Positions 1 through 64,000 of a DNA stretch of 64,000 bases are shown here, piece by piece; the stretch's first letter is position 1; each line of letters begins with the position of its first letter. Origin of the DNA: Streptomyces mobaraensis. GTDB taxonomy: Bacteria > Actinomycetota > Actinomycetes > Streptomycetales > Streptomycetaceae. The notes below the pieces were generated by a model. It did no database searches and was not told the origin of the DNA. It worked only from the letters and a program-made list of their open reading frames with translations. The stretch spans positions 2,604,001 to 2,668,000 of the forward strand of contig NZ_CP083590.1 in the NCBI RefSeq assembly GCF_020099395.1, given 5' to 3'. The translations under genes were made by a program, and so were the position numbers.

Positions 1-1
1 G

Positions 2-94
2 CGCCTCGTCGTCTACCAGGCCGAGCCCGGCGGCGCGGACGAGGCGGCCATGCTGCTCCTGGATCCGGAGAGAGCCGCGGCGGCCGCAGCGTAA
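2..94 (+). CDS. C-terminal end of an MmyB-type HTH regulator (partial)
   Basis: The window opens inside a plus-strand reading frame that ends at TAA 92-94. The 30 visible residues include RLVVYQAEPG followed by an acidic, leucine-rich helix and a poly-alanine end. This resembles the last strand and helix of the MmyB-like ligand-binding domain found in many Streptomyces XRE-family regulators. The same ending (SVYTAEERSASEETLRLL) recurs in the fragment at 10255-10548, which supports the assignment. The DNA-binding N-terminus lies outside the window, so target and ligand cannot be inferred. Confidence 0.5.
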   Translation, partial: RLVVYQAEPGGADEAAMLLLDPERAAAAAA

Positions 95-173
95 GGAACC
101 TCCCTCGCACCTGCCCGGACCGGAAGCCGTTCTCCCTTGCACATGCCGGGTGAACGGCTCTACCGTGCCGCAC

Positions 174-569
174 ATGCGCTCCTACACCATCGGCCGGGCG
201 GCCCGGCTGCTCGGCGTCAGCCCCGACACCGTCCGCCGCTGGGCGGACGCCGGGCGCATCCCCACCCGGCGGGACGAGCACGGCAAGCGGGAGATCGACG
301 GGGCGGACCTCGCCGCGTTCTCCGTCGCGCTCGCCGCCGAGGCGAACGAGGACGGCGAGGAGGCGTACTCCAGCGCCCGCAACGCCTTCCCCGGGATCAT
401 CACGGCGGTGAAGCTCGGCGACGTCGCCGCCCAGGTGGAGGTGCAGGCCGGGCCGCACCGCCTCGTCTCCCTGCTGACGCGCGAGGCCGTGGAGGAGCTG
501 GGGCTGGCCGTGGGCATGGAGGCCGTGGCCCGGGTCAAGGCCACCAACGTACACGTCGACCTCGTCTGA
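174..569 (+). CDS. HTH-TOBE molybdate-responsive regulator / molybdopterin-binding protein
   Basis: A 131-residue protein. Residues 1-55 form a MerR/excisionase-type helix-turn-helix ([20 protein letters not shown]), and residues about 65-130 form a single TOBE/Mop domain ([14 protein letters not shown] ... [10 protein letters not shown]), the fold that binds molybdate or tungstate. It sits 55 bp upstream of modA on the same strand, so it is probably the molybdate sensor that controls modA-modBC, in the role ModE plays in proteobacteria. I chose the ATG at 174 because the protein begins there with MRSYTIG; an in-frame GTG at 150 is possible. The domain call is seen in sequence; the regulatory role is inference from context. 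Confidence 0.85.
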
Positions 570-624
570 CTCCGCGTCCGATCCGCCCGCTTCGCGCCCC
601 CGCCCGGCACCCCACGGAGAACCC

Positions 625-1410
625 ATGCGCCGTACGTCCGTCCGTCTCGCCGCCCTCGCCACCGCCCTGCTCCTGCCCCTGGCCGCCGCCTGCGGCGACG
701 ACGCGTCGGACGGCGGGTCCGCCGACGGCGGCGACGGCAAGAAGGGCACCACGCTCACCGTGCTGGCGGCCGCGTCCCTTACCGACGTCTTCAAGCGGGC
801 CGGGGACGCCTACGAGAAGGCGCACCCGGGGACGACGGTGAAGTTCTCGTTCGCGGGCTCCCAGGAGCTGGCCTCGCAGGTCCGGCAGGGCGTTCCGGCG
901 GACGCCCTGGTGACGGCCGACACGAAGACGATGGACGGGCTCTCCGGTGAGACGGGCAAGCCCGTCGTCATCGCGCGGAACCGGCTGACGATCGCCACCG
1001 CGCAGGGCAACCCGAAGCACGTCAAGGACCTCGCCGACCTGGCGCGGAAGGACCTCAAGGTGGTGCTGGCGGCGCCGGAGGTGCCCGTCGGCCGGTACAG
1101 CAGGAAGGTCCTGGAGCAGCAGCACGTGGACGTGAAGCCCGTCTCGCAGGAGCCGAACGTGCGGGCGGTCCTGAGCAAGGTGTCCCTCGGGGAGGCGGAC
1201 GCCGGGATCGTGTACGTCACGGACGCGACGGCCGCCAAGGGGAAGGTGGCCACGGTCGCCGTCCCGGACGCGCGGAACGCGGTCGCCGCCTACCCGGCCG
1301 CCACGCTCAAGGGCTCGAAGCACGCGGACGAGGCGGGCGCGTTCGTGCGCTGGCTGTCGTCGTCCGAGGCGCGGGGGCTGCTGAGCGCGGCCGGCTTCCA
1401 GCGGCCGTAA
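625..1410 (+). CDS. modA: molybdate ABC transporter substrate-binding lipoprotein ModA
   Basis: A 261-residue periplasmic-binding-type protein that captures molybdate or tungstate for import. A short basic N-terminus and hydrophobic stretch end in a lipobox (LAAAC, Cys23), followed by an acidic Asp/Gly linker, so the mature protein is membrane-anchored outside the cell. [13 protein letters not shown] and the later [13 protein letters not shown] are the oxyanion-contacting segments of the ModA family. The length is normal for the family. It lies 14 bp upstream of the permease/ATPase gene, so the two are probably one operon, with the TOBE regulator just ahead. Confidence 0.93.
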
Positions 1411-1423
1411 GGCGGGCGCGCCG

Positions 1424-3613
<2,190 letters not shown>

Positions 3614-3903
3614 CGGCCCGCTCCGGCGTACCGCTTTGGCGGACGTCCTCCGGCGGACGCCCTGCGGCGAGGTTCGACGCGTCACCAGCCCACCGCGGCA
3701 CCCATCGTCAGCCTCCCCCCACACGCAGGAAGCACTCCACGAACAGCCCCCTCCCGTACCCCTCCCCCACCCCCTCGACGCACCCCGCCGCCCGCGCGCC
3801 CCTCTTTCCACCCGTACGCCCCGCACTGCGCGCGCACTCCCCTTCACCGCCCGGACGATGGGGACTGTCCGTCCCCTCCGTCCCTCCGACCCCGGGAGCA
3901 GCG
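3614..3903. other. intergenic region after modBC
   Basis: These 290 bases separate modBC from the first alpha/beta hydrolase. The first part is GC-rich with short self-complementary stretches (GGACGTCC), followed by a C-rich, low-G tract. I see no convincing gene, terminator or promoter. Confidence 0.5.
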
Positions 3904-5424
3904 GTGTCCAGACGCATACGGGCCGGGTGCCTGCTCGCCGCCGGGATGCTGGCCGTCGCGGGGTGCACCGGCGGGGAGAAGGGGGCCGCCGCGGAGGGCG
4001 CGCCCGGTTCGGCGGGGCCGTCCCGCCCGTCCCTGGACTGGAAGTCGTGTCCCGCGCCCAGCAGCAAGGAGGGCGTGCCGGCCCGGGCGCCGGGCGACGA
4101 GTGGGAGTGCGCGACCCTGCGCGTCCCGCTCGACCACGCGCACCCGGACGGCGACACCCTGGGCATCGCCCTGATCCGGGCGCGCGCCACGGACCCCGCC
4201 CACCGCATCGGCTCGCTCGTCTTCAACTTCGGCGGCCCGGGCGGCTCGGGCGTGGCGACCCTGCCGGCGTTCGCCGAGGACTACCGGGACCTGCGCCGCC
4301 GCTACGACCTGGTGAGCTTCGACCCGCGCGGGGTCGGCCGCAGCGGCGGCGTGACCTGCCTGGACGACAAGGAGCTGGACGCGTACTACGCGGCCGGTTC
4401 GATGCCGCGCACCACCGAGGAGCAGAAGGCCCTGGTCGGGCGGGTGGAGAAGTACGCGGAGGCGTGCCGGCGGCACTCCGGGAAGGTGCTGCCGTACGTG
4501 GGGACGGCCAACGCCGCCCGGGACATGGACCTGATGCGCCAGGCCCTGGGGGACGACAAGCTCCACTACTTCGGCGTCTCGTACGGCACCGAACTGGGCG
4601 GCGTGTACGCCCACTTGTTCCCCAAGAAGGTGGGACGGGCCCTGTTCGACGCCGTCGTCGACCCCACGACCGACCCGGTGGAGAGCGCCCTCGCACAGGC
4701 CCGCGGCTTCGAACTCGCCCTCGGCAACTACCTCACCGCCTGCGCCGCCACGCACGACAACTGCCCGACCGAGCGGCAGATCGTGTCCCTGCTGGACCGG
4801 CTGGGCGAGACGCCCGTGCCCGGCGCCGAGGGGCGGCGGCTCACCCAGTCCCTCGCCACCACCGGCATCGCCCAGTCGCTGTACTCCAAGGAGTTCTGGG
4901 ACTACCTGACCGAGGGGCTGGAGGACGCCGAGAACGGCGACGGCAAGATCCTGATGGCGCTCGGCGACGCCATGAACGGCCGTGGCCAGGACGGGCATTA
5001 CAGCTCCCTCCAGGCGTCACTGGCGGCGATCACCTGCGCGGACTTCTCCCAGCGGTACACGGCCGCCGAGATCGCGGGGCAGGTGCCCCGGTTCCGCAAG
5101 GCGTCCCCGGTGTTCGGCGCGTTCATGGCGTGGGGGCTGACCCAGTGCACCGGCTGGCCGGTGAAGGGCGAGTGGCGGACGCCCGACGTGACCGCCAAGG
5201 GCGCGGCGCCCATCCTCGTGGTCGGCAACACCGGTGATCCGGCCACCCCTTACGAGGGAGCGCAGAGGATGGCGCGAGCGCTGGGCGACGGGGTCGGCGT
5301 CGAGATGACGTACCGGGGGCAGGGCCACGGGGCCTACGACAGTGGCAATTCCTGCGTCAAGAAGGCCGTCGACGCCTATCTCCTGGACGGTACTGTGCCG
5401 GGGCGCGGCACGGTGTGCTCATAG
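3904..5424 (+). CDS. secreted alpha/beta hydrolase, TAP-type tripeptidyl aminopeptidase family (lipoprotein)
   Basis: A 506-residue exported hydrolase of the Streptomyces tripeptidyl-aminopeptidase/SlpD family. Signal peptide and lipobox LAVAGC near residues 15-20 predict a lipoprotein. FNFGGPGGSG forms the oxyanion region. The catalytic triad is Ser226 in GVSYG, Asp445 in GNTGDPATP and His475 in GQGHGAYDSG, followed by the conserved Cys of the TAP C-terminal domain. The frame is open far upstream, but the signal peptide and GGGAGC-type ribosome site place the start at GTG 3904. A paralogue follows at 6044. The probable role is extracellular peptide trimming; the substrate is unknown. Confidence 0.88.
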   Translation: MSRRIRAGCLLAAGMLAVAGCTGGEKGAAAEGAPGSAGPSRPSLDWKSCPAPSSKEGVPARAPGDEWECATLRVPLDHAHPDGDTLGIALIRARATDPAHRIGSLVFNFGGPGGSGVATLPAFAEDYRDLRRRYDLVSFDPRGVGRSGGVTCLDDKELDAYYAAGSMPRTTEEQKALVGRVEKYAEACRRHSGKVLPYVGTANAARDMDLMRQALGDDKLHYFGVSYGTELGGVYAHLFPKKVGRALFDAVVDPTTDPVESALAQARGFELALGNYLTACAATHDNCPTERQIVSLLDRLGETPVPGAEGRRLTQSLATTGIAQSLYSKEFWDYLTEGLEDAENGDGKILMALGDAMNGRGQDGHYSSLQASLAAITCADFSQRYTAAEIAGQVPRFRKASPVFGAFMAWGLTQCTGWPVKGEWRTPDVTAKGAAPILVVGNTGDPATPYEGAQRMARALGDGVGVEMTYRGQGHGAYDSGNSCVKKAVDAYLLDGTVPGRGTVCS

Positions 5425-5586
5425 CACCCATAGCAGATCACACCGTACGGCGAATTCCGCTCTCTCGAATGTCAGTGGCCCGCACTACGATCGCTCGCAC
5501 ACAGGTCGGTTGTCGGGGTGCTGCGCCGGGGGCGGCACGGGCCGTCCGTACGGGCGGGCCGTTTCAGGGGCGAGAGGAGGGGTGAG

Positions 5587-5907
5587 ATGCGGGACGAATC
5601 CTCAGGGCCGGGGCCAGGGCCGGGCTCGGGAACAGGACCGGATCCGGAGTCCGGCCGGCACGCGCGGCGCTTCACCGGTGCCCTGGCCGTCACGGCCTTA
5701 CTGGCCGCGCTGGTGGCGCTCTGGCAGACGCAGTCGGCCCCGATGGTCGGGCCGGACGGCACGCCCGTACCGCCGACCCCAGCGACGCCACGGCCCTCGG
5801 GCGACGCGTCGGCGCCGGCGCGGGACGGGTTCGGGCCGGGGTACGGGCCCGGTTCCGAGCGCCCGGTGCGCGCGATACCCCCGGAGGCCGCGCCCCGGAG
5901 GCCGTGA
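5587..5907 (+). CDS. small membrane-anchored proline-rich protein
   Basis: A 106-residue protein that I do not recognise as a named family. A Gly/Pro-rich N-terminus is followed by one hydrophobic segment (FTGALAVTALLAALVAL, about residues 28-45), and the rest is Pro/Gly/Ala-rich and probably disordered outside the membrane. The ATG at 5587 is preceded by a good ribosome site (GAGAGGAGG). It sits between the two paralogous hydrolases. A single-pass anchor or cell-surface accessory is possible, but no function can be assigned. Confidence 0.5.
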   Translation: MRDESSGPGPGPGSGTGPDPESGRHARRFTGALAVTALLAALVALWQTQSAPMVGPDGTPVPPTPATPRPSGDASAPARDGFGPGYGPGSERPVRAIPPEAAPRRP

Positions 5908-6031
5908 GGCGCACGGCGCGGCCCGGCGGCGTACGACGCGTGCCCGGACGCGCGCGGTACGGGCTCTCGGACGCCCCCGGAGGCCCCCGGAGCCCCGGAG
6001 CGTTCCCCCGCCGAGTGTCCGGCCCCCACCG

Positions 6032-6037
6032 TAGAGT
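6032..6037 (+). promoter_or_regulatory. candidate -10 box, leaderless promoter
   Basis: TAGAGT ends 6 bases before the ATG at 6044, which has no Shine-Dalgarno sequence; the transcript probably begins at the start codon. No clear -35 box is visible. Confidence 0.4.
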
Positions 6038-6043
6038 CGTGGC

Positions 6044-7627
6044 ATGAGTCCAACACGGCCGAGGGCCCTCGCCCTCGCAGGCGCCGCCCTCGCGCTCGTC
6101 CTCACCGCCGCCGGCTGCGGATCCGGGGACGGGGGCGGTTCCGGCGGCGACGGCGGTTCCGGCGGTGCTTCCGGTACCGGCGGCGGCGACAGCGGAAAGG
6201 ACAGGGCGGCCGGGAAGGGGGCCCTCGGCGCCTGGAAGCCGTGCGCCGCGCCCACGGCGGCCCAGGGCGGCGGCAAGGCCCCCGGCAAGGGCTGGGAGTG
6301 CGCGACGCTGCCCGTCCCGCTGGACTACGCGAAACCGGACGGCCCGACGATCGACCTCGCCCTGATCCGCGCCCGGGCCACCGACTCCGCCCACCGCGTC
6401 GGCTCGCTCGTCTTCAACTTCGGCGGCCCGGGCGGCTCGGGCGTGGCGACGCTGCCCGAGCTCGCCAAGAGCTACGCCGGGCTGCGCGCCCGCTACGACC
6501 TGGTGAGCTTCGACCCGCGCGGCGTCGGCGAGAGCGCGGGCGTGCGCTGCCTGGACGACCGCGAGCTGGACGCCGCCGAGTCGACGGACGCGACGCCCGA
6601 CGACGCCGACGAGCTCACCGCCGCCCTCGCCCAGAACAAGCGCTACGTCCAGGCGTGCGCCCAGCACTCCGGCACGGTGCTCCCGCACGTCGGCACCACC
6701 GACGCGGCCCGCGACCTCGACCGGCTGCGCGCCGCGCTCGGCGACGAGAAGCTGAACTACTTCGGCATCTCGTACGGGACGGAACTGGGCGGCGTCTACG
6801 CCCACTTGTTCCCGAAGCGGGTGGGACGCGCCGTCCTGGACGCCGTCGTCGACCCCTCCCAGGACCCGGCCGAGGGCTCCCTGGCCCAGGCCAAGGGATT
6901 CCAACTGGCCCTGAACGACTATCTCAAGGACTGCGCCAAGGGAGCGGCGGCCAACGCCTGTCCGACCCAGAACAGCATCACCACCCTCCTCAAGCGCCTG
7001 GACGCCCACCCCCTCCCCACCACCCAGAAGGACCGCCCCCTCACCCAGGACCAGGCGGTGAACGGCATCGCCGCCGCCCTCTACTCCGAGGACACCTGGA
7101 AGTACCTGACCGCCGCCCTCCGCGAGGCCGGCACCAAGGGCACCGGCACCACCCTCCAGCTGCTCTCCGACTCCCTGGCGGGCCGCTCCCCCGACGGCCA
7201 CTACAGCAACCTCCAGCCCGCCAACCGCGCGATCTCCTGCGCGGACGCGGAACAGCGCTACACCGCCGACGACGTCGCGTCCCGCCTCCCCGCCTTCCGC
7301 GCCGCCTCCCCCGTCTTCGGCGAATCCGCCGCCTGGGCCCTCCTCCAGTGCACCGACTGGCCCGTCAAGGGCGCCTGGAAGACCCCCGACGTCCGTGCGG
7401 ACGGCTCCGCCCCGATCGTCGTCATCGGCAACACCGGCGACCCCGCCACCCCCTACGAGGGCGCCCGCACCATGACCGAGCGCCTGGGCAAGGGCGTCGG
7501 CGTCGGCGTGACCTACCGGGGCGAGGGCCACGGCGCGTACAACAGCGGCAACGCCTGCATGACACGCCTGGTCGACGCCTACCTGCTGGAGGGAAAGATC
7601 CCGAAGGAGGGCACGACCTGCTCGTAG
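6044..7627 (+). CDS. secreted alpha/beta hydrolase, TAP-type tripeptidyl aminopeptidase family (lipoprotein, second copy)
   Basis: A 527-residue paralogue of the 3904-5424 protein. It has a signal peptide with lipobox LTAAGC, then a Gly/Ser-rich linker, the oxyanion segment FNFGGPGGSG and the triad Ser243 (GISYG), Asp466 (GNTGDPATP) and His496 (GEGHGAYNSG). Several stretches are nearly identical in DNA to the upstream copy, notably around FNFGGPGGSGVATL, which fits tandem duplication with later gene conversion. It is expected to be an extracytoplasmic peptidase. The start has no ribosome site but a TAGAGT hexamer 6 bases upstream, suggesting a leaderless mRNA. Confidence 0.88.
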   Translation: MSPTRPRALALAGAALALVLTAAGCGSGDGGGSGGDGGSGGASGTGGGDSGKDRAAGKGALGAWKPCAAPTAAQGGGKAPGKGWECATLPVPLDYAKPDGPTIDLALIRARATDSAHRVGSLVFNFGGPGGSGVATLPELAKSYAGLRARYDLVSFDPRGVGESAGVRCLDDRELDAAESTDATPDDADELTAALAQNKRYVQACAQHSGTVLPHVGTTDAARDLDRLRAALGDEKLNYFGISYGTELGGVYAHLFPKRVGRAVLDAVVDPSQDPAEGSLAQAKGFQLALNDYLKDCAKGAAANACPTQNSITTLLKRLDAHPLPTTQKDRPLTQDQAVNGIAAALYSEDTWKYLTAALREAGTKGTGTTLQLLSDSLAGRSPDGHYSNLQPANRAISCADAEQRYTADDVASRLPAFRAASPVFGESAAWALLQCTDWPVKGAWKTPDVRADGSAPIVVIGNTGDPATPYEGARTMTERLGKGVGVGVTYRGEGHGAYNSGNACMTRLVDAYLLEGKIPKEGTTCS

Positions 7628-7648
7628 CGCCGCCGCGCGCGGCGTCTC

Positions 7649-7682
7649 CCACCCGGCGGCGAGGCCCGTGCCCGCCGGGTGG
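7649..7682 (+). terminator. hairpin terminator after the second hydrolase
   Basis: Perfect 11-bp arms CCACCCGGCGG and CCGCCGGGTGG (7649-7659, 7672-7682) lie 21 bases after the stop codon at 7627. There is no U-tract, as is common in Streptomyces. Confidence 0.6.
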
Positions 7683-8050
7683 CACGGTTGTCGCGGAGCC
7701 ATGAGGTCTCGCGGAGCCAAGAGCTCTCGCGCCGCCGCCTCCACAGCCTTCTCCTTCTGCGCCGGCGGCAACCACGCCGTCCTCCCCGGCAGCAACCTCC
7801 TCAACCAGTGCGGCGGAGCCGACCCCCTGCCCAGCCTCCTCCCCCGGAGCCCGAGGAGCACCCGGCCACGCAGTGTCAGGGGTGGCCCCCGTCCCGGAGG
7901 CGCCCGCGGACGACACCGCCGCCCTCCTAACCGCCACCGAGCGCGTCGACAAGCTCCTGACCTGCACCTTCACCAGCAACACCCCCCTCGGCAACACCAC
8001 CTCGTTCGTCCACCGCTGAGACAGCGACTCAGGGGCGTCTCGGGCATTCA
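7683..8050 (+). other. intergenic region with a possible decayed ORF
   Basis: No intact gene is supported. One frame ends at TGA 8017-8019 with a plausible secreted-protein-like tail (TERVDKLLTCTFTSNTPLG), and another frame upstream carries GSNLLNQCGGADPL. The two are out of register, with no start or ribosome site. They may be remnants of a small secreted protein, but the family is not recognisable. Confidence 0.3.
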
Positions 8051-8078
8051 TTGACATGCAGGCAATCGCCTGCATAAT
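8051..8078 (+). promoter_or_regulatory. promoter with operator palindrome for the ArsR-SRPBCC gene
   Basis: TTGACA (8051-8056) and CATAAT (8073-8078) are separated by 16 bases, a near-consensus housekeeping promoter that is unusual in this GC-rich window. A perfect palindrome, ATGCAGGC-AATC-GCCTGCAT (8056-8075), fills the spacer, so a bound repressor would block polymerase. Only 6 bases separate the -10 box from the GTG at 8085. Confidence 0.8.
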
Positions 8079-8084
8079 TGAGGT

Positions 8085-8864
8085 GTGAGCAGTGAGATGG
8101 ACCGGGTCTTCAAGGCCCTGGCCGATCCGACCAGGCGGTTCGTGCTGGACAGACTGCGCGAGAACAACGGCCAGACACTGGGCGAACTGTGCGAGAGCGT
8201 GCGGATGACCCGGCAGTCCCTGACCCAGCACCTCGGCGTGCTGGAGGCCGCCCGACTCGTCCGCACCGTCCGCAAGGGCCGCGAGAAGTTGCACTACCTC
8301 GACCCCGTGCCGCTCCACGAGATCCAGGAGCGGTGGATCAGCGCCTTCGACCGGCCACGGCTGGACGCGCTGAGCACACTGAAACAGAAAGCGGAATCCC
8401 TCATGAGTACCGAGAACGAACCGCGCCCCGAGTTCGTCCACACCACCTACATCGCCGCCACCCCGGAAAAGGTCTGGGAGTGCCTCATGGACCCCACGGC
8501 GACCGCGGCGTACTGGCACCACCACAACGTCTCCGACTGGCAGCCCGGCTCCTCGTGGGCCCACCGCCGCCTGGACGAGTCCGGCATCGACGACGTCATC
8601 GGCACGGTCGTCGAGATCGAAGCCCCGCGCCGTCTGGTCCTCACCTGGACCGGCCCCGACGAGGAGCGCCCGCACGGCCCGTCCCGGGTCACCTTCGACC
8701 TCAAGCCGTACGGCGAGACCGTGCAACTCACCGTGGCCCACGTCAACCTGCGCGACGAACAGGAACTGCGCCAGATCTCGGGCGGCTGGAACTTCGTCCT
8801 GTCCAACCTCAAGACGTACGCCGAGACGGGCACCACCCTGTCGGTCCCGGCCTGGCGCCCCTGA
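8085..8864 (+). CDS. ArsR-family HTH regulator fused to an SRPBCC/AHSA1 domain
   Basis: A 259-residue two-domain protein. Residues 1-100 form a winged helix of ArsR type (FKALADPTRRFVLDRL, then recognition helix MTRQSLTQHLGVLEAARLV). Residues about 118-255 form an SRPBCC/AHSA1 (Bet v 1-like) domain beginning FVHTTYIAATPEKVWECL, a fold that holds hydrophobic ligands. Many Actinobacteria encode these as two adjacent genes; here they are one chain. The ArsR part lacks an obvious metal-binding Cys set, so the SRPBCC domain is the likely ligand sensor. The palindrome inside its own promoter indicates autoregulation. The mRNA is probably leaderless. Confidence 0.88.
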   Translation: MSSEMDRVFKALADPTRRFVLDRLRENNGQTLGELCESVRMTRQSLTQHLGVLEAARLVRTVRKGREKLHYLDPVPLHEIQERWISAFDRPRLDALSTLKQKAESLMSTENEPRPEFVHTTYIAATPEKVWECLMDPTATAAYWHHHNVSDWQPGSSWAHRRLDESGIDDVIGTVVEIEAPRRLVLTWTGPDEERPHGPSRVTFDLKPYGETVQLTVAHVNLRDEQELRQISGGWNFVLSNLKTYAETGTTLSVPAWRP

Positions 8865-8877
8865 CCCCGGCAGGCGG

Positions 8878-9645
8878 TCACTCCACCGGCAGCCGGTACT
8901 CCAGCTCGTACAGGTGCCCCGCCTTGATCATGACGGTCGCCTCGATCGGCCGCCCGCGATCGGAGCGGACGACGCGGAACGTCCGCAGCACCGGCACCTC
9001 GCCGGGGAGTTCAAGGGCGACAAACTCCTCGGCGGTGGGCGGCCGCACGGAGACCCTGTCGACGAACTCCCGTGGCGGGTAACCGAGCTCGGCGAGCAGC
9101 GTCGGACTCCCGCCGGGAATGCGGCGCCGGTCAGTGAGCCGGGTCCCGCGCGCGAGCTCCGCCGGATAGTACGAGTGGACGAGCTCGGCGGGCTCGTCGT
9201 CCAGCAGCATGACGCGCTTGCGGACGACGGCCGTCGCACCCTCCGCGAGCCCGAGCGCTGCCGCGACGTCCTTGGGCGGCGCGACCTCCGCCACCTCCAG
9301 GATGCGGGCCGCGCCCTTCTTCGCCCGGGCGGCGGCATGCCGCGTCCACCAGTAAGGCATCCCCGGGGCGGAGGGCGGCATGGACGAGGCGGGCTCGATG
9401 ACGTGGTTCGGCTGCTCGCGGACGAACACACCCTTGCCGGGCCTGCCGACGACGATCCCCTCGCCCTTGAGCAGTTGCAGTGCCTTCTGCACGGTGGTGC
9501 CGACCACGCCGTACTCGTCCATGAGTTGCTGCGTGGACGGCAGCTTGCTCCCGGGGTCCAGGTGACCCGACATGATCTGGTCCCTGATACGCGCCGCGAT
9601 CTGCTGATGGGCGGGGCGGGGATCCTTCCAGCGCGCCACGGTCAC
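8878..9645 (-). CDS. GntR/HutC-family transcriptional regulator
   Basis: A 255-residue regulator. Residues 1-75 are a GntR winged helix (AARIRDQIMSGHLDPGSKLPS ending in GIVVGRPGKGVFV), and residues about 95-250 are a UTRA ligand-binding domain with GYPPREFVDRVSVRPPTAEE and LRTFRVV segments. The GTG start (9643-9645) overlaps the stop of the upstream gene by 4 bp (GTGA), so it is translated together with the UTRA-only protein. It converges with the ArsR fusion gene. The effector is unknown; HutC-type proteins usually bind small metabolites or sugar phosphates. Confidence 0.9.
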   Translation of the reverse strand: MTVARWKDPRPAHQQIAARIRDQIMSGHLDPGSKLPSTQQLMDEYGVVGTTVQKALQLLKGEGIVVGRPGKGVFVREQPNHVIEPASSMPPSAPGMPYWWTRHAAARAKKGAARILEVAEVAPPKDVAAALGLAEGATAVVRKRVMLLDDEPAELVHSYYPAELARGTRLTDRRRIPGGSPTLLAELGYPPREFVDRVSVRPPTAEEFVALELPGEVPVLRTFRVVRSDRGRPIEATVMIKAGHLYELEYRLPVE

Positions 9646-10184
9646 CCCATCCGCATCCGGTAACGCACGGTCCTGTCCCGCGCGTTCATGACCATCTCGC
9701 AGACCTCCACCGGCAGGTCGCCGTCGGTGAGCACGAGCCGCGAGACGACGAGCACGGGCTCGTGCTCACCGAGGCGCAGCAGCTCTCGCTCCTCGGCCGT
9801 GGGCATCCGGCAACCGACGCCCTCCTCGACCTTCTTCGCGAGATAGCCGAGCCCGGCGAGGAAGGTCACGGCACCGCCGGGCACCTTCCCGGGCGCGGCG
9901 AGCGGCGTCCCGTCCGCGATGCGGCCGGGAAAGTGAGACGTCACGATCTCGACGGGCGCGTCATCGAACAGCACAAGCCGTCGCCGGACCACCACGCGCT
10001 CATCTGCGGCGAGTTGAAGGGCGCGGGTCACGTCATCGGACGGCTCGACGACCCCGGCCTCCAGCAGCCTCTGCCGGCCCCGCCCCTTCCGCTCGGCGGC
10101 CTCCTCGGCCCACGCCTCGGGGCGCCCGGGCCCCCGCGGAACCAGATACCTGGCGGACTCGCTTTCCCACTGCCGGTCTGACAC
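9642..10184 (-). CDS. UTRA-domain protein without a DNA-binding domain
   Basis: A 180-residue protein with only the UTRA sensor fold (ALQLAADERVVVRRRLVLFD, then GYLAKKVEEGVGCRMPTAEE and MVMNARDRTVRYRM). No helix-turn-helix precedes it, and the extended upstream frame does not encode one. It is co-translated with the GntR regulator at 8878 and aligns with that protein's UTRA half by eye, so it probably arose by duplication and may heterodimerise with it or sense the same ligand. I chose GTG 10182-10184 because the UTRA-linked sequence begins there. Confidence 0.75.
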   Translation of the reverse strand: MSDRQWESESARYLVPRGPGRPEAWAEEAAERKGRGRQRLLEAGVVEPSDDVTRALQLAADERVVVRRRLVLFDDAPVEIVTSHFPGRIADGTPLAAPGKVPGGAVTFLAGLGYLAKKVEEGVGCRMPTAEERELLRLGEHEPVLVVSRLVLTDGDLPVEVCEMVMNARDRTVRYRMRMG

Positions 10185-10193
10185 CGTCCCGCC

Positions 10194-10208
10194 CCTCTCC
10201 CGGAGAGG
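10194..10208 (-). promoter_or_regulatory. inverted repeat over the ribosome site of the UTRA gene
   Basis: CCTCTCC-C-GGAGAGG lies 10-24 bases upstream of GTG 10184. In the minus-strand transcript one arm supplies the GGAGAGG ribosome site, so the stem could mask it; it could instead be an operator. Confidence 0.35.
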
Positions 10209-10254
10209 CCCAAGGTATCGCGCACGCTCACGTCGCCCGTCACCGACTTCGGCG

Positions 10255-10548
10255 GTCGGCGAACTCTCAATCGCGGACGAGGACTTCCGCCGCTGGTGGG
10301 CCGACCAGAACGTGCACCGGCACACGCACGGCAGCAAACACTTCCACCACCCGGTCGTCGGCCCGCTCACCCTCAAATACGAGTCCCTCACGCTGCCCGC
10401 TGACCCGGACCAGCGGCTGAGCGTCTACACCGCCGAGGAGCGCTCCGCCTCCGAAGAGACGCTCCGGCTGCTGGACGCGTGGACACGGCGGCCCAGGGCC
10501 AGGGAGAGCGGGCAGCGGCCGGCAACGACGGAAGCCCGCGGCGCCTGA
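10255..10548 (+). pseudogene. C-terminal remnant of an MmyB-type HTH regulator
   Basis: An open frame without a plausible start encodes the last third of an MmyB-like ligand-binding domain. It starts near VGELSIADEDFRRWWADQNV, continues with THGSKHFHHPVVGPL and LTLPADPDQRLSVYTAEE, and ends at TGA 10546-10548 after an Arg-rich tail. The HTH and the first part of the sensor domain are missing, and upstream DNA belongs to the minus-strand UTRA gene. This is a truncated relic, related to the gene whose end opens the window. Confidence 0.7.
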
Positions 10549-10600
10549 CCGGTCAGGTACCGCGGGCTTCGTCCGCCCCGCCGGTCGGCGGGAACGGGGA

Positions 10601-11779
10601 TCAGTACACCGGCTTGTGCGGCTCGATCTGGTTGACCCAGCCGATGACGCCGCCGCCCACGTGGACCGCGTCCGCGAAGCCCGCGGACTTCAGGACGGCG
10701 AGGACTTCCGCGGAGCGGACACCTGTCTTGCAGTGCAAGACGATGCGCTTGTTCTGGGGGAGGTCCTGGAGGGCGGTGCCCATGAGGAACTCGTTCTTGG
10801 GGACGAGGCGGGCGCCGGGGATGGAGACGATCTCGTACTCGTTGGGCTCGCGGACGTCGATGATGTCGATGTTCTCGCCGTCGTCGATCCACTCCTTGAG
10901 CTGCTTGGGAGTGATCGTGGAGCCGGCGGCGGCCTCCTGGGCCTCCTCCGAGACGACGCCGCAGAACGCCTCGTAGTCGATGAGCTCGGTGACCGTGGGG
11001 TTCTCGCCGCAGACCGCGCAGTCGGGGTCCTTGCGGACCTTGACCTGGCGGTACGACATCTCCAGGGCGTCGTAGATCATCAGGCGGCCGACCAGCGGCT
11101 CGCCGATGCCGGCCAGCAGCTTGATCGCCTCGGTGACCTGGATGGACCCGATCGACGCGCAGAGCACGCCGAGGACGCCGCCCTCGGCGCAGGAGGGGAC
11201 CATGCCGGGCGGCGGGGGCTCGGGGTAGAGGCAGCGGTAGCAGGGGCCGTGCTCGCTCCAGAAGACGGACGCCTGGCCGTCGAAGCGGTAGATCGAGCCC
11301 CAGACGTACGGCTTGTTCAGCAGCACACAGGCGTCGTTGACCAGGTAGCGGGTGGCGAAGTTGTCGGTGCCGTCGACGATCAGGTCGTACTGGGAGAAGA
11401 TCTCCTTGACGTTCTCCGCCTCCAGGCGCTCCTGGTGGAGGACGACGTTCACGTACGGGTTGATGCCGAGCACCGAGTCGCGCGCGGACTCCGCCTTCGA
11501 GCGGCCGATGTCGGACTGGCTGTGGATGATCTGCCGCTGGAGGTTGGACTCGTCGACCTCGTCGAACTCCACGATGCCGAGCGTGCCCACGCCGGCGGCG
11601 GCCAGGTACATCAGGGCGGGCGAGCCGAGGCCGCCGGCGCCCACGCAGAGCACCTTGGCGTTCTTCAGGCGCTTCTGTCCGTCCATCCCGACGTCCGGGA
11701 TGATCAGGTGGCGCGAGTACCGACGGACCTCGTCGACGGTGAGCTCGGCAGCCGGCTCGACCAGGGGTGGCAGCGACAC
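10601..11779 (-). CDS. moeZ: adenylyltransferase/sulfurtransferase MoeZ
   Basis: A 392-residue MoeB-rhodanese fusion. The N-terminal ThiF/MoeB domain has the nucleotide loop GAGGLGSPA (about 48-56), the Arg finger region ESNLQRQIIH and zinc-ligand pairs CYRC and CAVC. The C-terminal rhodanese domain carries the catalytic Cys near 349 in HCKTGVR. In Actinobacteria MoeZ adenylates and thiocarboxylates small sulfur carriers used for molybdopterin, thiamine, cysteine and some thio-natural products. In mycobacteria its homologue lies next to the DUF3152-TetR-DUF3107 genes, as broadly here. It starts at GTG 11777-11779 with a GGAGA ribosome site. Confidence 0.95.
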   Translation of the reverse strand: MSLPPLVEPAAELTVDEVRRYSRHLIIPDVGMDGQKRLKNAKVLCVGAGGLGSPALMYLAAAGVGTLGIVEFDEVDESNLQRQIIHSQSDIGRSKAESARDSVLGINPYVNVVLHQERLEAENVKEIFSQYDLIVDGTDNFATRYLVNDACVLLNKPYVWGSIYRFDGQASVFWSEHGPCYRCLYPEPPPPGMVPSCAEGGVLGVLCASIGSIQVTEAIKLLAGIGEPLVGRLMIYDALEMSYRQVKVRKDPDCAVCGENPTVTELIDYEAFCGVVSEEAQEAAAGSTITPKQLKEWIDDGENIDIIDVREPNEYEIVSIPGARLVPKNEFLMGTALQDLPQNKRIVLHCKTGVRSAEVLAVLKSAGFADAVHVGGGVIGWVNQIEPHKPVY

Positions 11780-11863
11780 GGGGTCTCCAGGGTCATCCCC
11801 ACGGGAGCGGGGAACGTAGAGGCAGCGTTCTGTACTTCCCCGGTAACACTGCCACGCCCCGGC

Positions 11864-12619
11864 TCATTCCGAGACACCCGGTCCGATGTTCGAGATGAAA
11901 TCGTCCCAGTACCCGGGCATGGACTCCCAGGGGTCCAGTCCGTCACGGTCGGTGCGGTCGGTCATGTAGACCGTGCCCGCGCCCTGCCGGCGGGTGATGA
12001 GCAGCGCTTCCTCCAGGTGGGCGCGGGGGACGCTGTGGACGAGGTGGCAGAAGCGGCCGGGCGGGTGGTCGGCCGTCCAGTCGGCGGGGCGGGACCAGCG
12101 GTAGCGGTTCCAGGGGCCGGTGAAGGTCACCAACTGGTCGGCGAGCGCCGCGTATCCGGCGACCGGGTGGCTGCCGTGCAGCAGCACGAGGTACGCCCGG
12201 TCGTGGAGGGTGCGCAGGGCGCCGGTGACGCGGCGGACGTCGGCCAGCGCGCCGGTGTCGGCCGGGCAGCGGGCCACCGCGAAACCGTCCACCTTGTACC
12301 AGTTGAGGAACCGCTGCGCGTCGGAGAGGAGTTCACCGAACGGCCGGGCCCCGAAGGCGGCGTCGAGGTGGCCGAGGACGCGGACGCCGGCGTCGCGCAG
12401 CGGCGCCGCGGCGGCCGTGCAGTACGGGTCCGGGCGGCTGCCGGGGCCGCCGGAGGCGCTGCCGAGCACCGTCCAGTCCAGCGGGAGGTCCGCGCGGCAG
12501 AGCCGCCCCCACTCCACGGGCGCGACGAGCGGGTGGGCGAAGCCGGGGACGCCGAGCCGCAGCGGCGCCTTGGCCGCGGGGAGCGGGCGGCGGTTGCCCG
12601 ACGACGTCAGATACGACAC
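11864..12619 (-). CDS. spherulation-specific family 4 (GH135-like) protein
   Basis: A 251-residue protein of the spherulin-4 family, whose fungal member Sph3 (GH135) cleaves alpha-1,4-linked galactosamine/GalNAc polymers. The family pattern is visible as VRVLGHLDAAFG followed by RFLNWYKVDGFAV. The acidic pair that usually follows VDG is displaced (ARCPAD), so catalysis is uncertain. No signal peptide is visible with the GTG start at 12619, which is unusual for a polysaccharide hydrolase. The start overlaps the epimerase stop by 13 bp, so the two are translationally coupled. It is the last gene of the PelF-like operon. Confidence 0.75.
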   Translation of the reverse strand: MSYLTSSGNRRPLPAAKAPLRLGVPGFAHPLVAPVEWGRLCRADLPLDWTVLGSASGGPGSRPDPYCTAAAAPLRDAGVRVLGHLDAAFGARPFGELLSDAQRFLNWYKVDGFAVARCPADTGALADVRRVTGALRTLHDRAYLVLLHGSHPVAGYAALADQLVTFTGPWNRYRWSRPADWTADHPPGRFCHLVHSVPRAHLEEALLITRRQGAGTVYMTDRTDRDGLDPWESMPGYWDDFISNIGPGVSE

Positions 12620-13521
12620 GCGGCCTCCATCCAGATGTCGGCCAGCGACTCCTCCAGGCCGATCCGGGGCCGCCAGCCGAGCCGGTCGCGGGCGGTGCGC
12701 ACGTCGGCCTGCTGCCAGGCGCCGCAGCCGTCCGGGTACGGGTAGACGGGCGTGGCGCCCAGGTGCGGATCGTCGAGCTCGTGCAGGGCGCCCCCGAACC
12801 CGGCCACGCGGGCGAGCAGCGAGGCGGCCTCCCGCAGCCGGGTGGCCCGGCCGGTGCCGATGTTGACGGCGCCCTGGGCGGCGGAGAGCGACGCGGCGTG
12901 CACGGCCCGCGCGATGTCGCGGACGTCCACGAAGTCGCGCTGGACGCCGAGCCCGGTGAGCTTGAGCTCGTTGTCGCCGTTCTGCATCGCCCGCCGCATG
13001 GCCTCCGCGAGGCGGCCCAGCGGCGAACCGGCCGGGGTGCCCGGGCCGACCGGCGAGAAGACGCGCAGCACGATCGCGTCCAGGCCGGAGCCCAGGACGA
13101 GTTCGGTGGCGGCGAGCTTGCTGACGCCGTACGGGCCGCCGGGGCGCGGCACCGCGTCCTCGGCCGTGGACGAGCCGGGCTGCGAGGGCCCGTACTCCGA
13201 GGAACAGCCCACCTGCACGAGGCGCGCCCCGCACCCGCTGCGGCGCAGCGACTCGCAGACCGTGGCGACGGCGACGGTGTTGTGCCGGGTCAGGTCGCGC
13301 GCGCCGCCGCGGGTGGCGCCCGCGCAGTTGATGACGACGCCGGGGTGGACGGCGTTGAGGAACCGGGTGAGCGCGCCGGGGCTGCCGGTGGCCAGGTCGA
13401 AGCGGACGTCGGCGTCGTCGCCCCGGCCGAGGGCGGTGAGCTGGACGGCGGGGTCGGCGAGCAGGCGGTCGGCGACGAAGCGGCCGAGGTAGCCGTTGGC
13501 ACCGAGCAACAGGACCCTCAT
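12607..13521 (-). CDS. NAD-dependent epimerase/dehydratase (extended SDR)
   Basis: A 304-residue extended short-chain dehydrogenase acting on nucleotide sugars. It has the Rossmann loop GANGYLG at residues 7-13, active-site Tyr/Lys in PYGVSK, and the sugar-binding region QRDFVDVRDIARAV. Substrate cannot be read from sequence; by context a UDP-hexose or UDP-HexNAc is likely, perhaps C4 epimerisation to supply the adjacent glycosyltransferase. Ribosome site GGAGGAGAACG precedes the ATG, which overlaps the small ORF's stop by 4 bp (ATGA). Confidence 0.85.
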   Translation of the reverse strand: MRVLLLGANGYLGRFVADRLLADPAVQLTALGRGDDADVRFDLATGSPGALTRFLNAVHPGVVINCAGATRGGARDLTRHNTVAVATVCESLRRSGCGARLVQVGCSSEYGPSQPGSSTAEDAVPRPGGPYGVSKLAATELVLGSGLDAIVLRVFSPVGPGTPAGSPLGRLAEAMRRAMQNGDNELKLTGLGVQRDFVDVRDIARAVHAASLSAAQGAVNIGTGRATRLREAASLLARVAGFGGALHELDDPHLGATPVYPYPDGCGAWQQADVRTARDRLGWRPRIGLEESLADIWMEAACRI

Positions 13522-13673
13522 CGTTCTCCTCCTCGCTCTCGTCCGCCACGGCCGGCGGCGCGGTCAGCGGTGATGCCGGTCTCGCTGCCGGCTGCGCTGC
13601 CGGTCTCGATGCCGATGCCGGTTTCGGCCGGACTGCCGGGGCCGGGGCCGAGGCCGGTCGGATCAACGGTCAT
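13518..13673 (-). CDS. small ORF bridging the membrane protein and epimerase genes
   Basis: A 51-residue ORF (MTVDPTGLGPGPGSP ...) rich in Gly, Thr and Glu with repeated ETGI/ETGS units and an Arg-rich end. Its ATG lies inside the last codons of the upstream gene (11-bp overlap), and its TGA overlaps the epimerase ATG as ATGA. This is the spacing of a translationally coupled gene. No family is recognised. It may be a real small protein or a translated spacer that carries ribosomes to the epimerase. Confidence 0.4.
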   Translation of the reverse strand: MTVDPTGLGPGPGSPAETGIGIETGSAAGSETGITADRAAGRGGRERGGER

Positions 13674-15714
13674 GGTGGGTGCTCCTCTGACGGGGGTGTG
13701 CGGAGGGCCCGGCCCCGCCGGGACGGAGGGAGGGGCCAGGGAGGCCGGGCGAGGGATCGGGGCGGCCGTATGACGGACAGGGGTGGCCGGCCGATGGGCC
13801 GGGATGGCCGGACGACGGGCCGGGGCGGCTGGGTGGTGCGCCGGGACAGCCGGGCGGCGTGCCGGGGGCGTCGAACCGGCTGCGGTGGTCGAACGACGGG
13901 CCGGGGTGGCCGGACGACGCGTCAAGGTGACCAGCCGACGGACCGGGGGTGTCGGACGAGCCGGGGTGGCCAGCCGACGCGTCAAGGTGACCAGCCGACG
14001 GACTGGGGGTGTCGGACGAGCCGGGGTGGCGGGACGACGCGTCCGCACAGCCCGGCATCGGATCGAAGGCGTCGCAGGCGCTGCGGAAGCCCGCGGACGG
14101 GTCGGAGGCGTCGGACGGGCCACGCAGACCGGCCGACAGGCCGGGCTGGTTGGCCGACAGGCCAGGGTGGCCAGCCCGCGGACCAGGGTGACCGGCCGCC
14201 GGACCGAGGTGGTTCGACGACGCGAAAGCCGCCCCCGCCGCGTCCGGCCCCCCGAGCCCGTGAACGGCCGCGTGCGGCAGCACGGCGAAAGCCCGGACGG
14301 TCAGGACGACGGCCGCCCCGGCGCAGGCGACGAGGCCCGGCGCGGACGGCCCGAGGGTGCCGGGCAGCCTGGTGACCGGCCAGCCCAGGGCGGCGCAACC
14401 GGGCAGCCGCGCGGCGAGCAGCAGCACCGGCGGGAGCGCCTCGGCGGCGCAGGCCGCGAGGACGGCCGCGGCGGCCGGCCGGGCCAGGCCGTGGGCGGCG
14501 CAGAGCCGGTCGAGGAAGAGCAGGAAACCGAGGGCGAGGGCGGCGAGCGCGGGGACGGAGGTGGGGTGCCCGAGCCCGGGCAGGGCGGAACGGGCCGTCC
14601 ACACGGACAGGAAGAGGGCGCCGAGGACGACGGTGAGCACCGTCGGCAGGGCGCACCGGGCCCGTACGCGGAACGCGGTCAGCGAGCGGCTGTCGGCCAG
14701 CCGCCGCCGGGCGTACCCGGCGAAGGCGTGCGCGCACCACGCGGCGGGCGCCACGGCGCAGGCGAGCCCGAGGGCGGTGGGCGCCGCCGCGGTGGCGAGG
14801 GCCCGGGGGCCGAGCCGCGCGTGGCCGTGCAGCAGCGCGGACAGCAGCCGGTCGCCGACGCACCCGTAGGCGAGCAGCCAGGCCCAGGCCAGCGCACCGG
14901 CCACGGTCCGGCGGCTCCGGCCGGGGCGGGCAGGGCACAGGCCGTAGGCATCGGGGTCGTACGAGGCGCAGGAGGCTCGCGGGACGCGGGAGCCGGCCGC
15001 GGCCTCGGGAGCTTCGGGGGCTCCGGTGGGCCCGGAGACCCTGAACCCCCTTGAGCTTCCGGAGACTTCGGAGACCCCCTGAAACCCAGGGACCCCCGGG
15101 ACTCCTGAGGCTCCGATGGCGTGGGCATCACGCGAAGCACCGGAGCGTCCGGCCGCGCGGGAGCCGAGGTTCACTCCCCCGCCGAGCGCCGGCGCCCCCT
15201 CCGTGCCGGAGGCATCCGGCGTCCCGTACCGCCCCCAGTCCCGCGTCCGGAACTGCGGCCACTCGACCTCGTCGGGCCTCCGCCTGCTGTCCCCGGCCGC
15301 CCTGACGGCCCCGGCCCTCCGCACTCCGGCCGGCGCGCCCGCACCCGCCTTCGTACCGTCCTCCGTACTGTCCCCGGTTCCCCCGCCGACGCGCGCGTAC
15401 AGCTCCTCCGCGAGCGAGAAGACGTCCCGGTGCCCGCAGACCGCCGCCGCGCGGTCGGTGACGCCCCGCGCCTCCAGCCGCGCGGCGAGTTCCCAGGGGT
15501 CGACGGCGTCGGCGCACACCGCGTGGTGCCGGAGCAGGAGGGCGCGGACCGGGTCGGGGGCCGACCCGGGGCGCCCCGGAGCGGCGGGTATGCCGACGGC
15601 CGGCGCAGACCCCGCACCCGGGTGCGCGGGACCCGCCTGCGCGGGGATCGCGGGCCCGCCGAATACGGGGGCGGCGGCGACGGGATCGGCGGCCGGCGCC
15701 GCGGCGCGCGTCAC
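13663..15714 (-). CDS. multi-pass membrane protein of the PelF-like operon with repetitive tail
   Basis: A 683-residue protein of unknown family. Residues 1-265 are mostly Ala/Gly/Pro-rich with one structured patch (RALLLRHHAVCADAVDPWEL). Residues about 270-490 hold six or seven hydrophobic segments such as ALAWAWLLAYG, LALGFLLFLDRLCAAHGLA and AVLAACAAEALPPVLLLAA. The remaining about 190 residues are imperfect repeats of GHPGPSAG/SSDTPGPSAGHLDAS type. GTG 15714 overlaps the glycosyltransferase stop (GTGA). By position it could be the membrane partner of the glycosyltransferase, as PelG is for PelF, but I see no clear PelG motif. Confidence 0.6.
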   Translation of the reverse strand: MTRAAAPAADPVAAAPVFGGPAIPAQAGPAHPGAGSAPAVGIPAAPGRPGSAPDPVRALLLRHHAVCADAVDPWELAARLEARGVTDRAAAVCGHRDVFSLAEELYARVGGGTGDSTEDGTKAGAGAPAGVRRAGAVRAAGDSRRRPDEVEWPQFRTRDWGRYGTPDASGTEGAPALGGGVNLGSRAAGRSGASRDAHAIGASGVPGVPGFQGVSEVSGSSRGFRVSGPTGAPEAPEAAAGSRVPRASCASYDPDAYGLCPARPGRSRRTVAGALAWAWLLAYGCVGDRLLSALLHGHARLGPRALATAAAPTALGLACAVAPAAWCAHAFAGYARRRLADSRSLTAFRVRARCALPTVLTVVLGALFLSVWTARSALPGLGHPTSVPALAALALGFLLFLDRLCAAHGLARPAAAAVLAACAAEALPPVLLLAARLPGCAALGWPVTRLPGTLGPSAPGLVACAGAAVVLTVRAFAVLPHAAVHGLGGPDAAGAAFASSNHLGPAAGHPGPRAGHPGLSANQPGLSAGLRGPSDASDPSAGFRSACDAFDPMPGCADASSRHPGSSDTPSPSAGHLDASAGHPGSSDTPGPSAGHLDASSGHPGPSFDHRSRFDAPGTPPGCPGAPPSRPGPSSGHPGPSAGHPCPSYGRPDPSPGLPGPSLRPGGAGPSAHPRQRSTHHDR
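13921..14040 (-). repeat. two 60-bp tandem repeats in the tail of the membrane-protein gene
   Basis: Bases 13921-13980 and 13981-14040 are nearly identical 60-mers (both begin GTCAAGGTGACCAGCCGACG). They encode duplicated 20-residue units (DTPSPSAGHLDASAGHPGSS type) within a longer degenerate repeat region, about 13770-14210. Confidence 0.85.
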
Positions 15715-17249
15715 CGGCGGCCCGCCCAGGACGGCGAGGCGGGACGGGCGGACCAGGCGAGGCCGCGCGGGCGCCCGGCCGCCGCGGCGAGGGACGCCGC
15801 GTCGCGCGGGGCGGCGACGTCCTGCCGCGCCGGGGCGGCCGACAGCAGCTCCAGATAGATGCCGCCGAAGGTGGCGATGTTCTGTTCCACGGTGAAGAGT
15901 TCCAGGGCGCGGGCCCGGGCGGCGGCGCCGAGCCGGTCCGCGCGGGCGGGGTCGTCGAGCAGCGTGAGGCAGCCCTCGGCGAGGGCGTGCGGGTCGTGCG
16001 CGGGCACCACCAGGCCGGTGCCGCCCACGACTTCGCGGGCCGTCGCCGTGTCGGGGACGACGGTGGCGCGGCCGCAGAACATGGCCTCGGCCAGTGGGAC
16101 GGGGAAGCCGTCGCCGGAGGAGGCGACGACGATGACGTCCGCGTCGGCGTAGTCCTCGGGACCGCACACGGCGACCCGGGTGGCGCCCTCGGGCAGCGGC
16201 CCGCCCTCCGGGACGCCGGTGACGCGCAACCGGACGTCCGGCCGGGTCAGGGTGAGGACGGTGGTCGCCTCCCAGAGCCAGGGTTCGGGAGGGCCCCCGG
16301 CGAGGAGCAGCACCGGCCCCTCCCCGCGCCGCTCGGGCCGCGCCTCGCCGACGGCCTCGTACAGGCTCGCGTCCACCCCCGGCGGGACGGTGCGCAGCCG
16401 GCCGCGGTCGGCGCCGCAGCGCTCCTGCCAGCGGCGCACCTGCGCGTCGCCGGGGGTGATCAGCGAGGCGCGGGCGTACGTCTCGCCGGCCAGCAGCCGG
16501 TGGAAGGCGGACAGCAGGGTGCGGACGGGCACGGAGAGGCCCGTCGGCTCGGTGAGGTAGTGCTCGCGCAGCCGGACGCCGTACTCGGTGACCAGCAGGG
16601 GGGTGCCGAAGAAGCGCCGGGCGAGCAGCCCGGGCAGGGCGGCCGGGCCGGCGGACGCGGCGTGGCACAGGTCGACGCCGGCCAGGCCGAGGTCGCCGTC
16701 CGGGGCGCCGTACCAGTCGAGGGAGAGCGGGCGCAGGGCCCGTTCGAGGAGGCCGGCGACGACGAGGAGGTCGGCGACGCGGACGCCCTGCGCGCCGGGG
16801 TGCGCGTCGGGGGCGCGGCAGGCCGTCTCCAGGGCGCGGAGGGCGAGTTCGGAGCGGAGCGCGGCGACGAGGCCGCCCTCGTCGCGGGCGAGGCCGGCGA
16901 GCCCGTAGAGGCCCTCGGCGAAACGGTACGCCTGGTCGCCCGGTGTGGTGAGGGCGGCGGCCAGGTCGCCGAAGTGGGCGGTGAACCGCTGCCGTTCGCG
17001 CCGGCCGTACGCGCCGTGGGCGCGCGCCGCCCCGCCGGGCGCGGGTCCGCCCCACAGCGGGGCGGCCCTGATCCGGCGGACGTTGCCGGGCAACCCGTAC
17101 CAACCACCGTCCTCCTGGCGGGCGCTGCGGCTCAGCGCGTACACCTCGAACTCGTGCCGGGGCAGTCCGCGGACGAGCCGGTCGCACCACTCCCCGCCCT
17201 CACCAGCGGCGTACGGGTACCCACCCTCGGTCAGCAGTCCCACGCGCAC
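15711..17249 (-). CDS. PelF-like family 4 glycosyltransferase (DUF3492)
   Basis: A 512-residue GT-B glycosyltransferase. The N-terminus LLTEGGYPYAAGEGGEWCDR followed by LVRGLP closely follows the DUF3492 signature of PelF, the polymerase of the cationic GalNAc-rich Pel exopolysaccharide. The middle has ARASLITPGDAQVRRWQERC and RTVPPGVD, and the GT4 nucleotide-sugar site is represented by GDGFPVPLAEAMFCGRATVV. It probably polymerises a UDP-hexosamine in the cytoplasm. It is the first gene of a five-gene coupled operon. No c-di-GMP receptor (PelD), PelE or deacetylase gene is nearby, so the system is minimal or uses distant partners. Confidence 0.82.
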   Translation of the reverse strand: MRVGLLTEGGYPYAAGEGGEWCDRLVRGLPRHEFEVYALSRSARQEDGGWYGLPGNVRRIRAAPLWGGPAPGGAARAHGAYGRRERQRFTAHFGDLAAALTTPGDQAYRFAEGLYGLAGLARDEGGLVAALRSELALRALETACRAPDAHPGAQGVRVADLLVVAGLLERALRPLSLDWYGAPDGDLGLAGVDLCHAASAGPAALPGLLARRFFGTPLLVTEYGVRLREHYLTEPTGLSVPVRTLLSAFHRLLAGETYARASLITPGDAQVRRWQERCGADRGRLRTVPPGVDASLYEAVGEARPERRGEGPVLLLAGGPPEPWLWEATTVLTLTRPDVRLRVTGVPEGGPLPEGATRVAVCGPEDYADADVIVVASSGDGFPVPLAEAMFCGRATVVPDTATAREVVGGTGLVVPAHDPHALAEGCLTLLDDPARADRLGAAARARALELFTVEQNIATFGGIYLELLSAAPARQDVAAPRDAASLAAAAGRPRGLAWSARPASPSWAGRR

Positions 17250-17605
17250 GAGCGCACCCCCGATCCCTCAGTCGTCCGGCAGCCGGGAGCACGCTATGGG
17301 GGCGCGGAGGTGGTGCGACGGACGGTTGTCCGTCGCACCACCGGAAGGGGTGAACGGGCGTGACCTTCCTCTTTGAGGTGCGTTATGGGCGCTTGCCCTG
17401 GGCCGGACGAATCTCGGCCGTCGGCGCGGGGGTGGGCCGACCCGGGCGCGGGCCGACCCGGACGCCGCCGCGTGACGCGGGCCGCCGCGCCGGACACCCG
17501 CAGCGGGCTTTCCTGCGGAGCTGTGCCCCTGTCCCGCCCCTTCCCGTTTCCAGCGGGGGCTGCGCCCCCGCACGCCCCCGCTTGTCGCGGCTGCGCCGCT
17601 CGGCC
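17250..17605. other. intergenic region between the ABC importer and the PelF-like operon
   Basis: Both flanking operons are on the minus strand. The 356 bases contain a half copy of the dispersed repeat (from 17531) and a strong hairpin (17309-17342), then presumably the promoter of the glycosyltransferase operon, for which I see no clear boxes. No gene is supported. Confidence 0.6.
17309..17342 (-). terminator. strong hairpin upstream of the glycosyltransferase operon
   Basis: Perfect 15-bp arms (17309-17323, 17328-17342; core TGGTGCGACGGAC) enclose the loop GGTT. It lies downstream of the ABC importer and 60 bp upstream of the glycosyltransferase start. A terminator is most likely; attenuation or protein binding is possible. 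Confidence 0.6.
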
Positions 17606-17627
17606 TCAAACGCCGGCCGGGCTGGGA
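17531..17627 (+). repeat. dispersed palindromic element, half copy (A)
   Basis: This carries the same sequence as one arm of the elements at 32296, 43097 and 56036: CCCGCCCCTTCCCGTTTC, then a GGGGGC...GCCCCC stem, ending in CCTCAAACGCCGG. The second arm is absent. Its CTCAAACGCC supplies the last codons and the TGA stop (17606-17608) of the ABC ATPase gene. Confidence 0.8.
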
Positions 17628-19264
17628 GGGGCCGCCGCCCCCACCCGCGGCACCGCCGCCAGCAACCCCCGCGTGTACGGATGTTCCGGCCGCTCGTAGA
17701 CGACGTCCGCCGGACCCTCCTCCACCACGCTCCCGCGCCGCATCACCACCAGCCGGTCGCTGACCTGCCGGACGACGGCGAGGTCGTGGGCGATGAAGAC
17801 GAGGGCGATGCCCAGTTCGCGTCGCAGCTCGCCCAGCAGGGCGACCACCTGCGCCTGGGTGGTGACGTCCAGCGCCGAGACCGGCTCGTCGCAGACGATC
17901 AGCCGGGGTTCCGGCGCCAGCGCCCGGGCGATGCCCACGCGCTGCCGCTGGCCGCCGCTGAACTCGTGCGGGTAGCGGTGGTAGGCGTCCGGGTCGAGGC
18001 CCACCCGGTCGAGCAGGTCCCGCACCCGGGCGGTGATCCGCGCGTCCGTCAGCCGGCCGGCCGCGCGCAGCGGATCGGCGATGGACTCGCCAACGCTGCG
18101 GCGGGGGTTGAGGGAGGAGACGGGGTCCTGGAAGACCATCTGAAGTTCGCTGCGGAACGGCCGCAGGGCGCGCTCCCCCAGCCGGCCGATGTCCCGCCCC
18201 TGGTAGCGGATCTCGCCCGCGGTGGGGGTGAGCAGCCGGACCAGCGCCCGGCCGAGCGTCGTCTTGCCGCTGCCGGACTCGCCGACCACGCCGACGGTCT
18301 CCCCTGCCCGGACGGTCAGCGACACGCCGTCGAGAGCGGTGACGGCCCGCCGTCCGCGCCCGAACTCCTGCCGCAGGCCGACCGCTTCGAGCAGCAGGGA
18401 GTCGTCCTCCGGCGCCGCCGTACGCCGCTCCACCGGCGCACGCCGTACCTCCACGCGCGGCACGGCGTCCAGCAGGGCGCGCGTGTATGGCTCGGCCGGT
18501 GCGTCGAGGACGGCGCGCACCGGTCCGTGCTCGACCGCGCTCCCGTCCTTCATCACCAGCAGCTCGTCGACGCTGCCCGCGGCCACCCCCAGGTCGTGGG
18601 TGACGAGGACGAGCCCCATGCCCGTCTCCTCGCGCAGTTCCCGCAGCAGGGCGAGGATCTGCGCCTGGACGGTGACGTCGAGCGCGGTCGTCGGCTCGTC
18701 GGCGACCAGCAGCCGGGGCGCGCAGGCCACGGCCATGGCGATCAGGGCGCGCTGCCGCTGGCCGCCGCTGAACTCGTGCGGCCGGGAGCGCGCGCGGCGG
18801 GCGGCGTCGGGGATGCCGACCCGGTCGAGCACCTCCACGGCCCGCGCCCGCGCGGCCCGCCGGGAGGCGTCCCGGTGGTGGACGCGGTAGACCTCGGCGA
18901 TCTGGTCGCCGACGGCCTGGTAGGGGTCGAGGGAGGAGAGCGGGTCCTGGAAGACCATCGCGGCCGTGGCGCCGCGCAGCCGTCGCAGTTCCGCCTCGCC
19001 GGCCGCCGTGACGTCGTGCCCGGCGACGCGCACCAAGCCGGTGAGCCGGGCGCCCGTCCCGTGGTGCAGCCCGAGGAGGGCGTACGCGGCGGTGCTCTTG
19101 CCGGAGCCGGACTCGCCGACGATGCCCAGCGCGCCGCCGGGCGGGAGCGTGAACGACAGCTCCCGCACGGCGCGTACGGGCCCGCCCTCGGCCGGGAACT
19201 CCACGGACAGGCGGTCCACGGACACCAGTGGCGCGTCCACCGCGGTTTCGGATCGTGCGGTCAT
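17606..19264 (-). CDS. tandem-ATPase subunit of a peptide/nickel ABC importer (DppD-DppF fusion)
   Basis: A 552-residue protein with two complete ABC modules. The first has Walker [10 protein letters not shown] near residue 49 and a signature [14 protein letters not shown]; the second has GESGSGKTT near 338 and [15 protein letters not shown]. Each module carries the peptide-type C-terminal extension (HPYTRGLL in the second). It powers the two permeases encoded just upstream. The ATG overlaps the preceding permease stop (ATGA, 19261-19264). The last codons come from a dispersed repeat, giving the tail PPSPAGV. Confidence 0.92.
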
Positions 19265-20250
19265 CGCAGGGCCACCCTCCGGTCGGCGACGGCGTAGAGC
19301 AGGTCGGCCACGACGTTGGCCAGCGCGACGGCGGCGCCGGTGACCATCACCAGCCCGACGACGACCGGCAGGTCGATCGCCTTGGTGGCGTCCACCAGCT
19401 GTTTGCCGATCCCGGGCAGCCCGAACATCGCCTCGGTCAGCATCGCGTTGCCGAACATCGATCCGAAGTCGGCGGCCGTGAGCGCGATGACGGGCGCGAG
19501 CGCGCCGCGCAGCGCGTGCCGTCCGACGATCGCCCGCTCGGCGACGCCGTAGGCGCGGAAGGTGCGGACGTGGTCCTCGGCCAGCGTCTCCAGCATGGAA
19601 CTCCGGGTCATCCGCGCGTACTTGGCGGACTCAAGCAGCGCCAGCGAGAACCAGGGCAGCAGCAGGTTCCAGGCCCACTGCTCGGGGTCGTCGGTCAGCG
19701 GTACGTAGGAGGGGAACGGCAGCCACTCCAGGTAGGCGCAGAAGAGCATCAGCAGCCCGAGGCCGGTGATGAAGACCGGCGTCGCGTTCCCGGCCAGCGT
19801 CAGCCATGTCAGCACCCGTTCGACGACGCCGCCGCGGCGTACGACGGACAGCAGCCCGGTGCCGACGCCGATCAGCAGCCACAGCACCATGGCGCCGGCG
19901 GCGAGGGAGGCCGTGGCGGGCAGGCCGCGGGCGATGAGGTCGGTGACCTGCTGGTCGCTCTGGTACGACAGCCCCAGGCAGGGTGCGTCGCAGTGCAGCA
20001 CGCCGGTGCCGGTGGAGTAGTCGTGGCCGGTGACGAGGCCCTGGAGGAAGTGCCAGTACTGGGTGTACACGGGCGCGTCGAGCCCGAGTTGCTCCCGTAC
20101 CTGCCGCACCTGCGCCGGGTCGCAGCGGGGGCCGCAGGCGAGCTGGGCGGGGTCGCCGGGCGCGAGGTAGAAGGTCGCGTAGACGACGGCGGAGAGCGCG
20201 AGGAGGACGACGAACACGCCGAGGACGCGCCGCAGGACGAAGGCGGTCAC
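19261..20250 (-). CDS. peptide/nickel ABC importer permease, DppB type
   Basis: A 329-residue inner-membrane permease with six predicted segments, beginning RRVLGVFVVLLALSAVVYAT. The first external loop is long and contains two Cys pairs (CGPRC and CDAPC), which may form disulfides; the loop includes the family segment REQLGLDAPVY. The EAA-type coupling region is RTFRAYGVAERAIVGRHALR. The GTG start at 20250 overlaps the DppC stop by 4 bp (GTGA). Confidence 0.92.
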   Translation of the reverse strand: MTAFVLRRVLGVFVVLLALSAVVYATFYLAPGDPAQLACGPRCDPAQVRQVREQLGLDAPVYTQYWHFLQGLVTGHDYSTGTGVLHCDAPCLGLSYQSDQQVTDLIARGLPATASLAAGAMVLWLLIGVGTGLLSVVRRGGVVERVLTWLTLAGNATPVFITGLGLLMLFCAYLEWLPFPSYVPLTDDPEQWAWNLLLPWFSLALLESAKYARMTRSSMLETLAEDHVRTFRAYGVAERAIVGRHALRGALAPVIALTAADFGSMFGNAMLTEAMFGLPGIGKQLVDATKAIDLPVVVGLVMVTGAAVALANVVADLLYAVADRRVALR

Positions 20251-21326
20251 GCGGCACCGCCCGTCCGGATGTCCGCCGGGGAGCCGGCCCGGGAGTCCGT
20301 GCGGGAGTCCGTCCGAGAACCCGCCCGGAAGCCCCTCCGGAAGGCCCCTCGCGACGCCCGCCCGCCCCGGCCGACGCGCAGCCGGGACGCCTCGCGCGGG
20401 TCGAGCGCGCCGCGCAGGGCGTCACCGAGCACGGTGAACGCGAAGGTGGTGACGAAGAGCATCAGGGCCGGGAGGATCACGTAGAGGGGGTCGGCGCGGA
20501 ACCAGGTCTGCGCGGAGGACAGCATCTGCCCCCACGAGGGGGTCGGCGGGGTGATGCCGACGCCGAGGAAGGACATGCCGGCTTCCAGGATCATGTTGGT
20601 CGGCAGCAGGATCGCCGCGTAGGTGATGACGGGCGCGGCCAGCGCGGGCAGCAGTTCCCGCCGGGCGATCCGCCACTCCGACGCGCCGGTCAGCCGGGCG
20701 GCGGCGACGTGGTCGAGCTTCTTCAGGGCCAGCGCCTGCGCGCGGACGACCCGGGCCAGCACGCCCCAGGCGATCAGCCCGATGACGACGACGAGCAGCG
20801 CGGGCCGGGGGAAGCCGGCGGGGACGACGGCCGTCAGCGCGATGGCGAAGACCAGCATCGGCAACGCGACCATCACGTCGGTGAGGTGGCCGAGGATCCC
20901 GTCCACGACACGGTTGCCGAGCGCGGCCGTCAGCCCGACGGCGACGCCGACGACGAGCTGCACCAGCGTCGCGCCGACGGCGACGGTCAGCGAGACGCGG
21001 GCGCCGTAGAGGATGCGGACGAACAGGTCGCGGCCGGTGCCGGGTTCGACGCCGAGCCAGTGGTCGGCGCCGACGCCGCCGAAGGAACCGAGCGGGACGC
21101 CGCCGCGCGCGGAGTCGACGAGGCCGTCGTGGTACGTGGTGGCGTCCTGGCCCTCCAGCGCGGCGAACAGCGGCGCGCCGAGGGCGAGGAGGGCGAGCAG
21201 GCCGAGCACGGCGGCGGCGGGCAGCGCGGCGCGGCGGGCTCGCAGCCGCCGCCAGACCCGGCGGGCGCCGGCGGCGGGCAGCGCGCCCGCGCCGGCCGGT
21301 GGGGCGGTGGTGAGGAGCTCCGTCAC
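20247..21326 (-). CDS. peptide/nickel ABC importer permease, DppC type
   Basis: A 359-residue permease. After an N-terminal cytoplasmic segment and first helix (AAVLGLLALLALGAPLFAAL) it carries the family motif GVEPGTGRDLFVRILYGARV and the coupling helix AAARLTGASEWRIARRELLP. The C-terminal tail of about 40 residues is Arg/Ser-rich with repeats (SRTDSRTDSRAGSPAD), not typical of the family. I chose GTG 21324-21326 because it overlaps the binding-protein stop by 4 bp and gives the usual length; the frame is open far upstream. Confidence 0.9.
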   Translation of the reverse strand: MTELLTTAPPAGAGALPAAGARRVWRRLRARRAALPAAAVLGLLALLALGAPLFAALEGQDATTYHDGLVDSARGGVPLGSFGGVGADHWLGVEPGTGRDLFVRILYGARVSLTVAVGATLVQLVVGVAVGLTAALGNRVVDGILGHLTDVMVALPMLVFAIALTAVVPAGFPRPALLVVVIGLIAWGVLARVVRAQALALKKLDHVAAARLTGASEWRIARRELLPALAAPVITYAAILLPTNMILEAGMSFLGVGITPPTPSWGQMLSSAQTWFRADPLYVILPALMLFVTTFAFTVLGDALRGALDPREASRLRVGRGGRASRGAFRRGFRAGSRTDSRTDSRAGSPADIRTGGAA

Positions 21327-23038
21327 TTGACCGCGACCTGGGAGATGTCGAGGACGCCGGTCCAGTCGCTGATGACGACGTTCTTCACGTCCTTGCCGTA
21401 GAGGCGCTTGTAGACGGGGTGGAACAGCGGGACGGTGAGGGCCCGTTCGCCGATCGTCCGGTCGAGGGCGCCCCAGCGCGCGGCGGCCGCGGAGTGGTCC
21501 GTGATCTTGTTGATGGCGTCGATCTCGTCGTTGACCTTGGCGTCGTCCAGGCGGCCGGAGTTGAAGTTGTAGCCGTCCTTGACGATCTGCCGGCCGTCGA
21601 AGACCGGCGCGAGGAACGGGCCGCCGGACGGCCAGTCGGCTCCCCAGTGGCCGAGGAAGAGGGCCGGCTGCTTGCCGACGGTGTGCGTGCGGTCCTCGTA
21701 GTCGTTGTCCTCCAGGCCCTCCAGCTTCACCGTGATACCGGCCTTGCCCAGGGCCTCCTGGACGGCGGTGGCGATCTCCGGGCCGCTCTCGCCGCCCTGG
21801 GCGGTGGAGTGGGTGAGGGTGATCTCCAGGCCGTCCTCGTGGCCGGCCTCCTTGAGCAGGGCCTTCGCCTTCTCGGGGTCGCCGGTGGCGCCGGCCGGGA
21901 AGGGGTCGCTCGCGGTGTAGCCGAACGGCTTCTGGTTCGGCAGGAAGGTGGTGGCGGGCTCGGCGAGCGAGGAGCCGCCCGCCGCGTTGATCACGCTCGT
22001 CCGGTTGACGGCGTACGCGACGGCCTGGCGCACCTTGGGGTCGTCGAAGGGCTTGGCCTCGGGGTTGAACGCGAGGTAGTCCGTGTAGCCGAAGTGGCCG
22101 GTGCCGACCCGGCCGGCGAGCGCCTTGTCGCCGCTCACGCGGGCGAGTTCGGCCGGGCCGAGGTTGGTGTCGGTGGTGACGGCGGCGGAGTCGGCGCCCG
22201 AGCCGGTCGCCAGCCGCTGGTTGATCACCGCGGGGGCGAGCCCGGCCTGGACGTCGATGGCGTCCGGGTAGGCGTGCCGCTCCTTGTCGGTGGCCTCGGA
22301 CCAGTGGGGGTTGCGCTCCAGCCGCAGCCGCTGCCCGTCGTTGGTGTTGCTCACGACCTTGTACGGGCCGGAGGAGACGGGGTGTTCGGCGTACTTGGTG
22401 CCGGTGTCCTTGGCCTTGGGGACGGGCGCGAACTGGGTGGAGGTGGCCAGGTAGGGGAAGTCGCCCTCGGACTTGCGGAGGTGGAAGACGATCGTCCTGG
22501 CGTCGGGCGTCTCGATGGAGTCGAGGCCCTTCTTCTCCTTGTATGGCCCCTGGTAGCGATCGCCGCCGACCAGCCAGTCGCGCAAGTACGGCCCTCCGCC
22601 GGAGAGTTCGGCGGCGAACGAGCGCTCGACGCCGTACTTGACGTCGGCGCTGGTGATCGGCGTGCCGTCCTCGTACGTCAGCCCGTCCTTCAGCGTGAAC
22701 GTCCACACCTTGGCGTCGTCGCTGGGCCTGCCGGTGTCGGTGGCGAGGTCGGGGACGACCTTGGTGCCCTCGGCGCCGTCGGCCCGGTGGCGGGTGGTGA
22801 GGGTGCGGAAGACGAGGGACGGGACGTTGCCGCCGCCGGAGGTGTAGAGCCGGGCCGGGTCGAACTGCTTCTGCGGCTGCCGGTTGAGGACGGTGAGCGT
22901 GCCGCCCTTGCGCGGTGCGCCGTCGGCGCCCCCGGCCTCGTCCTTCTTCTCGGGGCCGCAGGCCGCCGCCCCGGTGACGACGGCCACGACGAGGGCGGCC
23001 ACGGCGGCGCGGCGGCGGGGTACGGAGGATGGACGCAT
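21323..23038 (-). CDS. peptide ABC importer substrate-binding lipoprotein (SBP family 5)
   Basis: A 571-residue extracytoplasmic solute receptor. Signal peptide and lipobox (TGAAAC, Cys near 27) precede a Gly/Asp linker. SBP_bac_5 hallmarks follow: GGTLTVLNRQPQKQFDPARL, WTFTLKDGLTYEDGTPITS, SSGPYKVV and AFNPEAKPFDDPKVRQAVAY. It is the first structural gene of the importer operon. The start at ATG 23038 lies about 190 bp downstream of a candidate leader peptide and a hairpin. The substrate is probably an oligopeptide; nickel or other small ligands cannot be excluded. Confidence 0.92.
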   Translation of the reverse strand: MRPSSVPRRRAAVAALVVAVVTGAAACGPEKKDEAGGADGAPRKGGTLTVLNRQPQKQFDPARLYTSGGGNVPSLVFRTLTTRHRADGAEGTKVVPDLATDTGRPSDDAKVWTFTLKDGLTYEDGTPITSADVKYGVERSFAAELSGGGPYLRDWLVGGDRYQGPYKEKKGLDSIETPDARTIVFHLRKSEGDFPYLATSTQFAPVPKAKDTGTKYAEHPVSSGPYKVVSNTNDGQRLRLERNPHWSEATDKERHAYPDAIDVQAGLAPAVINQRLATGSGADSAAVTTDTNLGPAELARVSGDKALAGRVGTGHFGYTDYLAFNPEAKPFDDPKVRQAVAYAVNRTSVINAAGGSSLAEPATTFLPNQKPFGYTASDPFPAGATGDPEKAKALLKEAGHEDGLEITLTHSTAQGGESGPEIATAVQEALGKAGITVKLEGLEDNDYEDRTHTVGKQPALFLGHWGADWPSGGPFLAPVFDGRQIVKDGYNFNSGRLDDAKVNDEIDAINKITDHSAAAARWGALDRTIGERALTVPLFHPVYKRLYGKDVKNVVISDWTGVLDISQVAVK

Positions 23039-23173
23039 GGCAGACGGGGCCTTTCACGGGGGGCGGTCGAAGAGGGTCGACCGGAAAAGGGGGACGGGCG
23101 GAACCCAGGACCGGATGCACCCGTGGAAGGCGGTGGGGAAAGGCGCGCGGCGCCGCGGAACCGCCCCCGGCGG

Positions 23174-23196
23174 GCGCGACGCGGCCTGCGTCGCGC
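23174..23196 (-). promoter_or_regulatory. hairpin between leader peptide and importer operon
   Basis: GCGCGACGC (23174-23182) and GCGTCGCGC (23188-23196) form a perfect 9-bp stem with a 5-base loop. It lies 28 bases after the leader stop and 135 bases before the binding-protein start. It is a candidate attenuator, although no U-tract follows. Confidence 0.45.
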
Positions 23197-23224
23197 GGAG
23201 TGCGCGGGGAGAGGGGGGACGGTG

Positions 23225-23317
23225 TCAGCGACAGCTGATGTCGGCGACCGCGTGCACGGCCACACCGATCAGCGCCAGCTCGAAGGCGGCGCTCGCGGAG
23301 GTGTGGTGGTGCGGCAT
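23225..23317 (-). CDS. candidate 30-residue leader peptide
   Basis: A short ORF beginning MPHHHTSASAAF, continuing LALIGVAVHAVADI and ending SCR before TGA. It lies in the 5' leader of the peptide-importer operon, 186 bp before the binding-protein start, and is followed by a GC hairpin. Three consecutive His codons near the start and a Cys as the penultimate residue are the type of composition seen in regulatory leader peptides. No protein family is recognised. A short hydrophobic membrane peptide is an alternative. The start lacks a strong ribosome site. Confidence 0.4.
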   Translation of the reverse strand: MPHHHTSASAAFELALIGVAVHAVADISCR

Positions 23318-23356
23318 GCGCAGAAGACTGGACGAATTTTCGACTGCGGGCAAAGG

Positions 23357-23375
23357 TGTCTCACAGAGAGAGACA
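23357..23375. promoter_or_regulatory. operator-like inverted repeat upstream of the leader peptide
   Basis: TGTCTC (23357-23362) and GAGACA (23370-23375) flank 7 bases, about 40 bp upstream of the leader start in a locally AT-richer stretch. It may bind a regulator of the importer. No clear -35/-10 pair could be placed. Confidence 0.35.
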
Positions 23376-23401
23376 AAACATCCCGGATGCCGAGAAGTCG
23401 A

Positions 23402-24562
23402 TCACTTGGGGAACGGCCAGGCGTTGGGCTTGCAGGTCACCCCGTCCGTGGTGAGGAACTTGGTCTGCTGCATCATCACCGGCGCCGGCGCGCCCGCCTT
23501 GCCGCAGGACTCGTGGTTGTGGCCGAGCCGGTGGCCGACCTCGTGGTTGATGAGCATCTGCCGGTACTCGTACATCCGGTCGCCGTAGGTCTCGGCGCCC
23601 TGCGCCCACCGGTAGGCGTTGATCATCACGCGGTCGGTGGCGGCGGAGTCGCAGGAGACGTTGTCCACGGTGATGTCCAGATCCGACTTGGCACACCACT
23701 TGGCGGTGGTCGCCGGGCTGGCCAGGGTCACCACGAAGTCGGCGTGCCCGGAGGAGACCCGCTCGAAGGTGCGGGTGCCGCCGTGGCCCCAGCTGCGGTC
23801 GTCGTTGAGGGTCCGGTGCACGGCGGTGGCGAAAAGACCGCCGTCAAGCGGCAGCCCCTTCTCGACGTCAACGCGGTAACGGAGAACTTCACCCTTACCG
23901 GGGGCTTTGTCGTGTCCTCCGACGGTCATGAATTCACCCGAGGCCGGCATCCGCTGGTCCAGGGGGTACTTCTTCGCCATCTTCTGCTCGTACGTCACCG
24001 GTGCGGCGGGGGGCCGGGGCGTCGGCCGGCTGTCGGACCGCGAGGCGGCGCCCGCGCCGTTCCGCGCGTCCGGGGTCTGGGCCTGCGCCCGGCTCTCCGT
24101 ACCGTCCTCGACCTGTCCCGCCACGAAGACGGCCAGCACGGCCGTCACCACCGCCGCGGCCACCCCGGTGACCGCGCGGCCCCTGCCGCCGGCGGCCCGG
24201 TGCGCGCCGCCGCCGGGCGCGTCCCCGCGGCCGCCGCTCCCCCGGCGCGGTTCCGGCACCCGCGCCGCCTTCGGCCGCGCGCCGTCCGGCCGCGCGCCCT
24301 TCGACCGGGACTGCCCGGACGAGCGGGAGGAACCCGCGGGGCCGCCCTGCCGCCCGATGACACCCCAGCCGATGGCCGGACCCCGCGGCGCGGACCGCAC
24401 GACGGGCTCCGGCCGGCCGGACGGCCCGTCGTCCTCCGCGCCGAGCGGCCGCTCGGCGGTCCGGACGGTCTCCCGGGCGCCGGGGACCTCCGGCGCCTCC
24501 TCCGTGCGCCCCCCGGGGGCGGCCTGAGGGGCCTGGGGGGCACGTGCGCTGTGTTTACCCAC
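23402..24562 (-). CDS. DUF3152 membrane-anchored protein with zinc-metalloprotease-like motif
   Basis: A 386-residue protein. The N-terminal about 130 residues are Pro/Arg/Gly-rich and cytoplasmic, then one membrane segment (AVTGVAAAVVTAVLAVFVAG), then the extracellular DUF3152 domain. That domain contains INHEVGHRLGHNHESC, an HExxHxxGxxH-like zinc site in which the expected residues are present, plus paired Cys residues. It starts at GTG 24562, overlapping the hydrolase stop by 8 bp; an ATG at 24622 would lie deep in that gene. The homologue in Mycobacterium lies beside moeB and a TetR gene, as here. Substrate is unknown. Confidence 0.85.
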   Translation of the reverse strand: MGKHSARAPQAPQAAPGGRTEEAPEVPGARETVRTAERPLGAEDDGPSGRPEPVVRSAPRGPAIGWGVIGRQGGPAGSSRSSGQSRSKGARPDGARPKAARVPEPRRGSGGRGDAPGGGAHRAAGGRGRAVTGVAAAVVTAVLAVFVAGQVEDGTESRAQAQTPDARNGAGAASRSDSRPTPRPPAAPVTYEQKMAKKYPLDQRMPASGEFMTVGGHDKAPGKGEVLRYRVDVEKGLPLDGGLFATAVHRTLNDDRSWGHGGTRTFERVSSGHADFVVTLASPATTAKWCAKSDLDITVDNVSCDSAATDRVMINAYRWAQGAETYGDRMYEYRQMLINHEVGHRLGHNHESCGKAGAPAPVMMQQTKFLTTDGVTCKPNAWPFPK

Positions 24563-25559
24563 GGGGCGTGGCGCTCCGTTCCGACGTCGTGAGGGTGTCC
24601 GCGAGGAGTTCGCGGAAGGCACGGGCCACCGCGTCCGGATCCTCCATCATCGCCACATGGCCGGTGCCCAGCAGCGTCAGCAGCCGCGAGTCGCGGAACG
24701 CCTTGCTCGCCCGGCGGGCCATGCGGTACGAGACGAGCCGGTCGCTCGTTCCGTACACCAGCAGGGTAGGGGCAAGGACGCGCTCGGCCTGACGCCACAG
24801 CGAATGCTGTCCGCCGAGGGTGTACGCGTCCACGACGCCGCGGGTGGACCGCGCCATCACGTCCCAGAAGTAGGGGAGCTCCAGCCGGCGCTCGAACTCC
24901 TCGACCGCCATGGCGAACCCCTCCGGGGACACCCGCCCTGGGTCCCCGTAACAGAGGGCGAGCAGCCCGCGCGTGCGGTCCTCGGCCGTCCAGTCCCTGG
25001 TCAGGCGGGCGAAGAGGGAGACCGCGCCCGGCACGGCCAGCAGCCCGGTGGGCAGCGCGGTGCGCTGCGGGCGCAGCTCCGGCAGGGCGGGCGAGACGAG
25101 CGTCAGGGTGCGGACGAGGTCGGGGCGGACCGCCGCGACGCGGGTGACGATCGCGCCGCCCAGCGAGTTGCCGAACAGGTGCACAGGGCCGCGGGCGCGG
25201 GTGTCGAGGTAGCGGATGACCACCCGGGCGCAGGCCGTGACCGAGTGGTCGCCGTCGTCGGGCGGCGGCGAGTCGCCGAAGCCGGGGAGGTCCAGCGCCT
25301 CCCCGTCGACGGCGTCCGCGAGCAGTGCCATCAGCGGGGACCAGTTCCGCGACGAGCCGCCGAGGCCGTGCACGAAGAGGGCGGGTGGCGGAGCCGGCCC
25401 GTCCGAGGCGGCGGGCGGCCGGGAGCGCACCGTCAACGTCGCTCCGGGCAGGGTCACCGTGCGCAGCCGCTCCCCCGCGCCGAACGGCGGAAGGGGCGAG
25501 GGCGGCACCACGGGAACGGCGGGGGCACCCGGTGCCACCGGCGACTCGGTCTCCGACAT
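24555..25559 (-). CDS. alpha/beta hydrolase
   Basis: A 334-residue cytoplasmic hydrolase. LFVHGLGGSSRNW forms the oxyanion hole, the nucleophile is Ser in GNSLGG, and the general-base His is probably in LGTGHVAMME, with the acid Asp in VYGTSDRLVS. Its end overlaps the DUF3152 gene by 8 bp, so the two are coupled. TAACAT lies 7 bases upstream of the ATG and there is no ribosome site, suggesting a leaderless transcript. The substrate is unknown; an ester or lactone is typical for this fold. Confidence 0.88.
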   Translation of the reverse strand: MSETESPVAPGAPAVPVVPPSPLPPFGAGERLRTVTLPGATLTVRSRPPAASDGPAPPPALFVHGLGGSSRNWSPLMALLADAVDGEALDLPGFGDSPPPDDGDHSVTACARVVIRYLDTRARGPVHLFGNSLGGAIVTRVAAVRPDLVRTLTLVSPALPELRPQRTALPTGLLAVPGAVSLFARLTRDWTAEDRTRGLLALCYGDPGRVSPEGFAMAVEEFERRLELPYFWDVMARSTRGVVDAYTLGGQHSLWRQAERVLAPTLLVYGTSDRLVSYRMARRASKAFRDSRLLTLLGTGHVAMMEDPDAVARAFRELLADTLTTSERSATPRG

Positions 25560-25566
25560 GCGGGCA

Positions 25567-25572
25567 ATGTTA
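25567..25572 (-). promoter_or_regulatory. candidate -10 box, leaderless promoter
   Basis: On the minus strand TAACAT ends 7 bases before the ATG at 25559, and no Shine-Dalgarno sequence is present. Confidence 0.4.
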
Positions 25573-25758
25573 CGAGAGCATCACGCCGGAATCGTCTGTG
25601 GCAGCCGTCACAGGATCGCCTGGCGGCGGACAGCCGCGTCTCCTACGCTCGGAGGAAGGGACTTGCGACGGCTCCCACGGGAAGGAGTTCCGGTACACCG
25701 GCGAGGGCCGGACCCGGGCGGACCCGCCCGGAGGACGAGGACGAAGGAGACCTTTCGC

Positions 25759-25992
25759 ATGCCTGTCGACCCGACGAACCCGGACACCTTCGAGGACTTC
25801 GACGACACCGAAGCGGCGGTGGCGACCGAGATCGGCGTCGAGGCCCCGGAGGCGGACGCCGCCGAGCAGCACGCCGACCTCGCCCCGGCCCGCGACGAGC
25901 CGCTGACCTCGATCGACCCGGGCGACGCGAACGAGGCGGACCGCGCGGAGCAGGCCCGCGTCGTGGAGCTGGACGAGGACGACTACCGGTGA
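25759..25992 (+). CDS. small acidic protein of unknown function
   Basis: A 77-residue, strongly acidic protein (PVDPTNPDTFEDFDDTEAAV ... VVELDEDDYR) without Cys or membrane segments; likely disordered or an acidic partner protein. The ATG at 25759 has a ribosome site (AGGAGA). It lies between the divergent hydrolase and the TetR gene. I do not recognise a named family. The regular Asp/Glu content and good codon bias argue that it is real. Confidence 0.65.
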   Translation: MPVDPTNPDTFEDFDDTEAAVATEIGVEAPEADAAEQHADLAPARDEPLTSIDPGDANEADRAEQARVVELDEDDYR

Positions 25993-26193
25993 GCCGAGGA
26001 GGGGCACCGGCGAGCCCGGAACCGGCCCGCGCGGCCCCGCACGGCCCCGACCGCGCCGCGAGACGGCCGCACACCACGGCCACAACGCATGATTTGTCGG
26101 ACATTTGTGGGCTTCCCACAGCGTCCGTCCGGTGAAATTCTCCCCTCCGGCCACGCACGGCGCGGTTACCCAAAAGTACGATGGCGGGCGCGG

Positions 26194-26206
26194 TGCACAC
26201 CGTGCA
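26194..26206 (+). promoter_or_regulatory. short inverted repeat upstream of the TetR gene
   Basis: TGCAC-ACC-GTGCA lies 22 bases before the GTG at 26228, just downstream of a possible -10 hexamer TACGAT (26177-26182). It could be an autoregulatory operator; it is short, so support is weak. Confidence 0.3.
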
Positions 26207-26227
26207 GGAACAACCATGGGAGGCGGC

Positions 26228-26857
26228 GTGACAGCCATCGAGCAGACCGAGGCGCGCCCGCGGGGCACGCGCCTGCCGCGCCGAGCCCGACGCAACCAGC
26301 TCCTGGGCGCCGCCCAGGAGGTCTTCGTGGCCCAGGGCTACCACGCCGCGGCCATGGACGACATCGCCGAGCGCGCGGGCGTCAGCAAGCCGGTGCTCTA
26401 CCAGCACTTCCCCGGCAAGCTGGACCTCTACCTGGCCCTGCTGGACCAGCACTGCGACAACCTGCACCAGGCGGTGCGCACGGCGCTGGCGTCCACGTCC
26501 GACAACAAGCAGCGGGTGGCGGCCACCATGGACGCCTACTTCGCCTACGTCGAGGACGAGGGCGGCGCCTTCCGGCTGGTCTTCGAGTCCGACCTCACCA
26601 ACGAGCCCGCGGTGCGCGAGCGCGTCGACCGGGTCTCGCTGGCCTGCGCCGAGGCCATCAGCGAGGTCATCGCCGAGGACACCGGCCTCGCCAAGGAGGA
26701 GGCGATGCTGCTGGCCGTCGGCCTCGGCGGCGTCTCCCAGGTGGTCGCCCGCTACTGGCTCTCCAGCGGCAGCACGGTCCCGCGCGGCACCGCGGTCCAG
26801 CTGCTGACCTCGCTGGCGTGGCGCGGCATCGCCGGATTCCCGAAGAACGAGCACTGA
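26228..26857 (+). CDS. TetR/AcrR-family transcriptional regulator
   Basis: A 209-residue regulator. The N-terminal HTH contains LGAAQEVFVAQGYHAAAMDD, IAERAGVSKPVLYQHFPGKL and DLYLALLD; the rest is the helical ligand-binding domain. The sequence and neighbourhood (DUF3107 immediately downstream, DUF3152 nearby) match the conserved actinobacterial TetR of this locus. I chose GTG 26228 behind GGGAGG; ATG 26216 with AGGAA is equally possible and would add four residues. Ligand and targets are not evident. Confidence 0.9.
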   Translation: MTAIEQTEARPRGTRLPRRARRNQLLGAAQEVFVAQGYHAAAMDDIAERAGVSKPVLYQHFPGKLDLYLALLDQHCDNLHQAVRTALASTSDNKQRVAATMDAYFAYVEDEGGAFRLVFESDLTNEPAVRERVDRVSLACAEAISEVIAEDTGLAKEEAMLLAVGLGGVSQVVARYWLSSGSTVPRGTAVQLLTSLAWRGIAGFPKNEH

Positions 26858-27022
26858 CCTCCGCGTCGTCGCCGGGGCGCGTGTTCGCTGCCAGCGTGCG
26901 GGCGCGGGCCCGGCGTGCCCCCGGGCCGGGCTAATGTGTGGACCGTACGGCGCGGCGCGTCCGCGCACCCCTCCCCTGGGGCTACGCCGTGGGGGACGCA
27001 CACCTTCGGAGGGACAGTAGCC

Positions 27023-27250
27023 GTGGAGGTCAAGATCGGCGTGCAGCACGCGCCCCGCGAGATCGTTCTGGAGAGCGGTCAGTCCGCCGAGGAGGTCGAG
27101 CGCGCGGTGGCCGACGCGCTGGCCGGAAAGGCACAGCTGCTCAGCCTGACGGACGAGCACGGCCGCAAGGTCCTGATTCCGTCCGACCGGCTGGCCTATG
27201 TGGAGATCGGTCAGCCCGCCACCCGGCGGGTCGGCTTCACCACCATCTGA
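27023..27250 (+). CDS. DUF3107 family protein
   Basis: A 75-residue protein spanning the whole DUF3107 family (EVKIGVQHAPREIVLESGQS, then VADALAG, then GRKVLIPSDRLAYVEIG). It is an alpha/beta mini-protein of unknown function conserved across Actinobacteria, with mycobacterial TB9.4 as a member. GTG start with CGGAGGGAC ribosome site. It follows the TetR gene by 165 bp on the same strand. Confidence 0.92.
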   Translation: MEVKIGVQHAPREIVLESGQSAEEVERAVADALAGKAQLLSLTDEHGRKVLIPSDRLAYVEIGQPATRRVGFTTI

Positions 27251-27352
27251 TTCACCAGGCGCGGGCGGGACCCCGGTGCGCGGGCACCGGGGTCCCGCCC
27301 GTCGTCGTACCCGGCGGCCCGCTGTTTCCGGGGCGGGTGGGAAACCGACGCT

Positions 27353-27446
27353 GAGGCGTGTCGGAAACCGGCACCGAGGCCCGTCCGGAACCGGCGGCCG
27401 AGGCCCGTGGAGAACCGGGCGCGAGGCGTGTCGGGAACCGCTTCGC
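27353..27446 (+). repeat. four imperfect 23-24-bp tandem repeats
   Basis: Units begin GAGGCGTGTCGG or GAGGCCCGTCCGG and contain AACCG (27353-27375, 27376-27399, 27400-27422, 27423-27446). They lie in the 314-base non-coding stretch between DUF3107 and the small membrane protein. Nothing else is recognised there. The alternating 23/24-bp lengths argue against coding. Confidence 0.7.
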
Positions 27447-27564
27447 GCGCTCCGGAAGAGAACCATGGGAGATCCGCCCCGAGGGTTGCCGCGGGCGGCC
27501 CCGGGGTAGGACCGCTACGACCGATTTGCACCTGCCGCCCCGCGGCACGGGAGGGGTAACGACG

Positions 27565-27843
27565 ATGATCCTCTGGGAAGCGCTCGGCTCGGTCCTCATC
27601 GGCCTCGCCGTCTCCCTCGGGGCCCTGCGCTGGCTGCCCGCCCGCTTCGGGCGGTTCCGCTCCCGCACCCTGACGCTGGGCACCGGACCGGTGGCCGGCC
27701 TGTTCGGCGGGCTGCTGGCCCGTTCGGTGCTCGGCCCCGGTCACGCCCTCGCGATCCTGGCGGCCTCGCTCGTCGTGGCGGTCGCGCTGCTGTCCCTGCT
27801 GCTGCGGCCCGCCGGGCCGCCCCGCCGGTCAGCCACGGCCTGA
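27565..27843 (+). CDS. small two-segment membrane protein
   Basis: A 92-residue protein with hydrophobic segments at about residues 3-24 (LWEALGSVLIGLAVSLGALR) and 42-82 (VAGLFGGLLARSVLGPGHAL and ILAASLVVAVALLSLLL, perhaps two helices), separated by an Arg-rich loop. The ATG follows GGAGGGG. By position it corresponds to the small gene between DUF3107 and the ferritin-like gene in mycobacteria. No function is known to me. Confidence 0.7.
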   Translation: MILWEALGSVLIGLAVSLGALRWLPARFGRFRSRTLTLGTGPVAGLFGGLLARSVLGPGHALAILAASLVVAVALLSLLLRPAGPPRRSATA

Positions 27844-27899
27844 GCCGGGCCGCCGGACGGAGCCCCCGGTGTCACGGGACGGTGGGCCGTGTACCGACC

Positions 27900-27918
27900 C
27901 GGCCGGCCGTGCCGGCCG
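27900..27918. terminator. hairpin between convergent genes
   Basis: CGGCCGGC-CGT-GCCGGCCG lies between the stop of the membrane protein (27843) and the stop of the ferritin-like gene (27925). It is a short but GC-pure stem that could serve both strands. Confidence 0.5.
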
Positions 27919-27924
27919 CCCCGC

Positions 27925-28671
27925 CTACGCGGCCAGCCCCAGCGCGGCCATCCGCTTGGTGTGCGCCTCGGTGATCCGGGAGAACATCTTCCCGACCTCC
28001 GCGAGGTCGAAGCCGTCGGCCACCCCGCCGACCAGCATCGTCGACAGGGCGTCACGGTCGGCGACGACCCGCTGCGCCTGCGACAGCGCCTCGCCCATCA
28101 GCCGCCGCGCCCACAGCGCCAGCCGGCCGCCGACCCGCGGCTCGGCCTCGATCGCGGCCCGCACCTTCTCGACCGCGAACGTGGCGTGCCCGGTGTCGTC
28201 GAGGACGGTCAGCACCAGCGCCCGGGTGTCGGAGTCCAGCCGGGCCGCGACCTCCCGGTAGAAGTCACTGGCGATCGAGTCGCCCACATACGCCTTGACC
28301 AGGCCCTCCAGCCAGTCCGAGGGGGCCGTCTGGCCGTGGAACTCGTCCAGCGCGGCGGCGAAGGGCTCCATCGCCGCGGTCGGCTCGACGTCGATCGCCG
28401 CGAGCCGGTCGCGCAGCCGCTGGAAGTGCTGGAACTCGGCGGCGGCCATCTTGGCCAGTTCCGCCTTGTCACCCAGCGTCGGCGCCAGCTTGGCGTCCTC
28501 CGCCAGCCGCTCGAAGGCGGCCAGCTCGCCGTAGGCGAGTGCGCCGAGCAGGTCCACGACCGCGGCGCGGTAACGGGGGTCGGCGGACGCCTGGGCCCAG
28601 TCCTGGGCGGCGATTCCGGTGAGTTCCTCGGCGGGGCCCGTGGCCGCCGCTGCCTTGTCGGACGTCTCCAT
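27925..28671 (-). CDS. ferritin-like domain protein
   Basis: A 248-residue, almost entirely helical protein of the ferritin-like four-helix fold (GALAYGELAAFERLAEDAKL, AAAEFQHFQRLRDRLAAIDV, LDDTGHATFAVEKVRAA). Candidate di-metal ligands are Glu in AYGELAAFE and AAAEFQHF and His in DTGHATF. The family resembles the MiaE/tRNA-hydroxylase-like ferritin fold; enzymatic function is unproven. It lies next to the rhlE-type helicase as in mycobacteria. TAAGGT lies 7 bases upstream of the ATG, without a ribosome site. Confidence 0.85.
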   Translation of the reverse strand: METSDKAAAATGPAEELTGIAAQDWAQASADPRYRAAVVDLLGALAYGELAAFERLAEDAKLAPTLGDKAELAKMAAAEFQHFQRLRDRLAAIDVEPTAAMEPFAAALDEFHGQTAPSDWLEGLVKAYVGDSIASDFYREVAARLDSDTRALVLTVLDDTGHATFAVEKVRAAIEAEPRVGGRLALWARRLMGEALSQAQRVVADRDALSTMLVGGVADGFDLAEVGKMFSRITEAHTKRMAALGLAA

Positions 28672-28678
28672 GAACGGA

Positions 28679-28684
28679 ACCTTA
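28679..28684 (-). promoter_or_regulatory. candidate -10 box, leaderless promoter
   Basis: On the minus strand TAAGGT ends 7 bases before the ATG at 28671; there is no Shine-Dalgarno sequence. Confidence 0.4.
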
Positions 28685-29110
28685 GCCCGCTCCGCCGGAG
28701 ACGGAAGCCCCTGGTCAGCCAGGCGTCCACGAGGTCGGGGACGAATGGCCCGGGCGCGTATGCGCGGTTCCGGGGTAGAGTGCTATACGGCCCGCCGAGT
28801 ACGCCGAGCATGGTGTGCGTTCGACTGGCCGTCTCCATGCAGGTTCCTCCGGGAGTGAGTCCTCGGAGCGCCAGCGGATGCCCGGTCGGTGGCCCGATCG
28901 GCTTCCACCCGACCGACCGCCCTCCGCGCGGTGCGAACGAGTCGTCCGCACACCAGGAGGGATCCGCTCGCAGCACGTGTGCTCGCGCGAAGGCAGTGGT
29001 CCCGCGCCATCCGGCTCCCGCCGGAACGAGTACGACGGCGCGGTACGTACGGACTCCTCGTACGACCCCCTTCGCCGCCGCGTGCCGCGTCTCACAGAAG
29101 AGGCAGCACC
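28685..29110 (+). promoter_or_regulatory. long leader region of the DEAD-box helicase gene
   Basis: About 430 bases separate the divergent ferritin-like gene from the helicase. A possible -10 hexamer TAGAGT/TATACG occurs near 28775-28790, so a leader of about 300 bases is plausible. A long frame (28811-29124) crosses the helicase start but has no matching ribosome site. Long leaders are common for RNA-helicase genes that sense RNA folding or cold; no known riboswitch is recognised. Confidence 0.35.
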
Positions 29111-32100
29111 CTGAATACCCCTGACACCCAGAAGACCACGTTCCGAGAACTCGGGATCCTCCCCGAGACCGCCGAGGCGCTCGAGGCCGTCGGCATCCTC
29201 CACCCCTTCCCGATCCAGGAGATGACGCTCCCGGTCGCCCTCTCCGGCTCCGACGTCATCGGCCAGGCCAAGACCGGCACGGGCAAGACCCTCGGTTTCG
29301 GCCTCCCCCTGCTGGAGCGCGTCGTCGTCCCCGCCGACGTCGAGGCGGGCCGGGCCAAGCCCGAGCAGCTGACCGACGCGCCGCAGGCCCTCATCGTCGT
29401 CCCCACCCGTGAGCTCTGCCAGCAGGTCACCAACGACCTGCTCACCGCCGGCAAGGTGCGCAACGTGCGCGTCCAGGCCATCTACGGCGGCCGGGCGTAC
29501 GAGCCGCAGGTCGAGGCGCTCAAGGCCGGCTGCGACGTCGTCGTCGGCACCCCCGGCCGGCTGCTCGACCTCGCCGGCCAGAAGAAGCTGGATCTGGGCA
29601 ACGTCAAGGCGCTGGTGCTGGACGAGGCCGACGAGATGCTCGACCTGGGCTTCCTGCCCGACGTCGAGCGCATCATCACCCTGCTGCCGGCCAAGCGGCA
29701 GACCATGCTCTTCTCGGCGACCATGCCGGGCGCGGTCATCTCGCTGGCCCGCCGCTACATGTCGCAGCCGACGCACATCCGCGCCACCTCGCCGGACGGC
29801 GAGGGCCAGACGGTCGCCAACATCGCGCAGCACGTCTTCCGCGCCCACAACATGGACAAGCCGGAGATGGTCGCCCGCATCCTCCAGGCGGAGGGCCGCG
29901 ACCGCGCGATGATCTTCTGCCGGACCAAGCGGACCGCCGCCGACATCTCCGAGCAGCTCATCCGCCGCGGCTTCGCCGCCGGCGCGGTCCACGGCGACCT
30001 CGGCCAGGGCGCCCGCGAGCAGGCGCTGCGCGCGTTCCGCAACGGCAAGGTCGACGTGCTGGTCTGCACCGACGTCGCCGCGCGCGGCATCGACGTCGAC
30101 AACGTCACCCACGTCGTCAACTACCAGACGCCCGAGGACGAGAAGACCTACCTGCACCGCATCGGCCGCACCGGCCGGGCGGGCAAGTCCGGTACGGCCG
30201 TGACGCTGGTCGACTGGGACGACGTCCCGCGCTGGAAGCTCATCAACAAGGCGCTGGAACTGCCCTTCGACGACCCGGAGGAGACGTACTCCACCTCCGC
30301 GCACCTCTTCGAGGCGCTGGGCATCCCCGCCGGCACCAAGGGCATCCTGCCGCGCTCGCGGCGGACCCTGGCCGGGCTGGAGGCCGAGGAGATCGAGGAC
30401 CTCGGCGAGACGGGCGGCCGTGGGGCCGGCCGGGGCCGCGGCTCCAAGGACGCCCGGGGCGACCGTGACGGACGCGGCGCCCGGGACGGTCGTGGCGAGC
30501 GGAGCGACCGAGGCGAGCCGGAGGTTGCCGGCGAGCGCGCTGAGCGCACCCGTACGCCGCGGCAGCGCCGGCGGACGCGCTCCGGCGCCACGCTGGAGGC
30601 GGCGACGACCGCCGCGCCGACGTTCGTCGCTCCGGAGGCCGCAGCGGAGACTGCTGTGACGGCCGAGACCGCCGTGACCGTCGTGACGGAGAACGCCGCC
30701 CCTGCGGCGGCACCGGCCACGACGGCTCCCGAGACGCCCGCCCGTCCGCGCCGCCGTCGCCGGACGCGCGGCACGGCCCCGTCGGCGGCTGCGCAGGCCG
30801 TCGCCCAGCCGGAGGCTCCCGCCGCGTCGCCCGCCGCCGCCCCGGCGGCCGAGGCACCCGCGAAGTCCGCGGCGCCCGCGGTGTCTGCGGCGCCCACGGC
30901 GTCTGCGGACAGGACCGCCCGAGCCGCCACGGCCCCGAAGACGTCCGTGGTCACGGCGCAGGCCCCCGAGCCGGAGGCCCCGGCCCGTCCGCGCCGCCGC
31001 GCCCGGACCGCCGCGCCCCGGCAGGGGAGCACGTCGCTGCCGTCGCAGGCCGTGTCGGCCGGGGGCGGCCGTACCGCGCGTCCGCGGTACGCGGCTCCGG
31101 CCACGGCCGTGCCGGAAGGCGAGTTCGAGACCGTCGAGACCGCTCTCCTACGCGTGCAGGCGGCCGCCCGGGCCGCCGCCGAGGCGAAGGCCGCGGCCGC
31201 CGCTTCCGCGGCCCCGGCCGAGGCGCCGGTGGCTCCGGCCGCCGAAGCCGAGACCGCTCCCGTGAAGCGGGCGCGTCGGGCCGCCACGCGTACGGTGACC
31301 TCGCTCGGCGCGGACACCGCGCCGACGGCCGAGCCCGTTGCGGAGCCGGCCGCCGCCGAGGCACCGGCCGCGCCGGCGAAGCGGACGCGACGCGTCGCCA
31401 CGCGTACGGTCACTTCTCTCGGTGCGGAGACCGCGCCGACGGCCGAGCCCGTGGCCGAGCCGGTCGCCGAGGCACCGGCCGCGCCGGCCGCCCCCGCGAA
31501 GCGGACCCGGCGCGTCGCCACGCGGGCCGTCACCACGCTCGGTGCGGACGCCGCCCCGGTGGCTGCGGCAGTCGAGCCGGCACCGGTCGAGCCGGTGGCC
31601 GCCGAGCCGGTGAAGCGCGCCCGACGGGTCGCCAAGCGGGCCGTCACCACCCTGGGCGCGGACGCGCCGGAGGCACCGGCCGCCGAGGTGGCCGAGGCCG
31701 CCGAGCCCGTGAAGCGGACCCGGCGGACGGTCAAGCGCGCGGAGGCGGCTCCGGCCGTCGACGCCGCCGAGACTGCCGAGGCCGCCGAGCCCGTGAAGCG
31801 CACGCGTCGGACCGCCAAGCGCGCCGAAGCGGCTCCGGCCGTCGACGCCGCCGAGACCGCCGAGGCCCCCGAGCCCGTGAAGCGCACGCGCGCCGCCAAG
31901 AAGACCGCCGCCGCGCCGGTGGAGGACGAGGCGGCCGCCACGCCGGTCAAGCGGACGCGCAAGCGCGTGACCAAGGCTGCCGACACCGCGGCCGCCGAGC
32001 CGGAGCAGACCGCCGTGGCGGAGGAGCCGGCCAAGCCGAAGCGGACGCGGGTGGCGAAGAAGGCCGCTGCCGCGCCGGTCGCCGAGAGTGAGGCCTCCGA

Positions 32101-32290
32101 GGCGAAGCCGAAGCGGGCTCGGGCGGCCAAGAAGGCTGCTGCGGCGCCGGTTGCCGAGGGCGAGGTCAAGCCGAAGCGGGTTCGCGCGACCAAGAAGGTT
32201 GCCGACGTGCCCGTGGCGGAGGCCGAGGCCAAGCCGAAGCGCACTCGGGCGGTCAAGAAGGCCGTCGCCGAGGCGGAGGTCGTGGCCTAA
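29111..32290 (+). CDS. rhlE: RhlE-type DEAD-box RNA helicase with long basic repetitive C-terminus
   Basis: A 1059-residue protein. Residues 1-400 are the helicase core: Q motif with FPIQ, motif I AKTGTGKT, motif II DEAD, motif III SAT, and motif VI HRIGRTGRAG. The remainder, about 630 residues, is low-complexity Ala/Pro/Glu with many KRTRR clusters and a repeated unit AKRTRRVATRxVTxLGA, ending in histone-H1-like PKRTRxxKKA repeats; it probably binds RNA. Only CTG 29111 fits the AAGAGG ribosome site 7 bases upstream and the expected N-terminus (NTPDTQKTTFRELGILPETA); no ATG or GTG is suitably placed. Confidence 0.9.
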   Translation: MNTPDTQKTTFRELGILPETAEALEAVGILHPFPIQEMTLPVALSGSDVIGQAKTGTGKTLGFGLPLLERVVVPADVEAGRAKPEQLTDAPQALIVVPTRELCQQVTNDLLTAGKVRNVRVQAIYGGRAYEPQVEALKAGCDVVVGTPGRLLDLAGQKKLDLGNVKALVLDEADEMLDLGFLPDVERIITLLPAKRQTMLFSATMPGAVISLARRYMSQPTHIRATSPDGEGQTVANIAQHVFRAHNMDKPEMVARILQAEGRDRAMIFCRTKRTAADISEQLIRRGFAAGAVHGDLGQGAREQALRAFRNGKVDVLVCTDVAARGIDVDNVTHVVNYQTPEDEKTYLHRIGRTGRAGKSGTAVTLVDWDDVPRWKLINKALELPFDDPEETYSTSAHLFEALGIPAGTKGILPRSRRTLAGLEAEEIEDLGETGGRGAGRGRGSKDARGDRDGRGARDGRGERSDRGEPEVAGERAERTRTPRQRRRTRSGATLEAATTAAPTFVAPEAAAETAVTAETAVTVVTENAAPAAAPATTAPETPARPRRRRRTRGTAPSAAAQAVAQPEAPAASPAAAPAAEAPAKSAAPAVSAAPTASADRTARAATAPKTSVVTAQAPEPEAPARPRRRARTAAPRQGSTSLPSQAVSAGGGRTARPRYAAPATAVPEGEFETVETALLRVQAAARAAAEAKAAAAASAAPAEAPVAPAAEAETAPVKRARRAATRTVTSLGADTAPTAEPVAEPAAAEAPAAPAKRTRRVATRTVTSLGAETAPTAEPVAEPVAEAPAAPAAPAKRTRRVATRAVTTLGADAAPVAAAVEPAPVEPVAAEPVKRARRVAKRAVTTLGADAPEAPAAEVAEAAEPVKRTRRTVKRAEAAPAVDAAETAEAAEPVKRTRRTAKRAEAAPAVDAAETAEAPEPVKRTRAAKKTAAAPVEDEAAATPVKRTRKRVTKAADTAAAEPEQTAVAEEPAKPKRTRVAKKAAAAPVAESEASEAKPKRARAAKKAAAAPVAEGEVKPKRVRATKKVADVPVAEAEAKPKRTRAVKKAVAEAEVVA

Positions 32291-32295
32291 GGGGT

Positions 32296-32493
32296 TGGGC
32301 CCCAGCCCCGCCCTTTCACCGTTTCTTGCGGGGGCGAGCCCCCGCACCCCCGAGCGCGCCTGCGGCGCGCGTCCTCAAACGCCGGGCAGGCTGGTTTTCC
32401 AGCCTGTCCGGCGTTTGAGGACAACCGCGCGGAGCGCGGTTTCGGGGGTCTGGGGGCTCGCCCCCGGGAATCGGCGAAGGGGTGGGGCTGGGG
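32296..32493. repeat. dispersed inverted-repeat element, full copy (B)
   Basis: Two arms of about 97 bases mirror each other around the loop TTTT at 32395-32398. Each arm carries nested GC stems (GGGGGC...GCCCCC) and the signature GTCCTCAAACGCCGG / CCGGCGTTTGAGGAC next to the centre. It sits between convergent genes (helicase stop 32290, SDR stop 32502) and probably works as a bidirectional terminator. Related copies are at 43097 and 56036, with a half copy at 17531. Confidence 0.92.
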
Positions 32494-32501
32494 CAGCTCC
32501 C

Positions 32502-33272
32502 CTACGCGGCCAGCCCTCCGTCCACCGCCACCGAAGCCCCCGTCACGTATCCGGCGGAAGGCGCCGCCAAGTGGGCGACCGTCCCCGCGACCTCCTCCGG
32601 CCGCGCGTACCGCCCAACCGCCGTCGCCCCCGCCTGCGCCTCCGCGAACGGCCCGTCCGCCGGGTTCATGTCCGTGTCGACGGGACCGGGGTGGACGATG
32701 TTGACGGTGACCCCGGCCGGGCCGAGCTCGCGGGCGAGGGATTTGGTGAGGCCGGTGAGAGCCGCCTTGCTGGTGGCGTAGAGCGTGCCGCCCGCGAACG
32801 GCACGTGCTGCGTCATACAGCTGCCGATCATGATGATGCGCCCGCCCGCGCCGAGGTGCCGCACGGCCGCCTGGGTGGCCAGGTAGACGCCGCGGACGTT
32901 CACGGCCAGGACCCGGTCGACGTCCTCCTCGGTCAGCTCGCCGATCGGGCCGAGGGCGCCGACGCCCGCGTTGTTGACGAGGACGTCGAGGCGTCCGAAC
33001 GCGGAGACGGTCGCGTCCACCGCGTCGCGTACGGCCGTGGCGTCCGCCGCGTCGGCGCGGAGGGCGAGGGCGCGCCGGCCGAGTGCCTTCACCTCGGCGA
33101 CGACGTCCGTCGCGGCCCGCTCGTTCGACTGGTAGGTGAAGGCGACGTCCGCGCCGCCCGCCGCGAGGCGGAGGACGACGGCGCGGCCGATGCCCCGGCT
33201 GCCGCCGGTGACGAGGGCGGCGCGGCCGTCGAACTCGACGGGGACCACTGCGTTGTTCACTGTGTTCTGCAT
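32502..33272 (-). CDS. short-chain dehydrogenase/reductase (SDR)
   Basis: A 256-residue classical SDR. The cofactor loop TGGSRGIG is near residue 22, the NNAG motif follows at VLVNNAGVG, catalytic Ser is in MIGSCM, and the Tyr/Lys pair is in YATSK. The C-terminal PGPVDTDMNP and TGASVAVDGG are typical of FabG-like oxidoreductases. The substrate is unknown; carbonyl reduction with NADPH is the usual reaction. It is divergent from the hydrolase at 33340 with only 67 bp between starts. Confidence 0.92.
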   Translation of the reverse strand: MQNTVNNAVVPVEFDGRAALVTGGSRGIGRAVVLRLAAGGADVAFTYQSNERAATDVVAEVKALGRRALALRADAADATAVRDAVDATVSAFGRLDVLVNNAGVGALGPIGELTEEDVDRVLAVNVRGVYLATQAAVRHLGAGGRIIMIGSCMTQHVPFAGGTLYATSKAALTGLTKSLARELGPAGVTVNIVHPGPVDTDMNPADGPFAEAQAGATAVGRYARPEEVAGTVAHLAAPSAGYVTGASVAVDGGLAA

Positions 33273-33327
33273 GCTTCGATCTTCTTCGTCCGGGATGCCC
33301 GGGACCGGCGGCCATCGGACGTCGCGT

Positions 33328-33333
33328 TAGCCT
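33328..33333 (+). promoter_or_regulatory. candidate -10 box, leaderless promoter
   Basis: TAGCCT ends 6 bases before the ATG at 33340, which has no Shine-Dalgarno sequence. Confidence 0.4.
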
Positions 33334-33339
33334 CGGACC

Positions 33340-34269
33340 ATGAGCAGGCCGCCGTTCCTCACCTTGCCCTCCTGTGCCCGCGCGTACCGGCTCGCCACCG
33401 CGCGCGGGGAGTTCGCCGTCCACGACGCCCGGCCGGCGGGCGAGCGCCGCGGCACGGTGCTGCTGGTGCCGGGGTTCACCGGCAGCAAGGAGGACTTCAT
33501 CGCCCTGCTGGAGCCTCTGGCCGAGGGCGGGTTCCGGGCCGTGGCGGTGGACGGGCGGGGGCAGTTCGAGACGCCCGGGCCCGACGACGCGTCGGCCTAC
33601 GGGCGGGAGGAGCTGGCCCTCGACGTGCTGGCCCAGGCCGCCGCGCTCGGCGACGGTCCGGTGCATCTGCTCGGCCACTCGCTCGGCGGGCTGATCGCCC
33701 GGGCGGCCGCGCTGCGCGACCCGCGCCCGTTCCGGTCGCTCACGCTGATGAGCAGTGGGCGGGGGCCGGTCTCCGCCGGGCAGCGGGAGCGCACCCGGCT
33801 GCTGGTCCACGCCCTTGAGGTGGTGGGGATGAGCATGGAGGAGGTGTGGCGGGAGATGCGGCGGCTGGACGCCGAGCAGGGCGGCGATCCGGAGGGGAGC
33901 ATCCTGCCGACAGAGCAGGGCGCGTTCCTGCACCGCCGCTGGCTGGCCACCCGTCCCGCACAACTCACCGCGACCGCGCGGCAGTTGATGACCGAGCCGG
34001 ACCGGGTCGCGGAGCTGGCACGGCTGCCGCTCCCGCTGTGCGTGGTCTCCGGCGCGGAGGACTACGCCTGGCCCGTGCCGGAGCTGGACGCCATGGCGGA
34101 GGAACTGTCCGCGCGGCGCGTGCTGATCGCGGGGGCGGGGCACTCGCCGAACGCCGAGGAGCCGGTGGCCACGGCCGCCCGGCTCCTGGAGTTCTGGTCC
34201 TCCCTGTCGAAGACCACCCCGTCGACCGGCTCCCCCTCGGCGGTCAGCAGCCCCGCGCCGCCTCGGTGA
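33340..34269 (+). CDS. alpha/beta hydrolase
   Basis: A 309-residue cytoplasmic hydrolase. LLVPGFTGSKEDF forms the oxyanion hole, the nucleophile Ser lies in GHSLGG, and the late His lies in AGAGHSPNAE with the acid in VSGAEDYAW. The 3' end runs 26 bp into the convergent VOC gene. TAGCCT lies 6 bases upstream of the ATG, giving a probable leaderless mRNA. The substrate is unknown. Confidence 0.88.
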   Translation: MSRPPFLTLPSCARAYRLATARGEFAVHDARPAGERRGTVLLVPGFTGSKEDFIALLEPLAEGGFRAVAVDGRGQFETPGPDDASAYGREELALDVLAQAAALGDGPVHLLGHSLGGLIARAAALRDPRPFRSLTLMSSGRGPVSAGQRERTRLLVHALEVVGMSMEEVWREMRRLDAEQGGDPEGSILPTEQGAFLHRRWLATRPAQLTATARQLMTEPDRVAELARLPLPLCVVSGAEDYAWPVPELDAMAEELSARRVLIAGAGHSPNAEEPVATAARLLEFWSSLSKTTPSTGSPSAVSSPAPPR

Positions 34270-35020
34270 CGGTGAAGATGCCGCCCTCGGGGTCGCAGAG
34301 GGTCGCCTCCGGGCCGACCCGGGAGGTGGCCGGCTCGGCGACGACCGAGCCGCCCGCCGCCTGGGCCGCCTCGACGGCCTTCTCCACGTTGTCCACCCGG
34401 AAGTAGACGTGCCAGCGCGGCCGGACCTTGGGGTCGGGCGCCGCCTCGACGGCGCCGCCGCGCAGGCAGGCCACCGTCTGGCCGGCCACCCGCACCATCA
34501 CCACGTCGTCCTCGTAGCGCACGTCCGTCTCCCGGCTGTCCCACTGGAAGACGCCGCCGTAGAAGAGGGCGGCGTCGAAGCAGTCGCGGGTGCGCAGTTC
34601 CAGCCAGGCGGGGGCGGCGCCGCTGCCGATGCTCCAGTCGCGCAGCACCCGCCCCTCCCAGAACCCGAAGACCGCGCCGTCCGGGTCGGCGGCCAGCACG
34701 GCCCGGCCGCCGCCGAAGGCGAGCGGGCCGACGGCGACGGTGCCGCCGCGCTCGCGGACCCGCGCGGCGGCCGTGTCCGCGTCGTCCACGGCGAAGTAGC
34801 TGCTCCAGTGGACGGCGACGCCCATCCGGCGGGCGACGTTGCCCAGTCCGGCGACCGGCCGGCCGCCGGAGAGCGCCACGCAGAAGTCCTCGCCCAGCGA
34901 CCCCTGCCGGAAGGTCCAGCCGAGCACCGCGCCGTAGAACCGCTGCGCCGCGCCGAGGTCGCCGGTCAACAGGCTCACCCAGCAGGGCGTCCCCGGCCCC
35001 GCGCGCTCGGAAGCCGACAT
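34244..35020 (-). CDS. tandem VOC-domain (glyoxalase/bleomycin-resistance fold) protein
   Basis: A 258-residue protein with two VOC domains. The first begins TPCWVSLLTGDLGAAQRFYG, the second AWLELRTRDCFDAALFYGGV. The order SDVxxAxxFYxxVLGW-like then DPxGAxFxxW is visible in each (LGWTFRQG, DPDGAVFGFWEG; QWDSRETD, DPEGGIFTV). VOC proteins bind a divalent metal and act as lyases, dioxygenases or resistance proteins; this one resembles the CFP32-like group. I chose ATG 35020 because the VOC fold starts there. It overlaps the convergent hydrolase. Confidence 0.85.
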   Translation of the reverse strand: MSASERAGPGTPCWVSLLTGDLGAAQRFYGAVLGWTFRQGSLGEDFCVALSGGRPVAGLGNVARRMGVAVHWSSYFAVDDADTAAARVRERGGTVAVGPLAFGGGRAVLAADPDGAVFGFWEGRVLRDWSIGSGAAPAWLELRTRDCFDAALFYGGVFQWDSRETDVRYEDDVVMVRVAGQTVACLRGGAVEAAPDPKVRPRWHVYFRVDNVEKAVEAAQAAGGSVVAEPATSRVGPEATLCDPEGGIFTVTEAARGC

Positions 35021-35218
35021 GGCCGATCGCCTCGTTTCTCTTGTCCGGTACTCCAGCGGTGACGGGCGGCCGGCGCGCGTCGGGCCGCGACCCACCCGTA
35101 GCAAGGGTTCCACTCGGTCCTCCGGCGCGCATTCCGGCACGCGCGTCCCGCGCGCAGTTCTTCCCCCCGGCGTATGCCCCCGTTCCGTCACTCCATCCCC
35201 GTTCGCTTCACCGGTGCC

Positions 35219-36145
35219 TCAGAACCTCATCCGGAGGTGGTCCCAGAAGCCGTCGCGGAGCGCCCGGCGCAGGTCCGCGTGGCCGCGGAGGGACAGGCCC
35301 AGCAGCGCCTCGGCGGCGACCAGCAGCTCCTGGTCGACGGCGCCGGGGAGGTAGGGGTGGCTGGGGAGGAGCTCGGCCAGGGCGTCCGGGCCCCGGGCGC
35401 CGAGCCACTCGGAGGCGACCCGGGCGCCGACGAACCGCACCTCGTCGCGTTCCGGGACCGTCCCCCGGTGCGCCGGCGCCTCGACGGCCGGCTCGGGGGC
35501 GGCCCGCCGGGTCACATAGGGCTCGCAGAACTCCCGGTCGAAGGTGCGCCGGCTGTCGACCTCCCAGAGCAGCGGGTCCGCCTGGTTGCGGCCGCCCGGG
35601 GCCTCGATGCCCCAGAGGTGGACGCGGGCGCCGTAGCCCTGCGCGGCCTCGACGGCGGAGACCAGGTCCTCGTCGCCGCCGACGAGCACGGCGTCGCTGA
35701 TCGCCCGGTGCCGGGCCAGGGTCTCCAGGTCGGTGCGGATCAGGGAGTCGACGCCCTTCTGCTGGTTGTGGGCGTTGAGGTTGCCGAGCCGGACCTTGAC
35801 GTCGGGGAGCTCGGCGATGGCCTGCTGCTCGGCGGTGTGGATGCGGCGGCGGGCGCCGTCATACCAGTAGACGCGCAGCAGCCGGCTGTCGGGGAAGATC
35901 GTCCGCGCCTTGTCGATGAACGCCTCGATCAGGCCCTCGGCGTCGAGCTCGATGGCCCGGCGGTCCTCGCTGCCGACGACGAGGCGGCCGGCGGCGGCGT
36001 AGGCGTAGCCGGCGTCCACGAAGACGGCGTGGGTAGCGGGGGTGGTCGCGACCTCGGCGAGGACGCGGGTGAGCAGTGCGTTGGTGTGCTCGATACCGGC
36101 GACGACCTCGGCCAGGCCGGGCGCGTCCGGGTGTTCTTCGGTCAT
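35219..36145 (-). CDS. NYN-domain (PIN-like) protein
   Basis: A 308-residue protein. Residues about 35-190 are an NYN domain, a PIN-like fold found in RNases: HAVFVDAGYAYAAAG supplies the first Asp, LLRVYWYDGARR and GVDSLIRTDLETLA the middle acidic residues, and DAVLVGGDEDLVSAVEAAQG the last pair. The C-terminal 100 residues are a separate helical region (RVASEWLGARG ... LRRALRDGFWDHLRMRF). The acidic set supports metal-dependent nuclease activity on RNA. I chose ATG 36145; a GTG at 36172 would add nine residues. Neither has a good ribosome site. Confidence 0.85.
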   Translation of the reverse strand: MTEEHPDAPGLAEVVAGIEHTNALLTRVLAEVATTPATHAVFVDAGYAYAAAGRLVVGSEDRRAIELDAEGLIEAFIDKARTIFPDSRLLRVYWYDGARRRIHTAEQQAIAELPDVKVRLGNLNAHNQQKGVDSLIRTDLETLARHRAISDAVLVGGDEDLVSAVEAAQGYGARVHLWGIEAPGGRNQADPLLWEVDSRRTFDREFCEPYVTRRAAPEPAVEAPAHRGTVPERDEVRFVGARVASEWLGARGPDALAELLPSHPYLPGAVDQELLVAAEALLGLSLRGHADLRRALRDGFWDHLRMRF

Positions 36146-36172
36146 GTGGGGGGCTCGCTCGCTCGAAAACAC

Positions 36173-36184
36173 TACCGGTCAGTA
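36173..36184. promoter_or_regulatory. TetR-type operator-like palindrome
   Basis: TACCGGTCAGTA is a near-perfect palindrome of the TAC-n6-GTA type often bound by TetR repressors. It lies 28 bases upstream of the NYN gene in an unusually AT-rich patch (36180-36220). Confidence 0.35.
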
Positions 36185-36331
36185 ATTAGTCATGATAAAA
36201 ATTTCTTTAGCGTAGGGAATGTTTGCAGACAGCACCTCGTTGGACAGATTCGGAACGCGCCGCAGAGTGGCGGCGCCGTTTCCTGTTCTCGCGAAGTTCT
36301 CCTCAGGAGGATCAGACGAAGGGAGAAGCCT

Positions 36332-36484
36332 GTGCGCTTCGAGATCATGCGACTGGACGACGTCGACGGCACCGCCCTCGACAGCACCGTCGTGGACGCC
36401 GCCTCCGTCAACCGGATCGTGCAGCAGGCCGCCTCGATCGGCCAGCGCATCTACATCCGCCCGGCCGACACCGCGACCCGGTGA
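36332..36484 (+). CDS. small conserved protein
   Basis: A 50-residue protein beginning MRFEIMRLDDVDGTALDSTV and ending RIYIRPADTATR, with a helix in between (DAASVNRIVQQAASIGQRI). It is preceded by an AGGGAGAAG ribosome site and followed by a convergent hairpin terminator. I recall near-identical short proteins in other Streptomyces genomes but no function. It has a folded, non-repetitive composition. Confidence 0.75.
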   Translation: MRFEIMRLDDVDGTALDSTVVDAASVNRIVQQAASIGQRIYIRPADTATR

Positions 36485-36528
36485 CAGGCTGAAAGAGTAC
36501 GCACGTCCGGCAGCCGTCGGACGCGGAA

Positions 36529-36560
36529 CGCCCCCGCACGGACCGTCCGTACGGGGGCGC
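36529..36560. terminator. bidirectional hairpin terminator
   Basis: CGCCCCCGCACGGAC and GTCCGTACGGGGGCG pair almost perfectly with a one-base centre. It lies between the stops of the small protein (36484) and MarC (36629). Confidence 0.75.
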
Positions 36561-36628
36561 TTCGCGTTCACGGGGGCGTACTCGGGCCGCCCGCGCGGGG
36601 GTTCACCGGGTGGGGATCGCCGGGTTGG

Positions 36629-37234
36629 TCACCAGTTGTGGATCACCTGGGAGACACCGTTGATGATCTGCTGCACGGCGAGCGCGGAGAGCATCATGCC
36701 CGCGAGCCGGGTGACGAGCACCACACCGCCGTCCTTGATCACCTTGATGATCAGCAGCGAGTAGCGCATCACCAGCCACAGCACCACGTGCATGGCGGCG
36801 ATGGCCGTCCACACCGAGACCTGGGCGGCGACCGAGTCCGCGTGCTGCACGGCGAGGATCACCGAGACGATCGCACCGGGCCCGGCCAGCAGCGGCATGC
36901 CCAGCGGCACCAGCGCGACGTTGACGTCCTTCGTCTGCGTGGGCTCCTCCGACTTGCCGGTGAGCAGGTCCAGCGCGATGAGCAGGAGCAGCAGACCGCC
37001 CGCGATCATCAGGGCCGGGGTGGTGATGTGCAGGTAGTCCAGGATCTGCTGGCCGCAGACGCCGAAGACGGTGATGACGCCGAAGGCCACCGCCGCCGCC
37101 TGCCAGGCCATCCGCCGCTGGACCTTGGCGGGGCGGCCCGAGGACAGGGCGAGGAAGATCGGCGTGATCCCGGGCGGGTCCATGATCACGAACAGGGTGA
37201 GGAAGAGCGAGCCGAAGACAGCGAAGTCGAACAC
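36629..37234 (-). CDS. MarC/NAAT-family membrane protein
   Basis: A 201-residue integral membrane protein with six hydrophobic segments. MarC-family marks are MDPPGITPIFLALS after the first helix and MPLLAGPGAIVSVILAV in the second half, the duplicated PGP-like loops of the family. Function in Actinobacteria is unknown; early links to multiple antibiotic resistance were not confirmed for MarC. GTG start at 37234. The 258 bases upstream (37235-37492) hold no recognisable gene. Confidence 0.9.
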   Translation of the reverse strand: MFDFAVFGSLFLTLFVIMDPPGITPIFLALSSGRPAKVQRRMAWQAAAVAFGVITVFGVCGQQILDYLHITTPALMIAGGLLLLLIALDLLTGKSEEPTQTKDVNVALVPLGMPLLAGPGAIVSVILAVQHADSVAAQVSVWTAIAAMHVVLWLVMRYSLLIIKVIKDGGVVLVTRLAGMMLSALAVQQIINGVSQVIHNW

Positions 37235-37492
37235 AGTGAGGGCCTTGCGGTGTGGTGCCGGTCGGAGGACGGGGAGGGCGACGCGCGGAGCGGCCGTCGC
37301 GGACTGAAGAGGGGTGAGGGGGGACGAAGAGGGAGAGAGAAGGTCGTCGCGGAAGCGAAGGAGGCGGAAGGCGGCGCGTGGAAGGGCGGGTGGTGGCGCG
37401 CCGACGTCGTACGGCGCACGGAGGCGCGCGGAAGCCCGGACGCCGTAAGGAGCGCCCGGCCCGCGCGGAGGGCCTTCCGGGGTGGTGTGGGC

Positions 37493-38353
37493 TCAGCCGC
37501 CCGCGCCCGGGACGGGGAACGCGCCCGTCGCGCGGCGCGTGATCTCGCCGTAGATCTCGGGGTCGGTGGTGAACTCGCCGAGTTCACAGGTCTTGTTGCG
37601 GCCGTGGTAGTCGCTGGACCCCGTGGTCAGCAGGGAGAGGTCGGCGGCGAGGCCGCCCAGCCGGGCGCGGGCCGGGGCGTCGTGGTCCATATGGTCGACC
37701 TCGATGCCGTCGAGTCCTGCCGCGGCCAGCTCGGCTATCGCGTCCTCGGGGACGCACACGCCCCGCTTGACGGCCATCGGGTGGGCGAGGACGGTGACCC
37801 CGCCGGCGGCCTTGACCAGGCGGACCGCGTCGAACGGGTCGAACTCGTGCTTGTCGGCGTAGGCGCGCCCGCCGTTGCCGATCCACTCGGGCGTGAACGC
37901 GTCCGAGACGGTGTCGATCACCCCGAGCTCGACCATGGCCGTCGCCACGTGCGGCCGGCCCACGGCGCCCTTGGCCAGCTCCGCGACCCGCTCCCAGGTG
38001 ATCGGCACGCCGAGTTCGCGCAGCCGGGCCACCATGGCGCGGGCGCGGGGCTCGCGCCCGTCGCGGACGAGCTCGCGCGCGGCGGCGAACTCCGGCTCGG
38101 CCGGGTCGAAGAGGTACGCCAGCAGGTGCACGCCGACGCCGTCGGCGCCGCCCAGCCGGCAGGAGAGCTCCGCTCCGGTGACGAGGGTGAGGCCCGGCGG
38201 CAGCGCCGCGAGGGCCTCCGCGTGCCCGCCGACGCCGTCGTGGTCGGTCAGCGCGACGACGTCCAGGCCCGCCGCGGCGGCGTTGCGGACCAGCTCGGCG
38301 GGGGTGTCCGTGCCGTCGGAGGCCGTCGAGTGGGTGTGCAGGTCGATGCGCAC
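37493..38353 (-). CDS. PHP-domain phosphoesterase
   Basis: A 286-residue protein of the polymerase-and-histidinol-phosphatase superfamily. HTHSTASDGTDTPAEL at the N-terminus is motif I, ALTDHDGVGG motif II, and GRPHVATAMVELG, VLAHPMAVKRG and TTGSSDYHG give the later His/Asp ligands of a trinuclear metal site. Stand-alone members such as YciV/RnaAM or TrpH hydrolyse 3',5'-nucleotide bisphosphates or short RNA. The ligand set looks complete, so it should be active. GTG start at 38353. Confidence 0.9.
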   Translation of the reverse strand: MRIDLHTHSTASDGTDTPAELVRNAAAAGLDVVALTDHDGVGGHAEALAALPPGLTLVTGAELSCRLGGADGVGVHLLAYLFDPAEPEFAAARELVRDGREPRARAMVARLRELGVPITWERVAELAKGAVGRPHVATAMVELGVIDTVSDAFTPEWIGNGGRAYADKHEFDPFDAVRLVKAAGGVTVLAHPMAVKRGVCVPEDAIAELAAAGLDGIEVDHMDHDAPARARLGGLAADLSLLTTGSSDYHGRNKTCELGEFTTDPEIYGEITRRATGAFPVPGAGG

Positions 38354-38568
38354 GACTCGGGCCTCCCAGCGAACGGACGAGAGCTGAACGGAACGGAACG
38401 GATCGGAACAGAACCGAACGGACCGGTCAGCGACAAGCTACGGACGAACCGGTTAAGGATAACGGTCGTCCGCTCGCTCACCGGCCGGTCCGGTCCGGCA
38501 CCCCGGGCGTCGTGGACGCGACGGTTCGTCCAGCGCGGCTCGGGCGGCGCGCCGCGGGGCCCGTCCGG

Positions 38569-38603
38569 CCTCAGGGGGAGACGATGCCTCAGGGGGAGAC
38601 GAT
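38569..38603 (-). repeat. 18-bp tandem duplication at the DUF6758 stop
   Basis: The 17-mer CCTCAGGGGGAGACGAT occurs at 38569-38585 and 38587-38603. The inner copy holds the TGA stop (38589-38591); the outer copy holds a second in-frame TGA (38571-38573) 18 bases later. Confidence 0.9.
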
Positions 38604-39230
38604 CCAGGGCGAGAGCGCCCCGCAGGGCAGCAGGTCCACCTCCGCGCCGGCGTCCCGCAGGTCGGTGAGGACCAGTTCGTCGTACATCAGCAGCCCCGAC
38701 CGCTCGGGCCAGACGATGGCCCACAGCCAGAGCCCGCACGCCTCGCCGGCGAAGACCGCCCGGTCGCCGGGGACGCCGGAGACGTGCCAGAGGGGAGTGG
38801 GGCGGCCCGCCGCGAGGACCTTGGCGTCCGGGGAGCGGTCGACGCTCAGCCGCGTACCGGGGTCGGGACCGTCGATGCCCGCGTACCGGGCACCCAGCCC
38901 GACGCCCAGTTCCTCCGCGACCAGCAGCAGCTCGCCGGGGCCGCCCAGCGGGCCGGGGCCGGAACAGGCGACGGCGGTGGCCCGGCCGCCGCTGCGGTCG
39001 TCACCGGCGCAGACGACGCCGGTGAACAGCCAGCCCACCGGCAGCGGCCAGGGCATCCAAACGGGGACCCGCGCCCGGCCGACGACGACGGCCAGCGCCT
39101 CGACGCTCGGCGGGACCACGGGTTGCAGAGGGTGCACACTGCCGTGCACTGCGCATTGCCAGGAGTCGGCGAAGAGACCGGGCGCACGCACCCGGCCACC
39201 GCACTTCGGGCAACTGGGTTCGCCCCTCAT
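38589..39230 (-). CDS. DUF6758 family protein
   Basis: A 213-residue protein found in Streptomyces and relatives. The N-terminus has a zinc-ribbon-like start, CPKCGGRVRAPGLF, followed by WQCAVHG (CxxC ... C x3 H), then a central domain with PVWMPWPLPVGWLFTGVVCA and a LLLVAEELGVGLGARYAG segment. Function is unknown. I chose ATG 39230 over TTG 39239. It overlaps nothing and follows the Sufu-like gene by 78 bp on the same strand. Confidence 0.75.
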   Translation of the reverse strand: MRGEPSCPKCGGRVRAPGLFADSWQCAVHGSVHPLQPVVPPSVEALAVVVGRARVPVWMPWPLPVGWLFTGVVCAGDDRSGGRATAVACSGPGPLGGPGELLLVAEELGVGLGARYAGIDGPDPGTRLSVDRSPDAKVLAAGRPTPLWHVSGVPGDRAVFAGEACGLWLWAIVWPERSGLLMYDELVLTDLRDAGAEVDLLPCGALSPWIVSP

Positions 39231-39308
39231 AGGTTCCAACGGTCCTCCGAGGGCGCCGTCGCGTCAAGGACGATCACCCTTCCGGAGTGCCGCCCGCCGG
39301 CCCCCGCG

Positions 39309-39920
39309 TCAGTCGAGCGGAACGCCCTTGCGCAGCGGGTCCCGGAGGTCCGTGCCGTACCGCAGCCAGCGCTCCTGGAGGGCCGCCGCGCCGTGGACGC
39401 GCTTCCAGGCGGCCTCGTTGGGGGTCATCGGCAGCAGCGGGAGGAAGCGGACGGGATCCATCGGCTCGTCGAGCGCCAGGTCCTCGACGAGTCCGCCGGG
39501 CTCGCCGACGAGGACAGCGGTGAAGGAGGCGCCTGGCCACAGCGGCTCGCCGGTGTCCAGGGACGCGCCCGGGGCCACGACCAGGCCCTCCACCTGCGGG
39601 GATGCGGCGAGGACGGCGAGCGGGCGGAGCACCTTGTCGGTGTCGGCGCGGCCGGGGCGGACGGTGAGGAGCAGCTCGGCGCGCGGGCCGCGCACCGGGT
39701 CGGCCAGCGGGGACGTCGGGTCGGCCATGGGGTGCGCGGACATGCCGAGGGTGGCGTACCGGACGGCGTCTCCGCCGGTACCGGCGTCGCCGGCGGCCGG
39801 GGCCGGGAAGCGGAGGACCTCGATGCGGTCGGTGCCGAGGAAGGTCACCGCGGCGCGGGCGTCCGGTTCCCCGAAGGCGGAGCGGAGTCCGGCCTCGACC
39901 CGGGCGAGAACGTCTGACAT
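39309..39920 (-). CDS. suppressor-of-fused (Sufu)-like domain protein
   Basis: A 203-residue cytoplasmic protein with the bacterial Sufu-domain pattern: RIEVLRFPAP, VRYATLGMSAHPM, RAELLLTVRPG, then ASPQVEGLVVAPG and FLPLLPMTPNEAAWKR. Bacterial members are often immunity or chaperone-like partners, but this one has no toxin gene beside it. TATGCT lies 6 bases upstream of the ATG and there is no ribosome site, so the mRNA is probably leaderless. Confidence 0.8.
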   Translation of the reverse strand: MSDVLARVEAGLRSAFGEPDARAAVTFLGTDRIEVLRFPAPAAGDAGTGGDAVRYATLGMSAHPMADPTSPLADPVRGPRAELLLTVRPGRADTDKVLRPLAVLAASPQVEGLVVAPGASLDTGEPLWPGASFTAVLVGEPGGLVEDLALDEPMDPVRFLPLLPMTPNEAAWKRVHGAAALQERWLRYGTDLRDPLRKGVPLD

Positions 39921-39926
39921 GCGCCG

Positions 39927-39932
39927 AGCATA
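39927..39932 (-). promoter_or_regulatory. candidate -10 box, leaderless promoter
   Basis: On the minus strand TATGCT ends 6 bases before the ATG at 39920; there is no Shine-Dalgarno sequence. Confidence 0.4.
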
Positions 39933-39962
39933 GAACGCGTATCGAACAGGCAAAGCGGGGGC

Positions 39963-40408
39963 TTGACGTCCCGGGCGGCTGCTAGCCTTGGCCTCTGGTC
40001 AGGGAGTTACGTCCGTCCCTCAGCGGGGACCGGCCGGAGGAGGTGGGGCTGCGGTGGATCCTAGTCGACCGTGCAGTACCGACAGTTCTCCCGTCTCTCC
40101 GCTCCGGACGCGCGTCCCGCGATCCCTGTGATCTGACGCCTTCCCCCGCCGGCCCCGTGCCGGCTCCCGGAAGTCCCTTCGCGCCCGCGGCTCTTGGCGG
40201 AAGAACGCTGCCTCACGCCCCCCTTGCAAGTCTTCAGCGAAGTTCTCCGCGAACTGCCGCCGTTCTCGCGCGGCGCACGAAGCGCGGCCCGCTTCGTGGA
40301 CGTACGCCTGTGTCCGTACCTCGTTCCCCACAGGCCCGCACGTCCCCGTTCCGGGCTGTGTTGCCCCCGCGCCCCCGACCGGCGGCCGGCCCGTGAATGG
40401 AGCCAGCC
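39963..40408 (+). promoter_or_regulatory. long leader region of corA
   Basis: A TTGACG hexamer (39963-39968) with TAGCCT 14 bases later may be the promoter, leaving a leader of about 410 bases ahead of the corA start at 40409. The leader has GC-rich complementary stretches, but I could not match it to the M-box or another Mg riboswitch. No protein-coding gene is supported in it. Confidence 0.4.
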
Positions 40409-41515
40409 ATGTCGATGATCCGTGACCTGCGCGCCGCCGTCCGTCCCGCCCTGCGCCGCGGCGGCGCCCCGTACGAGTACGACGCCACCCGGGACGCGTC
40501 CGCCAGCACCGCCGTGGTGGACTGCGCCGTCTACCGCGAGGGGATGCGGGCCAGCGCCCCCTGCGGCCCCGCCGAGGCCATGCGGCGCGTACGCGCCGAC
40601 GGCGGCTTCGTCTGGATCGGTCTGCACGAGCCGACGGAGCAGGAGTTCGCGGGCATCGCGCGCGAGTTCAACCTGCACCCGCTCGCCGTGGAGGACGCCG
40701 TCCACGCCCACCAGCGGCCCAAGCTGGAGCGGTACGACGACACCCTGTTCACCGTCTTCAAGACGATCCACTACGTCGAGCACGCCGAACTCACCGCCAC
40801 CAGCGAGGTGGTGGAGACCGGTGAGGTGATGTGCTTCACCGGCGAGGACTTCGTCATCACCGTCCGGCACGGCGGCCAGGGCTCGCTGCGCGCCCTGCGG
40901 CACCGGCTGGAGCAGGACCCGCCGCTGCTGGCCAAGGGCCCCTCCGCGGTGCTGCACGCCATCGCCGACCAGGTCGTGGACGGCTACATAGCGGTCGCGG
41001 ACGCGGTGCAGGACGACATCGACGAGGTCGAGATCGACGTCTTCTCCGCCCCCAGCAAGGGTTCCTCGCGCGGTGGTGACGCGGGCCGCATCTACCAGCT
41101 GAAGCGGGAGGTGCTGGAGTTCAAGCGGGCGGTGACGCCGCTGATGCGGCCGATGCAGCTGCTGAGCGAGCGGCCGATGCGGCTGGTCGACCCGGACATC
41201 CAGAAGTACTTCCGGGACGTCGCCGACCACCTCGCCCGAGTGCACGAGCAGGTGGTCGCCTTCGACGACCTGCTCAACTCGATCCTCCAGGCCAACCTCG
41301 CGCAGGCGTCCGTCGCGCAGAACGAGGACATGCGCAAGATCACGTCCTGGGCGGCGATCTTCGCGGTGCCGACGATGATCGCGGGCATCTACGGCATGAA
41401 CTTCGACCACATGCCGGAACTGCACTGGAAGTACGGCTATCCCGCGGTCATGGTCGTCACCGTCGCGATCTGTGTGACGATCCACCGCGGTTTCAAGCGG
41501 AACGGCTGGCTCTAA
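40409..41515 (+). CDS. corA: CorA-family magnesium/cobalt transport protein
   Basis: A 368-residue channel-type transporter. The large cytoplasmic N-terminal domain includes LHPLAVEDAVHAHQRPKLER and a long stalk helix, and two membrane segments lie at the C-terminus. The signature YGMN is at residues about 328-331, followed by the loop FDHMPELHW. It would form a homopentamer for Mg2+ uptake. ATG 40409 has GGAG eight bases upstream; the earlier ATG 40397 lacks a site. A long leader precedes it. The end overlaps the convergent exporter gene by 23 bp. Confidence 0.95.
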   Translation: MSMIRDLRAAVRPALRRGGAPYEYDATRDASASTAVVDCAVYREGMRASAPCGPAEAMRRVRADGGFVWIGLHEPTEQEFAGIAREFNLHPLAVEDAVHAHQRPKLERYDDTLFTVFKTIHYVEHAELTATSEVVETGEVMCFTGEDFVITVRHGGQGSLRALRHRLEQDPPLLAKGPSAVLHAIADQVVDGYIAVADAVQDDIDEVEIDVFSAPSKGSSRGGDAGRIYQLKREVLEFKRAVTPLMRPMQLLSERPMRLVDPDIQKYFRDVADHLARVHEQVVAFDDLLNSILQANLAQASVAQNEDMRKITSWAAIFAVPTMIAGIYGMNFDHMPELHWKYGYPAVMVVTVAICVTIHRGFKRNGWL

Positions 41516-42491
41516 CGGTCCCCCTCCCCTCTCTCTGCCCGCGCTCCGCGGCGATCACCAGGGCCAGGCCCGCCAGGATCACCGCGAGCGCCGGATAGGA
41601 CGCGGCCGGCGGCAACTGCCCCAGCCAGAGGGCCGCGATCAGCGCCGCGCCCGGGGTCTCCAGCAGGATCGCGGTCGAGGTGACGGACGGGCCGAGACTC
41701 TTCACCACCCGGTTGATCAGCGAGTGGCCGAGCAGCTGCGCGGTGGCCGTCAGCAGCACCAGCTGCGTCCAGGCGCCGCCGTCGTACGGGCCGAGGGAGG
41801 CACCGGATATCAGGCAGGCCACCAGCAGGGCGACGGTGGTCGTCGCGTAGCAGACGAGGGTGTACGGGACGGTGGCCACCGTCCGCCGCACCTCCGCGCC
41901 CAGCAGGACGTACCCCGCCGCCGCCACGCCGCCCGCCAGCGCGAGGCCGTCCCCGGCCAGGGCGCGCGGCGAACTGGAGAGGTCCACGCCGGTGAGGATG
42001 ACCACGCCGAGGAAGGCCAGGGCCGTGCCCGCCCAGGCCACGCGGGGCTGCCGCCGGCCGCGCAGCCGGAGCAGGATCATCGTCCATATCGGGGTGGTGG
42101 TGACCAGCGCGGTCGAGGAGGCGACCGAGGTCATGCCCAGGCTGGGCAGCCAGACGCCGAAGTGCAGCGCGAGCAGGGCCCCGGCGGCGACGGACAGCAG
42201 CACCGCCCGGCGGTTCATGGCGCGCAGCGCGGCACGGTGCCGCAGCAGCGCGACCGGGGTGAGCACGCCCACCGCCATGGCGTTGCGCCAGAACGCGATG
42301 GCGAGCGCGGGGACGGCCGTGATGTGGGCGATGAGCGGCGCGGACAGGGCGAGCCCGGAAACGGCGACCAACAGGAGGACGAGGTCCAGGGAGACCAGGG
42401 ACGCCGCCGCCCGCGCGGTGGCCGGCTTCGCGTCGAGCCGCGGTGCGGAAGGCGCGGCGACCGCCGGCCGCTCGGTACAGGAATCGCTCAC
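41493..42491 (-). CDS. EamA-family (DMT) transporter
   Basis: A 332-residue membrane protein with ten predicted segments in two EamA repeats: the first around VPALAIAFWRNAMAVGVLTP and SLGMTSVASSTALVTTTPIW, the second around VCYATTTVALLVACLIS and LGPSVTSTAILLETPGAALI. DMT proteins export or import small metabolites; the substrate is unknown. GTG start with TAGGCT 6 bases upstream, probably leaderless. It is divergent from the gene at 42583, whose promoter shares the 91-bp gap. Confidence 0.9.
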   Translation of the reverse strand: MSDSCTERPAVAAPSAPRLDAKPATARAAASLVSLDLVLLLVAVSGLALSAPLIAHITAVPALAIAFWRNAMAVGVLTPVALLRHRAALRAMNRRAVLLSVAAGALLALHFGVWLPSLGMTSVASSTALVTTTPIWTMILLRLRGRRQPRVAWAGTALAFLGVVILTGVDLSSSPRALAGDGLALAGGVAAAGYVLLGAEVRRTVATVPYTLVCYATTTVALLVACLISGASLGPYDGGAWTQLVLLTATAQLLGHSLINRVVKSLGPSVTSTAILLETPGAALIAALWLGQLPPAASYPALAVILAGLALVIAAERGQREGRGTVRASRSA

Positions 42492-42497
42492 GCCCCA

Positions 42498-42503
42498 AGC
42501 CTA
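42498..42503 (-). promoter_or_regulatory. candidate -10 box, leaderless promoter
   Basis: On the minus strand TAGGCT ends 6 bases before the GTG at 42491. Confidence 0.4.
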
Positions 42504-42569
42504 GGCCGCAACGTCGCGCAGGGTAACCGGAATCATCGGCGCACGGAGGGACGAACCGGCGCATGGCCC

Positions 42570-42575
42570 TAGAGT
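42570..42575 (+). promoter_or_regulatory. candidate -10 box, leaderless promoter
   Basis: TAGAGT ends 7 bases before the ATG at 42583, which has no Shine-Dalgarno sequence. Confidence 0.4.
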
Positions 42576-42582
42576 TGGGCGC

Positions 42583-43087
42583 ATGACGGAGACGCGGGCG
42601 CTGATCGAAGAGGCTGCCAAGAAGTCGGGCCTGATCTGGGTCCAGGGCCCCACCGGGCCCAGCCGGGCCCTCTGGCACGTCTGGCACGAGGGCGCGGTCC
42701 TCGTCGTCGGCGGCCCCGGCGAACAGCCGGTGGACGACCTCGGCCTCGTCGACGGCGGCACCGCCTCGGTGACGGTCCGCAGCAAGGACAAAGGCGGCCG
42801 GCTCGTCGAATGGACCGCCGCGGTCGCCGAACTCGCCCCCGGTGGCGAGGAGTGGGGGGCGGCGGTCGCCGAACTCAAGGGCAAGCGGCTGAACGCTTCC
42901 GACGCGGAGACGATCGCCGAGCGGTGGGCGCGGACCTGCCGGGTCCTCCGACTCGCCCCCCACGGGGGCGACGGCCCCGCTGCCCGACGGGGCGCTGACG
43001 GCCGTTCCGCTGCCGACTCCGGCGACGACGCGGCGGGCCATGCCGGCGGGGTTGCCGCGGCTGCTGCGGCGGGGGCGCCGCGGCTGA
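42583..43087 (+). pseudogene. hypothetical protein gene with a one-base frameshift
   Basis: The frame from ATG 42583 is good for about 124 residues (TRALIEEAAKKSGLIWVQGP ... ERWARTCRVLRLAP), then loses third-position GC and runs through the downstream inverted repeat into the opposite gene. Removing one C from the 6-C run 42956-42961 restores a frame with strong GC3 bias (TGATAPLPDGALTAVPLPTP) ending at TGA 43085-43087, for 167 residues in total. It is either a genuine frameshift or a sequencing error in the homopolymer. The family is unnamed; the intact part looks like a small soluble protein. Confidence 0.75.
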
Positions 43088-43096
43088 GGCCCCTGC

Positions 43097-43314
43097 GGGG
43101 TGATGTGCCCCGGTCCCGCCCTTTCACCGTTTCTTGCGGGGGCAAGCCCCCGCACCCCCTGAAACCGTGCTCCGCGCGGTTGTCCTCAGACGCCGGACGG
43201 GCTGACTATTCAGCCCGTCCGGCGTTTGAGGACGAGCGGCGAAGCCGCGAAAAGGGGGTCTGGGGCGCAGCCCCAGGAAACGGTGAAAGGGCGGGACCGG
43301 GGCACATCACCCCC
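43097..43314. repeat. dispersed inverted-repeat element, full copy (C)
   Basis: This is the most regular copy: the outer ends GGGGTGATGTGCCCCGG and CCGGGGCACATCACCCC match exactly, and the arms run about 107 bases to a centre near 43202-43210 (GACGGGCTGACTATTCAGCC). It includes the CCCGCCCTTTCACCGTTTC and GGCGTTTGAGGAC signatures. The TGA stop of the minus-strand lipoprotein (43307-43309) lies inside the right arm. It is probably a bidirectional terminator. Confidence 0.93.
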
Positions 43315-44110
43315 CGGCAGGCAGCCGCTTCCCGTAGTCCAGCGTCTGGCTCCTGCCCGGCACCCGCAAGGGGAACTCCTTACCCCACTCCGCGAAGTCC
43401 ACCTCCCCCGCACCCCCCGCCCGTTGCAGCCGCAACGGATACGGAGTCCCGTCGAGGGACACATCCAGAACCCCACCGGCCCCCCGCGCATCACCCGCCG
43501 TGAGCCGAATGGAGCGAGCACCCCCCACCGTCCCGTGGTCCCCACGGAAAAGCTTGCCGTGCAGGCCCAGAAGCCCGTCGAGCAGCGTGTTCTTGTCGGT
43601 GAATCCGCGCAGTCGCTGATAGGCGGGGTCGCCGGAGGGCACCTTCACGTACTTGCCGTTGAGCTTCTGGGCCGCTGTGGCGAGGTCGCCCCCGCCCTTC
43701 TTGGCGGAGGTCCCGGCGCCGGGCGCCGGGACCGGGTTCGGGCCGCCGCCCGGGCGGGCGCCCGCGCCGCCGCGGGCCCAGAACGCCGCGTCCCCCTTGA
43801 CGAACAGCTCGTCGCCGACGCGCAGCAGCTCGAAGGCGACGTCCCCGGAGGTGACCTTGCCGCTGCCGCCGTCCTGCTTCAGCCGGACGTCGATCCGGTA
43901 GGTGCGGCCCTGGCTGACGACGCTGCCGGACAGGTGGACGGCGTCGGCCCCGCGGGCGGCCTCCCGGGCCCGTTCCTGGATCGCCGCGGCCTTGAGTCTG
44001 CCCACGCCGTTGGTGCCCGCGTCCGGGTCCTCCTCGCCACCGCAGGCCACCAGGACCGTGGACAGCCCCACGCACAGGGCCCCCACGAGAGCCGCGTTCC
44101 GGGTTCGCAC
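43307..44110 (-). CDS. LppX/LprG-like lipoprotein
   Basis: A 267-residue exported lipoprotein. Signal peptide and lipobox VLVAC precede GGEEDPDAG. The body (AVHLSGSVVSQGRTYRIDVR, VAFELLRVGDELFVKGDAAF, SIRLTAGDARGAGGVLDVSL) has the half-barrel pattern of LppX/LprG or LolA-like lipid carriers. A Gly/Pro/Ala-rich insert interrupts the middle (GARPGGGPNPVPAPGAG). GTG 44108-44110 follows an AGGAG ribosome site. It may carry lipids or sense the envelope; the ligand is unknown. Confidence 0.75.
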   Translation of the reverse strand: MRTRNAALVGALCVGLSTVLVACGGEEDPDAGTNGVGRLKAAAIQERAREAARGADAVHLSGSVVSQGRTYRIDVRLKQDGGSGKVTSGDVAFELLRVGDELFVKGDAAFWARGGAGARPGGGPNPVPAPGAGTSAKKGGGDLATAAQKLNGKYVKVPSGDPAYQRLRGFTDKNTLLDGLLGLHGKLFRGDHGTVGGARSIRLTAGDARGAGGVLDVSLDGTPYPLRLQRAGGAGEVDFAEWGKEFPLRVPGRSQTLDYGKRLPAGG

Positions 44111-44266
44111 CTGCTCCTGCCTCCTGTCAGCACTGGATACGGCAGCGTACTCGCGCGCTCTTCCCCCGCGGACCGCCCCCGGCACCTCAGAGCGGCACGG
44201 TGCGGCCGGTCACGTTAGCCTGAACCGGACAGCGGCCGGGGGCGGCCGGTGGAGGAGGTGTGCGGC

Positions 44267-45595
44267 GTGGCGGCGAGCGTCCGCGTGTTCGTGTCGCACC
44301 TGTCCGGCGTGGCCGTCTTCGACCCGAACGGCGACCGGGTCGGCCGGGTCCGCGACGTGGTGGCGATGCTCCGGGTCGGCGCCCGGCCGCCGCGCGTGCT
44401 GGGGCTGGTCGTCGAGGTCGTCAGCCGGCGCGTCATCTTCCTGCCGATGACCCGGGTGACGGGCGTGGAGTCCGGCCAGGTCGTCACCACCGGCGTCGTC
44501 AACATGCGGCGCTTCGAACAGCGTCCCACCGAGACGCTCGTCCTGGGTGAGCTGCTGGACCGCCGGGTGCGGCTCGTCGCCACCGGGGACGAGGTCACCG
44601 TCCTCGACGTGTCGATCACCCAGCTCCACGCCCGCCGCGAGTGGGAGATCGACAAGGTCTTCGTCCGCCGCGGCAAGGGCGGGGCGCTGCGCCGGAAGGG
44701 GGAGACGCTGACCGTCGAGTGGTCGGCCGTCACCGGCTTCTCCCTGGAGGAGCACGGGCAGGGCGCCGCCAGCCTGCTGGCCACCTTCGAGCAGCTGCGC
44801 CCCGCCGACCTCGCCAGCGTCCTGCACCACCTGTCCCCCAAACGGCGTGCCGAGGTGGCCGCCGCCCTCGACGACGACCGGCTCGCGGACGTCCTGGAGG
44901 AGCTGCCGGAGGACGACCAGATCGAGATCCTCGGCAAGCTCAAGGAGGAGCGCGCGGCCGACGTCCTGGAGGCGATGGACCCCGACGACGCGGCCGACCT
45001 GCTCTCCGAGCTGCCCGAGGAGGACAAGGAGCGGCTGCTCACCCTGATGCAGCCGGGGGACGCGGCGGACGTGCGCCGGCTGCTGGCGTACGAGGAGCGG
45101 ACGGCGGGCGGTCTGATGACGACCGAGCCGATCGTGCTGCGGCCCGACGCCACCGTCGCGGACGCCCTCGCCCGGGTCCGCAACCCCGACCTCTCCCCCG
45201 CGCTCGCCGCCCAGGTGTACGTCTGCCGGCCGCCCGACGAGACGCCCACCGGCAAATACCTGGGGACCGTCCACTTCCAGCGGCTGCTGCGCGACCCGCC
45301 GTTCACGCTCGTCGGCTCGATCACCGACACGGACCTGCGGCCGCTGCCCCCGGACACCCCGCTGCCCGCCGTGACCAGCTACCTGGCGACGTACAACATG
45401 GTGGCGGCGCCCGTGGTGGACGCCGGCGGCTCGCTGCTGGGGGCGGTCACCGTGGACGACGTGCTGGACCACCTGCTGCCGGACGACTGGCGGGAGACGG
45501 AACTGCACCAGGGGGCGCTGGGTATGAGCGCGATGGAGGCGACGGACGGGCCGGGCGGAACGAACGAGCCGGGGGAGGCGAGGGATGGGCGGTGA
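44267..45595 (+). CDS. MgtE N-domain/CBS protein lacking the membrane channel
   Basis: A 442-residue cytoplasmic protein. Residues 1-160 are two PRC-barrel-like repeats (GVAVFDPNGDRVGRVRDVVA; LDRRVRLVATGDEVTVLDV). Residues about 165-290 are the MgtE intracellular N domain, with LRPADLASVLHHLSPKRRAE and DPDDAADLLSELPEED repeats. Residues about 290-420 are a CBS pair beginning GGLMTTEP. The five-helix Mg channel of true MgtE is absent. It could act as a Mg sensor that gates a separate membrane partner; the DUF1003 protein overlapping it downstream is an obvious candidate. GTG 44267 follows GGAGGAGG. Confidence 0.88.
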   Translation: MAASVRVFVSHLSGVAVFDPNGDRVGRVRDVVAMLRVGARPPRVLGLVVEVVSRRVIFLPMTRVTGVESGQVVTTGVVNMRRFEQRPTETLVLGELLDRRVRLVATGDEVTVLDVSITQLHARREWEIDKVFVRRGKGGALRRKGETLTVEWSAVTGFSLEEHGQGAASLLATFEQLRPADLASVLHHLSPKRRAEVAAALDDDRLADVLEELPEDDQIEILGKLKEERAADVLEAMDPDDAADLLSELPEEDKERLLTLMQPGDAADVRRLLAYEERTAGGLMTTEPIVLRPDATVADALARVRNPDLSPALAAQVYVCRPPDETPTGKYLGTVHFQRLLRDPPFTLVGSITDTDLRPLPPDTPLPAVTSYLATYNMVAAPVVDAGGSLLGAVTVDDVLDHLLPDDWRETELHQGALGMSAMEATDGPGGTNEPGEARDGR

Positions 45596-46160
45596 CCGGG
45601 GCCGTGAGCACGGTCCGTCGCGCGAGCGGGCGAAGGAACGATCCGCCACGGCTCCCGCGACCCAGCGCGTCCGGCTGGACCAGCCGCAGCAGAAGCGGCG
45701 CCGCTGGCTGCCGGAGTACGACCCGGAGGCGTTCGGCCGGACCTCGGAGGAGATCGCCCGCTTCCTCGGCACGGGCCGGTTCATCGTCTGGATGACGGTG
45801 ATCGTCGTGCTGTGGGTGGTGTGGAACACCACCGCCCCCGGCCATCTGCGCTTCGACCGCTACCCGTTCATCTTCCTCACCCTGATGCTCTCCCTCCAGG
45901 CGTCCTACGCCGCCCCGCTGATCCTGCTGGCGCAGAACCGGCAGGACGACCGGGACCGCGTCAACCTGGAGCAGGACCGGGAGCAGAACGAGCGGTCCAT
46001 CGCCGACACCGAGTACCTGACGCGGGAGATCGCCGCGCTGCGGATGGGGCTGGGCGAGGTGGCGACGCGGGACTGGATCCGCTCCGAGTTCCAGGATCTG
46101 ATCAAGGAGCTGGAACAGCGCCGGGTATTCCCGGAGGAGAGTGAGGAACGCGACCGCTGA
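45585..46160 (+). CDS. DUF1003 membrane protein
   Basis: A 191-residue protein with two membrane segments: about 65-83 (RFIVWMTVIVVLWVVWNTT) and about 90-115 (YPFIFLTLMLSLQASYAAPL). A C-terminal charged coiled-coil follows (DDRDRVNLEQDREQNERSIA ... IKELEQRRVFPEE). The FERYPFxxL-like stretch before the second segment is the DUF1003 hallmark. It overlaps the MgtE-like gene by 11 bp, so translation is coupled and a joint function is likely. Its own function is unknown. Confidence 0.88.
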   Translation: MGGDRGREHGPSRERAKERSATAPATQRVRLDQPQQKRRRWLPEYDPEAFGRTSEEIARFLGTGRFIVWMTVIVVLWVVWNTTAPGHLRFDRYPFIFLTLMLSLQASYAAPLILLAQNRQDDRDRVNLEQDREQNERSIADTEYLTREIAALRMGLGEVATRDWIRSEFQDLIKELEQRRVFPEESEERDR

Positions 46161-46190
46161 CGGCCTTACCCCGCTGTCGGTGGTCCGCCG

Positions 46191-46196
46191 TACCAT
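46191..46196 (+). promoter_or_regulatory. candidate -10 box, leaderless promoter
   Basis: TACCAT ends 6 bases before the ATG at 46203, which has no Shine-Dalgarno sequence. Confidence 0.4.
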
Positions 46197-46202
46197 CAGG
46201 GC

Positions 46203-47360
46203 ATGGCTACCGAGACCCCTGTCACCGTCCCCGCCGAAGAGGCGGTGCGCGCCGCGCTCGCGACGGTGAACGACCCCGAGATCCACCGGCCGATCACCGA
46301 CCTGGGCATGGTGAAATCCGTCGACATCGCGGCGGACGGCTCGGTCGCGGTGGCGGTCTACCTGACGGTGGCCGGCTGCCCGATGCGGGAGACGATCACG
46401 GAGAACGTGCGGGCGGCGGTCGCGGGTGTGGCGGGCGTCACCGGTGTGACGGTCGAGCTGGACGTGATGGGCGACGAGCAGCGGCGCGAGCTGGCCGCCA
46501 CGCTGCGCGGCGGGGTCGCGGAGCGCGAGGTCCCGTTCGCCAAGCCCGGCTCGCTGACCCGCGTCTACGCGGTGGCCTCCGGCAAGGGCGGCGTCGGCAA
46601 GTCGTCGGTCACGGTCAACCTGGCGGCGGCGATGGCGGCCGACGGGCTCAAGGTCGGCGTCGTGGACGCGGACATCTACGGCCACTCGGTGCCGCGGATG
46701 CTGGGCGCCGAGGGCCGCCCCACCCAGGTCGAGAACATGATCATGCCGCCGTCGGCGAACGGTGTGAAGGTCATCTCCATCGGCATGTTCACGCCCGGGA
46801 ACGCACCGGTCGTCTGGCGCGGCCCGATGCTGCACCGCGCGCTCCAGCAGTTCCTCGCCGACGTCTACTGGGGCGACCTCGACGTCCTCCTCCTCGACCT
46901 GCCGCCGGGCACCGGCGACATCGCCATCTCGGTCGCCCAGCTGGTGCCCAACGCGGAGATCCTGGTGGTGACGACGCCTCAGCAGGCCGCCGCCGAGGTC
47001 GCCGAGCGGGCCGGCTCCATCGCCGTGCAGACGCACCAGAAGATCGTCGGCGTGGTGGAGAACATGTCCGGGCTGCCCTGCCCGCACTGCGACGAGATGG
47101 TCGACGTCTTCGGCACCGGCGGCGGGAAGCTGGTCGCCGACGGTCTCACCCGCACCACCGGCGCCACCGTCCCCGTCCTGGGCTCGATCCCGATCGACGT
47201 CCGGCTGCGCGAGGGCGGCGACGAGGGCAAGCCCGTCGTGCTGACCGACCCCGACTCGCCGGCCGGCAGCGCGCTGCGCGCCATCGCGGGCAAGCTGGGC
47301 GGGCGGCAGCGGGGGCTGTCGGGGCTGTCGCTGGGGATCACGCCGCGCAACAAGTTCTGA
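46203..47360 (+). CDS. mrp: Mrp/NBP35 (ApbC) P-loop Fe-S cluster carrier
   Basis: A 385-residue ATPase that stores and transfers Fe-S clusters. Residues 12-95 are a DUF59/MIP18 domain (VNDPEIHRPITDLGMVKSVD, with AGCPMR). The deviant Walker A is GKGGVGKSS near 126, and the bridging cluster is carried by CPHC near 297 in MSGLPCPHCDE. LLLDLPPGTGDI is the Walker B-type segment. TACCAT lies 6 bases before the ATG; the mRNA is probably leaderless. A hairpin follows the stop. Confidence 0.95.
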   Translation: MATETPVTVPAEEAVRAALATVNDPEIHRPITDLGMVKSVDIAADGSVAVAVYLTVAGCPMRETITENVRAAVAGVAGVTGVTVELDVMGDEQRRELAATLRGGVAEREVPFAKPGSLTRVYAVASGKGGVGKSSVTVNLAAAMAADGLKVGVVDADIYGHSVPRMLGAEGRPTQVENMIMPPSANGVKVISIGMFTPGNAPVVWRGPMLHRALQQFLADVYWGDLDVLLLDLPPGTGDIAISVAQLVPNAEILVVTTPQQAAAEVAERAGSIAVQTHQKIVGVVENMSGLPCPHCDEMVDVFGTGGGKLVADGLTRTTGATVPVLGSIPIDVRLREGGDEGKPVVLTDPDSPAGSALRAIAGKLGGRQRGLSGLSLGITPRNKF

Positions 47361-47365
47361 GCGGT

Positions 47366-47380
47366 CGCCCCTTCGGGGCG
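47366..47380 (+). terminator. hairpin terminator after mrp
   Basis: CGCCCC-TTC-GGGGCG, five bases past the TGA, with a UUCG-type tetraloop core. The remaining 270 bases to 47647 hold no recognised gene. Confidence 0.6.
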
Positions 47381-47621
47381 GGCGCGGGTGGACGGCCGGG
47401 CGCCGGCCGGCGTGCGACGCGCGTACGGCGGGTACGCGGCTCGCGGGGGCGCGGCGGCGCGGGCCGGTCGGCCTGCCGTGCGGCCGGCGCCTCGGGCGGC
47501 CGGCCGTCCGTCGCGCGTCCGCCGTGGTGTGGTGGGCCTCCGGGCCGCGCCCGCCCCGCACGTCGGTCCGTACGGGCTCCAGGCCCCGCGGCCGTCAGGC
47601 CGTGCCGCGTCTCGGTCCTCG

Positions 47622-47657
47622 TACGAGGCTCATTCCGCCTACGAGGCTCACTCCGTG
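47622..47657 (-). repeat. 18-bp tandem repeat at the end of the hypothetical gene
   Basis: TACGAGGCTCATTCCGCC and TACGAGGCTCACTCCGTG are adjacent. The second copy contains the TGA stop at 47648-47650. Confidence 0.8.
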
Positions 47658-48439
47658 TACGACGCGATGTCCTCGATGACCGCGAAGCCCATGCCGTAAG
47701 CGCTCATCCCCCGCCCGTACGCGCCGATGTGCACCCCGCCGGAGCAGCCCCCGGTCCCACAGGAGCCGCCATCGCCGCCGTGGCCGCAGGCGTGCGGGGC
47801 GGAGCCGGCGAGGACCCAGCCGTACTCGGACTCGCGGTAGCGGAAGTCGGCCGAGACGCCGTCGACCGGCAGGGAGAGCGTGGTCCAGGGGGCCTCGTCC
47901 AGGTGGTCGGCCAGCTCCCAGGCGAGGGCCGTCTGCTGGTCGAGCCAGTTCTGCCGCAGAGCCCGCTCCATGCGGGCGGGCCAGGTGCAGGCGAGGAGGC
48001 CGGCGCCGGCGAGCCAGGCCGCCGAGGAGACGGAGGTGGCCTCCAGCACGCCCGTGCCGTCGGCGCTGCGGCGCACCGGGCGGCTGGCGACGGTCACGAC
48101 GACCGAGAAGCGCTGTCCGTCGGAGAGGGTGCCGGCCTTGTCGAACCGGTCGGGTTTGGGGGAACGGCCGCCCCGGCCGGGGCGGCCCGAGCGCAGTGTG
48201 GGCTCCGCGCCGTGGCCCGTCGCGCCGTGCTCCACCGTGCCGTCGGCGGCCGTGCCGACCTGCAGCAGCCAGCGCCGTCCGGTGAACGTGCCGTCCAGCC
48301 CGTACCAGGGGAACGCCGCCTGGAGGTAGCCGTCGAGTGGTCGCCGGTCGCCGGGTGCCCGCTCCGGCTCGTCCGGTCCCCCGGGGAGGGCCTCCCCGGC
48401 GGACGCTCCGGCCGTCACTGCCCGACTGGTGGTCTCCAT
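47648..48439 (-). CDS. hypothetical protein
   Basis: A 263-residue protein of unknown family, seemingly cytoplasmic. A folded core (DGYLQAAFPWYGLDGTFTGR, SVVVTVASRPVRRS, MERALRQNWLDQQTALAWEL) is followed by a Gly/Cys-rich patch (CGHGGDGGSCGTGGC) that could bind metal. It shares the strand with tatB-htrA-sigE but is 115 bp downstream of tatB, so it may be the last gene of that run. I cannot assign a function. Confidence 0.65.
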   Translation of the reverse strand: METTSRAVTAGASAGEALPGGPDEPERAPGDRRPLDGYLQAAFPWYGLDGTFTGRRWLLQVGTAADGTVEHGATGHGAEPTLRSGRPGRGGRSPKPDRFDKAGTLSDGQRFSVVVTVASRPVRRSADGTGVLEATSVSSAAWLAGAGLLACTWPARMERALRQNWLDQQTALAWELADHLDEAPWTTLSLPVDGVSADFRYRESEYGWVLAGSAPHACGHGGDGGSCGTGGCSGGVHIGAYGRGMSAYGMGFAVIEDIASYTE

Positions 48440-48554
48440 CTGCGCGGCGCCTCCTCGTTGCCCCGTCGTGCCCGGCCTGCCGCTCCGGCGAGCGCCGTCG
48501 ACCCGGACAAGGGGAGGATAGCCACCCGCGTCAATGGGGCAGCGCAGGCGTGGC

Positions 48555-48998
48555 TCAGGTGGCGTCGGAGTCGAACGGAGGTCGCTCGCCCGGCTGGACG
48601 GGCCCCTTCTTCAGCAGATCCGGCTTCTTGACCAGGTCCGGGCCGCCGGAGGACGGCGAGGCGGTCGGCTCGGGGTCGCGGCCGTGCACCACGTCGGCCA
48701 CGTCGGCCATCTCCGAGCGGAAGTCGAAGCCGTTACGGATCTCCTTCAGCCCGAGCTCGTCCTTGTCGAGGACGTGCTTGCGCACGAAGGTGCGCGGGTT
48801 GAGGTCCTCGAACTCGAAGTCCTTGAACTCGGGACCCAGCTCGGACCGGATGTCCTCCTTGGCGCTCTCCGAGAACTGGCGCAGCTTGCGCAGGGTGCGC
48901 GACACGTCCTGGATCATCTTCGGCAGTTTGTCCGGACCGAAAATGAGCAGAGCGAGGACGACGAGCGCGATCAGCTCGGGAAGTCCTATGTCGAGCAC
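48555..48998 (-). CDS. tatB: Sec-independent protein translocase subunit TatB
   Basis: A 147-residue membrane protein of the twin-arginine translocase. One N-terminal helix (IGLPELIALVVLALLIFGPD) with the GP hinge leads into an amphipathic helix (KLPKMIQDVSRTLRKLRQFS), then a charged, disordered tail (LLKKGPVQPGERPPFDS). It recognises folded Tat substrates with TatC. GTG start after AAGGAG. It lies just downstream of htrA as in mycobacteria. Confidence 0.93.
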   Translation of the reverse strand: MLDIGLPELIALVVLALLIFGPDKLPKMIQDVSRTLRKLRQFSESAKEDIRSELGPEFKDFEFEDLNPRTFVRKHVLDKDELGLKEIRNGFDFRSEMADVADVVHGRDPEPTASPSSGGPDLVKKPDLLKKGPVQPGERPPFDSDAT

Positions 48999-49104
48999 CT
49001 GCAGCTCCTTGATGCGTGGGCGGCCCAGGGGTTCAGGCCGCCTCTCACGGTACCTGGCCCGGCGGGCACCGCGGGAGACGGCCGGGCCAACATCGGGCCA
49101 AGGG

Positions 49105-52065
49105 TCAGCTCGAACTGGCCGTCCCGAGGGTCATCCGGACCGTCCGCTCCTTGCCGTCGCGCTCGACGGTCAGGGTGAGGCGGTCGCCCGGACGGTGGCT
49201 GCGGATCTTGACGATGAGCTCCTGACCACTGCGGACGGGCACGTCGTCGACCTTTTTGATGACGTCGCCGGGGGCGATGCCCGCCTTCTCGGCCGGGCCG
49301 CCCGGGGTCACGGGCGTGCCGCTGCCGCCCTTGGGATTCACCCGGGCGCCCTCACCCTGGTACTCCATGTCGAGTGACACACCTATCACCGGATGGGTGG
49401 CCCGGCCGGTGTTGATCAGCTCCTCGGCGACCCGCTTGGCCTGGTTGATCGGGATGGCGAAGCCGAGCCCTATGCTCCCGCCCTGGCCGCCCGACTCCGA
49501 GGAGCCGCCGGCCGAGCGGATGGCGCTGTTGATGCCGATGACCCGGCCGCGGGAGTCCACGAGGGGGCCGCCGGAGTTGCCCGGGTTGATCGGGGCGTCC
49601 GTCTGGAGGGCGTCGACGTAACTGACGTCACTGCCGTCCCCCTTCTTGCCGCCGGCGGTGATCGGGCGGGCCTTGGCGCTGATGATGCCCGTGGTGACGG
49701 TGCCGGCGAGGTCGAAGGGGGCGCCGATGGCGACGACCGAGTCGCCGACGTGCACGGAGTCCGAGTTGCCCAGCGGCAGCGGGGTGAGCCCGGAGACGCC
49801 CTTGACCTTGACGACGGCCAGGTCGTAGCCGCTGTCCCGGCCGATGACGGTGGCCTTGGCGGTCTGGCCGCCGTTGAACGTCACCTGTATTTCGCCGCCG
49901 CTGCCGGCGGGCTCGACGACGTGGTTGTTGGTGAGGATGTGGCCCTTGTTGTCCAGGACGAAGCCGGTGCCGGTGCCCTGGCCGCCGCTGCCGCGCACGT
50001 GCAGGGTGACGACGCCGGGGAGGGCGCGGGCCGCGATGCCCGCGATGCTTCCCGGGTCGCGGTCGGCCTTGTCGGCGGGCGCCTGAGGCAGCGTCACCCG
50101 GTGCCCCGGCCCGCCGTCCCGCTCCAGCCACGCCCCGATCCCACCACCGAGCCCACCGGCCACCAGGGCCACGACGAGCGCACCGGTGACCAGCCGGGAC
50201 CGGCTGACCGGCTTCCCGGCGGCCTTCCCCTCCGGCGGCCGGCTCCCGGCCGCGCCCCCGGCCCAGGGGTCGTACTGCCAGGGCCCGGCGGGCCCGGCCG
50301 GTGCCCCGGGTCCGTACCCGGCGGGGGCGAGGGCGGCACCGGCCGGGTAGCCGTAGCCGACGGGGGCGGGGGCGGGCATGGGGGCGTACGGGTGCGGTGC
50401 GACGGGGGCGCCCGGCGCGGGCTGCTGCGGGTGCGGCGCACCCCCGCCGGGCTGCTGCCCGGCAGCCGCCTCGACGACCGCCGGCGCGGCGGGAGGCCGG
50501 GCGCCGTCGCCGGTCTGCTGCGGCCCGGCACCCGGCGCGCCCGGAACGGACGGGCCCGGAACGAACGGGGGCTGGACGGACGGGGACTGGACGGCGGTCA
50601 CCTGCTCGCCCGGCGCGGGGGCATGCGGGTGCGAGAGCCGCCCTTCGGCCGGCTCACCGCCACCGGTGGAGTCCTGCGCGGTCGGGACGGACGGGGGCCG
50701 GGGCGCGGGCGCGGACGAGCCCCGCGCGTCGACGCCGGCCCGCTCGTCCGTACCCGGCGCGGACGCGGCGGGCGGCTCCAGGGCGTACGAATCCGGCGTA
50801 CCGGGCGCGGATTCGGTCATGTGGCCCTCCGGGGCGGTCGTGTGCGGGCCGTTGCCCGCCGGTGCGGAGGAGGCAGGCGCGCTCGGTGCGGGCCGGGAGG
50901 GCTGTGCGGCGGCGGGGGACGGTCCCGGCGTACTCGGCACGGTTCCGGCCGGGCCGGTGGCCGTCGGGGCGGACGCGGCCGGTTCGGCCGGGATGCGTGG
51001 GAGCCGAGCGGTGGCGGCCGACCGGTCGTCCCCGCCGGGCGTCGTGACGGCGGCGGGACCGGGCTCGGACGTGTCCTCGGCGGCGGAGGCGGCGGCCGGC
51101 GCGGACGGGTGCCGCGCCGCGGTCCCCGGCAGGCTCTCGGCCCGGTCGGGCGTGGCCGGCGGCCTCAGGGCGTACGAGTCCGGCGCGTCGGGGCCGGACC
51201 CGGACGGACGGTCCGCCGGAGCGGTGGCCTGCGGGACGGCGGCCGAAGGGCCGGGCATGGCAGGCCCCTGCGGGTCGGAGGCGGACGGCGTCCGGGCCGC
51301 GCCGAACGGCTCCTCACCCGCGCTCGCGGCGGACGCGGCGGCCGGCGCGCCCGGGTGCCGGGCGTCGGCGGAACCGTCCTGCTCCCTCGCGGGGGCGGAC
51401 GTACCCGGCAGGGCCCCGGAGGGACGGTCCGCCGCGGTGGAGGCGTCCGGGCCGTCGCTCGGGGGTGCCGTGGTGGTCGGCGGCCGGTCGGCGGGGACCG
51501 CCGCGTCGGCGGCGGCCGGGCCGGCCGGGCGGGGGCCGGGCTCGGGGGCCGCCGGGGAGTGGGAGGCGTCCTGGCTCGGGGCCGGGGCGGCCGAGGACGG
51601 CTGCGAGGCGGGCCGCGGGGGCTGCGGGGCGGGCCAGGGCGCGGCGTACCCCGGAGGCACGGCGTCCTGCGGCGGGTTCGCCGAATGGGCCGCCGGGACG
51701 GCGATGTCCTGCGGGGCGGCCGCCGGGTGGCTCGTTGGCGGTTCCGCGCCCCGCGGGGCGCTCGCCGGGTGGCCCTCGGGCGCCACCGCGTCCCGCGGCG
51801 CGGCCGTCGGGTACGCCGAGGGCGTGCCGGGCGCCTGGGGGTGGCCGTCGAGGGCCGAGTACGGCCATGCGGCCGGGGGCGGGGTGGCGGTCGTGGGGTG
51901 CTGGACCGGAGGGGCCGGGGCCCAGGGGCCCGGACGGCCGTAGGGGGGTGTGCCGTACGGGTCCGGGTCGTGCAGCGGCTTCCCGCCCTGCGCCGGGTGC
52001 CCGGCCGCGTCCGACGGGGAGCCGTCCCGGCCGGTCGGCGGCACCGGTGCCTTGCCCTCGTTCAT
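49105..52065 (-). CDS. htrA: HtrA-like serine protease with very long disordered N-terminus
   Basis: A 986-residue membrane-anchored protease. Residues 1-615 are Pro/Ala/Ser/Gly-rich and probably disordered, with recurring (A/T)PDSYAL(E/R)PPA blocks. A membrane helix (VTGALVVALVAGGLGGGIGA) is near 622-645. The trypsin-like domain follows: His in TNNHVVEP (about 715), Asp in DSGYDLAVVKV (about 750) and Ser in NPGNSGGPLVD (about 829). One PDZ domain ends the protein (APGDVIKKVDDVPVRSGQEL). It would degrade or refold envelope proteins under control of the adjacent ECF sigma factor. ATG 52065 follows GGGGGGAG. Usual family length is about 450-650. Confidence 0.92.
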   Translation of the reverse strand: MNEGKAPVPPTGRDGSPSDAAGHPAQGGKPLHDPDPYGTPPYGRPGPWAPAPPVQHPTTATPPPAAWPYSALDGHPQAPGTPSAYPTAAPRDAVAPEGHPASAPRGAEPPTSHPAAAPQDIAVPAAHSANPPQDAVPPGYAAPWPAPQPPRPASQPSSAAPAPSQDASHSPAAPEPGPRPAGPAAADAAVPADRPPTTTAPPSDGPDASTAADRPSGALPGTSAPAREQDGSADARHPGAPAAASAASAGEEPFGAARTPSASDPQGPAMPGPSAAVPQATAPADRPSGSGPDAPDSYALRPPATPDRAESLPGTAARHPSAPAAASAAEDTSEPGPAAVTTPGGDDRSAATARLPRIPAEPAASAPTATGPAGTVPSTPGPSPAAAQPSRPAPSAPASSAPAGNGPHTTAPEGHMTESAPGTPDSYALEPPAASAPGTDERAGVDARGSSAPAPRPPSVPTAQDSTGGGEPAEGRLSHPHAPAPGEQVTAVQSPSVQPPFVPGPSVPGAPGAGPQQTGDGARPPAAPAVVEAAAGQQPGGGAPHPQQPAPGAPVAPHPYAPMPAPAPVGYGYPAGAALAPAGYGPGAPAGPAGPWQYDPWAGGAAGSRPPEGKAAGKPVSRSRLVTGALVVALVAGGLGGGIGAWLERDGGPGHRVTLPQAPADKADRDPGSIAGIAARALPGVVTLHVRGSGGQGTGTGFVLDNKGHILTNNHVVEPAGSGGEIQVTFNGGQTAKATVIGRDSGYDLAVVKVKGVSGLTPLPLGNSDSVHVGDSVVAIGAPFDLAGTVTTGIISAKARPITAGGKKGDGSDVSYVDALQTDAPINPGNSGGPLVDSRGRVIGINSAIRSAGGSSESGGQGGSIGLGFAIPINQAKRVAEELINTGRATHPVIGVSLDMEYQGEGARVNPKGGSGTPVTPGGPAEKAGIAPGDVIKKVDDVPVRSGQELIVKIRSHRPGDRLTLTVERDGKERTVRMTLGTASSS

Positions 52066-52196
52066 CTCTGCTCCCCCCACGATGCGTCCACGAGCCGTGG
52101 CATCCAGCGGGATGCCCGGCCCACCGGCGATTCAACCAGGTGCCGGTGGGCGCGGAGCAGGGTACCCGGCCTGTCAGGTGCGCATCAGCGGACGTG

Positions 52197-52961
52197 TCAG
52201 CGTGTGCCGACCGCCTGCCGGGGCATCCGGAAGGGGACGGCGACCGGCAGGGCGGGCGGTAGGACCAGCACGGCCCGGGTCACGGACGGCCGGGCGGGCT
52301 GCCCGGAGTCCGGCGCGGGGGTGCGGGTGCCGCCCGGGCGGCCCCGGTCCGGCCGGCGGCCCTCACCGGTGCCGCCACCGGGAGCGGACAGGGCGAGCGG
52401 GTTGAGCGGGTGAGCCACTCTGGGGTTCTCCGGACGGGCCCGCGGCGCCTCCACGGCGGTCCGCAGCGGCTCGGCACCGACCAGGGCGAACGCCGCTATC
52501 GTGACGGCCCCCGCCGCCGCGAAGGCGAACCGCCGGCCGCGCGACGGACTCCGTCCCACCTCGTGGACGCGGAAGCCGCGGTCACGGGCCGTCAGGGCGC
52601 CCGCCGGCAGGAGGGCGAAGGCGTCCGCCCGCGGGCCGAAGCCGTCGCCGCGCTCGGCGCCGCCCGGGCCGCCGGGGGCGTCGTCGGTCACCCGCCCCGG
52701 CCCCGCGGGGCCGTCCGGGCCCATGGCCGGCAGGCTCTGGAGGCGGGCCAGCAGCCCTTCCGAGAGCTGCGGCGCCGCCGCCTCCGCGAACACGCTCTTG
52801 AGCCGACGCTGTGCGTCGGCCTCCGCCTTGCAGGTCCAGCAGGTGGCCAGGTGGGCGAGCACCCGCTCCCGCGCATCGTGTCCCAACTCCCCGTCGACCA
52901 GGGCCGCGAGGCGGTCGCCGAGATGGATCTCGGCGGGGGACTGACCGCCTGAACCGGTCAC
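52197..52961 (-). CDS. rseA: zinc-containing anti-sigma factor (RseA/ZAS type)
   Basis: A 254-residue protein. The N-terminal domain has the zinc motif His-x3-Cys-x2-Cys (HLATCWTC) typical of anti-sigma factors that hold an ECF sigma until a redox or envelope signal. One membrane helix ([20 protein letters not shown], about residues 145-165) follows, then a Pro/Arg-rich external tail (MPRQAVGTR end). GTG 52961 overlaps the sigma stop by 4 bp, giving coupled, near-stoichiometric translation. Confidence 0.88.
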
Positions 52962-53731
52962 GCGATCCCGACCTCCCCACTCAGTCGGGCGCCGGGGGCC
53001 GCCCCGGCCAGGGCCCGCTGCTCGGCGCGGGCGGAGGGCGAGCGGTGCCGCAGCGCCTTGCGCAAATGGGAACGGCCGCGGTGGATACGGCTGCGGACGG
53101 TGCCCAGCTTCACCCCGAGGGTCGCCGCGATCTCCTCGTAGGAGAGGCCCTCGATGTCGCAGAGGACCACCGCGGCGCGGAACTCGGGCGCCAGCGTGTC
53201 CAGCGCCTGCTGCACGTCCGCGTCGAAGTGCGTGTCGTTGAAGTGCTGCTGCGGGGAGGGCTCGCGGCTGGGGAGCCGCTCGGCCGCGTCGTCGCCCAGC
53301 GCGTCGAAGCGGATGCGCTGGCGGCGGCGGACCATGTCGAGGAACAGGTTGGTGGTGATGCGGTGCAGCCAGCCCTCGAACGTCCCCGGCGTGTACGTGG
53401 ACAGCGAACGGAAGACCCGGACGAAGACCTCCTGGGTCAGGTCCTCGGCGTCGTGCTGATTCCCCGTCAGGCGGTAGGCGAGGCGGTAGACCCGTGCGCT
53501 GTGCGTGCTGACGATCTCCTCCCAGGTGGGAGGAGTCCACGCCGGCGCGTCCGCGTCGGTGGCGAACGTCGCGGTCGCGGTCTTGCGGGCGGCGGAACGG
53601 TCAGCGGTGTCGGTCACGGATTTCGGCTCCGCGGCGGACCGGCGGAAGCGCCTCAGCACTCCCCGGCGGTCACCGTTCGAAGCCGCACCTCCCCTGTCGG
53701 CTCTGGTGGTGTCCAGTGGAGCCCCTACCAT
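52958..53731 (-). CDS. sigE: ECF RNA polymerase sigma factor (SigE family)
   Basis: A 257-residue sigma factor. An N-terminal extension of about 70 residues precedes region 2 ([48 protein letters not shown]). Region 4 follows with [20 protein letters not shown] and [20 protein letters not shown]. The order sigE-rseA-htrA-tatB matches the mycobacterial sigE locus, so it should direct an envelope-stress regulon. I chose ATG 53731 behind GAGGTGG; the frame extends 108 bp farther without a better site. It is divergent from the O-methyltransferase. Confidence 0.93.
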
Positions 53732-53938
53732 ATCCACCTCGCCCGTTAGCTCCGGATAAGGAATTTTGACCTGCTTTTGGGATTGATCCGCGGCCCGGCC
53801 CTCCTCAGGGCCGACGAGCCTCCGCCCCACTCTCCCCACGCTCCCTCACACCCCGTCAACGCATGGTCCCATCTGCGGGTTCCCGACAGCAGCGGATACA
53901 GTCACCGTTGCGTCGACACATGGGGACAGGAGAGGGCC

Positions 53939-54583
53939 ATTACCGGCAACCGGCAGACGAGCTGGGCGTTCGCCGATGCGTACGGCGTCGAGCACATCGA
54001 GGACCCCGCGCTGCTCTGGGCACGCGACCGGGCCCACGAGGCAGGGCTCCGCTCGGTGTCGTCCGGCACCGGCTCCGCACTGCGCCTGCTGGCCGCCGCC
54101 GTGGACGCCAAGGCCGTCGCGGAGATCGGCACCGGCACCGGCGTCTCCGGCCTGCACCTCCTGCACGGCATGCGGCCGGACGGCGTCCTCACCACCGTGG
54201 ACAGCGACCCCGAGTGCCAGCAGTTCGCCCGGCAGGCGTTCCGCGCCGCCGGCTTCGCCGGCAACCGCGCCCGGTTCATCCCCGGCCGCGCCCTGGAGGT
54301 GCTGCCGCGCCTGGCGGACGGCGGATACGACCTGGTGTTCTGCGACGGTGACCGGCTGGAGTACCTCGACTACCTAGCGGAATCGTTGCGCCTGCTGCGC
54401 CCCGGCGGGGTGGTCTGCTTCGAGGGCGTCTTCGCGGACGGCCGGACGGTGGACTCGGCCGCCCAGCCGGCGGAGGTGCTGCGCCTGCGCGAACTCCTGA
54501 GGGTGGTCCGGGAGTCGGCGGTACTGCTGCCGTCGCTGCTGCCGGTGGGCGACGGGCTGCTGTGCGCGGCCCGGCGGGGCTGA
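53939..54583 (+). CDS. O-methyltransferase (family 3, SAM-dependent)
   Basis: A protein of about 214 residues. The SAM-binding motif is VAEIGTGTGVSGLHLLHG, then VDSDPECQQFARQAF, RARFIPGRALEVLPRLADG, and DLVFCDGDRLEYLDYLAESL; this is the caffeoyl-CoA-type O-methyltransferase fold found next to sigE in Actinobacteria. The start is unusual: the conserved N-terminus ITGNRQTSWAFADAY begins at ATT 53939, six bases after AGGAG, and no ATG, GTG or TTG is near in frame (only TTG 53777/53783). Divergent from sigE. Confidence 0.8.
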   Translation: MTGNRQTSWAFADAYGVEHIEDPALLWARDRAHEAGLRSVSSGTGSALRLLAAAVDAKAVAEIGTGTGVSGLHLLHGMRPDGVLTTVDSDPECQQFARQAFRAAGFAGNRARFIPGRALEVLPRLADGGYDLVFCDGDRLEYLDYLAESLRLLRPGGVVCFEGVFADGRTVDSAAQPAEVLRLRELLRVVRESAVLLPSLLPVGDGLLCAARRG

Positions 54584-54670
54584 CGGGGCCGGGCCCCCGG
54601 GGCGGCCGCCGGCCGACGGGAGGGCGGTCCTTCCGGGAATCGCCCGGAAACCGTCCGGAATACGAGAAAA

Positions 54671-54711
54671 CCCTGCCCCGGCAGCCGGGAGTACCGGCTG
54701 CCGGGGCAGGG
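54671..54711. terminator. strong bidirectional terminator
   Basis: Perfect 18-bp arms (CCCTGCCCCGGCAGCCGG, 54671-54688; complement 54694-54711) and a 5-base loop, with AAAA just before it on the plus strand, i.e. a U-tract for the minus strand. It ends both the O-methyltransferase and the DUF3117 gene. Confidence 0.85.
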
Positions 54712-54741
54712 AAAGTCAGCGAAAGACCCGCGGTCCGGGTG

Positions 54742-54909
54742 TCAGCCGACGACGTTCTTCAGGGCATCGGCAAGAGCCGACGCCTCGTCCGGGGTCAGCT
54801 CGACGACGAGACGACCGCCGCCCTCGAGCGGAACCCGCATGACGATGCCCCGCCCCTCCTTGGTCACCTCGAGCGGGCCGTCGCCCGTCCGCGGCTTCAT
54901 GGCCGCCAT
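54742..54909 (-). CDS. DUF3117 protein
   Basis: A 55-residue protein that is nearly the family consensus (MAAMKPRTGDGPLEVTKEGR; GIVMRVPLEGGGRLVVELTP). It is an all-beta mini-protein conserved throughout Actinobacteria, function unknown. AGGAAGGGG precedes the ATG, and a strong -10 box lies about 93 bp upstream. In mycobacteria it is likewise near tag and folP2. Confidence 0.93.
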   Translation of the reverse strand: MAAMKPRTGDGPLEVTKEGRGIVMRVPLEGGGRLVVELTPDEASALADALKNVVG

Positions 54910-55001
54910 GCTCGTTCCCCTTCCTGAAACCAGCTCATCGTCAGCCGACGACCCCTCCGAAGGGCACGTGTCACCGGCATCGAACACATTGCTTCCAGGC
55001 C

Positions 55002-55032
55002 ATTATCCCGCATCGCGCGACCCAATGACCAA
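55002..55032 (-). promoter_or_regulatory. candidate promoter of DUF3117
   Basis: On the minus strand GATAAT (55007-55002) is preceded by TGnGG and, 19 bases farther, TTGGTC. The resulting leader is about 85 bases. The 329-base gap to the enoyl-CoA hydratase (54910-55238) holds no gene; TTGACT/TTGACG repeats at 55138-55152 may be a -35 region for the plus strand. Confidence 0.4.
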
Positions 55033-55238
55033 CATCGGTCGGCATCCCTTCGGCAACACGCTCCGGCAAAACCACCCAATTCGGCGATTGCCCTGTGCCT
55101 GCCCGGTAACTGCGCACCCGTACAGAGGAACGATTCTTTGACTTCTTTGACGCAGGTCACATGCCGGCCCCCTGTGCTTCACGGCCGTCTGAGGCAAGCT
55201 GACCGCTGACCGCAGTCATTCCGAGGGAGGGACGCACC

Positions 55239-56039
55239 ATGGCCGACACCGTGCTGTACGAGGTGGCCGACGGGCTCGCGACGATCACCGTGAACCGGCC
55301 CGACGCCATGAACGCGCTGGACACCGCCACCAAGGCGGCCCTCCGCGACGCCGTCCTGCGGGCCGCGGAGGACGACGCCGTCCGCGCCGTCCTCCTCACC
55401 GGCTCCGGCCGCGCCTTCTGCGTGGGCCAGGACCTCAAGGAGCACGCCACCTCCCTGGCCGCCGACCGGGAGCACGGCACCGCGCGGACCTGGGAGACGG
55501 TCAAAGAGCACTACTCCCCCATCACCCTCGCCCTCGCCGAGATGCCCAAGCCGGTCGTCGCCGGGGTGAACGGGGTCGCCGCCGGGGCCGGCGCGGGCTT
55601 CGCCTTCGCCGCCGACTACCGGATCGTCGCCGACACGGCCTCCTTCAACACCGCCTTCGCCGGGGTCGCCCTCACCGGGGACTCCGGGGTCTCCTGGACC
55701 CTGCCGCGGCTGGTGGGGCACAGCCGGGCCATGGACCTGCTCCTCTTCCCGCGGAACGTGTCCGCCGCGGAGGCGCTCTCCCTCGGCCTCGCGCACAAGG
55801 TCGTGCCCGCGGGCGAGCTGCTTGCCGAGGCCACGGCCGTCGCACGGCGGCTGGCCGAGGGGCCGACGATGACGTTCGCCGCGATCAAGCAGGCGTTGGC
55901 GTTCGGGGCGGATCACTCGCTCGCCGAGACGTTGGCGGTGGAGGAGGTCCTCCAGACCCGGGTGGGGGGGTCGGAGGATCACCGGGCCGCGGTGGAGGCG
56001 TTCTTGCGGAAGGAGCGGCCGCGGTTCGCTGGGCGGTGA
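55239..56039 (+). CDS. enoyl-CoA hydratase/isomerase
   Basis: A 266-residue crotonase-fold enzyme, probably acting in fatty-acid or aromatic-CoA degradation. The substrate-binding start is TITVNRPDAMNALDTATKAA, the first oxyanion segment SGRAFCVGQDLKEHA, and the second VAGVNGVAAGAGAGFAFAAD. The acidic residue at GVALTGDSGVSWTLPRLVG is Asp, a PaaG/isomerase-like pattern. ATG 55239 follows GAGGGAGGGACG. It ends at the edge of a dispersed inverted repeat. Confidence 0.9.
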   Translation: MADTVLYEVADGLATITVNRPDAMNALDTATKAALRDAVLRAAEDDAVRAVLLTGSGRAFCVGQDLKEHATSLAADREHGTARTWETVKEHYSPITLALAEMPKPVVAGVNGVAAGAGAGFAFAADYRIVADTASFNTAFAGVALTGDSGVSWTLPRLVGHSRAMDLLLFPRNVSAAEALSLGLAHKVVPAGELLAEATAVARRLAEGPTMTFAAIKQALAFGADHSLAETLAVEEVLQTRVGGSEDHRAAVEAFLRKERPRFAGR

Positions 56040-56250
56040 GGTTGCCCCAGTCCCGCCCCTTCCCGTTTCTTGCGGGGGCAAGCCCCCGCACCCCCGAAGC
56101 ACCCTGCGGGCGCTGTCCTCAAACGCCGGACGGGCTGAAAAACCAGCCCGTCCGGCGTTTGAGGACGAGCGGCGAAGCCGCGACAAGGGGGCCTGGGGGC
56201 GCAGCCCCCAGGAAACGGCGAAAGGGTGGGACCGGGGCAAACCCCCTCAC
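56036..56250. repeat. dispersed inverted-repeat element, full copy (D)
   Basis: Arms of about 100 bases around the loop GAAAAACC (near 56138-56145), with the shared signatures CCCGCCCCTTCCCGTTTC, the GGGGGC...GCCCCC stem and GTCCTCAAACGCCGGACGGG. The TGA of the hydratase (56037-56039) and the TGA of tag (56247-56249) lie at its two outer edges. It is probably a bidirectional terminator. Confidence 0.92.
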
Positions 56251-56837
56251 CCCCGCACGTGGCACCCCGCCAAGTGATCGTTCACCACCCCACACGCCTG
56301 CATCAGCGCATAAGCCGTCGTCGGCCCCACAAACCGGAACCCCCGCCTCTTCAGCTCCTTCGCCAGCGCCGTCGACTCCGGCGTCAGCGCCGGCACCTCC
56401 GCCGCCGTGCGCGGGGCGGGCCGGGAGGGCCCGGCGGCCGGGGCGAAGGACCAGACCAGCGAGGTGAGCTCCCCGGGGGCCCACTGGGCGGCCACCTTCG
56501 CGTTGGCCAGCGCAGCGCTGATCTTGGCGCGGTTGCGGATGATCCCCGGGTCGGCGAGCAGCCGCTCCGCGTCCGTCTCCGTGAAGGCCGCGACCTTGGC
56601 GATGGAGAAGCCGGCGAAGGCGGCGCGGAAGCCCTCGCGGCGGCGGAGGATCGTCAGCCAGGAGAGGCCGGACTGGAACGCTTCCAGGCATATCCGTTCG
56701 AACAGGGCGTCGTCACCGTGGACCGGAACACCCCATTCCGTGTCGTGGTAGCGGCGGTAGTCCTCGCGGGACGCGTCCTCCAGCCCCCACGGGCACCGCG
56801 CCAGGCCGTCCGGCCCGATCACCACTCCGTCGGTCAC
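56247..56837 (-). CDS. tag: DNA-3-methyladenine glycosylase I
   Basis: A 196-residue base-excision enzyme that removes 3-methyladenine from DNA. Family marks: RCPWGLEDASREDYRRYHDT followed by EWG, then LFERICLEAFQSGLSWLTIL, and the end MQACGVVNDHLAGCHVRG. The Cys near the start, the His in YHD, and the His/Cys of the tail match the structural zinc ligands. GTG 56837 overlaps the upstream stop by 4 bp (GTGA). It converges with the enoyl-CoA hydratase. Confidence 0.93.
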   Translation of the reverse strand: MTDGVVIGPDGLARCPWGLEDASREDYRRYHDTEWGVPVHGDDALFERICLEAFQSGLSWLTILRRREGFRAAFAGFSIAKVAAFTETDAERLLADPGIIRNRAKISAALANAKVAAQWAPGELTSLVWSFAPAAGPSRPAPRTAAEVPALTPESTALAKELKRRGFRFVGPTTAYALMQACGVVNDHLAGCHVRG

Positions 56838-57202
56838 CGCTGCTCCCCCTCGTCGTTCCCGGCCTTCGTCCGGCCCTCCACCGCGTCCGTGACCGCGCCC
56901 CGCGCCTCCGCGCGGGCCCCCGCCAGGGCCGCCTCCAGCTCGGCGATGCGCGCGTCCCGTTCGGCCAGTTCGGCGGCGAGGCGGTCCAGGACGTCGTCGG
57001 TGTCGGTCATGCGGTAGCCGCGGACGGCCACCGGGAGCCGCAGGCCGTCGACGTCCGCGCGGGCCAGCGGCCGGTCCGGGGGCAGCGACCAGGCCGTGCG
57101 GTCCGGCTCCGCCTCGGGCAGCACGCCGTCGCGGCCGCTCAGCACGGCGAGCGTGACCGCGGCGACCACCACGACCAGCGCGATGAGCAAGAACCAGAAC
57201 AC
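56834..57202 (-). CDS. DivIVA-domain membrane protein
   Basis: A 122-residue protein: an N-terminal membrane helix (VFWFLLIALVVVVAAVTLAV) followed by a DivIVA-type motif (RPLARADVDGLRLPVAVRGY, MTDTDDVLDRLAAELAERDA) and a coiled coil. DivIVA-like proteins sense membrane curvature or recruit cell-wall machinery at poles. I chose GTG 57202 behind GGGGAG so that the helix starts the protein; an ATG at 57268 would add 22 residues. It is coupled to tag. Confidence 0.8.
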   Translation of the reverse strand: MFWFLLIALVVVVAAVTLAVLSGRDGVLPEAEPDRTAWSLPPDRPLARADVDGLRLPVAVRGYRMTDTDDVLDRLAAELAERDARIAELEAALAGARAEARGAVTDAVEGRTKAGNDEGEQR

Positions 57203-57332
57203 GAGCGTCTCCCCGGGGTGCCGGCGGACGGATTCCACCGGTCGGTCCGTCCTCCCCGATCGTGCCATGTCCCTTGGGGCCGCACCGACGGTTAAGGTCG
57301 CTCACGGACCACGACAAGGGAGTGCGGGAAGA

Positions 57333-58193
57333 ATGCTGCGGCTGGGACGACGCGAGTTCGGGGCCCATGAGCCGGTGATCATGGCGATCGTCAATCGGAC
57401 GCCGGACTCGTTCTACGACCGGGGGGCCACCTTCCAGGACGAGCCCGCGCTGGCCCGGGTCGAACAGGCGGTGGCCGAGGGCGCCGCGATCATCGACATC
57501 GGCGGGGTGAAGGCCGGTCCCGGCGAGGAGGTGACGGCCGAGGAGGAGGCCCGGCGGACCGTCGGCTTCGTCGCCGAGGTGCGCCGCCGCCACCCGGACG
57601 TCGTGATCAGCGTGGACACCTGGCGGCACGAGGTCGGCGAGGCGGTCTGCGCGGCCGGCGCGGACCTGCTGAACGACGCGTGGGGCGGGTTCGACCCCCG
57701 GCTGGCCGAGGTCGCCGCCCGGCACGGCGCCGGCCTGGTCTGCACCCACGCGGGCGGCGTCGCGCCGCGCACCCGGCCGCACCGGACCGAGTACGAGGAC
57801 GTGATGGCGGACATCCTGCGGGTCACCGTGGGGCTGGCCGAGCGGGCGGTCGCGCTCGGCGTGCGGCGCGACGGCATCATGATCGACCCGGGGCACGACT
57901 TCGGGAAGAACACCCGGCACTCGCTGGAGGCCACGCGGCGGCTCGGCGAGATGGCGGAGACCGGCTGGCCGGTGCTGGTCTCGCTGTCCAACAAGGACTT
58001 CGTGGGCGAGACGCTGGACCGGCCGGTCAAGGAGCGGCTCCTGGGAACGCTGGCCACGACCGCGGTCTCGGCCTGGCTGGGCGCCCGGGTGTACCGGGTG
58101 CACGAGGTGGCGGAGACCCGGCAGGTGCTGGACATGGTGGCGTCCATCGCCGGCCACCGGGAGCCGGCGGTGGCCCGGCGCGGACTGGCGTAG
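57333..58193 (+). CDS. folP2: dihydropteroate synthase-like protein (FolP2 group)
   Basis: A 286-residue TIM-barrel protein of the DHPS family. The first loop reads IVNRTPDSFYDRG where folate-making FolP1 usually has NVTPDSFSDGG, and the pABA/sulfa loop reads SLSNKDFVGET where FolP1 has SRKxF. These changes mark the actinobacterial FolP2 group, whose mycobacterial member did not show DHPS activity; pterin synthesis should not be assumed. Neighbours tag and the DivIVA-like gene match the mycobacterial arrangement, but gpgS between them is absent. ATG 57333 follows GGGAAG. Confidence 0.85.
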   Translation: MLRLGRREFGAHEPVIMAIVNRTPDSFYDRGATFQDEPALARVEQAVAEGAAIIDIGGVKAGPGEEVTAEEEARRTVGFVAEVRRRHPDVVISVDTWRHEVGEAVCAAGADLLNDAWGGFDPRLAEVAARHGAGLVCTHAGGVAPRTRPHRTEYEDVMADILRVTVGLAERAVALGVRRDGIMIDPGHDFGKNTRHSLEATRRLGEMAETGWPVLVSLSNKDFVGETLDRPVKERLLGTLATTAVSAWLGARVYRVHEVAETRQVLDMVASIAGHREPAVARRGLA

Positions 58194-58268
58194 CGGTAGC
58201 GCGCGGAGCGGGTGGGCCGAGCGGGGCGGGGGCGCGGGACCGTAGCCGCGCCCCCTGCTCGCCGGCCC

Positions 58269-59018
58269 CTACGCCCCCGCCTCCTTCGTCACCAGCGTGA
58301 TGGCCTCCTCCACATCGTCCGTCACATGGAACAACTGGAGGTCGTGCGCCCCCACCTTGCCCTCCGCCACCAAGGTGTCCTCGATCCACCGCACCAGCCC
58401 GCGCCAGTACTCCGAGCCGAAGAGGACGATCGGGAACCGCGTCACCTTCTTCGTCTGCACCAGGGTGAGCGCCTCGAACAGCTCGTCCAGCGTCCCCAGC
58501 CCGCCCGGCAGCACCACGAAGCCGCTGGCGTACTTCACGAACATCGTCTTGCGGACGAAGAAGTAGCGGAAGTCGACCCCGAGGTTCACATAGGGGTTGA
58601 TGCCCTGCTCGAAGGGCAGCTCGATGCCGAGGCCGACGGAGACGCCGCCCGCCTCCATCGCGCCCTTGTTCGCCGCCTCCATCGCGCCGGGCCCGCCGCC
58701 GGTGATCACGGCGAAGCCGGCCTCGACCAGGCCCCGGCCGATCGCGGTCGCGGCCTCGTACTCCGGCGAGTCCCGCCGGGTCCGGGCGGAACCGAACACA
58801 CTGATCGCCGGGGGCAGTTCGGCGAGGGCGCCGAAGCCCTCGACGAACTCGGACTGGATGCGCAGCACCCGGAACGGGTCCTCGTGCACCCAGTCCGCCG
58901 TCCCCCGGGTGTCCAGCAGATGCTGGTCCGTGGTGCCCTGCTGCATCTGCCCATGGCGTCGCAGCACCGGCCCCCGGCGCTGCTCCCGCCGCGTACGCGC
59001 CCCGTCGGAATTGACCAT
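58269..59018 (-). CDS. LOG-family (TIGR00730) Rossmann protein
   Basis: A 249-residue protein related to cytokinin-riboside phosphoribohydrolases (LONELY GUY). The nucleotide pocket is AVITGGGPGAMEAANKGAME, and the catalytic motif PGGxGTxxE is LPGGLGTLDE with Arg in FFVRKTMFVKYA. It probably cleaves nucleoside 5'-monophosphates such as modified AMP. ATG 59018 follows GGGAG. An N-terminal extension of about 55 residues precedes the Rossmann core. Confidence 0.88.
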   Translation of the reverse strand: MVNSDGARTRREQRRGPVLRRHGQMQQGTTDQHLLDTRGTADWVHEDPFRVLRIQSEFVEGFGALAELPPAISVFGSARTRRDSPEYEAATAIGRGLVEAGFAVITGGGPGAMEAANKGAMEAGGVSVGLGIELPFEQGINPYVNLGVDFRYFFVRKTMFVKYASGFVVLPGGLGTLDELFEALTLVQTKKVTRFPIVLFGSEYWRGLVRWIEDTLVAEGKVGAHDLQLFHVTDDVEEAITLVTKEAGA

Positions 59019-59098
59019 TCCGTGCTCCCTCCGCTGCCGTTGGTGCAGTTCAGCGTAGGCCCAACGGGCGGGAACTGGGGTCCCCGGGCGGTGTGGGA

Positions 59099-60181
59099 TC
59101 AGGCCGTCAGCCAGGCCCGCAGCCGCTCCTCGCACTGGTGGATCCGTGCCGTGACCACGTGTTCGTCGCGCTTGTGCGCGAACAGCGGGTCCCCGGGGCC
59201 GTAGTTGACGGCGGGCACCCCGAGGGCGGAGAAGCGGGCCACGTCGGTCCAGCCGAACTTGGGCCGCGCGGTGCCGCCGACGGCCGCCATGAAGGCCGCC
59301 GCGGCCGGGTGCGAGAGGCCGGGGAGAGCGCCGCCGGAGTGGTCGTCGACGGTCATCTCCGTGACACCGCAGCCCTCGAACACCTCGCGGACGTGGGCCA
59401 GCGCGTCCTCCGCCGAGCGGTCCGGCGCGTAGCGGAAGTTCACCGTCAGGGTGCACTCGTCGGGGATCACGTTGTTCGCCACCCCGCCGCCGATCCGGAC
59501 GGCGTTGAGGCCCTCGTGGTACTGGAGGCCGTCGATGACGGGCCGGCGCGGCTCGTAGGCGGCCAGCCGGGCGAGGGCCGGCGCGACGGCGTGGATCGCG
59601 TTGGAGCCCATCCAGCTCCGGGCGGAGTGGGCGCGTTCGCCCGCGAAGCGGAGGATCACCCGCAGGGTGCCCTGGCAGCCGCCCTCCACCTCGGCGTCGG
59701 AGGGTTCGAGGAGGATCGCGAAGTCGCCCGCCAGCCAGTCGGGGTGGGCCTTCGCGACGTGCCCGAGGCCGTTGAGGTCGGCGGAGACCTCCTCGTTGTC
59801 GTAGAAGACGAAGGTGAGGTCGCGGTTGGGCTCGGGCACGGTCGCGGCGACGCGCAGCTGGACCGCGACGCCGGCCTTCATGTCGCTGGTGCCGCAGCCC
59901 CAGAGGACGCCTTCATCGTCCAGCCGGGACGGGACGTTGTCGGCGATGGGCACGGTGTCGATGTGCCCGGCGAGGACGACGCGTTCGGCCCGGCCGAGGT
60001 GTGTGCGGGCGACGACGTTGTTGCCGTGCCGGTCCACCGTCAGGTGCGGGAGCTCCCGCAGGGCCCGCTCGATGGCGTCGGCGAGCGGTCCCTCCGTACC
60101 GCTGACCGACGGGAAGTCGACGAGGCGCGCGGTGAGCGCGGCGGCGTCGAGGGACAGGTCGAGTGCGGCGGCGTGGTCCAT
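59099..60181 (-). CDS. dapE: succinyl-diaminopimelate desuccinylase
   Basis: A 360-residue M20 metallohydrolase for lysine and peptidoglycan diaminopimelate synthesis. Metal ligands are His in LAGHIDTVP, Asp in [10 protein letters not shown], Glu in YDNEEVSAD and [10 protein letters not shown], and His in [11 protein letters not shown]. The dimerisation insert has [20 protein letters not shown]. With dapC nearby this is the succinylase route. TAGAGT lies 7 bases upstream of the ATG (60189-60194), no ribosome site; probably leaderless. Confidence 0.93.
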
Positions 60182-60188
60182 GCAGGCG

Positions 60189-60194
60189 ACTCTA
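60189..60194 (-). promoter_or_regulatory. candidate -10 box, leaderless promoter
   Basis: On the minus strand TAGAGT ends 7 bases before the dapE ATG at 60181. Confidence 0.4.
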
Positions 60195-60335
60195 ACCCGG
60201 AGCCGCGGGGGCCGGCCCGGCCCGGACGGACGGCCCGTCGGGAACCCGCCGCCACCGGAATCGTCCCCTCCATCCGCGGGCCGCCCGCCCTGACACCGCG
60301 TCCGGACGAAGCGGACCGCCACCCGCCGCGTCAAG

Positions 60336-60341
60336 TAACGT
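60336..60341 (+). promoter_or_regulatory. candidate -10 box, leaderless promoter
   Basis: TAACGT ends 7 bases before the ATG at 60349, which has no Shine-Dalgarno sequence. Confidence 0.4.
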
Positions 60342-60348
60342 GGGCCGC

Positions 60349-61266
60349 ATGCCCCCGATCTTCGCTGTCCGCCGCGGCCGACTGCTGCGCGTCGGGGCCG
60401 CCTGCGGAGTGCTGCTGGCGCTGGCCGGATACCTGGTGGCGCACTACCTGACGGCCGGCCCGGGCGCCCCGCGCTGCACCGTGTTCGTCGACGGGGAGTC
60501 GTACTCGCTCGACCCCGAGCAGGCGGGGAACGCCTCGGCCATCACCGCCGTGGGGACCTCGCGCGGGCTGCCGGAGCGGGCCGTGACGATCGCCCTGGCC
60601 ACCGCGATGCAGGAGTCGGGGCTGCGCAACATCCACCACGGCGACCGGGATTCGCAGGGCCTGTTCCAGCAGCGGCCGACGCAGGGCTGGGGCACGGCCC
60701 GTCAGATCACCGATCCGGTGTACGCGTCGGGCTCGTTCTACGAGCACCTCGTCCAGGTGCCGGGCTACTCGCGGCTGCCGCTGACGGTGGCGGCGCAGCG
60801 GGTGCAGCGCAGCGGGTTCCCGCAGGCGTACGCGAAGCACGAGCCGGGGGCGTCGCTGCTGGCGGCGGCGCTGACCGGGCGGGTCCCGGCCGCGTTCAGC
60901 TGCGCGACCAGCCCCAGCGACGGGAAGCCGGGCGACCCGGCGGCGCTGCGGGCGAAGCTGCGGCGGGACTTCGGCGCGGAGGTGCTGCCGGCCGCGGAGG
61001 CCGCCGGGCGGCAGGGCGCCGCGGCGTCCCGGACGGTGACCGTCCCGGCCCGTCCGGTGCGGACGGCGGCGACGGACGACGGGCCGCGGCGGCGCGGCTG
61101 GGAGCTGGCGTCGTGGGCGGTGGCGAACGCGGCCGAGCTGCGCGTCACCCGGGTGGCGTTCGACGGCCGGGTGTGGACCGCCGAGGAGTCCCGGGCCGGC
61201 TGGCGTACGGAGACGGGCCGCGCCGGCGAGGGCGCGGCGGCCGTCCGGATCACCACCGCCCAGTAG
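60349..61266 (+). CDS. membrane-anchored protein with a lysozyme-like domain
   Basis: A 305-residue protein: N-terminal membrane anchor ([19 protein letters not shown]), then an extracellular domain with [20 protein letters not shown] and [13 protein letters not shown], the pattern of lysozyme/transglycosylase folds that degrade peptidoglycan, with Glu in MQESG as the probable acid. The tail is Ala/Arg-rich. Similar Streptomyces proteins are sometimes labelled heavy-metal transporters, which the sequence does not support. TAACGT lies 7 bases upstream. Confidence 0.75.
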
Positions 61267-61432
61267 ACCGCTCAGCAGTACGAGCGTGCCCCCGTCGGGG
61301 GCATCCGCCGGAACGGAAGGTTGCCGCCTGGGAGGGCGGGGTATACGCCCGCGCCCGATGCGGCGGTTCCGGGTCGCGCCGCTGGTGAACAGAGGATTGT
61401 CGGCCTTTTCCCTCCCCCGGACGCCCGACTGG

Positions 61433-61472
61433 TTTGCCCGATTGTTCACAGAACTGATAATGCGACGCATTA
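61433..61472 (+). promoter_or_regulatory. promoter with operator palindrome for the small secreted protein
   Basis: TTTGCC (61433-61438) and GATAAT (61456-61461) are 17 bases apart. A perfect 7-1-7 palindrome TAATGCG-A-CGCATTA (61458-61472) covers the -10 box and the start site, so a repressor would be expected; the spacing resembles Fur-family sites, but the half-site does not match a consensus I can name. The leader to the start at 61594 is about 125 bases. The 327-base gap 61267-61593 has no gene. Confidence 0.6.
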
Positions 61473-61593
61473 CCAACTCTTTACACAAGGCCACCGCAAC
61501 CTTCGGAGGGCTCGGGCGGTAGTCACTGCGTCCGCACGCCGGACAGCGAACGACAGTCACACCCGTCGAAGCACACCCCGTCGAAGGAGCAAC

Positions 61594-62040
61594 ATGTCCC
61601 TCCCCCTCACGCGTCGGATCGCCCAGGTCGCCCTGCTCGTCGCGGCGGGCACCGCCCCCGTCGTCGGCGCGGCCGGCGCGGCGAGCGCGGACGCGCTCAA
61701 GGCCCCCGAGCTGGGCGGTCTGACCGCGGTGGACGCCACCCAGGTGGGCAACCACGTCGAGACGGTCTCCAAGACGGCCGACGCGGTGACGACGGACGCG
61801 GGCAACAAGGTCGTGCACACCGCCCTGCCCGCCGCCAAGAAGGCGCTGGGCACCACCAGCACCACCGGCAAGGCCACCCTGCACTCCGGCCAGAAGACCG
61901 CAGGCCACCTGGCGGGCACCGCCGGTTCGGCGGTCGGCGGCGCGGCCAAGACCGTGGGCAAGGGCGGCGCGATGGGCAAGGGCCTGCCCACCGACCAGCT
62001 CGGCGGTGGCGTGACCAAGTCCCTGCCGCTCGGCGGCTGA
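61594..62040 (+). CDS. small secreted protein
   Basis: A 148-residue exported protein. The signal peptide ends near residue 33 (APVVGAAGAASADA), and the mature chain is Thr/Gly/Lys-rich without Cys (VSKTADAVTTDAGNKVVHTA; HLAGTAGSAVGGAAKTVGKG). Homologues are common in Streptomyces and often labelled ATP-binding, with no visible motif to support that. GAAGGAGCAAC precedes the ATG. The palindromic promoter indicates regulated expression. Confidence 0.75.
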   Translation: MSLPLTRRIAQVALLVAAGTAPVVGAAGAASADALKAPELGGLTAVDATQVGNHVETVSKTADAVTTDAGNKVVHTALPAAKKALGTTSTTGKATLHSGQKTAGHLAGTAGSAVGGAAKTVGKGGAMGKGLPTDQLGGGVTKSLPLGG

Positions 62041-62143
62041 ACCGGCCGGAGCGTACGGCGCGAGCGGATCGCCGGTCCGGTCCGGGGCCGCGTCCACCGG
62101 CCCGCGGACCGGACGGCACCACCGTCGGCGACGCGTCCGGCAC

Positions 62144-62174
62144 GTGAGGGCCCGGGAGATCCCGGGCCCTTCAC
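62144..62174. terminator. bidirectional hairpin terminator
   Basis: GTGAGGGCCCGGGA and TCCCGGGCCCTTCAC pair with one bulged base and a 2-base loop, between the stops of the secreted protein and dapC. Confidence 0.75.
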
Positions 62175-62193
62175 GCGTGCGCGGACCGGCGGC

Positions 62194-63315
62194 TCAGTCC
62201 GCCAGGCGGCGGACGGCCGCCTCCACCCGCTCGTCGGTCGCGGTGAAGGCGATCCGCACGAAGCGCTCGCCCGCCGCGCCGTAGAACTCGCCGGGCGCCA
62301 CGAGGATGCCGCGCTTCGACAGCTCCCCGACGGTGTCCCAGCACGGTTCGTCCCGCGTGGCCCACAGGTACAGCGACGCCTCGCTGTGCTCGATGCGGAA
62401 CCCGGCGCCCTCGAAGGCGGCCCGCAGGGCGGCCCGGCGGCGGGCGTAGCGCGCCCGCTGCTCGGTGACGTGCGCCGTGTCGCCGAGCGCGGCCACCGTG
62501 GCGGCCTGCACCGGGGCGGCGACCATCATCCCGCCGTGCTTGCGGATCCGCAGCAGCTCGCCGAGGACGGCCGCGTCGCCGGCGAGGAACGCGGCCCGGT
62601 AGCCGGCCAGGTTGGAGCGCTTGGACAGCGAGTGGACGGCGACGATCCCGTCGTACGAGCCCCCGCAGACGTCCGGATGGAGGACGGAGACCGGCTCGGT
62701 CTCCCAGCCCAGCTCCAGGTAGCACTCGTCGCTGACGAGCAGGACGCCGTGCTCGCGGGCCCAGGCGACCGCGCGGCGCAGCTCGTCCGCCGACATGACA
62801 CGGCCGGTGGGGTTCGAGGGCGAGTTCAGCCAGAGGAGCCTGAGGCCGGCCGGGTCGAGCTCCGCCACCGCGGCGTCGGACGTGAAGGTCTCGGCGTCGT
62901 AGACGACCGGCTCGGCGCCCGCCAGCCGCGCGCCCACCTCGTACGTCGGGTAGGCGAGCCGCGGGTAGGCGACCCTGTCGCCCGCGCCGAGGCCGAGCTG
63001 GGTGGGCAGCCAGGCGACCAGCTCCTTGGAGCCGACCACCGGCAGCACGTTCTCGTGCGCCATCCCGCGGGCGCCCAGCCGGCGCTCCGTCCAGCCGGTG
63101 AGCGCGTCGCGCAGCGCGGCCGTGCCCCAGACCGTCGGATAGCCGGGGCTGTCCGCCGCCTCGGCGAGGGCCCGGCGGACCAGCGCGGGGACCGGGTCCA
63201 CGGGCGTGCCCACGGAGAGGTCCACGATGCCGTCGGGGTGCGCGGCTGCCGTGGCCTTGTAGGGCTCGAGGCGGTCCCAGGGGAAGACGGGGAGGCGGGA
63301 GGAGACTGCGGTCAC
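62194..63315 (-). CDS. dapC: succinyldiaminopimelate transaminase
   Basis: A 373-residue fold-type I aminotransferase. The PLP Lys lies in HSLSKRSNLAGYRAAFL, the Asn/Asp cofactor contacts in LNSPSNPTG and LLVSDECYLELGW, and the carboxylate Arg in RFVRIAF. It converts N-succinyl-2-amino-6-ketopimelate to N-succinyl-diaminopimelate, one step before DapE. GTG 63315; it lies just downstream of the ferredoxin gene, as in mycobacteria. Confidence 0.93.
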   Translation of the reverse strand: MTAVSSRLPVFPWDRLEPYKATAAAHPDGIVDLSVGTPVDPVPALVRRALAEAADSPGYPTVWGTAALRDALTGWTERRLGARGMAHENVLPVVGSKELVAWLPTQLGLGAGDRVAYPRLAYPTYEVGARLAGAEPVVYDAETFTSDAAVAELDPAGLRLLWLNSPSNPTGRVMSADELRRAVAWAREHGVLLVSDECYLELGWETEPVSVLHPDVCGGSYDGIVAVHSLSKRSNLAGYRAAFLAGDAAVLGELLRIRKHGGMMVAAPVQAATVAALGDTAHVTEQRARYARRRAALRAAFEGAGFRIEHSEASLYLWATRDEPCWDTVGELSKRGILVAPGEFYGAAGERFVRIAFTATDERVEAAVRRLAD

Positions 63316-63372
63316 GCTGGGCTGCTCGCTCTCTTGGGCTGGGAGTGGTCCGTGAAAGTAGGGGGAATGCCG

Positions 63373-63405
63373 CGGCCCCGTACGGCGGTGGGCTGTACGG
63401 GGCCG
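63373..63405 (-). terminator. hairpin after the ferredoxin gene
   Basis: CGGCCCCGTAC and GTACGGGGCCG form a perfect 11-bp stem, 22 bases after the ferredoxin stop and upstream of dapC. Confidence 0.65.
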
Positions 63406-63426
63406 GGTGCGGTGCCTAGGGGCAGC

Positions 63427-63747
63427 TCACTGGTTCTGCGGCGGCAGCGCGGCGATGAACGGGTGGTCCCGCTCGATCAGCCCCAGCTTGGAGGCGCCAC
63501 CCGGCGAGCCGAGCTCGTCGAAGAACTCGACGTTCGCCTTGTAGTAGTCCTTCCACTCGTCCGGGGTGTCGTCCTCGTAGAAGATCGCCTCCACCGGGCA
63601 GACGGGCTCACAGGCGCCACAGTCGACACATTCGTCCGGGTGGATGTACAAGGACCGGGAGCCCTCGTAGATGCAGTCGACGGGGCACTCCTCGATGCAC
63701 GCCTTGTCCTTCACGTCGACACAAGGCTGCGCGATGACGTAGGTCAC
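63427..63747 (-). CDS. fdxA: 7Fe ferredoxin (FdxA/FdxC type)
   Basis: A 106-residue ferredoxin. CVDVKDKACIEECPVDCIYE carries a 3Fe-4S/4Fe-4S pattern, and CVDCGACEPVCP is the second cluster; together this is the seven-iron bacterial type. It transfers electrons, probably to cytochrome P450s or other oxidoreductases. GTG 63747 follows GAGGAGG. It lies upstream of dapC and divergent from the acetyltransferase. Confidence 0.95.
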   Translation of the reverse strand: MTYVIAQPCVDVKDKACIEECPVDCIYEGSRSLYIHPDECVDCGACEPVCPVEAIFYEDDTPDEWKDYYKANVEFFDELGSPGGASKLGLIERDHPFIAALPPQNQ

Positions 63748-63861
63748 GCTGTCGTTCCTCCTCGGTAGGGGTCATCTCGCGCGGGAGCGCGGCGTCGTCG
63801 ATGCCCACACCTAGTATCTCCGTTCCGGGGCTCATCACGAACAGGAGGGGCTGGGAGAGCT

Positions 63862-64000
63862 GTGGAATTCACCACGGGCGGACGGCTGGAAATACGGATC
63901 AGTTCCGAAGATGTGGGAAAAAGGGTGTCGGTGCGGGCACTGAACGACCGCACCTCTTCCCCGGAGCGGTTCGCCGACGCCGTCGGAGTGCTCACCTCCT
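63862..64000 (+). CDS. GNAT-family acetyltransferase (partial)
   Basis: Forty-six residues are visible (EFTTGGRLEIRISSEDVGKR, VSVRALND, SPERFADAVGVLTS) before the window ends. This is the SH3-like N-terminal segment of the actinobacterial GNAT family in which the acetyltransferase domain follows. GTG 63862 is behind GGGAGAG. Function cannot be read from this part alone. Confidence 0.6.
   Translation, partial: MEFTTGGRLEIRISSEDVGKRVSVRALNDRTSSPERFADAVGVLTS

Follow-up and report, generated by a model that had tools for sequence, protein, structure and literature searches.

Does the group of polysaccharide-type genes beside moeZ in Streptomyces mobaraensis still make a slime polymer, or has it been given another job? 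The window analysed here is a 64,000-nucleotide stretch of that genome, in which five overlapping minus-strand ORFs form the locus (Table 1). A sequence-only reading of the same DNA, which had all five ORFs and their overlaps at the correct coordinates, took them for a working minimal pathway to a galactosaminan or a related glycan. Homology annotation would likewise label the locus a slime-making operon, a label that its residues contradict. Instead, it is probably an exopolysaccharide operon that has been repurposed around its SDR and is now mostly non-catalytic.

Below, the glycosyltransferase, membrane protein, SDR and hydrolase-like protein are abbreviated GT, MP, EP and SPH; moeZ-adjacent loci are termed window-type, and the full-cluster paralogue intact-type.

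Table 1. Features of the locus, in window coordinates.
Feature	Position	Strand	Description
GT	15711-17249	-	DUF3492/GT4 protein, 512 aa
MP	13663-15714	-	Membrane protein, 683 aa; GTGA overlap with GT at 15711-15714
MP stretch	14257-14835	-	Homologous by hhalign to the C-terminal part of the exporter with predicted MOP fold in the paralogue
Leader ORF	13518-13673	-	51 aa; 11-bp overlap with MP; ends in the ATGA that starts EP
EP	12607-13521	-	Rmd/RmlD-like SDR, 304 aa; ATGA overlap with leader ORF at 13518-13521
SPH	11864-12619	-	Spherulin4/GH135-like protein, 251 aa; 13-bp overlap with EP

Conservation and constraint

Next to moeZ, the locus is kept by most Streptomyces as well as by several related genera, and a window-type EP was found in 142 of 150 Streptomyces. 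S. griseus and S. venezuelae are among the species with window-type proteins or loci. All 20 fetched Streptomyces window-type loci have the order GT, EP, SPH, moeZ, and MP was matched in 15 of them by single-sequence search. A survey across the genus had been suggested by the sequence-only reading, and it bears out conservation of the gene set: among the 80 named loci (15 of them too short to judge), GT-MP-EP-SPH-moeZ is complete in 61 of the 65 long enough for judging. Conservation of gene set and order exceeds chance.

The genes are not equally constrained. NG86 omega, which in such GC-rich DNA is usable only for gene-against-gene comparison, is 0.167 for EP and 0.150 for moeZ, against 0.392 for GT, 0.403 for SPH and 0.673 for MP (32 window-type rows, including L124, which is nearly identical to the window). 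Of GT, MP, EP and SPH, EP is thus under the strongest constraint, and constraint has shifted from GT to the SDR. Three loci retain EP with a GT that is vestigial or was not found. EP itself is split across two frames in two of the 20 fetched loci.

The loss of GT, MP or SPH in several lineages would also fit slow decay, in which EP alone is functional and the other three are eroding passengers. The omega of MP points the same way, as does the loss in window-type loci of 47 of the 197 GT columns that are invariant in the intact form. Such decay is nonetheless unlikely, given the omega values of GT and SPH, the full gene set of the judgeable loci, and the presence in both GT and SPH of new invariant columns specific to the window type.

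An intact paralogue and a basal lineage

Elsewhere in the same genome lies an intact cluster encoding a CE18-like deacetylase, PelF, a MOP-fold exporter and a 4,6-dehydratase, together with a nucleotidyltransferase, a reductase, GH135 and GH114. Sequence comparison identifies the window locus as a paralogue of this Agd3/PelF/Sph3-type polysaccharide cluster. The deacetylase is assigned as CE18-like on its DD and HxxxH motifs; PDB searches with this protein, by single sequence and by profile, gave no match. In a basal relative of the window locus, a seven-gene cluster upstream of moeZ, the GT, EP and SPH motifs are all intact, and a CE18 deacetylase was found in basal G163. The trees, quick searches with SH-aLRT only, retained the motif columns and drew on 53 of the 102 rows for SPH and 44 of the 89 for EP. 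Descent from a galactosaminan-type pathway, as the sequence-only reading had proposed, is supported by sequence, the basal lineage having the full cluster.

A search of the 20 fetched Streptomyces window-type loci (~14 kb each) turned up no nucleotidyltransferase, no dehydratase and no deacetylase, CE18 being undetected in all 20. In the window, GH114 is absent from the locus, and no PelA-type deacetylase was found among the six proteins scanned.

The idea that the window-type locus must accompany the intact cluster as an obligate partner was rejected, because 82 of the 142 genomes with a window-type EP lack an intact-type GT at a bar of best E <1e-40. An intact-type GT was counted in 63 genomes, leaving out G009, which has a partial match of that type (L134; 124.5 bits); some genomes recur among the 68 intact-type GT rows, which also include the GT of basal L121.

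The glycosyltransferase

Placement of GT outside DUF3492 had been named as a possible refutation of the proposed pathway; the window GT falls inside the family (97.2 bits, cut-off 23.3). It scores 58.6 bits against the NCBIfam PelF equivalog NF038011, below the cut-off of 100, which the GT of the intact paralogue passes with 174.2 bits.

The Gly-Gly loop is lost in window-type GTs; in the window the GGVS loop is replaced, with Glu17 there (about 17199-17201). The window GT also lacks the donor-site Arg/Lys near residue 319 (about 16295) and has Asp380 in place of the first Glu of EX7E (about 16110-16112). Among the named loci in the window's clade, all 11 with a GT sequence carry both of these changes, and the GT of this clade is probably non-catalytic; in L124, the window's closest relative, the Arg/Lys is absent and the first Glu is retained. 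Most window-type GTs outside the clade retain Arg/Lys and EX7E, and so could still be active. The motif tallies here and below exclude ORFs scoring less than 150 bits, as well as rows L001, L002, L004 and L092.

The hydrolase-like protein

SPH matches Spherulin4 with 66.3 bits (cut-off 30.2), so the proposed link to Sph3 holds, as did that to PelF. A profile search aligned about 190 residues with Aspergillus Sph3 (GH135, 5C5G/5D6T) at E 7e-11 for 5C5G, and a single-sequence PDB search gave no match. The predicted structure of SPH was set aside (mean pLDDT 46.4), and it is by sequence profiles that SPH is related to Sph3. By eye, no signal peptide is obvious.

At the place of the catalytic Glu222 of Sph3, the window protein has Thr167 (about 12119-12121), and at that of Asp166, Ala116 (about 12272-12274). 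Glu222 is kept in none of the 60 non-basal window-type rows, against 39 of 39 intact copies, while the nucleophile Asp is retained in 39 of the 60. These rows leave out the basal loci L121, L122 and L131 and contain six genomes twice (G013, G220, G229, G235, G244 and G257). Among the window-type-specific invariant residues of SPH are Trp183 and Ser184 (alignment numbering), shortly after the lost Glu.

The membrane protein

MP has a short soluble N-terminal domain, seven hydrophobic segments at the threshold used, and a low-complexity repetitive tail; segment counts for other species are threshold-dependent and mostly cover the last 426 residues. No Pfam match was found for MP. Profile alignment with the paralogue's exporter gave an hhalign probability of 99.5 (E 8e-23, 162 columns), covering the C-terminal part only. 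The sequence-only reading had recognised no counterpart of PelG. This no longer stands, as a protein 97% identical to the intact paralogue's membrane protein has a predicted model with the MOP/MATE fold; the Foldseek E-values for this fold are weak, at best 0.0064. For the paralogue's protein, the predicted MOP relationship is visible by fold alone: across the whole genome the best match to PelG PF16933 is 27.1 bits, below the cut-off of 29 and distant from both loci.

A working Pel-like pathway would account for the DUF3492 and Spherulin4 homology, the conserved operon, and the residues retained in most GTs outside the window's clade. It is very unlikely, however, as the hydrolase Glu is missing from every non-basal row, the PelF cut-off is missed, the window GT has lost its donor site, MP corresponds to part of an exporter, and three of the pathway's genes were undetected in the fetched loci.

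The SDR and its leader

EP matches PF01370 and retains the Rossmann GxxGxxG and YxxxK motifs. Ser or Thr is the usual catalytic residue in extended SDRs; in the window, Cys106 replaces the Ser (about 13204-13206), as Cys does in all 60 non-basal rows and all 80 named loci. The catalytic Tyr and Lys are retained in non-basal loci, and basal L122 has Phe for Tyr. The nearest solved relative by sequence is the GDP-6-deoxy-D-lyxo-4-hexulose reductase 2PK3 (79.5 bits), which shares the Rossmann motif and YxxxK but differs at the Cys. This relationship, and the position of the EP counterpart in the intact cluster next to a LegB-like 4,6-dehydratase gene, argue against the suggestion that EP supplies UDP-GalNAc. 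The polymer of the intact cluster could be one of GalN or, as this dehydratase hints, of a 6-deoxyaminosugar.

With Tyr and Lys kept in EP, and the nucleophile Asp in many SPH copies, altered catalysis is possible. A glycan or glycoconjugate might still be built from another donor or on another acceptor, with an active Cys-SDR and with SPH in a binding or transfer role. EX7E and Arg/Lys in most window-type GTs, the Rossmann motif of EP and the new invariants of SPH are consistent with this, but the changed GTs of the window's clade and the loci that keep EP with GT vestigial or not found make it somewhat improbable.

EP starts within the stop codon of a leader ORF, which upstream of EP is 12-19 codons long in 110 of 136 cases (a count with no shuffled control); the 24 Ser-type SDR starts in this comparison include basal window-type loci. 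The window's 51-aa ORF, which like MP had no profile match, is a lengthened form of this short leader.

Relation to known systems

A window-type locus was not described in the open-licence literature searched, subscription papers being outside the scope. The S. coelicolor tags are presumably SCO5179-5182, for which nothing was found in the same literature; SCO5178 had no mention among the moeZ/SCO5178 matches listed.

In PMC7229062, bacterial agd3-type operons are presented as counterparts of the Aspergillus galactosaminogalactan cluster. These share with the window locus a cytosolic GT, a multi-spanning membrane protein and, in some Actinobacteria, Spherulin-4, and with the intact paralogue a CE18-like gene and GH114; the window locus differs in having neither deacetylase nor GH114, and in the missing Glu222 of its GH135-like protein. 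Gram-positive pelDEA(DA)FG operons (PMC7112168) likewise have a PelF-family GT, and their PelD is described as carrying degenerate epimerase-like domains. In the window locus, by contrast, no match to the PelD, PelE, PelG or PelA families was found among the proteins scanned, and the GT is below the PelF cut-off; the PelD_GGDEF profile gave no match here, nor in control genomes. Actinoplanes EPS clusters (PMC13390465) and viral spherulation proteins (PMC8269230) had no bearing on the locus.

A probably repurposed operon

Since the genes are kept despite lost catalytic residues and missing parts, the locus probably has a new job instead of slime-making. Non-basal loci have lost the deacetylase, nucleotidyltransferase and dehydratase genes, and they have a hydrolase without its acid/base Glu, an SDR with an invariant Cys for the catalytic Ser, a GT without its GG loop and a membrane protein that partly matches an exporter. 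Under repurposing around EP, the operon would no longer make or export a galactosamine polymer. Its working core would be the Cys-SDR, either a ligand-gated regulator or an altered enzyme, which would still bind NAD(P) and, probably, a nucleotide sugar. GT, MP and SPH may be the nucleotide-sugar-, membrane- and glycan-binding partners of this SDR, discarded in some lineages. Tentatively, and with less than even confidence, the dead hydrolase, cut-down exporter and disabled polymerase could form a conserved, largely non-catalytic complex around the invariant Cys-SDR, itself translated by way of a coupled leader peptide; in most Streptomyces it would serve the cell envelope as a sensor of redox or nucleotide-sugar state.

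The locus is thus common to most Streptomyces with a function undescribed in the open-licence literature searched, and its core SDR lends itself to direct testing in non-pathogenic laboratory strains. As intact, transitional and disarmed forms all survive, the family provides a stepwise example of several enzymes of one pathway whose genes persist after catalytic residues have gone.

Gene content and paralogy

The five ORFs of the operon lie where the sequence-only reading had placed them, with exactly the overlaps it described. Family profile searches assigned the glycosyltransferase (GT) to DUF3492 (97.2 bits, with weaker GT4 C-terminal matches), EP to the PF01370 SDRs and SPH to Spherulin4 (66.3 bits), and matched no family to the membrane protein (MP) or the 51-aa ORF. 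The operon is flanked by moeZ downstream (755.4 bits to NF005902) and, upstream, by a gene for an ABC transporter in which two ATPase domains were recognised by eye.

As judged from sequence, this locus and its orthologues beside moeZ (w-type) are paralogues of an intact, m-type cluster, which is already known in kind. The order GT, EP, SPH, moeZ was found in all 20 fetched w loci of ~14 kb each, and no deacetylase, nucleotidyltransferase or dehydratase was detected in any of them. The m loci comprised a seven-gene form (14 of 20) and a four-gene form with deacetylase, GT, MP and SPH (6 of 20). The m-type SDR is a paralogue of EP. MP is homologous to the C-terminal region of the exporter encoded in m loci (hhalign probability 99.5, E 8e-23, 162 columns), and the two membrane proteins also have an N-terminal soluble domain in common (31/63 identical). 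At one threshold, the window's MP has 7 hydrophobic segments versus 11 in the m-type protein; across 21 loci of each type the counts were 5–8 versus 9–12 (stricter threshold) or 6–9 versus 8–12 (looser), being threshold-dependent and, for other species' MPs, mostly covering the last 426 residues. MP homologues of other species appear mostly shorter.

The intact cluster in the window's own genome includes a LegB-like dehydratase and a nucleotidyltransferase, which suggests that its polymer contains a 6-deoxy-aminosugar.

Features located in the window and in its genome of origin (G000)
Feature	Position	Remarks
Degenerate 21- and 60-bp tandem repeats	window 13733-14212	encode MP tail
Intact eight-gene galactosaminogalactan-type cluster	G000:C1 ~6952930-6963870	locus L003 from 4929, plus locus L242
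Second GH114 gene	G000:C1:216824-217468	182 bits; distant from both clusters

Distribution and gene loss

DUF3492 was found in 139 of 150 Streptomyces genomes, and EP (E 1e-40 or better) in 146, 142 at the w level (>440 bits) and four at the m level only. Seven of the eight genomes without a w-level EP are assemblies of at least 630 contigs, the exception being G010 (2 contigs, 93% complete). An intact-type GT (best E < 1e-40) occurs in 63 genomes, 60 of which also carry a w EP; a further 82 have the w-type alone. The SPH profile matched 100 of 121 genomes in a family sample, with w-level scores (at least 280 bits) in Streptomyces and seven other genera, and lower, m-like or no scores in the remainder; a class sample gave 32 matches in 296 genomes, with no score above 176 bits outside the genus.

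EP, SPH and moeZ persist in all six genomes fetched from the 11 Streptomyces lacking DUF3492. Two of these loci (L138, L139) hold GT vestiges, L140 has none within the stretch examined, and the sequence ends before GT in L141–L143. In L139 (G127) the vestigial GT N-terminal part shares one open frame with MP, in a fusion-like arrangement. SPH was not found in L144 or L147. Among 80 named loci, 65 were long enough to judge: 61 complete, three without SPH and one without a detected MP. Partial decay of the w operon is a serious rival reading, though one we consider fairly unlikely.

Catalytic residues

The w-type SPH profile finds the Aspergillus enzyme Sph3 (5C5G, 5D6T; E 7e-11), whose residues at the aligned catalytic places count as Asp166 and Glu222; a passage of PMC12054363 names Glu222 and prints the nucleophile as Asp196, versus Asp166 by our count. 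Both residues are kept in m-type SPH (39/39 each), and non-basal w rows retain Glu in 0/60 and Asp in 39/60, the window's SPH having Thr and Ala at the Glu and Asp places, respectively. The Glu is one of four m-invariant columns, out of 39, lost in w, and is absent from all of the best 120 of 1231 database SPH homologues and from all 75 readable SPH proteins (of 77) in named loci. In public records, some w-type Spherulin4 proteins (P0145, P0153, P0157, P0171) carry the name 'phage tail protein'. No signal peptide was seen by eye in the GH135-family proteins of intact L003 or the w loci, whereas fungal Sph3 is described in a passage of PMC12054363 as membrane-anchored; even the intact enzyme may therefore work in the cytosol.

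In EP, the catalytic Ser is replaced by Cys in 60/60 non-basal w rows and 80/80 named loci, with Tyr and Lys retained across the non-basal rows; the Ser is present in 26/26 m-type SDRs. EP seems split across two frames in L043 (G140) and L051 (G082), through either sequencing error or real decay.

The HGGVS loop of GT, which we take to be a donor contact as in GT4 enzymes, keeps its GG in 67/68 m rows (the other is a gap), and in 31/31 non-basal w rows Glu or Asp takes the place of the second Gly. Among 67 GTs from named loci, 55 have an intact EX7E and eight have one that starts with Asp, the motif being unmatched in the other four. In the group of 15 named loci whose EP shares 94% or more identity with that of the window, 11 include a GT (L162–L167, L169–L172, L174); all 11 have Asp for the first EX7E Glu, three with an additional change, and none has a GR-x2-P-x-KD type motif. 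The Arg/Lys pattern is also absent from L185, L201 and L210, outside this group, which retain EGFP, and from L124, the window's closest relative, which retains the first Glu. That the w operon performs an altered chemistry is a serious rival reading, though in our estimate an unlikely one.

Intermediate forms

In quick trees of SPH and EP, G163 (genus g15), G158 (g10) and G171 (g9) are the earliest lineages to branch off within the w clade, one after another. G163 has a complete cluster upstream of moeZ, in the order deacetylase-like gene, GT, MP, dehydratase, nucleotidyltransferase, EP, SPH, ~3.6 kb, moeZ, with GT, EP and SPH motifs intact where checked. In G158, neither GT nor MP was found in the contig over the ~15 kb that precede EP; Asp stands in place of the SPH Glu, and EP retains Ser with Tyr changed to Phe. 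In G171, dehydratase and nucleotidyltransferase are both missing between GT and moeZ, and the GT loop is altered, with SPH Glu and EP Ser retained. SH-aLRT values (SPH, EP) are 99 and 100 for the w versus m split, 85 and 90 above basal locus L121, and 99 and 99 above basal locus L122; these trees require two changes of SPH Glu and one of EP Ser/Cys.

Start of EP and selective constraint

All 143 distinct w EP genes have an ATGA start, overlapped by the TGA of an upstream frame. That frame holds an ATG-started ORF in 136, of 12–19 codons in 110 and with a Shine-Dalgarno-like motif in 130 (raw count of a simple pattern); the 51-aa ORF of the window is a longer version of this leader. The second EP codon is AGG or AGA in 145/145; of the 4332 Arg codons elsewhere in the gene, 2.9% are of these two kinds. 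In 24 Ser-type SDRs, a set that takes in basal w loci, the second codon is CGC in 16 and AGG or AGA in five. All these counts come from related, non-independent sequences. The codon choice could also reflect avoidance of structure at the start, but an alternation of AGG and AGA that leaves the A constant points to selection on the overlap.

Median identity and NG86 omega in 32 w loci
Gene	Identity	Omega
EP	0.876	0.167
moeZ	0.929	0.150
GT	0.657	0.392
SPH	0.661	0.403
MP	0.444	0.673

By the same measure in 15 m loci, GT (0.795/0.251) is tighter than the SDR (0.670/0.416).

Proposed role

The w-type locus, whose paralogy, losses, residue changes and conservation are established by these comparisons of sequence, was not described in the open-licence full texts searched. 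The readings considered overlap, and their likelihoods need not sum to one. We somewhat favour a w operon in which synthesis and export of a polymer would have been lost and EP would be the functional centre, still able to bind NAD(P) and, probably, a nucleotide sugar, with GT, MP and SPH serving as its putative binding partners.
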